Below, one piece after another: positions 1-41,382 of a stretch of 41,382 nt of DNA. The stretch lies in the NCBI GenBank assembly GCA_031291685.1, contig JARLIP010000141.1:1-41382 (forward strand). Direction: 5' to 3'. Within the stretch, counting starts at the first letter, position 1. Each line of letters starts with the position of its first letter. Below the pieces are notes generated by a model, which was not told the DNA's origin, did no database searches, and saw only the letters and a list, made by a program, of their open reading frames with translations. Source of the stretch: Caulobacteraceae bacterium. GTDB taxonomy: Bacteria; Pseudomonadota; Alphaproteobacteria; Caulobacterales; Caulobacteraceae. Made by a program: the position numbers and the translations under genes.

Positions 1-2002
1 GACCAGGATCTTGCCGTTGTCGCCGATCACCGCCAGGTGGTCACCGCTGGCCTCAAGGGAAATCGCAGCCTCGCCATTGAGCACCTGCTTGCCCGCACGG
101 CGGTAGGCTATGGCGTCGTCCTCGGGCAGGATGAAGCCATAGCCCGGCCTTGGAGGCGATCACCCGCTTGCGGCCGGGCTTGTGGGCGAAGACGTCGTTG
201 ATGGCGACCTTGTCGTCCAGGTCCAGCATCAGCCGCAGGGGTTCGCCATGGCCCCGGGCCGAGGGAAGCTTGTCGCAGGTCAGGGTGAAGAAGCGGCCGT
301 CCGAGGCGAAAATCAGCAGCTTGTCCGTGGTTTCCGCCGGAACCAGGAAGCCCAGCTTGTCGCCTTCCTTGAACTTCAGCTCGGAAGGATCGTCCACCCG
401 CCCCTTGGCGGCGCGGATCCAACCGCGCTCCGACAAGATCACGGTGATCGGCTCCCGGGGGATCATCGCCTCGATGGCGCTGGCCGCGTCGATCTGCGGG
501 GCGTCGGCGAAGGTCGAGCGGCGCTTGCCGACCTTGGTGTCCGGGCCCAGGATCTTGCGCACCTTCAGCAGATCTTCTCCGACCCGCTTCCATTGCCGGC
601 TTTCCGAGTTCAGCAGGGCGTTCAGACCGTCCCGCTCCTCGGACAGTTCGGCGTGCTCCCGGCGCAGCTCCATCTCTTCCAGCTTGGCCAATTGGCGCAG
701 GCGGGTGTTGAGGATGGCGTCGGCCTGGACGTCGCTGAGGGCGAAGGCCGAGATCAGCTTGGCCTTCGGCTCGTCCTCGTAACGGACGATGCGGATCACC
801 TCGTCCAGATTGAGGAAGGCGATCAGCATCCCATCCAGGATGTGCAGGCGCTGTTCGATCTTGGCCAGACGGAAGCGCGAGCGGCGGATCAGGACGTCGC
901 GTCGGTGAGCCAGGAAGGCCAGCAGCGCGCCCTTCAGGCCCATCACCCCCGGGGCGCCCCGGGCGTCCAGCACGTTCATATTGACCGGGAAGCGGTTTTC
1001 CAGGGCGGAGAGCTTGAACAGGCTCTCCATCAGGACCTCGGCCGGAATGGTGCGGGTCTTGGGCTCGATGATCACCCGCACGTCCTCGGCGGATTCGTCA
1101 CGAACGTCCCCCAGCAGGGGCGCCTTCTTGTTTTCGATCAGGTCGGCCAGCTGCTCGATCAAATCGGCCTTCTTCACCTGATAGGGGATCTCGGTGACGA
1201 TGATCCGATAGGTTCCTCTGCCCAGATCCTCCTGGGTCCAGGTGGCCCGCACCCGCACCCCGCCCCGGCCGGTCTCATAGGTCTCCAGCAGGGAGGCCGC
1301 GGGCTCGACGATCACCCCGCCCGTGGGGAAATCGGGACCGCCGACCACCTTCATCAGGTCGGCCGTGGTCGCCTCGGGCTTTTCCAGCAGGATCATGCAG
1401 GCCGCGATCAGCTCGCCCACATTGTGCGGGGGGATCGAGGTGGCCATGCCCACGGCGATACCGGAGGAGCCGTTGGCCAGAAGATTGGGAAAGCCCGCCG
1501 GAAGAACGACCGGCTCTTCTTCCTCGCCGTCATAGGTGGCGCGGAAATCGACCGCATCCTCGTCAATGCCGTCCAGCAGCAGGGCCGCCGCCTCGGTCAT
1601 GCGGCATTCCGTGTACCGCATGGCGGCGGCGTTATCGCCGTCGATATTGCCGAAGTTCCCCTGGCCGTCGATCAGGGTGTAGCGCTGGGCGAAATCCTGA
1701 GCCAGGCGCACCAGGGCGTCATAGACGGCGGTGTCGCCATGGGGGTGATACTTACCGATCACGTCGCCGACCACCCGGGCGCACTTCTTGGCCGTGGTCG
1801 CCGGGTCCAGGCGCAGTTGGCGCATGGCGAACAGCAGGCGCCGGTGGACTGGCTTCAGGCCGTCGCGGACATCCGGCAGGGCGCGGGAGGTGATGGTCGA
1901 AAGCGCATAGGCCAGATAGCGCCGGGACAGGGCCTCGGTCAGGGGCTCGTCGACGATCCGGTCGCCGTCGCCGCCATCGGACGGAGTGAAGGGCTTGGTC
2001 AT
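1..2002 (-). CDS. parC: DNA topoisomerase IV subunit A (ParC), truncated by window edge; frameshifted near 143-145
   Basis: ORF 53..2002 has GyrA/ParC motifs ([50 protein letters not shown]). The C-terminal frame is lost after VIASKAG; removing one G restores [49 protein letters not shown], open to position 1. Confidence 0.93.
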
Positions 2003-2103
2003 GCGCTGAACGAATCGGTCATGGGAGGGTCATCTTAGCGGATGGCGGGCGGAGCTTGGCGGGCCTTATAGACCGATATCGCCGCAGGCGCGCAGGTTCC
2101 CCG

Positions 2104-2835
2104 CTAGAGGCGCCCCGCATCGCGCAGTCTGTCCAAAAGCCATACCCGGGCTGGCGGCAAGGGACGGTTCATCACCGCGAAGACGAAGGTCTCCAGGAAA
2201 TGTCCGGTCAGATCGAGGCCCGCCCCGACATCCCCCTCCATCAACCCGCCTTGGGACGACAGCAGGAACGGCGGCAGGGCCAGCAGACGGTCGGCATAGG
2301 GTGCTCCGGCCTCGCGGCTGACCGCGCGGCCGGTCCGGGGACTTACATAGACGAGATCGTCGGTCGAGCCCGTGGCGGCGCACTTGGACAGGTCCAGGCC
2401 AAAGCCCAACTCCTGCAACAGCCCCGCCTCGAACCGCACATAGACCGCTGGCCAGGCCTCCAGCAGGGCCAGGGCCTCGGCCAGGGCCTCGAAGGCGAAG
2501 AAGGCGCCCGGATGGGGCTCGCGCTCCGGCAGGGCGCCAGCGGTCACCGCGGCGGCTGCGGCCAAGCCCGCCAGGGCCAGGGGGTCATCGAACAGGGCCG
2601 CGGGCCCCTCCCCGACCGGCTCCAGGCTCGCCGAGCCCAGCTGCTCGGAAACCCGGGAGCGGTAGTTGACGATCGCCCTCGCGCCCGGTTGTAGAAAGGG
2701 CCGCATCTTGCGCGAGCCGCCGCCGGCCACATGGGCGACGAAGCGGCCGTGATTGGCGGTCAGGAGATCGACAATGGCGCCGGATTCGCCATGGGCCCGG
2801 GCCGCCAGCACGAAGGCCTCGTCCTCAAAGTCCAT
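2104..2835 (-). CDS. recO: DNA repair protein RecO
   Basis: MDFEDEAFVLAARAHGESGAIVDLLTANHGRFVAHVAGGGSRKMRPFLQPGA... is RecO-like; lies directly downstream of era. Start trimmed from ORF 2104..2991 to the Met at 2835. Confidence 0.88.
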   Translation of the reverse strand: MDFEDEAFVLAARAHGESGAIVDLLTANHGRFVAHVAGGGSRKMRPFLQPGARAIVNYRSRVSEQLGSASLEPVGEGPAALFDDPLALAGLAAAAAVTAGALPEREPHPGAFFAFEALAEALALLEAWPAVYVRFEAGLLQELGFGLDLSKCAATGSTDDLVYVSPRTGRAVSREAGAPYADRLLALPPFLLSSQGGLMEGDVGAGLDLTGHFLETFVFAVMNRPLPPARVWLLDRLRDAGRL

Positions 2836-2849
2836 GGCGCCGTCCGAAT

Positions 2850-3794
2850 TCAGACATCGAACTCCAGCCCCAGGCCGGAATAGAATTCCCGCTCCTCGGA
2901 CCAGTTCTCCCGCACCTTGACCGTGATGAACAGGTGCACCGGGCGGTCCAGGATCTCGGCCAAGTCCTTGCGGGCGTTCTCGCCGATCCATTTCAGGGTC
3001 TGGCCGCCCTTGCCCAGCACGATCGGCCTTTGGCTGTCACGCTCGACATAGACGGTTTGTTCGATCCGGGCGCCGCCATCCTTGGTCTCGGTGAAGGCCG
3101 TGGTCTCCACCGCCGCCGAATAGGGCAGCTCGTCATGGACCCGCAGATAGAGTTTTTCCCGGGTGATCTCGGCCGCCAGCAGCCGGGCCGGCAGGTCCGC
3201 GGTCTGGTCCTCGGGATAGAGCCAGTGCCCCTCGGGCATCAGCTCGGCCAGCCTGGCCTTCAGGTCATCGACGCCTGAGCCATTGATGGCGGAGATCATG
3301 AAGACCTCGCTATAGACCCCCTCGCCGAACAGGCGCTGGGACAGGCCCAGAAGCTGGTCGCGGCGGATCAGGTCGATCTTGTTGAGGGCCAGGATCGCGG
3401 TCTGGCCCGAGGCCTTGAGGCCCGCGATGATCGATTCCACGTCCTCGGCGGAGCGGCGGTCGGCGGCCTTGCCCCCGCCCTCTGCGGCGGCGATCTCGGC
3501 GTGGGCGTCCACCACATGGACGATGGCGTCGGCGTCCTGGGCGCCGGTCCAGGCCGAGCGGACCATGGCCCGATCCAGCCGGCGGCGGGGCTTGAAGATG
3601 CCGGGGGTGTCCACCAGCACGATCTGAGCCTCACCGGCCATGGCCACGCCCTTGACCGGAAAGCGAGTGGTCTGGACCTTCTGGGTGACGATGGTGACCT
3701 TGGCGCCCACCAGGCGGTTGACCAAGGTCGACTTGCCGGCGTTCGGCGCGCCGATGATGGCGGCGAATCCGGCGCGGTGTGCCCCTTCGGTCAT
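2850..3794 (-). CDS. era: GTPase Era
   Basis: G1 [10 protein letters not shown]3 DTPG, G4 NKID, C-terminal KH-like region ([23 protein letters not shown]). Confidence 0.95.
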
Positions 3795-4486
3795 GACTGT
3801 CCTTCCCTTTCGAGCAGCCGCGCGGCGGCGGACTTCTCGGCTTCCTGACGTGAGCGGCCTTCAGAGCGGGCGGGCTCAAGGCCCTCGACCCTCACTTCTA
3901 CCGTAAAAATGGGTGCGTGGTCGGGCCCTGAGCGGCCGATCACAGCATAGACCGGCAGGGGCTTGCCTTGGCCCTGGGCCCACTCCTGCAAGCTGGTCTT
4001 GGGATCCCGGGGCCTGGGGGCGCCCAGGCTGTCAAAGGCGTCGGCCCACAGGTCCAGAAACACCCGCCGGGCGACCTCAAGGCCGCCGTCGCGATAGACC
4101 GCCGCCATGACCGCCTCGCAGGCGCCGGCCAGGATCGAGTCCTTGTCCCGGCCGCCGGTCTTGGTCTCCGCCCCCGAAAGCCTCAGGGCCGGTCCCAGGG
4201 CGACGCGGCGGGCCACCCTGGCGCAGGCCTCCCGGCTGACCAGGGCGTTCAGCCTGGGCGCCAGATCCCCCTCCGGCGCGGCGGGATTGAGCTCAGCCAG
4301 GCGCTCGGCGGCGAACAGGCCGATCACCCGATCGCCGATGAACTCCAGCACCTCGTTATCCCGACGCTTGCCCGCGCTGGGGGTGACGCTGGCGTGGGTC
4401 AGGGCGCGCTCAAACAGTTCGCGATCGGCGAAGGTGTGGCCCAGCCTCCGCTCCAGAGCGTCGACGGCGGCCGCGCGCGTATTCAT
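3791..4486 (-). CDS. rnc: Ribonuclease III
   Basis: RNase III signature [19 protein letters not shown]-terminal dsRBD ([38 protein letters not shown]); 4-bp overlap with era. Confidence 0.93.
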
Positions 4487-5331
4487 TTGAGGACGTGGAC
4501 GAAACGGCTCGGGCGGGCGTTCAGGAACCAGGTCCAGGGCTTCAGCAGGCTTGCGCCCTTCCTCCAGGACAGCAGGATCAGCTGAGCGCGGCCCTCAAGA
4601 TTTTCTTCCGGCACGAAGCCCACGCCCTTTTCGTCAGGCACGAAGGCGTCAACCGACGGGTCCCAGCCGCAGTTGGAGGTGCTGACCGCATCGAAGGCCA
4701 TGCCCGGATCAAAACGGCTGTCCAGGGAGTTGTCGCGGTTGTCGCCCATCATGAAGTAACAGTGCGGCGGCACCACATAGACCCCTGTATTCTCGGACAC
4801 CTGGTTCGACGGGTTGCTGTTGGTGACATAGGAGCGCCCTTCGGGATTGGTCTCCAGGAAGCGGTCCACCGGGAAGATCAGGCCATCGCCCATGTCCTCG
4901 GAGCCCGCGCCCACGCGCTTGCGGTCCAGGGGCTTGCCGTTGATGAACACCACGCCCGACTTCACCTGCAACTTGTCGCCGGGCATGCCGATCAGGCGCT
5001 TGATGTAGTCGACCTTCGGGTCACGGGGCAGTTTGAAGACGATGATGTCGCCGCGGCGAGGCGCGTGATTGAACAGACGACCGTTGAACAGCGGCGGGCT
5101 CAGCGGAATGGAGTGCTTGGAATAGCCGTAACTGTATTTCGAGACGATGATGTAGTCGCCCTCATAGAGGTTCGGCTCCATCGATCCCGACGGAATCGTA
5201 TAGGGCTGAAACAACAGCACCCGAAGAACCAGCGCGATCAACAGCGCATAGACGATGGTCTTGACGATCTCGACCGTCTCATTGACGGCTCCGTTCTTAT
5301 CGTCCGGCGCGCCTTGGGCGTCTGTGGTCAT
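4483..5331 (-). CDS. lepB: Signal peptidase I
   Basis: [24 protein letters not shown] (catalytic Ser), [18 protein letters not shown] (catalytic Lys), [13 protein letters not shown]. Confidence 0.95.
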
Positions 5332-5458
5332 GGAGTGTCGTCTCGTTTGGGCCGTTACGGCGAAGTGGCCTTGCTAGACGTTCGATACGTCATGGGCAAG
5401 CCGCGCGCCCGTTAACTCGCCGTCATATGGATGGGGAATGGCGCCATTCATGGCCCGC

Positions 5459-5860
5459 CTATTGGTCTGGCAGAGCCTCGATGATGACGAAGGCCTGGGC
5501 GTAGGGATGATCGTCCGTCAGGCTCAGATGGATTACCGCCCGCATGCCCGCCGGCGTCATCCTGGCCAGACGCTCGCCCGCGCCGCCGGTCAGGGCCAGG
5601 GTCGGCTGGCCGCTGCGCAGGTTGACCACCCCCATGTCCCGCCAGAACACCCCGCCACGAATTCCCGTGCCCAGGGCCTTGGCGCAGGCCTCCTTGGCGG
5701 CGAAGCGCTTGGCGTAGCTCGATGCCCGATCCTGTTTGCGTTCCGAACGGGCGCGTTCGACATCGGTGAAGATCCGGTGGGTGAAGCGTTCACCGAAGCG
5801 GTTCAGGGTTTCGTCGATCCTGCGGATATCGCAAAGATCCGAGCCGATCCCGATAATCAA
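5459..5860 (-). CDS. acpS: Holo-[acyl-carrier-protein] synthase
   Basis: [15 protein letters not shown], FTxxE-like segment, [19 protein letters not shown] motif. Confidence 0.95.
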
Positions 5861-6630
5861 GCCGCCGACTCCGCCGGCGCGGCCGCCCGGGCGTGATCCA
5901 TCAGAAGGCGCATCCGCCGGATGGCCGCCTCAAGCCCGGTGAAAATGGCTTCGCCGATCAGGAAATGGCCGATGTTCAGTTCCACCACCTGGGGGATCGC
6001 GGCGATGGGGCCGACGGTTTCATAGTCAAGGCCGTGGCCGGCATGGACTTCCAGGCCAAGGCCCGCGGCCTGGGCGGCGGCGTCGCGCAGGGCTTGCAGA
6101 TAGCGCGCCGCTTCCGGCCGGCCCTCGCGCACCGCATCGCTATAGGCGCCGGTGTGCAACTCCACCACCTGGGCGCCGACATCGCGGGCCGCGAGGATCT
6201 GGATCGGATTGGCCTCCACGAATAAGGACACCCGAATCCCGGCGTCACGCAGGCTGGCCACCACGGGAGCGATTGTGTTGTGCCCCTTGGCCACGTCCAG
6301 GCCGCCCTCGGTCGTCACCTCTTCCCGCCGCTCCGGCACCAGGCAGGCGGCGTGGGGGCGATGGCGCAGGGCGATGGCCTTCATCTCCTCGGTGACGGCC
6401 ATTTCGAAGTTGAGTGGCAGGCCGCGCCGACGGGTCAGGACCGCCAGGGCCTCGATATCGGCGTCGGAAATATGCCGCCGATCCTCCCGCAGGTGGGCGG
6501 TGATGCCGTCGGCGCCGGCGGCCAGGGCCAGTTCCGCCGCCCGGCTCGGGTCCGGGGCGCTGCCGCCCCGGGCGTTCCGGATGGTGGCGACGTGGTCGAT
6601 ATTGATCCCAAGGCGCAGGCGAGCGCTCAC
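5857..6630 (-). CDS. pdxJ: Pyridoxine 5'-phosphate synthase (GTG start)
   Basis: (V)[53 protein letters not shown]...; start set at GTG 6630, which overlaps the pyrE stop (GTGA). Confidence 0.93.
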
Positions 6631-7211
6631 GCCGAAAGCCTCCGACTGCCAGGATCCTCGGTGGGGATCGCGGCCAGTTCCGGCGGCAGGGCGTCGGCGG
6701 GATAGGCCGGCACATCCAGGCTGGCCAGGGCGATCAGGGGCACGCCAACATCGGCCCGTCCGCCGGAACGATCGACGATGCAGGCGGCGCAGACCACATC
6801 GGCGCCCGTGGCGCGGATCGCCTCGATGCATTCCCGGGAGGACAGCCCCGTGGTGACGATATCCTCGACCATCACCACCCTTGCGCCTGGCTCCAGATGG
6901 AAGCCCCGGCGCAGCTTGAAGGCGCCCCCTTCCCGCTCGACATAGATCGAGGGCACGCCGAGGTGGCGGGCGGTCTCATAGCCGGGAATGATCCCGCCGA
7001 CGGCGGGAGAGACGGCCACGTCCACCAGGCCCACGGCCGCGGTGATCTTCTCGGCCAGGGCCTTGCACAGCCGCTCGGTGCGGTCGGCGCGCATGAAAAC
7101 CAGGTTTTTCTGCAGGAACACGCCGCTGTGCAGCCCGGAGGACAGCACAAAATGGCCTTCCCGCAGGGCCCCGGCCGCACGGAATTCTTCGAGAACGTCT
7201 TCATTGGTCAT
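6627..7211 (-). CDS. pyrE: Orotate phosphoribosyltransferase
   Basis: PRPP-binding motif [34 protein letters not shown]; 194 aa. Confidence 0.93.
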
Positions 7212-7330
7212 AAGAGCGGTGGATACCGCTTTAGGCCGTTCCGCGAAAGTCCCGCGTGCGCCTTTGCGGTCCTTGATTCAAGGATGTGTTCGCGGGTCGG
7301 ATTGAGGGGATGCATTCTTAACCCGATCGC

Positions 7331-7338
7331 GCTATATG
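7331..7338 (+). promoter_or_regulatory. Candidate -10 element (GCTATATG) for the attenuator leader transcript
   Basis: 7 of 8 matches to the Caulobacter housekeeping -10 GCTANAWC; no convincing -35; placement gives a short 5'UTR before an SD (GAGGA 7355-7359) and ATG 7368. Confidence 0.3.
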
Positions 7339-7367
7339 CGGCTGATCAGCAGACGAGGATCGTCGAC

Positions 7368-7511
7368 ATGCCCTCTGGGCTCGACATCGCCAAAACGCCG
7401 CTCGCGGGCCACACGGCCCAGCGTCTGGCGTCGCTCGCCCTGAAAACCATGACCGCGATGATGATTACCACCATTCCCATGACAGGAACGGGGCTCACGC
7501 GCGCGCCATAG
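7368..7511 (+). CDS. Leader peptide ORF with Thr/Met/Ile-rich C-terminus (47 aa; minimal alternative start at 7449 gives 20 aa)
   Basis: MPSGLDIAKTPLAGHTAQRLASLALKTMTAMMITTIPMTGTGLTRAP*; SD-like GAGGA 8 nt upstream of ATG 7368; followed by a terminator. The last 20 residues contain 6 Thr, 4 Met, 2 Ile. Confidence 0.6.
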   Translation: MPSGLDIAKTPLAGHTAQRLASLALKTMTAMMITTIPMTGTGLTRAP

Positions 7512-7540
7512 GCCGCCGGACAGATCGAAGGATCTCTTAG

Positions 7541-7569
7541 CCCCGCTCCTCACCGGACGCGGGGTTTTT
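7541..7569 (+). terminator. Intrinsic terminator acting as candidate attenuator
   Basis: CCCCGC (7541-7546) pairs with GCGGGG (7559-7564), followed by TTTTT (7565-7569). 5' arm alternatively pairs with CGGGGCT at 7489-7495 in the leader ORF. Confidence 0.75.
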
Positions 7570-7613
7570 GCTGTTTGGCCTGCCCCTCCACCACACCCCT
7601 CAGGACCCCACCG

Positions 7614-7700
7614 ATGAAAATGATCCGCTCCATTCGTCCCACCCTCGGCAAAACCTCCGCCTCGTCCGTCTCCAACTTCAGGAACGCTTCCCATGCTTGA
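7614..7700 (+). CDS. Short ORF (28 aa), possible second leader or coupling ORF
   Basis: MKMIRSIRPTLGKTSASSVSNFRNASHA*; AGGA at 7602-7605, 8 nt before ATG; its stop overlaps the start of the next CDS (ATGCTTGA). Confidence 0.4.
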   Translation: MKMIRSIRPTLGKTSASSVSNFRNASHA

Positions 7701-7986
7701 CGCTCAACAAACCGCCGCCCCCGTCGCGCCCGTTCGCGACGAGGTTCACGTGCTCCTGATCGCCGCCCGCTCCAGCCGCGCGGCCCTTCTGGCCGTCGAG
7801 GACGCCCTGGGCGCCAGCGACGCCGAACTGTGCCGCCTGAACCTCAAGCCCGTTGGCGAGATCGTCGAGGCCACCGTCAAGCTGCGCGGCATCGACGCCG
7901 GCGCCGCGGACCGACTGGCCGCCCGCGTCGGGGCGCAGCTTGGGGTATGCAATGCCCGGGTTGAGCACCTCTGGGGGCTCAAATGA
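7693..7986 (+). CDS. Small protein with ACT-like (ferredoxin-like fold) domain
   Basis: 97 aa; EVHVLLIAARSSRAALLAVEDALGASDAELCRLNLKPVGEIVEATVKLRGIDAGAADRLAARVGAQLGVCNARVEHLW reads as beta-alpha-beta-beta-alpha-beta; SD AGGAA upstream. Family call is by eye. Confidence 0.55.
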   Translation: MLDAQQTAAPVAPVRDEVHVLLIAARSSRAALLAVEDALGASDAELCRLNLKPVGEIVEATVKLRGIDAGAADRLAARVGAQLGVCNARVEHLWGLK

Positions 7987-8243
7987 CGCCCACATCGGAG
8001 GTTCAGCGCACCTTCCTGATCGAGATTCAGGACGAGGCGGAGGCCGTGCTCAGGGTTCTTGGCGCCTTTGCCCTGGGCGGTGCGCGCCTGACCGGTCTGG
8101 ACTTGCGGCCTCAGGCGGACAACGGCCTGCGCCTGCAGGTCACCGCCGCCAACCTGGACGAACCGCGCAGCGCCTCCATCGCCCAGCGATTGGGTGCGCT
8201 GCCGATCGTGCGGGCGGTTTCATTCGGATGGCGCTCCACCTGA
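7983..8243 (+). CDS. Small ACT-domain protein, acetolactate synthase small-subunit (IlvM/IlvN)-like
   Basis: 86 aa; RTFLIEIQDEAEAVLRVLGAFALGGARLTGLDLRPQ...LQVTAANL...IAQRLGALPIVRAVSF parallels the IlvN/IlvM ACT pattern; ATGA overlap with the upstream CDS. Confidence 0.6.
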   Translation: MTPTSEVQRTFLIEIQDEAEAVLRVLGAFALGGARLTGLDLRPQADNGLRLQVTAANLDEPRSASIAQRLGALPIVRAVSFGWRST

Positions 8244-8315
8244 CCAGAGCACAAAGGCGATTGCCAGGAATTGCCGGACGGGCCAAAGACAACCTCAGGC
8301 CTTAGGGGGATTTTC

Positions 8316-8735
8316 ATGCCATTCAAACGCGTGATGTGGCTCGGTCTGGCGCTCTGCGCGGCAGGTTGCGTGGGCGGCGGTGAACAGACAAAGCAGGCGG
8401 ACGCCGTAACCCAACGCTTCATCGATGCGCTGGACGCCAAGGCCTATCCGACCGCCTATGCCGAGGTGTCCCCGGAATTCAAGGCGACCATGAGCGAGGA
8501 TCTGTTCGAGGGCTTCCTCAAGCGGATCGACCACAAGCTCGGGCCCTGCCAGGCGCCGGTCAAGGGCGGTAATTGGCGGGTCAACGCCACCACCAACGGA
8601 TATTTCCGCGACCAAGGCTATACCCGGGCCTGCGCCAAGGGGACCTTGGATATCACGATCAGCGTCGTGGTCCGAGGCGGTGAGGCCAAGATTCTCGGAT
8701 ATCGCGCCACCAGTCCGCTGCTGTTGACCGACTAA
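8316..8735 (+). CDS. Putative lipoprotein, DUF4019-like
   Basis: Signal peptide MPFKRVMWLGLALCAAGC with lipobox-like AAGC; DAVTQRFIDALDAKAYPTAYAEVSPEFKATMSEDLFEGFLKRIDHKLGP style of small stress/lipoprotein families. Confidence 0.5.
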   Translation: MPFKRVMWLGLALCAAGCVGGGEQTKQADAVTQRFIDALDAKAYPTAYAEVSPEFKATMSEDLFEGFLKRIDHKLGPCQAPVKGGNWRVNATTNGYFRDQGYTRACAKGTLDITISVVVRGGEAKILGYRATSPLLLTD

Positions 8736-8745
8736 GGCCCGCGCC

Positions 8746-11022
8746 TCAGGTTCGCGCGCGCTCGACGGTCTCGATGGGCGGGCAGGCGCGCAGGGCTGCG
8801 GAGATGTTGGTCAGGTGACGGGCGTCACGGACCTCGACGTCGAAATCCACATCGAAGAACTCGCCCTGACGGTGATGCATGCGCAGGCCGACGATATTGC
8901 CCCCGGCATCTCCAATGATGGTGCAGGCCTGGCCGAGAACACCCGGCGCGTCGCGAATGGTGGCGATCAGCTTGGCCTGGGACAGGGTGTTGCGCTCGGC
9001 CTCCGGCGTCCATTGCAGATCGCGCCACAGGTCGTCGCGGTCTTCGTATTCGGCCAGGCGGGAACAGTCGATGGCGTGGACCGTCAGGCCGCCGCCCTCA
9101 GCCTCAAGGATACCGACGATCCGATCGCCCGGGACCGGATTGCAGCAGGTTCCGAAATGCAGGGTGATACCGGGGGTCAGCCCCCCGCCGCGCACGAACA
9201 ATCGCGCGCCGCGGCCGCCCTCGATCCGGCGGCGGGCCGCGGCGGCGGCCTTTTCGGTTTCCTTCAGGCCCGGGAACGCCACTTCCAGCACCTGGGCCGG
9301 CGCCACACGGCCCCGACCGACGGCCTCATAGAGGTCGTCCTCAGTGGTGACGCCAAAGCGATCCACGGCCGGTCGTAACGAGACACCCGCCCGCACCTTG
9401 CCGGCTCGCTCGAAGGTCTGCTCGATGGAGGCCTTGCCCAGGCGGATGAACTCGTCCTTCTCCGTCTGGCGAATGTGTCGGCGGATGGCCGAGCGCGCCC
9501 GCCCCGTCACCGCCAGGGATTGCCATTCGGGATGGGCGATAGCCTTGGCTCCGCGGATCACCTCCAGCACGTCCCCATTGGTCAGGGGGGTGCGCAGGGG
9601 CTTGAGTTCGCCATTGATCTTGATGCCCACGGCGGTGTCGCCCACGTCGGAGTGGACCGCATAGGCGAAATCCAGGGGCATGGCGCCTCGGGGCAAGCTG
9701 ATCAGACGACCCTTGGGGGTGAAGACGAACACCTGGTCGAGGAACATCTCGAGCTTGGCGTGTTCCACCAGATCCTCGGCGTCGCCGCCATGCTCCAGCA
9801 CCTGGACCAGGTGGCGCAGGTTCACGAGCGGATCGCGGCCGCCGGCCTCCTCCTGGGCCTCGGCGTCGAAGCCGTAGGACTTGTCCTTGTAGCGCCAGTG
9901 GGCGGCGACCCCCTCCTCGGCCACCCGATCCATGGCCTCGGTGCGGATTTGCATCTCGATCCGCATGCCCTTGGGTCCCACCACCGTGGTGTGGAGGGAG
10001 CGGTAGTTGTTGCGTTTGGGGGTGGATATGAAGTCCTTGAACCGCTCGGGCACGCTGGGCCAGGCTCGGTGAATGATGCCCAGGGCGCGGTAGCAGTCCT
10101 CCTCCGAGCCCACGATCACCCGGAAGGCGTAGATGTCGGACAGCTGGGAAAAGCCGATCGATTTGCGCTGCAGCTTGCGCCAGATCGAGTAGGGATTCTT
10201 TTCGCGGCCGAACACCCGGGACGGCAGGCCCGCGGCCTCCAGCTTGGACGAGATTTCCCCGCTGACCACGGCCACGGCCGCGCCCTGCTCGGCCCGCAGC
10301 ACCTCCAGGCGCCGCACGATGGCGTCCCGGGCCACCTTGTTCAGGTGGGTGAAGGCCAGCTCTTCCAACTCGGTGCAGATCCGCTGCACGCCGATGGACC
10401 GGGCCAGGGGCGCATAGATGTCCAGGGTTTCCCGGGCGATCCGCTCGCGCTTTTCCTGGCGGGGAATGAATTCCAGGGTGCGCATGTTGTGCAGGCGGTC
10501 GGCCAGCTTGACCATCAGCACCCGCACGTCCCGGGAGATGGCCAGGATGAACTTACGCAGGTTTTCCGCCTGGCGCGTGTGCTCGGCGGCCAGCTCCAGG
10601 CGAGACAGCTTGGTCACCCCCTCGACCAGTTCGCCGATCAGCGGGCCGAACAGCTGGTCTATGTCGGCGCGGGTGACCGGGGTGTCCTCGATCACGTCAT
10701 GCAGCAAGGCAGTGACGATGGTGGCGGTGTCCAGCCGATAGTCGGTCAGGATCCCGGCCACCTCGATGGGATGGGCGAAATAGGGATCGCCCGAAGCCCG
10801 GGTCTGCGAGCCGTGCATACGCATCGCATAGACATAGGCGCGGTTGAGCAGGGCCTCGTCGGCCGTTGGGTCGTAGCTCTTGACCTTCTCGATCAGTTCA
10901 TACTGACGCAGAAGCTTTGGACGCGCCTTGGTGACCGGCTTTGCGGCGGCATCCTCGGACGCCGCCTCAACAGGCGCAGGTTCTGAATGCGTAGAGTCTG
11001 ACGACGCGGTATCAATATCCAC
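8746..11022 (-). CDS. Bifunctional (p)ppGpp synthetase/hydrolase (Rsh/SpoT)
   Basis: HD hydrolase motif HDVIEDT; synthetase region YSIWRKLQRKSIGFSQLSDIYAFRVIV...RNNYRSLHTTVVGPKGMRIEMQIRTEAM; TGS and C-terminal ACT (LIATIRDAPGVLGQACTIIGDAGGNI). Confidence 0.95.
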   Translation of the reverse strand: MDIDTASSDSTHSEPAPVEAASEDAAAKPVTKARPKLLRQYELIEKVKSYDPTADEALLNRAYVYAMRMHGSQTRASGDPYFAHPIEVAGILTDYRLDTATIVTALLHDVIEDTPVTRADIDQLFGPLIGELVEGVTKLSRLELAAEHTRQAENLRKFILAISRDVRVLMVKLADRLHNMRTLEFIPRQEKRERIARETLDIYAPLARSIGVQRICTELEELAFTHLNKVARDAIVRRLEVLRAEQGAAVAVVSGEISSKLEAAGLPSRVFGREKNPYSIWRKLQRKSIGFSQLSDIYAFRVIVGSEEDCYRALGIIHRAWPSVPERFKDFISTPKRNNYRSLHTTVVGPKGMRIEMQIRTEAMDRVAEEGVAAHWRYKDKSYGFDAEAQEEAGGRDPLVNLRHLVQVLEHGGDAEDLVEHAKLEMFLDQVFVFTPKGRLISLPRGAMPLDFAYAVHSDVGDTAVGIKINGELKPLRTPLTNGDVLEVIRGAKAIAHPEWQSLAVTGRARSAIRRHIRQTEKDEFIRLGKASIEQTFERAGKVRAGVSLRPAVDRFGVTTEDDLYEAVGRGRVAPAQVLEVAFPGLKETEKAAAAARRRIEGGRGARLFVRGGGLTPGITLHFGTCCNPVPGDRIVGILEAEGGGLTVHAIDCSRLAEYEDRDDLWRDLQWTPEAERNTLSQAKLIATIRDAPGVLGQACTIIGDAGGNIVGLRMHHRQGEFFDVDFDVEVRDARHLTNISAALRACPPIETVERART

Positions 11023-11099
11023 GGACGGTGCGGTCGGCGAGCCTAGTGCAGCGGCGGGTTGGACCGTCGCAAAGACGATGTCTCCTGGCGCCGGGGCGC

Positions 11100-11459
11100 T
11101 CAGTAGCGCTCCTCTTGACCACCGTCACGGTCGCTTTGCAGGGCTCGAACCAGTTCCTGTTCGCTCATATGCTGGTGCTGCGGATCGGCCAGCAGGGCGA
11201 GGGTTTCAGCCTCTTCCTCGGCGTCGGCGCGTTCGTCCACCCGTTGCAGGCTGGTGATCAGGCTCTCGCGCAGGCTATCGGCGTCGACCACGTCGTCGGC
11301 GATTTCCCGCAGGGACACGACGGGGTTCTTGTCGTTGTCGCGGTCGACCAGCAGCGGCGAGCCGGCTGAAATCGCCCGGGCGCGGTGAGCCGCCAGCAGC
11401 ACGAGGCTGAAGCGGTTCGGAACTTTCTCGACGCAATCTTCGACGGTGACGCGAGCCAT
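11100..11459 (-). CDS. rpoZ: DNA-directed RNA polymerase omega subunit
   Basis: [34 protein letters not shown]; located upstream of rsh; start trimmed to 11459. Confidence 0.93.
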
Positions 11460-11528
11460 ATCATCCTCAAATAGGGGGATAGAACGAAGCAAAATAGTCA
11501 ATCGAACGGGCCATGGCAATGCCGTGCG

Positions 11529-12038
11529 TCACCCAATCGGGCTAGCGTCCCGTCCAACCTTGGCTTTTTTCGCCAGATCGGTCGCGGTTTCGCCCAGAAC
11601 CGGGTGGCGCCAGTCCGGTGCGACCTCGGCCAGGGGCCCCATCACGAACAGCCTATCGGCGGCCCTGGGATGCGGCAGGACCAATCTGTCTTGATTCATA
11701 ATGGATCGCCCATGGGCGATCAGGTCAAGATCCAGCGTCCTTGGGCTGTTGGGGACGCTCCGCTGGCGGCCGAACCTAGCCTCGATATCGTGCAGGGCGG
11801 TCAAGGTTTGCAACGGCGATAGCGTTGTCTCGACAACCACCAGACCGTTGAGGTAGTCAGGCTCAAGCGGGTCCGGCCAGGCGGCCGACCGCCACCAGGA
11901 CGACCGCTTCAGGATCTTCAGACCATTCGACACGAATTGATCCAGCGCCGCCTCCAGCAAGCCTTGCGAGGAATCGTAACTTCCCTGCAAATTGCTTCCC
12001 AAGGCGATTAGAACAGCGTCATTTTCGTAGGGCTTCAT
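11529..12038 (-). CDS. folK: 2-amino-4-hydroxy-6-hydroxymethyldihydropteridine pyrophosphokinase
   Basis: ALGSNLQGSYDSSQ..., RTLDLDLIAHG, LPHPRAADRLFVMGPLAEVAPDWRHP; start at MKPYENDAVLIALGSN (12038). Confidence 0.92.
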   Translation of the reverse strand: MKPYENDAVLIALGSNLQGSYDSSQGLLEAALDQFVSNGLKILKRSSWWRSAAWPDPLEPDYLNGLVVVETTLSPLQTLTALHDIEARFGRQRSVPNSPRTLDLDLIAHGRSIMNQDRLVLPHPRAADRLFVMGPLAEVAPDWRHPVLGETATDLAKKAKVGRDASPIG

Positions 12039-12059
12039 TTCAATCAAGGTTTTGATTTT

Positions 12060-12659
12060 ATGACTTTTTATCCGAACGATCGGATTGCGCTCTTCATAGA
12101 CGGGGCCAATCTCTACTCCTCGTCCAAGAGCCTGGGCTTCGACATCGACTACAAGAAGCTGCTTGAAGAGTTCCGCAAGCGCGGCGTGCTGATTCGCGCC
12201 TATTACTACACCGCCTTGGTGGAGGATCAGGAATACTCCCCAATCCGGCCCCTGGTGGACTGGCTGGATTACAACGGCTTTTCCCTGGTGACCAAGAGCG
12301 CCCGGGAATACACCGACAGCCAGGGCCGACGTCGCTGGCGCGGTGACATGGATATCGAGATCGCCGTCGACATGATGGAAATGGCGCCTCACGTGGATCA
12401 CGTGGTGCTGTTCTCCGGCGATGGCGACTTCCGCCGTCTGATCCAGGCCGTGCAGCAAAAAGGGGTGCGAGTCACCGTGGTCTCGACCATGAAGTCCCAG
12501 CCGCCCATGGCCTCGGATGACCTGCGCCGTCAGGCCGACGCCTTCGTCGATCTGGTGGACCTGGCGGACATCATCGGCCGCCCAGCGCGCGCGCCCCTGC
12601 CCCGCTTCATCCAGGACGCACCGTCCGGCCACGACCGGGACGTCGATGCCGACGCCTAG
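12060..12659 (+). CDS. NYN domain (LabA/DUF88-like, PIN-fold) protein
   Basis: ALFIDGANLYSSSKSLGFDIDYKKLLEEFRKRG...GDMDIEIAVDMMEMAPHVDHVVLFSGDGDFRRLIQAVQQKGVRVTVVS, the acidic NYN motif pattern. Confidence 0.88.
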   Translation: MTFYPNDRIALFIDGANLYSSSKSLGFDIDYKKLLEEFRKRGVLIRAYYYTALVEDQEYSPIRPLVDWLDYNGFSLVTKSAREYTDSQGRRRWRGDMDIEIAVDMMEMAPHVDHVVLFSGDGDFRRLIQAVQQKGVRVTVVSTMKSQPPMASDDLRRQADAFVDLVDLADIIGRPARAPLPRFIQDAPSGHDRDVDADA

Positions 12660-13293
12660 TTCGGCGGCCGAGCCGGCCCGCGACTGCCCCCTCTGCCCGC
12701 GTCTCGTCGCCTATCGTCAGGAAAACCAGGCCCAGAACCCGACCTGGTTCAACGGCCCGGCGCCTTCCTTCGGCGACCCGCAGGCGCGCCTGCTGGTCGT
12801 GGGCCTGGCGCCCGGACGCACCGGGGCCAATCGCACGGGCCGGCCCTTCACCGGCGACCACGCCGGGATCCTGCTCTATGGGACCCTGATCAAGACCGGC
12901 TTCGCCCGGGGCGTCTATCAGGCGCGGCCGGACGATGGGTTGGAACTGGTCGACTGCATGATCACCAATGCGGTGCGCTGCGCCCCTCCAGGCAACAAGC
13001 CCCTGCCGGCCGAAGAGAGCCAATGCCGCCCGTTCCTGACGGCGCGGATTGAGGCTCTGCCCCGGCTCAAGGCCATCGTCACCCTGGGGGACGTCTCCCG
13101 CCGCGGCGTGTTGCGGGCCCTGGGCCTGAAGGGCTCGGCGGCGGAGGCGGGGCATGGCACCGAGACCGACGCCGGAGGCTATCGCATCTTCAACAGCTAT
13201 CACTGCTCGCGGTTGAACACGAACACCGGCCGGCTGACGCCCGCAATGTTCGAGGGGGTGTTCGAGCGGGTGCGGGCCTATCTCGGCGAATAG
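12646..13293 (+). CDS. Type 5 (UDGb-like) uracil-DNA glycosylase
   Basis: DCPLCPRLVAYR, VGLAPGRTGANRTGRPFTGDHAGILLY, NAVRCAPPGNKPLP, SYHCSRLNTNTGRLT; start ATG 12646 overlaps the NYN gene 3' end by 14 nt. Confidence 0.82.
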   Translation: MPTPSSAAEPARDCPLCPRLVAYRQENQAQNPTWFNGPAPSFGDPQARLLVVGLAPGRTGANRTGRPFTGDHAGILLYGTLIKTGFARGVYQARPDDGLELVDCMITNAVRCAPPGNKPLPAEESQCRPFLTARIEALPRLKAIVTLGDVSRRGVLRALGLKGSAAEAGHGTETDAGGYRIFNSYHCSRLNTNTGRLTPAMFEGVFERVRAYLGE

Positions 13294-13296
13294 CCG

Positions 13297-13746
13297 CTAT
13301 CCCTTGTCCCGCATCAGGCGGCCCTGTTCGCGCTTCCAGTCGCGATTGGCCTCGGTCTCGCGCTTGTCGTGCAGCTTCTTGCCCTTGGCCACCGCCAGTT
13401 CCAGCTTCACCATGCCCTTGTCGTTGAAATAGAGCTTGGTGGGGATCAGGGTGCGGCCTTCACGCTGCACCGAGCCCAGAAGCCGATCGATCTCCTTGCG
13501 ATGCAGCAGCAGTTTGCGATGCCGCCGCGGCTCGTGGTTGAAACGGTTGGCCGGGCCGTATTCGGGGATATAGGCGTTGACCAGCACGATCTCCCGCCCC
13601 TCCGTCGCCGCATAGGACTCGGCGATATTGGCGCGGCCCTCGCGCAGGGCCTTGACCTCGGTGCCGGTCAGGATGAGGCCGGCCTCGAAGGTGTCGTCGA
13701 GAAAATAGTCGAACCGCGCCCGCCGGTTTTCGGCGATCAGCTTCAT
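13297..13746 (-). CDS. smpB: SsrA-binding protein
   Basis: [46 protein letters not shown]...[30 protein letters not shown]. Confidence 0.96.
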
Positions 13747-14630
13747 GTGAGCACGCCAGCCTCGCGCATGGCCTCCAGGATCTTCGGCCGCACCGCCTCG
13801 GCGCAGGCCGAAATCGGCAGACGCACTTCGTCCGAGCACAGCCCCAGATGGGCCAGGGCGAACTTGGTCGGCGACGGAGAAGCGTCGAGGAACAGGGCCT
13901 TGTGCAGATGCAACAGCTTGTCCTGCCCTTGGCGAGCCGCCTCGAAATCGGCGCTCAGGCAGGCGTTGTAGAAGCTCGCGCAGGCTTGCGGCGCCACATT
14001 GGCGGTGACCGAGATGCAGCCATGCCCCCCATGGGCGATATAGCCCAGGGCCGTCGGATCATCCCCCGACAGCATCACCCACTCCTCGCCGCAGACCAGA
14101 CGCTGCTGGCTGACCCGGGTCATGTCACCGGTGGCGTCCTTGATGCCGATGATATTGGGCAGCTTGGACAGGCGCGCCAGGGTTTCGTTGGTCACGTCGC
14201 TGCTGGTGCGCGAGGGCACGTTATAGACCAGCACCGGCAACTGCACCGCGTCATTGATCGCGGCGTAGTGCTGATAGATGCCTTCCTGGCTCGGACGGTT
14301 ATAGTAGGGCGTCACCACCAGGGCCGCATCGGCGCCCACGGCCTTGGCGTGGCCCACCAACTCGATCGCCTCGGCGGTGGAGTTGGAGCCGGCCCCGGCG
14401 ATCACCGGAACCCGGCCTTTGGCCGTGTTAACGCATAATTCTACGACTCGCCTATGCTCGTCGTGACTGAGAGTCGCTGTTTCACCCGTGGTGCCCACGG
14501 GGACGAGGCCGTGGACGCCGCCGGCGATTTGCCGCTCGACGAGGGCTATGAAGGCTGCTTCGTCCAGTTGGCCGTCGCGGAAGGGCGTAATCAGCGCCGG
14601 AAAGACGCCCTTGAAGAGGGGTAGGGTCAT
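13743..14630 (-). CDS. dapA: 4-hydroxy-tetrahydrodipicolinate synthase
   Basis: [71 protein letters not shown] overlap with smpB. Confidence 0.95.
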
Positions 14631-14747
14631 GAGAAACGCAAAATGCCGTGATCTGGTTCGACCGCGCTTGCGGGCGATTTCGCGGCGGACAATATGGCGG
14701 CGAGTGTGGTCACCGCAACCACGCTCGTCGGGTGACGGACGGAGAGT

Positions 14748-16904
14748 TTGATTTTGTCGCTGTCGATGAGCCGTGGACTACTCGCTTTGGCGCTGGTGAC
14801 GCTGGTCGATCCGACCGCGCGCGCCCAGTCTCCATCGGATCAGACGGCTGCGCCCGCCGCGGCCGCATCTGATGGCGACTCTACCGCGGCCGCCCCCGCG
14901 GCCCCGGCGATCCAGTATCCAGGCGTCGCGCCCCAGGCCGGGCTCAGCGACACCGACCGCAACGCCCTGGCCAGCGCTATCACCGCCGCCAAGCGCGGCG
15001 ACGGCTCCGGCGCCCAGGCCGCCATGGCCCTGATCAGCGATCCCGCCGCCCGAAAGCTGGCCCTATGGGTCACTGTGGACATAGACGGCGAGCAACTGTC
15101 CTTCATGCAACTGGATCAGGCCCGCCGCGATCTGGCCGGCTGGCCCCGTTCCGCCCGGCGCCAGCAGGCGGCGGAAAAGATCATCGGCGCCTCCAACCTG
15201 CCTCCCGATCAGGTGATTGCCTGGTTCGGCGGCGCTGAGCCTGTCTGCCCGCAGGGGGCCATGGCCCTGGCTTCGGCCTACCAACTGGCCGGCAAGCGAC
15301 CGGAGGCCCAGGCCCTGATCCGGCGCTGGTGGCGCACCCGGGTGTTCGAGGTCGATGCCCAGCGCGCCATGCTCAGCCGTTTCGGTGACCTCCTGACGCC
15401 CGAAGACCACGTCAAGCGCATGGACACCCTGCTCTATGGCCAGCAGGGCCCCGCCGCCCGGGAAATGCTGGCCCTGATGCCGGTGGATCAGCGCGCCCTG
15501 GCTGACGCCCGCATGGCCCTGCGCGCGGAATCCAGCCGTGCCACCGCCCTGGTGCAGGCCGTGCCGCCGGCCTTGGCCAGCGACCCCGGTCTGGCCGCCG
15601 AGCGCGCCGCCTATCTGGTCAAGCACGGCCAGGAGGCCGACGCCCTGGCCCTGGTCAGCCAGTTTCCCAGTGATCCGCCCAATGACGACGCGGCCAGCCG
15701 CATCTGGTCCACCCGGCGGCGCCTGATCGGCGTCGCGCTACGGGCGGGCGACTATCGGGCGGCCTATGCCGCGGCCACCCATACCGGCCTGGCCAACGGC
15801 GTCGACTACACGGAGTCTCAATTCTACGCCGGCTGGCTCGCCTTTTCGAAGCTGCGTGATCCCGTGGCGGCCGACCAGCATTTCGCCGAGGTCCAGCGGG
15901 CGGGCCTGGCGCCGATCACCCAGTCGCGGGCCCTCTATTGGCGCGGTCGGGCCGCCGAGGCGATGGGTGAGGATGAGGTGGCCAAAGCCTTCTATGGGGC
16001 CGGTGGGCGCTACTACACCACCTTCTATGGCCAACTGTCGGCGGAAAAGGCCGGCCTGACCGATCTGGTCCTGGGTCATGACCCCCTGCCCACGCCAGCT
16101 GACCGCGCCCGGTTCGAAGGCCGCGATCTGGTTCGCGCCACCAAGATGCTGGGAGATCTGGGCGAGCGGGACATCTTCCGCACCTTCGTGCTGCAGGTGG
16201 ATGAAACCCTGCCCAACACTCAGGAAAGCGCCCTGCTGGTCGATCTGGCGCGCCTCTATGGCGATCAGGATCTGGCCATGAAGGTGGTCCGCACCGCCGC
16301 CCAGCACGGCCACATCCTGCCCGAGCGCGGCTATCCGGTGCGCACGGTCCCAGTCTCACCCGAGGCGCCGGAAGCAGCCATGGTCTTTGGCATCACCCGC
16401 CAGGAGAGTGGCTTCGATCCTCGGGTGCATTCCGGCGTCGGCGCCCGGGGCATGATGCAACTCATGCCCTATACCGCCCAGTCCGTAGCCCGCCGTATCG
16501 GCGAGCGGTTCTCACCCTCCATGCTTGACGAGCCCGACTACAACATGCGGCTCGGAGCCGCCTATCTGGGGCACATGATCAGTAACTTCGGCGGCTCCTA
16601 TGTCATGGCCGCCGCAGCCTATAATGCTGGCCCCGGCCGCCCGGCGGACTGGTCCGGCTATTGCGGCGATCCGCGCACGTCCAGCGTCGACCCGGTGGAC
16701 TTCATCGAGTGCATTCCGTTCTCGGAAACCCGCAACTATGTGATGCGGGTGCTTGAAGCTACTCAGGTTTATCGGGCTCGGCTGAACAATGGGGTGACCC
16801 GCTTCACCCTGTCCGCCGATCTCAAGCGCGGGGGCTATGCCTATGCGTCGGCGTCGCCAGCCTCAACCGAGGTGGCGTCCGTGGGAACCCAGCCCACCCG
16901 CTGA
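14748..16904 (+). CDS. Soluble lytic murein transglycosylase (Slt-type)
   Basis: Signal peptide, long helical repeat region, catalytic SLT motif [26 protein letters not shown]...[10 protein letters not shown]. Start codon uncertain (TTG 14748/14754 or ATG 14766). Confidence 0.92.
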
Positions 16905-16938
16905 TGGTCTGGGCGCGGTTTTGAGCGCAAGGCGTTGT

Positions 16939-17705
<767 letters not shown>

Positions 17706-17709
<4 letters not shown>

Positions 17710-18692
17710 CCGCGCCAACTCCGCGCGGCTCGCCAGGCGATGACGGCGAACAGAGGGGCGCCGAACAAGGCCGTGACCACGCCAAGCTTCAGTTCGACAT
17801 CGGTGGGCGCCATCCGCGCCGCTAGGTCCGCGGCGACGAGCAGGATGGCTCCCGCGAGAGCCGAGGGCGCCAGAATCGCGGCCGGATCGTTGCGGGCGCC
17901 GCTGCGGACCAGATGGGGCGCCGCCAAGCCCACAAAGCCGATCACGCCTGACGCGGCCACCGCCGCGCCGGTAAGCAGGGCCGCCCCCGCCACCGCCGCC
18001 GCCCGCATCCGCGCCATGGGCAAGCCGGACAGGGCCGCGGTCTCCTCGCCCAGGGTCATCATCAACAGGCCGGGACGGGCGTAGAGGCACAGGCCAAGGC
18101 CGATGGCCATGGGCGGCAAGGCGGCGAGGATGTCGCCAAGGTCGCGATTGGCCACCGATCCCATCAGCCAGGACAGCACCTCCGCCGTCGTCACCGGCGA
18201 GGGCGAGAAGTTGAACACCAGGGCTGTCAGGGCGCCGGCGAAGGCCGAAAGGGCCACTCCAAACAGGATCAGGGCCTCTGGCTCCCGAAACCGCGCCGCC
18301 GCCAGCACCACAATCCCGCCCGCCCCCAACGCCCCCACCAGGGCCGAGGCCTCCACTGCTCCCGGCGCGCCAGCCAGCCCCAGCGCGATCGACAGGGCCG
18401 CTCCGAGCCCACCGCCAGCGGAGACGCCGAGAACGCCCGGGTCGGCCAGGGGATTGCGCAGCAAGCCTTGCAGCACCGCCCCGGAAAGCCCCAGGGCCGC
18501 CCCGACCAGGGCCGCCATCACCGCCCGGGGCGCGCGCAGCCCCCACAGCACATCGCCCTCGGGCGAACCCGGATGGATCAAGGCCTGATGGTATTGGGCG
18601 CCGGTCAGTGGCGTCTCGCCGAGAGCGACCGCAAGGATGATCAGCAGGATCAGGCCAAGAGCGAGGGAAAGGATCTGGACGGACGGCCTCAT
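17706..18692 (-). CDS. FecCD/BtuC-family ABC transporter permease
   Basis: LRAPRAVMAALVGAALGLSGAVLQGLLRNPLADPGVLGVSAGGGLGAALSIALG, VGFVGLAAPHLVR. Confidence 0.93.
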
Positions 18693-19513
18693 CGGCGGGC
18701 GCCCTCAGCCAGGGCCTGGACGGCGTCCCCCGCGAACCAGGCGGGGCAGCCCAGCACGGAGGCGGGCAGGCTGCCGATGGCGCGCCGATCGACCACCGCC
18801 CGGGCGACCCCATGTCGGCCCAGCCCCCACCGGGCGCTGGCCGCCCCTGCTCCATCGAAAAAGCCCAGCACCACCTGCTGCGGCGGCTTAAGCACCAGGG
18901 ACTCGATGGACACCGGTCGATAGCCGGGCCCCGGAGCCGCATTGCGCAGTCCGGCCGCGGTCAGGATCGAGTCCACCAGGGTTCCCGGCCCAGCCGTGAA
19001 GCCCCCTGGCGTCAGATAGAGGGCCTCGCGCCCGCCGAAGGCGCCTTTGGATGCGGCGAGTTGGGCCTCAAGCCGCCCGATCAGGGCCTCGCCCCGGGCG
19101 CCCTGCCCCATGGCGGTGGCGACCCGGCGGATATTGGCCTCGACGCCGTCGAAACGATCCGCTTCCTCGATCCGCACGACCCGCACCTGGCGCCGCGTCA
19201 GCACCCGGTCCAGCCGGCTGTCGCCGCCCCAGTAGCGCACCACCAGGTTCGGCCGCACCGCCAGCACCGCCTCGGCCGTCGCCCGCCGCCGGGGCAGGTC
19301 GGCGCTTTCACCACGCAGATAGGAATCGGGCGCCCCGGCCCGCGCCGAGACCCCGACAATGGCCTCCCGGGGCGACAGGGCCATCACATACTGATCCGCG
19401 CACTGGTCCAGGGACAGCACGCGCGGCGACGCGAGCGCCTCACTGTCGGCCAGGGCGAGCGCCAAGCCGGCCGCGAGCGATATCGTCGCCCAAGGGCCGG
19501 CATGCCGGCGCAC
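18689..19513 (-). CDS. Periplasmic substrate-binding protein, BtuF/FecB-type
   Basis: PRVLSLDQCADQYVMALSPREAIVGVSARA...RPNLVVRYWGGDSRLDRVLTRRQVRVVRIEEADRFDGVEANIRRVATAMGQ; contiguous with the permease. Confidence 0.85.
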   Translation of the reverse strand: MRRHAGPWATISLAAGLALALADSEALASPRVLSLDQCADQYVMALSPREAIVGVSARAGAPDSYLRGESADLPRRRATAEAVLAVRPNLVVRYWGGDSRLDRVLTRRQVRVVRIEEADRFDGVEANIRRVATAMGQGARGEALIGRLEAQLAASKGAFGGREALYLTPGGFTAGPGTLVDSILTAAGLRNAAPGPGYRPVSIESLVLKPPQQVVLGFFDGAGAASARWGLGRHGVARAVVDRRAIGSLPASVLGCPAWFAGDAVQALAEGARR

Positions 19514-19517
19514 GAGG

Positions 19518-20156
19518 CTATTGGATCAGAAGGCCGCCGAAGACGCTGCTGAGCATCGACGACATCAAGACCTCGTTATCTTCCCATTCCACCACATTGG
19601 GGCGGCAGATCCGCAGGGCCACCAAGCCGTGGCAAGCGCTCCAGAGCAGATGGGCCGCCAGGGCGGTTGTTCCCGGACGCAGCCGTCCCTCGCCTTCGAT
19701 CTCCGCCACGGTGTCGTGGAAGCGTTCATAGCAGCGCGCGGAAATCTCGGTCAGTTGCTCCTGCTTGGCGCCGGGAATCTCATCCGGACCCGAGCAATAG
19801 ACCAGGCGATAGGCGTTGGGGTTATCCAGTGCGAACTGCATATAGGCCGTCAGCATCAACCGAACCCGGGTCACCGCGTCCAGAGGGCGGCTGGCGATCT
19901 CGGTGTTGCTGGTCAGGAGCGCGGTGACGGCGTTCTCCGCGATTTCGAGCAGGATCTCGTCCTTGTCGCGGAAATGCATATAGAGCGCCGTCGAGGAGAC
20001 CCCAACCTCGTCGGCGATCTTGCGGATCGTCGCGCCCTGATAGCCGTCCCGAAGGAAAATGGTCTCGGCGGCGCGCAGAATCTCAGCCCGGCGCAGATGT
20101 CCGTCGCCCTTGGCCTTGCGGGCGGATCTGACAGGCTTGGTTTCGATGAGCGTCAC
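19518..20156 (-). CDS. TetR/AcrR family transcriptional regulator
   Basis: N-terminal HTH: RRAEILRAAETIFLRDGYQGATIRKIADEVGVSSTALYMHFRDKDEILLEIAE; C-terminal WHG-like segment. Confidence 0.92.
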   Translation of the reverse strand: MTLIETKPVRSARKAKGDGHLRRAEILRAAETIFLRDGYQGATIRKIADEVGVSSTALYMHFRDKDEILLEIAENAVTALLTSNTEIASRPLDAVTRVRLMLTAYMQFALDNPNAYRLVYCSGPDEIPGAKQEQLTEISARCYERFHDTVAEIEGEGRLRPGTTALAAHLLWSACHGLVALRICRPNVVEWEDNEVLMSSMLSSVFGGLLIQ

Positions 20157-20242
20157 AGTCCTCTGAGTCCTGAAGGAAATTCCGAGTTGTTCACTTAACG
20201 AGAATCTCCCCCTCGCCGCAACCCTTTGACGCCTCAGGGCCC

Positions 20243-20252
20243 TTACGCGTAA
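20243..20252. promoter_or_regulatory. Palindrome TTACGCGTAA in the divergent promoter region
   Basis: Perfect 10-bp palindrome between tetR start (20156) and methyltransferase start (20262). Confidence 0.3.
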
Positions 20253-20261
20253 TGCCTTCTC

Positions 20262-21212
20262 ATGAGCGTTTCACCTGATCCAATCCTCGCCGGCGCCCCG
20301 TCGGTCATGCGAACCCGAGGCTGGGGGGACTACGCCCTGCTGGACAGCGGCGGTGGCCGCAAGTTGGAGCGTTACGGCCCCTATACCGTGGTGCGGCCAG
20401 AGCCCCAGTGCCTGTGGGCGCCACGCCTGTCGCCGGCGGACTGGGAGGGCGCCGATGCGGTGTTCGACCCCACCGACGAGGACGAGGCCGGCCGCTGGCG
20501 TTTCAAGGGCCAGCCCAAGGACACTTGGCCCCTCTCCTGGCGCGGCGTGCGCTTCAAGGGTCGCTTCACCGCCTTTCGCCATCTGGCCTTCTTCCCCGAG
20601 CAGGCCGCCAACTGGGCCTGGCTGGACGAAACCATCGGCGCCGCATCCAAGGCCGAGCCGCCTCGGATCCTGAACCTGTTCGGCTATACCGGCGTGGCCA
20701 GCCTGGTCTGCGCCAAGGCCGGCGCCACGGTCACCCATGTGGACGCTTCGAAAAAGGCGATCGGCTGGGCGCGGGAAAACGCGGACCTGTCCGGCCTGTC
20801 CGAACACCCGATCCGTTGGATCTGCGAAGACGCCCGCCGCTATGTCCAGCGCGAGGTGCGCCGGGGTTCACGCTATGACGGGATCATTCTCGATCCACCG
20901 AAATACGGTCGCGGCCCCAATGGCGAGGTCTGGCGCCTGTTCGAGGATCTGCCCGAGCTTCTGGCCGGCTGCGTCGCCCTCCTGTCCGACAAGGCCCGCT
21001 TCCTGGTGCTGAACGCCTATGCCGAGCGGATCTCCGGCCTGTCCATGGCCGCGGTGATGGGCGAGGCCATGACGGGTCGCGGTGGGCAGGTGGACTGGGG
21101 CGAACTGGCCCTGATGGAGGACGCCTCCCCCGCTCCCGGCGCCAAGACCCCCGCCCCGTTCGAGCGGGGCGTGGGCCTGTCCTTCTTCGCCCGCTGGAGC
21201 GCCGCCGCATGA
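20262..21212 (+). CDS. Class I SAM-dependent (RlmI/RlmK-like) RNA methyltransferase
   Basis: ILNLFGYTGVASLVCAKAGATVTHVDASKKAIGWARENADLSGL...YDGIILDPPKYGRGPNGEVW. Confidence 0.85.
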   Translation: MSVSPDPILAGAPSVMRTRGWGDYALLDSGGGRKLERYGPYTVVRPEPQCLWAPRLSPADWEGADAVFDPTDEDEAGRWRFKGQPKDTWPLSWRGVRFKGRFTAFRHLAFFPEQAANWAWLDETIGAASKAEPPRILNLFGYTGVASLVCAKAGATVTHVDASKKAIGWARENADLSGLSEHPIRWICEDARRYVQREVRRGSRYDGIILDPPKYGRGPNGEVWRLFEDLPELLAGCVALLSDKARFLVLNAYAERISGLSMAAVMGEAMTGRGGQVDWGELALMEDASPAPGAKTPAPFERGVGLSFFARWSAAA

Positions 21213-22012
21213 CCACGCCGGACCTGGCCCGCCTGGTCACGTCCCTGACCAATCCCACGGTCAAGGCCGTGCGCGCCCTGCACCTGCGCAAGGAGCGGGA
21301 CGAGACCGGGCTGTTTCTAGCCGAAGGGCTGAAGCTGATCGGCGAGGCCCTCGATCTGGGCCATACCCCGCGCATCCTGCTTTACGGGCCCGAGGCCAAA
21401 TCCCTGCCTATTCTGCGCCGGGCCATCGCCGCGACCCGGGCCGCCGGGGGCGATGTGGTTGAGGTCAACCGCGACATCCTGGAAAAGGTCTCCCGTCGGG
21501 ACAACCCCCAGACAGTGGTCGCGGTCTTCCCCCAGGTGTTCCACGACCTGAAGACCTTGCAACCCGACAAGGCGCCGGTCTGGGTGGCCCTGCAGGCGGT
21601 CCGCGACCCGGGCAATCTGGGCACCATCGTGCGCACCGCCGATGCGGCGGGCTGCGGCGGCGTGATCCTGGTGGGGGACTGCTGCGATCCCTATTCGGTC
21701 GAGGCTGTACGGGCCACCATGGGCTCAATCTTCGCCGTTCCTCTCTACAAGATCTCGATCCCCGACTTCATCGCCTGGCGCGCGGGCTGGACCGGCTCCG
21801 TGGTGGGCACCCTTCTGACGGCCACGGTCAACCAGCATCAGGCCGAGTATCGCCGCCCGACCATGATCCTGATGGGCAACGAACAGGCCGGCCTGCCGCC
21901 CGAATTGGCGGCGGTCTGCGACGTCAACGTCAAGATCCCGTGGCGCGGCCGCGCCGACAGCCTGAACCTCTCGGTGGCTACCGGCATCATGATCTACGCC
22001 GCCACGGGTTGA
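21209..22012 (+). CDS. SpoU/TrmH family RNA methyltransferase
   Basis: LTNPTVKAVRALHLRKERDETGLFLAEG; knot motifs VRDPGNLGTIVRTADAAGCGGVILV, ILMGNEQAGLPPE, IPWRGRADSLNLSVATGIMIY. Confidence 0.93.
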   Translation: MTTPDLARLVTSLTNPTVKAVRALHLRKERDETGLFLAEGLKLIGEALDLGHTPRILLYGPEAKSLPILRRAIAATRAAGGDVVEVNRDILEKVSRRDNPQTVVAVFPQVFHDLKTLQPDKAPVWVALQAVRDPGNLGTIVRTADAAGCGGVILVGDCCDPYSVEAVRATMGSIFAVPLYKISIPDFIAWRAGWTGSVVGTLLTATVNQHQAEYRRPTMILMGNEQAGLPPELAAVCDVNVKIPWRGRADSLNLSVATGIMIYAATG

Positions 22013-22027
22013 GCGAGGCGCGGGGCT

Positions 22028-22288
22028 CTAACCCGGCGGAGCGTCGCTCTCGGTGGAATGGGCCAGGCCATGGCGCATGGCGTAGATCCCGATAACCAGC
22101 ACAAGGGCCCCACAGATCAGGCCGGGCAGAATCCCCGCGCTGGTTCCAAAGGCCATGATGGCGAAGGTGAGAAAGGCTCCCAGCCCAATCGCCACCCATT
22201 TCACGCCAAGCATGAAGTGGTGATAGGCGGCGGCGTGGAGGGGCAGGTCCTGAACCGGGTCGTAGGACGGGCTTGAATGTCCGGCCAT
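22028..22288 (-). CDS. Small membrane protein, aa3-type cytochrome c oxidase subunit IV-like
   Basis: MAGHSSPSYDPVQDLPLHAAAYHHFMLGVKWVAIGLGAFLTFAIMAFGTSAGILPGLICGALVLVIGIYAMRHGLAH; two predicted TM helices, HxxFMxxxKW-like N-terminus. Confidence 0.5.
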   Translation of the reverse strand: MAGHSSPSYDPVQDLPLHAAAYHHFMLGVKWVAIGLGAFLTFAIMAFGTSAGILPGLICGALVLVIGIYAMRHGLAHSTESDAPPG

Positions 22289-22357
22289 TGTGATTGCTCC
22301 CAAACGGCGAACTGACGCCGAATGCTACCACGCATCGGAGCCCCTGGGTATGCCCCG

Positions 22358-22801
22358 TCAGCCTTGCCCCGTCCTCGCGGCGGAAACTCCTGGGTTCAAG
22401 TTCCGGACAAGCAGGGCGACGACATCTTCGCTGAGGGGAAAGCGGAACCGATATCCGATCTTCTCCAGGGCGCTTCGAGTCATGATGTGGCGGTAGTGGT
22501 TGTCCAGAACCATGTCGCCGGAGACCACCACCGCGTGGGCCTGGCCCAGATTGTCCCAGACGATCCAGGCCGCGGCCGGGATGCCCCGCGCCTTCAGCGC
22601 CTGTAGATTGTGCAGGGCGAAGGTGGTGCAATCGCCCTTCTGGCCCAGGGACCATTTCACCCCGCCGGTGAAAGTAACCTCGCGCTGGGTGCGCATGTTC
22701 ACATGATCGAGAACCTGACGCTGAGGATCGTCGGCGCAACCGGCCATCAGCACGCTGAGCACGGCGACGATCCGAAGAACGCGACTAGCCACGACGATCA
22801 A
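22358..22801 (-). CDS. Transglutaminase-like cysteine peptidase (BTLCP-type), putative lipoprotein
   Basis: Lipobox VLMAGC; Cys-His-Asp/Asn-like motifs GDCTTFALHNLQAL, QAHAVVVSGDMVLDNHY. Confidence 0.8.
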   Translation of the reverse strand: MIVVASRVLRIVAVLSVLMAGCADDPQRQVLDHVNMRTQREVTFTGGVKWSLGQKGDCTTFALHNLQALKARGIPAAAWIVWDNLGQAHAVVVSGDMVLDNHYRHIMTRSALEKIGYRFRFPLSEDVVALLVRNLNPGVSAARTGQG

Positions 22802-23024
22802 TATTGCACCGGCCGCCGTTCATCTGGACGGCCCCGCTTCGACAGGATTGTTCACCACCGAGATCTCATCTCCCGTGACTCGCCTGCGGACAGGTGAGCA
22901 CGGGACTGGTGAATCAATCGCGATGCCTGAACTCGTCGCGGACGGCTGATCGAATGATGGCTTCGAATTAGCCATTTTCACGTCAGGATGAGGCGAATTC
23001 GGTCATCCGCGGGCCGGAGCCTCG

Positions 23025-23054
23025 CCTCTCCGCGGCGCGAAGGCCACGGAGAGG
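23025..23054 (-). terminator. Inverted repeat downstream of the permease, terminator-like without a U-tract
   Basis: CCTCTCCG (23025-23032) / CGGAGAGG (23047-23054), perfect 8-bp arms; no T-run on the minus strand after it. Confidence 0.3.
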
Positions 23055-23071
23055 TTGAACGCCGGCGCGGA

Positions 23072-24676
23072 TCAGTCTTCCAGGTGGGGCAGTTCCATGG
23101 GCCCCGCCTCATGGCCGGTCACGGTCTCGCCGCGTCCCAGCTTGGAGCTGCGCAGGCCATAGACGAAATAGAGCACGATCCCGCCCGCCAGATAGATCAG
23201 GAAGAAGTTTCGGGTCGCAGCCCCCGCCATCAGGCTCATCAGCAACACCAGGCACATCAGGGCGCCCAGGATCGGCACGATCGGGAACAGGGGCGTGCGG
23301 AAGGGGCGCACCAAGTCCGGGTGGGTGACGCGCAGATAGATGACGGTAATGCAGACAATGGCGAAGGCCGCCAGGGAGCCCACATTGGATAGGTCAGACA
23401 GGGCGTCCAGGGACATGAAACCCGAAAACCCCGCCGCAACCGCGCCAACGATCAGGGTATTGATCCAGGGGGTCTTGAACTGCTTGTGCACGGTCGCGAG
23501 GGACGATGGCAAAAGCCCGTCCCGGGACATGGTGTAGAAGATCCGGGTCTGGCCGTAGAGCAGCACCAGCATCACGCTGGACAGGCCCGCGATGGCGCCG
23601 ATCTTCACGAACAGGCCGAACCAAGGCAGGCCGATCTGATTGACCGCGGTGGCGATCGGGGCCGGATTGTCGAGGGAGGCATAGGGCACGATGCCGACCA
23701 GCACCGCCGACGTGGCGATGTAGAGCACGGTGCAGATGACCAGGGCGCCCAGGATGCCGATGGGCATGTCACGGGCCGGATTGCGCGACTCGGCGCCGGC
23801 GGTGGAGACCGCCTCGAAACCCAGATAGGCGAAGAAGATCACGGCTGCGGCGTGAATGACGCCCCCTACGCCATAGCGCGAGCCACTGGCCCCGGTCAGC
23901 ACATCCCAAAGGGCCCGACCGATTTGGTGGCCCATATCCATGGGCGTTCCCGGCGGCGGCGCGGGAATTTGCGCCGGTATCAGGGGCGACCAGTTGGCGG
24001 GGTGAACATAGCGCGAGCCGATCAGGATGAAGGCTATGACCACGGTCAGCTTGATCACGACGACGATATTGTTGACCAGAGCCGATTCCGAAATACCCAC
24101 CACCAGCAGTGCGGTCACGGCGCCGATGGCGAAGATCGCCGGCAGATTGGCAATCCCATGGGCGATGACATGGCCCGCCGCATCGGTGACCGCCACCCCG
24201 GGCGCCGCCGTCAACATTGGCGGTATGTGAATATGTAGATCCTGCAGCAGACTGGTCAGATAGCCGGACCAGCCCACGGCCACCGTGGAGCCGGCCAGCC
24301 CGTATTCCAGCAGGAGCAGCAGGCCCATGATCCAGGCCACGATCTCGCCCATGGAGGCGTAGGTGTAGGAATAGGCCGAGCCCGAGACCGGCAGCGCCGA
24401 GGCCAGTTCGGCATAGCAGAGGGCGACGAAGGCGCAGAGCAGGCCGGTGATGACGAAGGAGATCATGATCCCGGGACCGGCGAACTGGGCCGCGGCCCGG
24501 CCCGTCAGGACGAAGATCCCCGTGCCGATGATGCAACCAATGCCTAGCAGGATCAGGTTCAGCGGCCCGAGGGTCCGCTTAAGTTCCCCATGTTCATGCT
24601 CCGATTGGATCTGTCCCACCGATTTTCGGAGGAAGATGCGCCCAATGCCCCGGCTGGCGGGCCCGACATTCGCCAT
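23072..24676 (-). CDS. APC-superfamily amino acid permease (cationic amino acid transporter-like)
   Basis: HGELKRTLGPLNLILLGIGCIIGTGIFVLTGRAAAQFAGPGIMISFVITGLLCAFVALCYAELASALPVSGSAYSYTYASMGE; ~12 hydrophobic segments. Confidence 0.92.
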   Translation of the reverse strand: MANVGPASRGIGRIFLRKSVGQIQSEHEHGELKRTLGPLNLILLGIGCIIGTGIFVLTGRAAAQFAGPGIMISFVITGLLCAFVALCYAELASALPVSGSAYSYTYASMGEIVAWIMGLLLLLEYGLAGSTVAVGWSGYLTSLLQDLHIHIPPMLTAAPGVAVTDAAGHVIAHGIANLPAIFAIGAVTALLVVGISESALVNNIVVVIKLTVVIAFILIGSRYVHPANWSPLIPAQIPAPPPGTPMDMGHQIGRALWDVLTGASGSRYGVGGVIHAAAVIFFAYLGFEAVSTAGAESRNPARDMPIGILGALVICTVLYIATSAVLVGIVPYASLDNPAPIATAVNQIGLPWFGLFVKIGAIAGLSSVMLVLLYGQTRIFYTMSRDGLLPSSLATVHKQFKTPWINTLIVGAVAAGFSGFMSLDALSDLSNVGSLAAFAIVCITVIYLRVTHPDLVRPFRTPLFPIVPILGALMCLVLLMSLMAGAATRNFFLIYLAGGIVLYFVYGLRSSKLGRGETVTGHEAGPMELPHLED

Positions 24677-24721
24677 ATGGCTGTCCCTGCTTATCTAATT
24701 GACTCAGGGGACGCCCCCCAA

Positions 24722-24759
24722 GGATCGGGCAAGCTAGCCGTCCATTTCGGATCGGGCAA
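24722..24759 (-). promoter_or_regulatory. Candidate promoter with an 11-bp direct repeat (GGATCGGGCAA on +)
   Basis: Perfect copies at 24722-24732 and 24749-24759; on minus, TTGCCCG (24759-24753)-N14-GCTAGCTT (24738-24731) resembles TTGACGS-N10-14-GCTANAWC. Confidence 0.4.
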
Positions 24760-24830
24760 TGACGGGCTATCTCTCCCCGCCAAGCTTGCGCTTCATGTCG
24801 CCGACGCTTCGATTGGGGGCAGAATATTGC

Positions 24831-27266
24831 CTATCCCCGTGGCTTTACCCGTGTCGTCGGGGCAGCCGAGGTCGGATCTTCCGGCCAGGGGTGCTTGGGA
24901 TAGCGCCCTCGCATGTCCTTGCGCACGTCGCTCCAGCTGCCTTTCCAGAACCCGGGCAAGTCCTTGGTCATCTGGATCGGTCGATGGGCGGGCGACAACA
25001 GGGCCAAGGTCAATGGGACACCCTTGGCCACCATCGGGTGGGCCGCCAGGCCGAACAACTCCTGAACCCGAACATCCACCCGTGGCCCACCCTCGGCGGC
25101 ATAGTCCACCGCGTGGGTGTTGCCCGTGGGCGCGGTCCATCGGCCGGGCGCTTCGGCGTCCAGGCGGCGTTGCGCGTCCCAGGGGATCAGGGCGCGCAAA
25201 GCGCCTTCGAGGTCTGCATCTCGCAGAGATTCCAGCGCTGATTTCCCCGCCAGAACGGGCGCCAGCCAATCCTCCAGCCGCTCGGCCAGGGCCCCGTCCG
25301 ACAGGTCCGCCCAGGTCTGGTCGCCGGCTCTCAGGAAGCCGACCCTGGCGCGCAGAGCCGCCGAGGCAGGACCCCAGCCCAGGGCGGACACCCCGCGCCG
25401 ACGAACCTGATCGAGCAAAGCGGCCTGGATCAGGGCGGGATCGGGATTGGGGATCAGACGCTCTTCCACCGCCAGCCGCCCCAGCCATAGAATCTCCTTG
25501 GCCGCCAGCTTTCCGCCGGGGCCCGGCTCTAGCCTCTCCTCCCGGGTCATCCGATCCTTGAAAGCCGTCCTGAGGGCGGTCTCGTCCAGGCGGGCGGCCA
25601 GCAGGATGCGGTCCCGCGCCTCCCCGCCTCCCAACTCCGCCACCGCCAGCCACGGCTCCCGGGCCAGGGCGTCGGTGGGGTCCAGCATCGCCCCCCGGCC
25701 ATTGACAAGCTGAAACTCTCCCAGCTTTCCCCGGGCCTTGGCGATGCGTTCGGGGAAGGCCTCGGCCAGCAACAGGCCATCCTCCACCGCGCCCTCTCCG
25801 CCTCGTCCGCCCGCGATCCGCGCCCAACGGTCCGCGAGGGCGAGAGCCGCTGAAGCGCGCTGCCCCCTCTCCCTGCCAAAGGCCTCAAGCCGCGAGGACA
25901 GGTCCGTCTGCCGTCCACCCAGACCCCGCTCGGTCAGCAGGGCCGCGATCCGCGCCGCGCGTCGGCCCGCCCCCCGCTCGGCGCCGACCTGAACCATGTG
26001 GGCCAGACGCGGCGGCAGGGGCAGTTCGCTCATCCGCCGCCCATGGACGGTCAGCCCTCCAGCCTCGTCGAGGGCGCCCAGACGCACCAGAAGCGCCCGC
26101 GCCTCGGCCAGGGCGCCCGGCGGCGGACGGTCCATGAAGCTCAGGCTCTCCGCGTCCTTGGCGCCCCAGCGGGCCAGGTCCAGGGCCAGACGGGACAGAT
26201 CGGTCTCCAGGATCTCAGGCCGCTCAAAGGGGACCAGGGCCCTGGTCTCCGGCTCGTCCCAGAGCCGATAGCAGACCCCCGGCCCGACTCGTCCGGCCCG
26301 GCCCCGCCTCTGATCCGCCGAGGCGCGGGAGACGCGTACGGTCACCAGCCGGGTCACCCCGCTGGCCGGATCGTAGCGAGGAACCCGCGCCATGCCGGCG
26401 TCGATCACCACCCGCACATCGGTGATGGTCAGGCTGGTCTCGGCGATGGAGGTGGCCAGGACCACCTTTCGCCGGCCGGGCGGCGCGGGCGCGATCGCTC
26501 GGTCCTGATCCTTTGGGTCGAGAGCGCCATAGAGGGGGGCGATCTCCACCGCCGGATTGCGCAGCCGCTCGGCCAGGCGATCGGCCACCCGCAGTATTTC
26601 GCCCTGCCCCGGCAGGAACACCAGGATCCCGCCGGTTTCCTGCTCCAGCGCCCGCTGCACCGCGCGCACGGTCTGGTCCTCCAAGCTCAGGCGCGGATCG
26701 CGGCCCAGATAATGGGTCTCGACATCGAAGCTGCGCCCCAGGCTCTCGATCACCGGCGCGTCCCCCAGCAGACGGGATACCCGCGCTCCGTCCAGGGTGG
26801 CGGACATCACGATCAGGCGAAGATCCGGGCGCAGGACCGACTGACTATCCCGGGCGAAGGCGAGGCCCAGGTCCGCATCGAGGCTGCGTTCGTGGAACTC
26901 GTCGAACAGCACCGCGGCCACCCCGTCGAGGCCGGGGTCGTCGGTGATCATGCGGGAGAACACCCCCTCGGTGACCACCTCGATCCGGGTGCGGGCCGAG
27001 ACCTTTGATTCCAGGCGCACCCGAAAGCCCACCGTCTCGCCGACGGCCTCGCCCAGGGTGGCGGCCATGCGGGCGGCCGCTGTGCGCGCGGCCAGGCGTC
27101 GGGGCTCCAGCACGATCAGCTTGCCCCCCTCGGTCCAGGGCTCGTCCTTCAGGGCCAAGGGAACCATGGTGGTCTTGCCCGCCCCGGGCGGGGCCACCAC
27201 CACGGCGCAGACAGTCTCGGCGAGGGCCGATTTCAGGGCCGGCAATGCGTCTTCGATAGGCAGCAT
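24831..27266 (-). CDS. hrpB: ATP-dependent helicase HrpB
   Basis: VVAPPGAGKTTMVPLAL, LFDEFHERSLDADLGLAF (DEFH box), QRRGRAGRVGPGVCYRLW, 811 aa with the HrpB-type C-terminus. Confidence 0.95.
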   Translation of the reverse strand: MLPIEDALPALKSALAETVCAVVVAPPGAGKTTMVPLALKDEPWTEGGKLIVLEPRRLAARTAAARMAATLGEAVGETVGFRVRLESKVSARTRIEVVTEGVFSRMITDDPGLDGVAAVLFDEFHERSLDADLGLAFARDSQSVLRPDLRLIVMSATLDGARVSRLLGDAPVIESLGRSFDVETHYLGRDPRLSLEDQTVRAVQRALEQETGGILVFLPGQGEILRVADRLAERLRNPAVEIAPLYGALDPKDQDRAIAPAPPGRRKVVLATSIAETSLTITDVRVVIDAGMARVPRYDPASGVTRLVTVRVSRASADQRRGRAGRVGPGVCYRLWDEPETRALVPFERPEILETDLSRLALDLARWGAKDAESLSFMDRPPPGALAEARALLVRLGALDEAGGLTVHGRRMSELPLPPRLAHMVQVGAERGAGRRAARIAALLTERGLGGRQTDLSSRLEAFGRERGQRASAALALADRWARIAGGRGGEGAVEDGLLLAEAFPERIAKARGKLGEFQLVNGRGAMLDPTDALAREPWLAVAELGGGEARDRILLAARLDETALRTAFKDRMTREERLEPGPGGKLAAKEILWLGRLAVEERLIPNPDPALIQAALLDQVRRRGVSALGWGPASAALRARVGFLRAGDQTWADLSDGALAERLEDWLAPVLAGKSALESLRDADLEGALRALIPWDAQRRLDAEAPGRWTAPTGNTHAVDYAAEGGPRVDVRVQELFGLAAHPMVAKGVPLTLALLSPAHRPIQMTKDLPGFWKGSWSDVRKDMRGRYPKHPWPEDPTSAAPTTRVKPRG

Positions 27267-27335
27267 AGCCCTGGCATAGCCACCGGAGCCGCCCGCGTCA
27301 CCCGGCGCGACCTATCGGATCAAGCCAAGGGGTCT

Positions 27336-27352
27336 GGTGATCGGCGATCACC
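27336..27352. promoter_or_regulatory. 17-bp palindrome GGTGATCGGCGATCACC upstream of the MBL gene
   Basis: Perfect 8-bp arms around a central G in the hrpB / MBL-hydrolase divergent intergenic region. Confidence 0.35.
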
Positions 27353-27408
27353 GGCCTATTCTAATGAGGAACCGGCGGCCTGGAGTCGCCCACCGCCATG
27401 GATCCGCG

Positions 27409-28104
27409 ATGCCCGCCACCGAACCCCAGAGCCTGCCCATCAAGGCCATGATCGCCCCGGTCACGCCCCTGCAGCAGAACTGCACCATCGTCTGGTGCGA
27501 AAAGACCAAAAAGGCCGCCATCATCGATCCCGGCGGAGAGGTCGAGCGCCTGCTGGGCGCCCTGGAGAGCCAGGGCCTGGCCCTGGAAAAGATCTGGATC
27601 ACCCATGGCCATATGGATCACGCCGGCGGCGCGGCGGCCCTGAAGGACGCGACCGGGGTTCCCATCGAAGGGCCGCATGTGGACGATCAGTTCTGGATCG
27701 ACCAGATCGAGGACAGCGGCCGGCGCTATGGCGTTCCGGACGCCCGCGGCTTCACCCCCGATCGCTGGCTGAGCGACGGCGACGTGGTCACGGTGGGCGA
27801 AACCGAGTTCGAGGTCTATCACACCCCCGGCCACACCCCGGGACATGTGGTCTTTTTCCACCGCGAGGCCCGCTTCGCCCAGGTCGGCGATGTGCTGTTC
27901 CAGGGCTCCATCGGCCGCACCGACTTTCCCCGAGGGAATTTTGCTTCGCTGGTGCAGTCCATCACCGGCAAGCTGTGGCCGCTGGGGAACGATGTCGCCT
28001 TCGTGCCGGGCCACGGGCCCATGTCCACCTTCGGGGCTGAACGCAGGTCCAACCCGTTCGTTTCCGACGAGGCATTGGAGATCACCCAAGAGCTTGGGCG
28101 ATAG
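27409..28104 (+). CDS. Metallo-beta-lactamase-fold hydrolase (GloB/YcbL-like)
   Basis: THGHMDHAGG metal motif, HTPGHTPGHVVFF, VGDVLFQGSIGRTDFPRG, VPGHGPMSTFGAER; start trimmed to ATG 27409. Confidence 0.9.
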   Translation: MPATEPQSLPIKAMIAPVTPLQQNCTIVWCEKTKKAAIIDPGGEVERLLGALESQGLALEKIWITHGHMDHAGGAAALKDATGVPIEGPHVDDQFWIDQIEDSGRRYGVPDARGFTPDRWLSDGDVVTVGETEFEVYHTPGHTPGHVVFFHREARFAQVGDVLFQGSIGRTDFPRGNFASLVQSITGKLWPLGNDVAFVPGHGPMSTFGAERRSNPFVSDEALEITQELGR

Positions 28105-28154
28105 ACCACGCCGCCCAATATTGGCGGCTCATGCGCGACCAGACGCCACAATCC

Positions 28155-28172
28155 GATTTCAATCCTGAAATC
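28155..28172. promoter_or_regulatory. Dyad GATTTCA-ATCC-TGAAATC upstream of the response regulator
   Basis: Perfect 7-bp arms; a further TGAAAT half-site at 28190-28195. Confidence 0.35.
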
Positions 28173-28204
28173 CGCATGTGACCCTGATCTGAAATATTCC
28201 GCGC

Positions 28205-28975
28205 ATGGAACTCGAAATGCCTATCAGCGACAGCGACGCCGCTCCGCGCACGGACTCCGAGCCCCTGGCCCGGGTGCTCATGGTGGACGACGATCCTGGC
28301 ATCCGGGATGCGGTCTCGGATTTTCTGCGTCGACACGGCTATGCGGTGGAGACCGCCGCCGACGCCCGGGAGATGGAGATCATGCTCGCCCGCGGCGCGA
28401 CGGACCTGATCGTGCTCGACATCATGCTGCCCGGCGAGGACGGCCTGGCCATCTGTCGACGCATGGCCGGGGGCGCCAGCCCGGCGATCATCATGCTCAG
28501 CGCCATGGGAGAGGAAACCGACCGGATCATCGGCCTTGAGCTGGGCGCCGACGACTATCTGTCCAAGCCCTGCAATCCCCGCGAACTCCTGGCCCGGATC
28601 CGCGCGGTGCTGCGCCGCCGCCAGGAGCCCCGCTCGATCAATGACGGTCCCATCGGCGCCGGCTGCGCCTTCGCGGGCTGGCGGCTGGACCTGGTCCGGC
28701 GGGAGTTGCGCTCGCCGCAGGGGGTGATCGTCAACCTGTCCAGCGGCGAGTTCACCCTGCTGCAAGCCTTTATTGAACGGCCCCAGCGGATCCTGACCCG
28801 GGATAGCCTGCTGGATCTGGCCCGGGGCCCGGACAGCGAGGTCTATGACCGGGCCATCGACGTCCAGATCAGCCGCCTGCGGCGCAAGCTGGACGACGGC
28901 GCGGGGGGCCAGGAGCTGATCCGCACCATCCGCAACGAGGGCTACATGTTCACGGCGCGGGTCCAGCGCACATGA
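28205..28975 (+). CDS. OmpR-family response regulator
   Basis: VLMVDDDPGIRDAV, phospho-Asp VLDIMLPGEDGL, SKPCNPRELLARI, winged-helix C-terminus (DRAIDVQISRLRRKLDD, IRTIRNEGYMF). Confidence 0.95.
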   Translation: MELEMPISDSDAAPRTDSEPLARVLMVDDDPGIRDAVSDFLRRHGYAVETAADAREMEIMLARGATDLIVLDIMLPGEDGLAICRRMAGGASPAIIMLSAMGEETDRIIGLELGADDYLSKPCNPRELLARIRAVLRRRQEPRSINDGPIGAGCAFAGWRLDLVRRELRSPQGVIVNLSSGEFTLLQAFIERPQRILTRDSLLDLARGPDSEVYDRAIDVQISRLRRKLDDGAGGQELIRTIRNEGYMFTARVQRT

Positions 28976-30342
28976 TTGAGGCCGTCGGCGCCAAGCGCCG
29001 GGTGCTGCCGACCACCACCCTCTTCGTCCAGACCCTGGCCCTTGCGGTGCTCAGTCTGGTCGCGGCGATCCTGATCAACATCCTATTGATCTTCAACCTG
29101 CCGCCGCCCATGCCCGATTTCTATCGGGTCAGCGAGATCGCCCAGGTGTTCAAGACCGGCCGGGGCGCCATGTCCGGCGATCGTCCCGACCTGATGCGCA
29201 GCATCGAGGTCAAGCCGCCGAACGACGCTGACATTTCGTTCAAGGAAATGCCCTCCGTGCGCCGGGAATTGGGTGGGCTGATCGGCGTCGATCCTGACCA
29301 TATCGTCATATCCAATGACTTCCCGCGCTATCCGGACCGCCGCTCGATCCGCCTGATCCACACCCAGATGAGCCGGGATGGCCGTGTCGGGGAGGACCGG
29401 TTCCTGATCGCGCCCTTCATCGTGGCCTATCAGTTGCCGGACGGGCGATGGATGAACGTCCGTCCCAAGCCCACCCTGCGTCCCACCCCATGGCAGCAAC
29501 GCCTGATGATCTGGCTGGCCGCCAGCTTGCTAGCCCTGATCCCCCTCGCCTACCTGTTCGCCCGCCGCCTGGCCGCCCCTATCGCGTCCTTCGCCGCCGC
29601 CGCCGAGCGCCTGGGCCGCGATCCCCGCGCGCCGCCCCTGGCGATCACGGGATCCAGCGAGGTCGGCATGGCCGTGCGGGCGTTTAACGAGATGCAGGAG
29701 CGCCTGGCCCGCTATGTCGACGACCGCACCGCCATGGTTGGCGCCATCGCCCATGACCTGCGCACCCCCCTGACCCGCCTGCGGTTCCGCCTTGAGGAGG
29801 CGCCCGAGACTGTGCGCGACAAGATGGTGGCCGACATCGTCGAGATGGAGGCCATGATTTCCGGCACCCTGGCCTTCGTCCGCGACGCCAACGCCCGGAC
29901 CGAGCGCTCGCGCCTGGAGCTTTCATCCCTGCTGGAAAGCCTGGCGGACGAGCGCAGCGAGACCGGATTGGATGTGGCGGTCGATCGCGCCGACCGGGTG
30001 ATCATCGAAGGCGACAGCCTGGGTCTGCGCCGCCTGTTCAACAACCTTCTCGACAATGCGGTGAAGTTCGGGGGCTCCGCCCGGGTGCGCGTGTTCCAAG
30101 AAGACGGCGGCGCCGTGGTCGAGATCGACGACAGCGGCCCCGGCGTCCCCCCCGCGGAGTTGGAGCGAGTGTTCGACCCCTTCTATCGCTGCGAGGCGTC
30201 CCGCTCTCGGGAGACCGGGGGCATCGGCCTGGGCCTGCCTGTGGTGCGGTCCATCGCCCGGGCCCACGGTGGCGATGTGGTGCTCAACAACCGTCCCGAC
30301 GGCGGCCTGACCGCCCGCGTGAACCTGCCGCTCGCTGCTTGA
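28972..30342 (+). CDS. Sensor histidine kinase (EnvZ-like)
   Basis: HAMP region, H-box AIAHDLRTPLTRLRFRLE, N-box NLLDNAVKFG, DDSGPGVP, GIGLGLPVVRSIARAHGG; ATGA overlap with the response regulator. Confidence 0.95.
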   Translation: MIEAVGAKRRVLPTTTLFVQTLALAVLSLVAAILINILLIFNLPPPMPDFYRVSEIAQVFKTGRGAMSGDRPDLMRSIEVKPPNDADISFKEMPSVRRELGGLIGVDPDHIVISNDFPRYPDRRSIRLIHTQMSRDGRVGEDRFLIAPFIVAYQLPDGRWMNVRPKPTLRPTPWQQRLMIWLAASLLALIPLAYLFARRLAAPIASFAAAAERLGRDPRAPPLAITGSSEVGMAVRAFNEMQERLARYVDDRTAMVGAIAHDLRTPLTRLRFRLEEAPETVRDKMVADIVEMEAMISGTLAFVRDANARTERSRLELSSLLESLADERSETGLDVAVDRADRVIIEGDSLGLRRLFNNLLDNAVKFGGSARVRVFQEDGGAVVEIDDSGPGVPPAELERVFDPFYRCEASRSRETGGIGLGLPVVRSIARAHGGDVVLNNRPDGGLTARVNLPLAA

Positions 30343-30368
30343 TTTTCGCGTGGAAGGCTCAGGAAAGC

Positions 30369-30395
30369 TTGACCATTTGATGAGCCGGGTAAAAG
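30369..30395 (+). promoter_or_regulatory. Candidate housekeeping promoter for cysD
   Basis: TTGACCA (30369-30375)-N12-GGTAAAAG (30388-30395), resembling TTGACGS-N10-14-GCTANAWC. Confidence 0.35.
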
Positions 30396-30519
30396 GCGGC
30401 CATTAGCTTCTCTAACCGATCGCGAAGATAAGATGCGCTGCGATCCGGGTCGATTGGCTGTATTCCACTGACAACTCGCCGCCGGATCACCGGGGCGGGC
30501 CTGGAGTTATTGTTCGCGA

Positions 30520-31458
30520 ATGTCCACCGCTCCCGCCCCCCTGCCCAATGCTCGCCGCGGCCTTTCCGACCACCTCAAGCGGCTGGAATCGGAATCCATC
30601 GAGATCATGCGGGAGGTCGCCGCGGCCTTCGACAATCCGGTGATGCTCTATTCCATCGGCAAGGATTCCGGAGTCATGCTGCACTTGGCGGCCAAGGCCT
30701 TCTATCCGTCCAAGCCTCCATTCCCCCTGCTGCACGTGGATACGACCTGGAAGTTCGCGGACATGATCCGCCACCGGGACACCGTGGCCGAGCGCTATGG
30801 GGTCAACCTGATCGTGCACGTCAATGAGGAAGGCCTGGCCAAGGGGATCAACCCCATCTCCTCCGGCTCCTCCCTGCACACCCAGGTGATGAAGACCGAG
30901 GGCCTCAAGCAGGCCCTGGACAAGTACGGTTTCGACGCGGCCTTCGGGGGCGCGCGCCGGGACGAGGAAAAGAGCCGGGCCAAGGAGCGCATCTTCTCGT
31001 TCCGCTCCGCCGGCCACGTCTGGGACCCGCGCAACCAGCGCCCGGAGCTTTGGCGGCTCTACAACACCCGTGTGAACAAGGGCGAGACCATTCGGGTCTT
31101 CCCCCTGTCCAACTGGACCGAACTCGACATCTGGGAATACACCCGCGCCGAGGGCATTCCCGTGGTGCCCCTCTATTTCGCCGCCCCCCGTCCTGTGGTC
31201 AGCCGTGATGGCCTGTTGATCATGCGCGACGATGACCGCATGTCGCTGCTTCCCGGCGAGACCGAGGAAACTCGCTGGGTGCGCTTCCGGTCCCTCGGTT
31301 GCTATCCGCTCAGCGCCGCCGTTGAATCCCGCGCCGACACCCTGGACGACATTATCGACGAGATGCGCGCCTCGCGCAGTTCGGAACGGGAGGGCCGACT
31401 GATCGACACCGACGAATCCGCCTCCATGGAAAAGAAGAAGCGCGAGGGGTATTTCTGA
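30520..31458 (+). CDS. cysD: Sulfate adenylyltransferase subunit 2
   Basis: [83 protein letters not shown]. Confidence 0.96.
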
Positions 31459-33362
31459 TGGACGGCGCCCAAGCCCAACTCATAGCCCGCGCGCAAGCCG
31501 ATATCGAGGCCAGGACCGGCGCCCAGCGCGGTCTGTTGCGCTTCATCACCTGCGGATCGGTGGACGACGGCAAATCGACCCTGATCGGCCGATTGCTTTA
31601 TGATTCCAAGCTGATCCTGGACGACCATCTGGCGGCTCTGGAGCGGGACAGCCGCCGGCACGGCACAACCGGCGAGGATCTGGATCTGGCGTTGCTGGTC
31701 GATGGCCTGGAGGCCGAGCGCCAGCAGGGCATCACCATCGATGTCGCCTACCGGTTCTTCACCACAAACCGCCGCAGCTTCATCGTCGCCGACACCCCTG
31801 GGCACGAGCAATACACCCGCAACATGGCCACCGGCGCGTCCAACGCCGACCTCGCGGTGATCCTGATCGATGCGCGCAAGGGCCTGCTGACCCAGACCAA
31901 GCGCCACAGCTATATCTGCTCGCTGCTGGGTGTGCGCCACGTGGTGCTGGCGGTGAACAAGATCGATCTGGTGGGTTATGATCAGGCCGTCTTTGACCAG
32001 ATCATCAGTGACTATACGGCCTTCGCCAAGGATCTGGGCTTCGCCTCCGTGACGCCGATCCCGCTGTCGGCGCGGCATGGGGACAACGTCACCTGGCGCT
32101 CCGAACACACCCCCTGGTACGAGGGACCCACCCTGGTGGGGCATCTGGAAACCATCGATGTGGTCAGCGATGCGGCGGCCAAGCCGTTTCGTTTTCCGGT
32201 CCAGTGGGTCAACCGGCCCAATCTCGACTTCCGCGGCGTCTCTGGCACCGTGGTGTCTGGAACGATCCGTCCGGGCGATCGGGTCACGGTGGCCGAGTCC
32301 GGGCGTGAAACAACGGTCAGCCGTATCGTCACCTATGACGGCGACTTGGCCGAGGCCGTCGCCGGTGACGCGGTCACCCTGACCCTTGCCGACGAAGTCG
32401 ATATCGCCCGCGGCGATCTGCTGGCGCCGCCCACCGCCCGCCCGGTCGTGGCCGACCAGTTCGCGGCCCATGTGATCTGGATGGGAGACGAGCCGCTCCT
32501 GCCCGGCCGGCCCTATCTGATGCGCATCGGCACGCGTTATGTGCCGGTCAAAGTCACCGCGCTCAAGCACCGCATCGATGTGGACACCCTGGAGCACCTG
32601 GCGGGCCGCACCCTGGCCCTCAATGAGATCGGGGTCTGCAATCTCTCGTCCTCGTCCGCCGTGGCCTTCGACCCTTATGCCGAAAACCGCGAGACGGGCG
32701 CCTTCATCCTGATCGACCGCTACACCAACGCCACGGTCGGCGCGGGCATGATCGATTTCGGCCTGCATCGAGCGGCCAATATCCACCGTCAGGCCCTGCT
32801 GGTGAGCCGAGTCGAGCGCGAGCGGCTGAATGGACACATGCCGGCGGTGCTTTGGTTCACCGGTCTGACCGGCTCGGGCAAGTCCACCATCGCCAATCTG
32901 GTGGAGCGGGCGCTGCATGACCGGGGCGTGCGCACCTTCCTGCTGGACGGCGACAACGTCCGACATGGCCTGAATCGGGACCTGGGTTTCTCCGACGCCG
33001 AGCGGGTGGAGAACATCCGCCGTGTGGGTGAGGTGGCCAAGCTGTTCGTCGAAGCCGGGACCATCGTCCTATGCTCGTTCATCTCCCCCTTCCGGGCCGA
33101 ACGGCGGATGGTGCGCGAACTGTTCGAGGGCGGTGAATTCGTCGAGGTCTTTGTCGATACGCCCATTGAGGATTGCATCAAGCGCGATCCCAAGGGGCTC
33201 TACGCCAAGGCCCTGGACGGCCAAATCGCCAATTTTACCGGCGTCAGCTCGCCCTACGAGGCGCCAGAACACGCCGAAATTGTTTTGGAGACGAAATCGC
33301 TCTCGCCGGAAGCGGCGGCTGCGCGAATTGTCGCCGAATTGGAAGCTTCTGGCCGCATCTGA
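31458..33362 (+). CDS. cysNC: Bifunctional sulfate adenylyltransferase subunit 1 / adenylylsulfate kinase (CysN-CysC)
   Basis: GTPase motifs [43 protein letters not shown]-terminal APS kinase [33 protein letters not shown]. Confidence 0.95.
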
Positions 33363-33487
33363 CCTGGCCGCCCCGGGTGGCGCCTTTGCGCCCCCTTTGC
33401 GGTTGAACTAGGTTTGCGGACCCCTATACCGGGGGGACGTGAAGCGCCTATTGGTCGCGCGCCAAGTCAGCTGAGAGTCGCGAGTTC

Positions 33488-33883
33488 GTGCCGGATAACG
33501 TGAAAGCCGCCCTGCCCATCGCTCTTCTTGTGGAGGATGAGGCCCTGGTGGCCATCATCGCCGAGGAAAGCCTGCGGGCGATCGGCTTCGAGCCGATTCT
33601 CGCGATCAGCGCGGCAGCGGCCCGGGAGGCTGTGGCGTCCGGGCCGGCGCCGGTTATCGCCTTGGTCGATATGGGCCTGCCCGACGGCCGGGGCGATGAA
33701 CTCATTCCACATCTGCGCGCCAAATGCCCCGACCTGGGGGTGATCGTAGCCAGCGGCTATGACGAGGCCGACCTTCGGGCGACCTTCAAGGGCGATCGCT
33801 CCGTCGTCATCGTGACCAAGCCCTATACCGAACGCGACCTGGCGCGCGCTATCCAGTCCCTGGGCATCACCGTCGCCAGTTGA
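33488..33883 (+). CDS. Stand-alone response regulator receiver protein (GTG start)
   Basis: ALLVEDEALVAIIAEESL, phospho-Asp ALVDMGLPDGRG, conserved Lys VTKPYTERDL. Confidence 0.9.
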   Translation: MPDNVKAALPIALLVEDEALVAIIAEESLRAIGFEPILAISAAAAREAVASGPAPVIALVDMGLPDGRGDELIPHLRAKCPDLGVIVASGYDEADLRATFKGDRSVVIVTKPYTERDLARAIQSLGITVAS

Positions 33884-33902
33884 TCGATCTGATCGGCTCC
33901 TG

Positions 33903-34598
33903 TCAGTGCCCCACCAGCCCCGACAGGATATTGATGCCCAGGGCTAGGATCGTGGTGTTGTAGAAATAGGCGATGGCGCCGTGCGCGGTGATCAGGTTGC
34001 GCAGGGGCGCGCGTTCGACATTGGTGTCGGACACCTGGAACGTCGCTCCCATGCAGAACGACAAGTAAACGAAATCCATATAGCTTTCAGGGGGATCCCC
34101 CGCGAACTTGAAGCCGCCGTTGATTTCGCCGTCCCCATTTGAATCCCCGAAATAACGGTGGGCGTAGTGCAGCACGAACACGGTCTGCAGCATCACCCAT
34201 GAGACGATCAGGGTCAGCACGGCCAGGGCGGAAACCAGGTTCTGGACGGTCTCGCCGCCATGCTTGGATTCCATGAGGGCGAAGACGATCCCCACCAGGC
34301 TGGAAATGATCGCGCCGATCACCAGAACCAGGAGGCCCCAGGGGGTTTCATCCTCGAAGGACGCCCGGCACCGCACGTCGGCGGCGTCCGCGATCAGGAA
34401 CAGCCGCCAGGTCAGGATCAGATAGACCGCCGCGCCCGCATTCCACGCGATCAGGCTGCGCGCTGGCGCTGGCGCATCGGCCAGGGTCGAAAGGACCAAG
34501 GCGACGACACCCGTCACAGCGCCCACCCCAAGGCGCCAATGATGGGGCGGCATCCGCCGTTTGCGGGGCGTCACGCCCGATGGCGATAGGTCAGACAT
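33903..34598 (-). CDS. DUF1345 family membrane protein
   Basis: YMDFVYLSFCMGATFQVSDTNVERAPLRNLITAHGAIAYFYNTTILALGINILSGL; multiple TM helices; start at MSDLSPSG (34598). Confidence 0.85.
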   Translation of the reverse strand: MSDLSPSGVTPRKRRMPPHHWRLGVGAVTGVVALVLSTLADAPAPARSLIAWNAGAAVYLILTWRLFLIADAADVRCRASFEDETPWGLLVLVIGAIISSLVGIVFALMESKHGGETVQNLVSALAVLTLIVSWVMLQTVFVLHYAHRYFGDSNGDGEINGGFKFAGDPPESYMDFVYLSFCMGATFQVSDTNVERAPLRNLITAHGAIAYFYNTTILALGINILSGLVGH

Positions 34599-34759
34599 CA
34601 ATGCGATCCTCACTTCCGCGTGAAGCCTGTTGGACCATGACAACCCATCTTTGGTCGAGCATCAAATTAACTATCTATTTTTATTGAATATTATTGGCGC
34701 CAGTCGGACCGTTCAACGAACGGGCGCCACCTGATTCCAAATTTTTCGCCGAACAGGCG

Positions 34760-34784
34760 AGAACTCAGCCGAGCTTGATGCGTT
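34760..34784 (+). promoter_or_regulatory. Candidate EcfG/SigT-type general stress promoter
   Basis: AGAAC (34760-34764)-N16-CGTT (34781-34784) versus consensus GGAAC-N16/17-CGTT; upstream of the KGG stress protein. Confidence 0.4.
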
Positions 34785-34899
34785 TGCAGTCCAGAGGGAT
34801 CAGGACCGGCCCGGCCGCGTTTCCGATCATCGCTCGGACCGACATCGCTCCCCCGCCAAAGGCGCTTGTGTTTGCGCCCATCGCAAAAAGGAACACTTC

Positions 34900-35136
34900 A
34901 TGACCGAGTCCACCCCCGCCGCCCAAAAGCCCGCACGCCGGGGCTTCGCCGCGATGGACAAGACCCGCCAGCGCGAAATCGCCCGCAAGGGCGGCGCCAG
35001 CGTTCCCGACGAAAAACGCAGCTTCTCTCAGGATCGCGACCTCGCCGCCGCCGCGGGCCGCAAGGGCGGTGAAGCCTCCCACGGAGGCGGACGTCGCCGG
35101 GCCAACAGCGGCGAAGAACCCGCCCGTCAATCCTAG
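34900..35136 (+). CDS. KGG-motif (Con-10-like) stress-induced protein
   Basis: GFAAMDKTRQREIARKGGASVPDEKRSFSQDRDLAAAAGRKGGEASHGGGRR; SD AAGGA upstream of ATG. Confidence 0.88.
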   Translation: MTESTPAAQKPARRGFAAMDKTRQREIARKGGASVPDEKRSFSQDRDLAAAAGRKGGEASHGGGRRRANSGEEPARQS

Positions 35137-35175
35137 AGTCTTCATGGGCGGGGAGCCGGCCGAAGCGGCTCCCCC

Positions 35176-37452
35176 TCACCCATCTCGCTGGACACCTGCA
35201 CCGGCGTCCCGCAGCAGGAACAGGCCAAAGGTCGGTTCCGGGCTGATCCATTGCGCCCCAATCCGCCATCCCGCCCGACCAGCAAGCCGCTCCAGGCTTT
35301 CCGGCGTATATTTGTGCGAATTTTCCGTGTGGATCGTCTCACCCTCGGTCATGGAGATGGCCTGACCGGCGATCATGAAGGTCTGGGCGATCCGGCTGAC
35401 CAGATGCATCTCGATCCGGGAATCCGAAGGGCTCCAAACCGCGCGGTGGCCGAATAGAGCCAAGTCCAGAGTCCCGTCCAGTTCGCGATTGATCCGGCCC
35501 AGCAGATTGAGGTTGAACGCGGCGGTCACGCCCCGGGCGTCATCATAGGCCGCCACCAGCACGCCCTCGTCCTTCACCAGATCCGCGCCCAGGATGAACT
35601 GGGCGCCAGGGCCAAGCAGGGTCTTGGCCGCAATCAGGAAATCAACCGCCTCATCCTCAGTGAAGTTGCCGATGGTCGAGCCCGGAAAGAATCCGGTACG
35701 CGGGCGGCCCAGGGCGGCCTGAGGCGCCGCGATCGGCTTGGTGAAATCCCCTACGACGGGCTCCACCTCCAGCCGGGGATAGGCCGCGGCGATGGACCGG
35801 GCGGCCGGGATCACGGCGTCCGGGCTGATGTCCACCGGGATATAGGCGCCCAGCTGCGGCGCCGCGCTCAGCAGCAGGCCAGTCTTGACACTGGCCCCGC
35901 TCCCGAACTCGATCAGGGCCGCATTGTCGGAAATGTAAGCCGCCATCTGGGGGGTGGCCTCGCGCAACAGGGCGGTTTCCGTGCGGGTGGGATAATATTC
36001 CGCAAGCCCGCAGATCTCCTCGAACAGGGCGGAGCCCCGCTCGTCATAGAAATATTTGCTGGGCAGTGTCTTTTGCGGCTGTGAGAGCCCGGCCAGGACG
36101 TCCTTGAGGAACTCATCCCGTTCCTTACGATCGATGCTCACGTCCCGGGCCAGCCGCACGCCGCTGAACATCCAGCGTTGATGAGGCTGGAAGAAGTTTC
36201 GATAGGTGGCCCGCACATGGTCCGGCGGCGTGGCGCAGCAACCGCCCCGAAGGACCATCTGATTGATCATGAACTTGCCATTGTACTCGCCCACCGCGCC
36301 TGCGCCCGGGGCGAAACCCGGATAGGCCAGATAGGCGCTGGCGGTCCATTGCCACAGATCACCGAACATCTGCCGAAGACCCGGTCCACCGGGATCGGAT
36401 TGGGGCGCCAGCCGATCTGGATTCAGATAGCCGCCATCCGCCGGGTTAAGCTCGCTTGAGGCGTGTTCCCATTCAGCCTCCGTTGGCAGACGCGCGCCGC
36501 TCCACCGGGCGAAGGCGTCGGCCTCGTAGAAGCTGACATGTCTGACCGGCGCGTGAGGATCCAGCGGGATCAGCCCGGTCAAGGTCATCTCGCCCCAGCG
36601 CCCCTCCCCTTCGTCCCGCCAATAGCCAGGATGCCTCCAGCCCTGAGCCTGGACGACGGTCCAGCCGTCCGAAAGCCAGAATTCCGGGCGCTGATAGCCG
36701 CCGTCCGTGATGAAGCCCAGCCACTCGCCATTGGTCGTCAAACGATCGGCCAGATCGAACGGGCCCAGGAACACGCGATGACGGGGCTGTTCATTGTCGA
36801 AGGCGAAGCCTGGCCCCTCATGGCCGATGGCGGTGATCCCACCCGTAAAGCGTGAATAGGTCGGGGCTCCGGGATCTGTGGCCGCTGAGGTTGCGAGGCG
36901 GCGATAGGCCGGCTCCCCCGGCATCTGAGCGAACAGGTGCAACACATCCATCAGGATCAGTTCCTGGTGCTGCTCCTCATGGGCAAGGCCCAGGTCCATC
37001 AGAGCGACGAGTTCGGGATCGTCCCCAGCGTCCCCCCGCAGCACCCGGGCCATGGCCTCGTCCACATGCCGCCGATAGGCCCGCACCTCACTCAGACCCG
37101 GACGGGTGACCAGGCCGCGGGTCGGACGCGCCCGCCTGGGCCCCACGGCCTCATAGTAGGAATTGAACAGGAACCCGAACCGCTCGTCGAACGGGGCGTG
37201 GTCCGGGTCGAACCGCGCCAGGATGAAGGTCTCGAAGAACCATGTGGTGTGGGCCAGATGCCATTTGACCGGGCTGGCGTCCGGCATGGATTGAACCACC
37301 TGATCCTCCGCGGACAGGGGCGTGGTCAGGGACAGGGTGCGGGCGCGTACATGCTCAAAGCGCTCGATCAGGGCGGAACCCGGGCCGCTGTCGGCGCGTG
37401 TCCTAGGCTGATTGTCGCCGGTCGCGACGTCCAGGGGGCTCACGCCAGGCAT
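35176..37452 (-). CDS. Ergothioneine biosynthesis EgtB-like sulfoxide synthase region fused in one ORF to an EgtD-like histidine N-alpha-methyltransferase region
   Basis: N-term DinB-like (KWHLAHTTWFFETF, HEEQHQELILMDVLH), FGE-sulfatase domain (RLPTEAEWEHAS, RGGCCATPPDHVRATYRNFFQPHQRW); C-term EgtD (LPSKYFYDERGSALFEEICGLAEYYPTRTETALLRE, FFPGSTIGNF). Possible separate EgtD start: GTG at 36141. Confidence 0.88.
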   Translation of the reverse strand: MPGVSPLDVATGDNQPRTRADSGPGSALIERFEHVRARTLSLTTPLSAEDQVVQSMPDASPVKWHLAHTTWFFETFILARFDPDHAPFDERFGFLFNSYYEAVGPRRARPTRGLVTRPGLSEVRAYRRHVDEAMARVLRGDAGDDPELVALMDLGLAHEEQHQELILMDVLHLFAQMPGEPAYRRLATSAATDPGAPTYSRFTGGITAIGHEGPGFAFDNEQPRHRVFLGPFDLADRLTTNGEWLGFITDGGYQRPEFWLSDGWTVVQAQGWRHPGYWRDEGEGRWGEMTLTGLIPLDPHAPVRHVSFYEADAFARWSGARLPTEAEWEHASSELNPADGGYLNPDRLAPQSDPGGPGLRQMFGDLWQWTASAYLAYPGFAPGAGAVGEYNGKFMINQMVLRGGCCATPPDHVRATYRNFFQPHQRWMFSGVRLARDVSIDRKERDEFLKDVLAGLSQPQKTLPSKYFYDERGSALFEEICGLAEYYPTRTETALLREATPQMAAYISDNAALIEFGSGASVKTGLLLSAAPQLGAYIPVDISPDAVIPAARSIAAAYPRLEVEPVVGDFTKPIAAPQAALGRPRTGFFPGSTIGNFTEDEAVDFLIAAKTLLGPGAQFILGADLVKDEGVLVAAYDDARGVTAAFNLNLLGRINRELDGTLDLALFGHRAVWSPSDSRIEMHLVSRIAQTFMIAGQAISMTEGETIHTENSHKYTPESLERLAGRAGWRIGAQWISPEPTFGLFLLRDAGAGVQRDG

Positions 37453-37675
37453 CCGTTCACAGCGGAGGCCGATGTCAGATCCGGCATGTTCGCCCCCTCT
37501 TCAAACCGGCGCCGCGTCTCAACGCGCCGCGCCGTTGGTGTCGGTCGTTACGGCGACGGCCTGAAACCGTTGCTCTTCACGCACCCTGAAGGTGGGGCTG
37601 GAGGGGTCCGATTTCAAGAACAAAACATCAACACGCGGGCGATTGATTGGGTTCCGTATGCGCCGGACGGGCACG

Positions 37676-37702
37676 AAAAAAAGGCCGGCGTTTCCGCCGG
37701 CC
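37676..37702 (-). terminator. Intrinsic terminator downstream of tsf
   Basis: Minus-strand stem GGCCGGCG-GAAA-CGCCGGCC followed by a 7-T run (A7 on + at 37676-37682). Confidence 0.93.
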
Positions 37703-37730
37703 CTTGATCCTGTCAGCCTGAGAAGAAGGC

Positions 37731-38669
37731 TCAGCCTTGACCGCTGACCGCCGCCACTTCCGCGGCGAAGTCTTCCTGCTTCTTCTCGACGCCTTCGCCC
37801 AGGGCGAGGCGCACGAAACCCTTCACCGACACCGGAGCGCCGAGGGTCTTGCCCGCTTCGGCCACCAGTTGCTCGATGGTCTGGTCGGGGTTCATGACGA
37901 AGGCCTGCTTCAGCAACACGACTTCCTCGAAGAACTTGCGGATACGGCCTTCGACCATCTTTTCGACCACGCCCGCCGGCTTGCCGGATTCCAGGGCCTG
38001 TTCGGTGAAGATGGCGCGTTCCCGCTCCACCGCCGCCGGGTCCAGATCGTCGGTCGACAGGGACAGGGGCGCGGTGGCCGCCACGTGCATGGCGATCTTG
38101 CGGCCCAGTTCCGTCAGCTTGGCTTGATCGCCTTCGCCTTCCAGGGCCACCAGCACGCCGATGCGGCCGAGGTCCGGCGCGGTGGCGTTGTGCACATAGG
38201 CCGCGATGGCCCCGGCGCCCACTTCAAAGCGGGCGGCGCGGCGCAGCAGCATGTTTTCGCCGATGGTGGCGATCAGGTTGGTGATGGTGTCGGCCACGGT
38301 CTCGCCATCGGCGGTCTTGGCCGCGGTGATGGTGTCGACAGAGCCATCAGTGTCCAGGGCCACCTGCGCGATCTTGCGGGCTTCGCCCTGGAACAGTTCG
38401 TTGCGGGCGACGAAGTCGGTTTCGGCGTTCAGCTCGATCACCGTGCCGACCATGCCGGCGCCGACGGGGCGCAGGGCGATGGCCACCAGACCCTCGGCCG
38501 CGACGCGGTCAGCCTTCTTGGCCGCCTTGGACAGGCCCTTGGTGCGCAGCCAGTCCATGGCGACATCGACATCGCCGCCGTTCTCTTGCAAGGCGCGCTT
38601 GCAATCCATCATGCCCGCGCCCGACTTCTCGCGCAGTTCCTTCACCAGGCCGGCCGTGATCTCCGCCAT
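37731..38669 (-). CDS. tsf: Elongation factor Ts
   Basis: [62 protein letters not shown]. Confidence 0.97.
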
Positions 38670-38701
38670 GGAGGTTCTCCAGTTTGCAAAATAAATAGAA
38701 G

Positions 38702-38730
38702 CGACGGCTGGGCGTGTAGCCCAGCCGTCG
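38702..38730 (-). promoter_or_regulatory. Strong hairpin in the rpsB-tsf intergenic region
   Basis: Perfect 12-bp arms CGACGGCTGGGC / GCCCAGCCGTCG with a 5-nt loop; on minus followed by CTTCTATTTATTTT. Confidence 0.8.
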
Positions 38731-38764
38731 GATCGAAGAAAGATCTAGCGCCCGTGAGGGCCGA

Positions 38765-39577
38765 CTATTCTTCCGCGACGGCCTCGACCACCGGCTCGGC
38801 CTCAGCCGCCGGAGCGACGTCGGAGGCCAGGCTCAGCACCGGCTCGCTCGGAGCCTCGGAGGCGCCCAGGTCAACGCCCAGGGCCGCCTGGCCTTGAGCC
38901 AGACCGTCCAGCACCGCGTCGGCGATCAGATCGCAATAGAGTTGCAGCGCGCGCGCCGCGTCATCATTGCCCGGGATCGGATAGGTGATGCCGTTCGGAT
39001 CGCAGTTGGTGTCGAGGATGGCCACGACCGGGATGTTCAGCTTGCGGGCTTCCTGGATCGCGATCGCTTCCTTGTTGGTGTCGATCACGAACATCAGGTC
39101 GGGGATCCCGCCCATGTCCTTGATGCCGCCCAGGGACAGTTCCAGCTTTTCCCGCTCGCGGGTCAGCTGCAGCAGTTCCTTCTTGGTGCGGCCTTCGCCG
39201 GAGCCGTCCAGCACGCCTTCCAGCTCGCGCAGACGCGCGATCGAGCCGGAGATGGTGCGCCAGTTGGTCAGGGTGCCGCCGAGCCAGCGGTGATTGACAT
39301 AGTACTGGGCGCAGCGACGGGCGGACTGGGCCACCGGGTCGGAAGCCTGACGCTTGGTGCCGACGAACAGAACCCGGCCGCCGGCGGCGCTGACGTCGCG
39401 CACCTTGACCAGGGCCTGATGCAGCAGCGGGATGGTCTGCGACAGGTCGATGTTGTGGATGTTGGCGCGGCTGCCGAAGATGTAGCGCTCCATCTTCGGG
39501 TTCCACCGGTGGGTTTGGTGGCCGAAGTGGGCGCCAGCTTCGAGAAGCTGCCGCATGGAAAATTCAGGAAGCGCCAT
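38765..39577 (-). CDS. rpsB: 30S ribosomal protein S2
   Basis: [48 protein letters not shown]; start trimmed to 39577. Confidence 0.97.
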
Positions 39578-39696
39578 AGATCTTGTTCCTTCTTCCGGTG
39601 CGCCTCCGCAGACAAACCCCCTAGAGGGACCGGAACGGTTGCGGTTGGGATTGACCAATCGCCGCCGAACGTCTGCGTGTGAGATTGAGGGCGCGT

Positions 39697-39724
39697 GCTT
39701 AAGCCCACAATCGCCAGAATGCAA
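39697..39724 (-). promoter_or_regulatory. Candidate promoter for rpsB
   Basis: On minus, TTGCATT (39724-39718)-N13-GCTTAAGC (39704-39697), similar to the Caulobacter housekeeping consensus. Confidence 0.35.
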
Positions 39725-39765
39725 GGGATATCCCTAAGGCCCTTGGCCCGGGTCTTAAGGCCGTC

Positions 39766-41382
39766 CTAGACCTCTTCCAGGAACATCACGCCGGGGGCGG
39801 TCTTCAGGGCTCCCCGCACGGCGCTGTCCATCAGGAACCGACCCGGCAGTTTCAACTCGACCTCCCGCCCGGCGCCCAGGCCCGCCACCAGCACGATCTC
39901 GCCGCTGGGGCCCGGCCCGGTGGCGACCGGCAGGCGACGCCGCAGGGAATCGAGATCCGTGGTCCCGGCCGACAGATGCACCCTCAGGCTCGCAACAACC
40001 CCCTCCATGGCCTTGTCCAGGGGCTCGGCGTCATCGCCGAAGAAACGCACCTCCCCGTCCGTGGACTTGGCCCGCACCTTGACCAGCACCGACTTGCCCG
40101 GCTCCAGGGCGTCGCGGCACCGGCGCAGGGATTCCGGCGGAAACAGCACCTCGAATTCGCCGGTGGGGTCCGACAGCGTGACGAAGGCGAACTTGTCGCC
40201 GCTGCGGGCGGAGGCCCGCTCCTGGCGCCGCCGAACGACACCGGCCATGCGGAAGGCTTCCGCACCGGCCTCGGCCTGGATCACGGCGTCGCTGAGCAGG
40301 GTGGAGCGGCGCCGGCGCAGGGCGTCCAGCATGTTCTCCAGGGGATGGCCGGTCAGATAGAAGCCCACCGCGGCCAGTTCCTCGTCCAATTGCTCCGATT
40401 GGGTCCAGGGATCGCGCTTGGAAAGGCGGGGCCGCCCGGCCTCGGCTTGTTCGCCGCCGAACAGGGTGGCCTGGGAGGAGGCCCGCTCGGCCGCCACGCT
40501 TTGACTGTAGGCCAGGAGAGCGTCGGCATTGGCCAGGATCTGGGCGCGATTGGGGTGCAGGCTGTCGAAGGCGCCGGCCCGGGCCAGGTTTTCCAGGGCC
40601 CGCTTGTTGACCTGCCGCGGATCCACCCGCTCGACAAAGTCGAACAGGTCGCGGAAGCGTCCACCCTCCTCGCGCACCGCCACCAGGTGCTTCATGGCTT
40701 CCAGGCCCACATTGCGCACCGCGCCCAGGGCGTAGAGCACCTCCCCGTCCTCGACCTCGAAGTCCGCCCCAGAACGATTCACATCGGGCGCGCGGATCTT
40801 CACCGAGGAGCGGCGGGCGTCCTGGTAGAACACCGCCAGCTTGTCGGTGTTGGAAATATCCAGGCTCATCGAGGCGGCGAAGAACTCGACCGGGGTGTTG
40901 GCCTTCAGCCAGCCAGTCTGATAGGCGATCAGGGCGTAGGCGGCCGCGTGGCTCTTGTTGAAGCCGTAGCCGGCGAACTTGGCCACCAGGTCGAAGATGC
41001 TGTCAGCCTGCTTGGCGGCCACCCCGCGCTCGACGGCGCCGGAGACGAACCGGGCCTTCTGCAGGTCCATCTCCTCCTTTTTCTTCTTGCCCATGGCCCG
41101 CCGCAGCAGGTCGGCCTCCCCCAGGGAGTAGCCCGCCAGGATCTGGGCGATCTGCATCACCTGTTCCTGATAGACGATGATGCCGTAGGTCTCCTTCAGC
41201 ACCGGCTCCAGGGAGGGGTGCAGGGTGTCCATGGGCTTGCGCCCGAACTTGCAGTCGACGAAGGCGTCGATGTTATCCATCGGCCCCGGCCGATAGAGCG
41301 AGATCAGGGCGGTGATGTCCTCGATGCTGCCCGGGCGCACCTTGCGCAGGGTGTCGCGCATCCCCTGGCCTTCCAGCTGGAA
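39766..41382 (-). CDS. dnaE: DNA polymerase III subunit alpha, C-terminal part (truncated by window edge)
   Basis: [92 protein letters not shown]; open to the right edge. Confidence 0.97.

Follow-up and report, generated by a model that had tools for sequence, protein, structure and literature searches.

A pair of predicted stand-alone ACT-like proteins behind a putative isoleucine/threonine attenuator in Caulobacter and related genera

The small subunits of AHAS, namely IlvM (from E. coli AHAS II) and IlvN/IlvH, each have one short ACT domain, some 87-97 aa long, and substitutions G14D and N29H in IlvH affect valine sensitivity. Attenuators of the thr/ilv type are characterized by tandem control codons in a leader peptide and by competing antiterminator and terminator structures, whereas the C-terminal regulatory domain of IlvA (PF00585) is an ACT-like module of the isoleucine branch. 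AHAS II (IlvGM) is the valine-resistant isozyme, the valine site being located on the small subunits IlvN and IlvH (PMC8406616), and the ilvBN genes of C. crescentus are governed by a ribosome-mediated attenuator (PMC4117421).

The cassette described here consists of a leader followed by two small genes, P1 and P2, and lies in a window of 41,382 nucleotides, i.e., the whole stretch of Caulobacteraceae DNA that was analysed (contig 19 of an assembly in 361 contigs, 81% complete; Table 1). Both proteins have the size of AHAS small subunits; P2 aligns to the ACT domain of IlvN/IlvH and, like IlvM, is preceded by a leader-attenuator and lacks the ligand-loop Gly and Asn. Unlike IlvM, IlvN and IlvH, to whose E. 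coli versions its identity is just 14-24%, P2 stands beside a catalytic subunit in none of the neighbourhoods examined, and is paired with a second ACT protein (P1) or with a protein similar to the beta domain (ASB) of L-serine dehydratase (P1b). The leader shares the anatomy of thr/ilv attenuators; unlike these, it would control small regulatory proteins only and no enzyme, it displays Ile and Thr codons without Val or Leu codons, and it corresponds to no Rfam family. Unlike the PF00585 domain, P1 and P2 are separate genes unmatched by the Pfam model, which has no match anywhere in the window genome. No description of the pair was found in the openly accessible literature (subscription journals lay outside the search), and an attenuator governing only stand-alone regulatory domains was found neither there nor in Rfam. 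Thus, in agreement with the suspicion raised in a preliminary description of this DNA, the two-gene unit conserved in Caulobacter and its relatives is apparently undescribed; ACT subunits and attenuators are known, and what would be new is an attenuator that governs regulatory domains free of any enzyme.

Table 1. Coordinates of the leader elements and genes of the cassette in the window, and of the related locus in a sister family.
Feature	Position	Strand	Remarks
Leader peptide ORF MTAMMITTIPMTGTGLTRAP, 20 aa	7449..7511	+	Ile/Thr control codons ATT ACC ACC ATT
Antiterminator arm GGAACGGGGCT, inside the leader	7485..7495	+	Complementary to the terminator 5' arm, shuffle p=0.008
Small conserved hairpin GATC-GAAG-GATC	7523..7534	+	5' of the terminator
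Intrinsic terminator CCCCGC...GCGGGG TTTTT	7541..7569	+	Covariance model R1
Short upstream ORF, 28 aa	7614..7700	+	Stop overlaps the P1 start
P1	7693..7986	+	97 aa, predicted stand-alone ACT-like protein
P2	7983..8243	+	86 aa, predicted stand-alone IlvN/IlvM-type ACT protein, without ligand-loop Gly
Lipoprotein-like ORF, 139 aa	8316-8735	+	Starts 72 bases past P2
P2-like gene and ilvA in G730 (sister family)	L246 4740-6770		Overlapping; Ile/Thr leader 5'

The two overlapping reading frames first noticed in the window proved real: their ATGA junction (7983-7986) is common to both genes, and they are kept as a pair in relatives. In another genome of the same genus (G004), P1 and P2 are respectively 72% and 62% identical to the window copies, with an identical overlap. 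Synonymous change exceeded non-synonymous change in every P1 and P2 pair tested, with pN/pS of 0.51-0.53 between the window and G004, and of 0.16-0.27 in closer pairs.

As single sequences, P1 and P2 from the window matched no Pfam family, and their searches against Pfam, NCBIfam and PDB gave nothing useful; the link to ACT families was established because family profiles, rather than the single window sequences, do match. AlphaFold models built with aligned relatives displayed the beta-alpha-beta-beta-alpha-beta arrangement of ACT domains in both P1 (pLDDT 84, pTM 0.69) and P2 (pLDDT 88, pTM 0.78), a non-ACT fold being predicted for neither. The best Foldseek matches of P2 were the ACT domains of RelA, IlvN (5ypp), homoserine dehydrogenase and IlvH, and those of P1 were ACT or ACT-like domains (MgtC C-terminal, NikR, RelA, SerA/Ser33). 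Both proteins are therefore predicted to be divergent ACT folds, as had been proposed, and comparison of their family profiles (hhalign E=2e-10) indicates that they are homologous to each other. The P2 profile detects IlvN of the same genome with E of about 1e-5 to 5e-8, its strongest non-cassette matches in genome-wide searches adjoin ilvB where checked and are hence IlvN, and its best PDB sequence match is E. coli IlvH (E=0.0028). Profile comparison thus points to a likeness of the second protein to IlvN/IlvM, the ACT domain of IlvN being the nearest relative of P2 within the same genome; P1 had no match to the IlvN/ACT_5 family.

The ligand-loop Gly had been reported as absent from the first protein, which is correct, but the absence is not limited to P1. 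At the position equivalent to Gly14 of IlvH, P2 proteins carry Asp (37), Ala (3) or Glu (1, in the window), and Gly in none of 41; at the equivalent of Asn29 most have Arg, and again none of the 41 has Asn. P1 also lacks both residues, which are kept in IlvN proteins of the same family (8/8). The corresponding residues of E. coli IlvM are Glu and His, and the ligand loop of P2 thus resembles that of the valine-resistant IlvM. In view of the missing canonical IlvN/IlvH ligand residues, P1 and P2 seem unlike canonical amino-acid sensors, and sensing would be placed in the leader. The idea of an amino-acid-sensing cassette is therefore better applied to the leader and its Ile/Thr codons, and is unsupported for the proteins.

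The leader was characterized with R1, a covariance model derived from six leader sequences, which matches the window at 7445-7577 with 116.9 bits; equivalent leaders were found at 26 other loci. Ile and Thr represent 32% of residues in the 27 leader peptides (155 vs 51 +/- 6 in shuffles), with Val and Leu depleted, and ATT is used for 49/57 of the leader Ile codons vs 29/289 in window genes (254 ATC and 29 ATT). Complementarity of the antiterminator to the terminator reached p<0.05 in 19/33 leaders, matched changes occur on both sides of the pairing (e.g., L069), and the antiterminator, on the leader side, competes with the terminator 3' arm for the same bases, i.e., the two structures are mutually exclusive. 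Since the folding energy of the whole leader is unremarkable (z=-0.93), the case for attenuation is a comparative one; on that footing, the evidence for a ribosome-mediated attenuator upstream of P1 and P2, as first proposed, is convincing.

Among 200 sampled genomes of the family, 56 P2 loci were identified, and matching the table of these loci with that of R1 matches placed an R1 element upstream of 55 of them, the remaining locus being truncated by a contig end. The cassette is present in Caulobacter, including C. vibrioides, and in further genera of the same family, at sites that differ: in Caulobacter it lies 3' of rpmI-rplT-pheS-pheT, in the window between pyrE and spoT, and in other genera elsewhere. 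No ilvB, ilvG, thrA or other amino-acid biosynthetic enzyme is adjacent in about 26 P2 neighbourhoods. Across these comparisons the leader and the two small genes travel as one unit, and this constancy amid varied neighbourhoods constitutes evidence against a remnant of an ilvGM operon. That the cassette might be such a remnant, a small subunit left from a lost ilvG or ilvB with its old attenuator and little function, would fit an IlvM-like P2 and a leader of the ilv/thr type; with two genes conserved and under purifying selection, the leader kept in several genera and differing neighbourhoods, and none of the loci examined having ilvB or ilvG alongside, we consider it improbable. The P2 profile detected relatives in one sister genus when searched over the order, and the P1 profile a single distant gene outside the family when searched over the class (L147). 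The latter is a lone P1-like gene (1492-1881, minus strand) of a distant alphaproteobacterium, located beside an MFS-type transporter.

The neighbours of the cassette in the window include pyrE (divergent) and pdxJ, both on the other strand of the upstream side, the 139-aa ORF and, on the opposite strand, a RelA/SpoT gene; the original remark that no amino-acid enzyme is adjacent is hence accurate. The position of the RelA/SpoT gene, together with the RelA ACT domains 3ibw and 6lxg among the top Foldseek matches of P2, might suggest that P1 and P2 act on SpoT/RelA. This is very improbable, because synteny with spoT is not kept in relatives, and a fold match of this kind is common to ACT domains in general.

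Genomes bearing P2 generally encode a single homoserine dehydrogenase, about 430 aa long, and, at the threshold used, at most one AHAS large subunit, which is adjoined by IlvN in the loci examined. The IlvA copies of the family match a single-C-terminal-domain model nearly end to end, and neither homoserine dehydrogenase, IlvB nor threonine deaminase displays an obvious missing regulatory part. A specific enzyme missing its regulatory part was considered as the partner and rejected, as the presence of homoserine dehydrogenase, IlvA or AHAS is uncorrelated with P2 across the 200 genomes. An aspartokinase-homoserine dehydrogenase fusion of 581 aa with no Pfam ACT domain was also observed (L111 5310-7055; L113 4886-6631), with a Thr-rich leader 5' and a thrB-like gene 3'; it was discarded as a partner, since P2 is missing from the genera carrying this fusion (g3 and, assigned by ORF length, probably g15).

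The most telling neighbour was observed in G730, a genome of the sister family, where the gene of a P2 relative (102 aa) runs into the start of the gene for a biosynthetic threonine deaminase (ilvA_2Cterm, 531 aa); an Ile-Ile-Thr leader, which reads ...ATIITVPRDGNNAR, lies upstream. R1 matches only the hairpin there, and therefore the likeness of this leader is one of anatomy rather than of model. The overlap points to a tie between the P2 family and the isoleucine branch. P1 and P2 could then be trans regulators of threonine deaminase, providing a second layer of control when Ile or Thr is scarce, which would suit an enzyme branch with Thr as substrate and Ile as product, as well as a window genome without a PF00585-type domain. 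Nevertheless, the G730 enzyme carries its own two-copy regulatory domain, the IlvA proteins of the family appear complete, and, given that ilvM and ilvA belong to one operon in E. coli, the G730 neighbourhood is equally compatible with AHAS and does not by itself separate the two. We thus regard a dedicated regulator of IlvA as possible but rather unlikely.

The explanation we favour, with a probability of roughly 0.4, is that the cassette is an enzyme-free regulatory operon induced by starvation, whose products would serve the isoleucine branch in trans, as regulatory subunits insensitive to ligand. Under a shortage of charged tRNA-Ile or tRNA-Thr, a ribosome would stall at the control codons of the leader, an action for which the anatomy is in place; the antiterminator GGAACGGGGCT would then be free to pair with the terminator 5' arm, allowing read-through into P1 and P2. 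P1 would probably associate with P2, or either of them with some other ACT domain, and, as both lack the IlvN ligand residues, they would probably not respond to ligand. Most likely they would replace or override IlvN on the single AHAS or, otherwise, act on threonine deaminase, so that isoleucine synthesis could continue while valine inhibits the sole AHAS, a role comparable to that of the valine-resistant IlvGM in enteric bacteria. Several observations weigh against this explanation: none of homoserine dehydrogenase, IlvA and IlvB tracks P2 across genomes, P1b resembles the serine dehydratase beta domain and not AHAS, certain loci hold P1 alone or P1b alone, the P2-like proteins of the sister family retain the ligand-loop Gly, and induction by Thr and Ile shortage is compatible with several enzymes. 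If the favoured explanation is true, an extra layer would exist between attenuation and allostery, in which what starvation induces is not an enzyme but a regulatory subunit, and Caulobacter-like bacteria, whose only AHAS is presumably inhibited by valine, would escape isoleucine starvation without a second isozyme. The idea is directly testable, as C. vibrioides, a model amenable to genetics, has the cassette.

Many genomes carry P1b, of about 100 aa, in place of P1 as the first gene (L017, L059, L060, L056, L065, L068, L101, L106, L107 and others). P1b matches PDB entries 2iaf, 2iqq and 4rqo with E down to 5e-8 and the N-terminus of SdaA from the same family with hhalign E=6e-12, and is by these matches a divergent homologue of the ASB domain of L-serine dehydratase. 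Unlike the domain in that enzyme, it stands alone, behind leaders of branched-chain amino acid type and without the flanking loops: by inspection, it starts past the SSSHT loop of SdaA and stops short of the GGGF loop. In L106 and L107 (Caulobacter), a Val/Ile leader and P1b lie directly 5' of ilvE (branched-chain aminotransferase), an arrangement that speaks for the favoured explanation; some loci have the leader and P1b without P2, and two genomes have the leader and P1 without P2. P1-like ACT genes also lie directly 5' of metY, which encodes O-acetylhomoserine sulfhydrylase, in two genomes of one genus (L019 1441-1686; L021 7168-7426). The ASB homology of P1b and the metY neighbourhood could be read as pointing to control of serine/threonine breakdown, or of some other enzyme of the aspartate family (SdaA, SerA, homoserine dehydrogenase or MetY), all the more as Bacillus-type serine dehydratase beta chains and type-1 SerA contain ASB fused to ACT. 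With both SdaA loops missing from P1b, P1 and P2 closest to IlvN, and no adjacency to SdaA or SerA seen, this seems unlikely. A broader reading, which we regard as doubtful, is that the cassettes represent a family of ligand-blind decoys, ACT domains like IlvN and ASB domains like serine dehydratase beta, that have lost their effector-binding residues and are produced only upon Ile/Thr starvation; acting in trans, such stand-alone copies of regulatory domains would take the place of the subunits that sense feedback, so that allosteric inhibition is overridden.

An ORF of 28-31 aa separates the terminator from P1 in five genomes of two genera, namely the window and L014, L018, L057 and L058, which hold its only equivalents. 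It ends just beyond the P1 start in all five, which makes translational coupling to P1 possible; conservation of the window ORF at the protein level is little or none. Judged by eye, these ORFs are rich in Ile, Thr and Met. The 139-aa ORF downstream of P2 matched no NCBIfam family, and comparison of gene calls gave it no counterpart at the cassette loci of relatives. Near the cassette of G010, the Rfam CC2171 sRNA (RF01867) was located at L010 2121-2283, on the minus strand.
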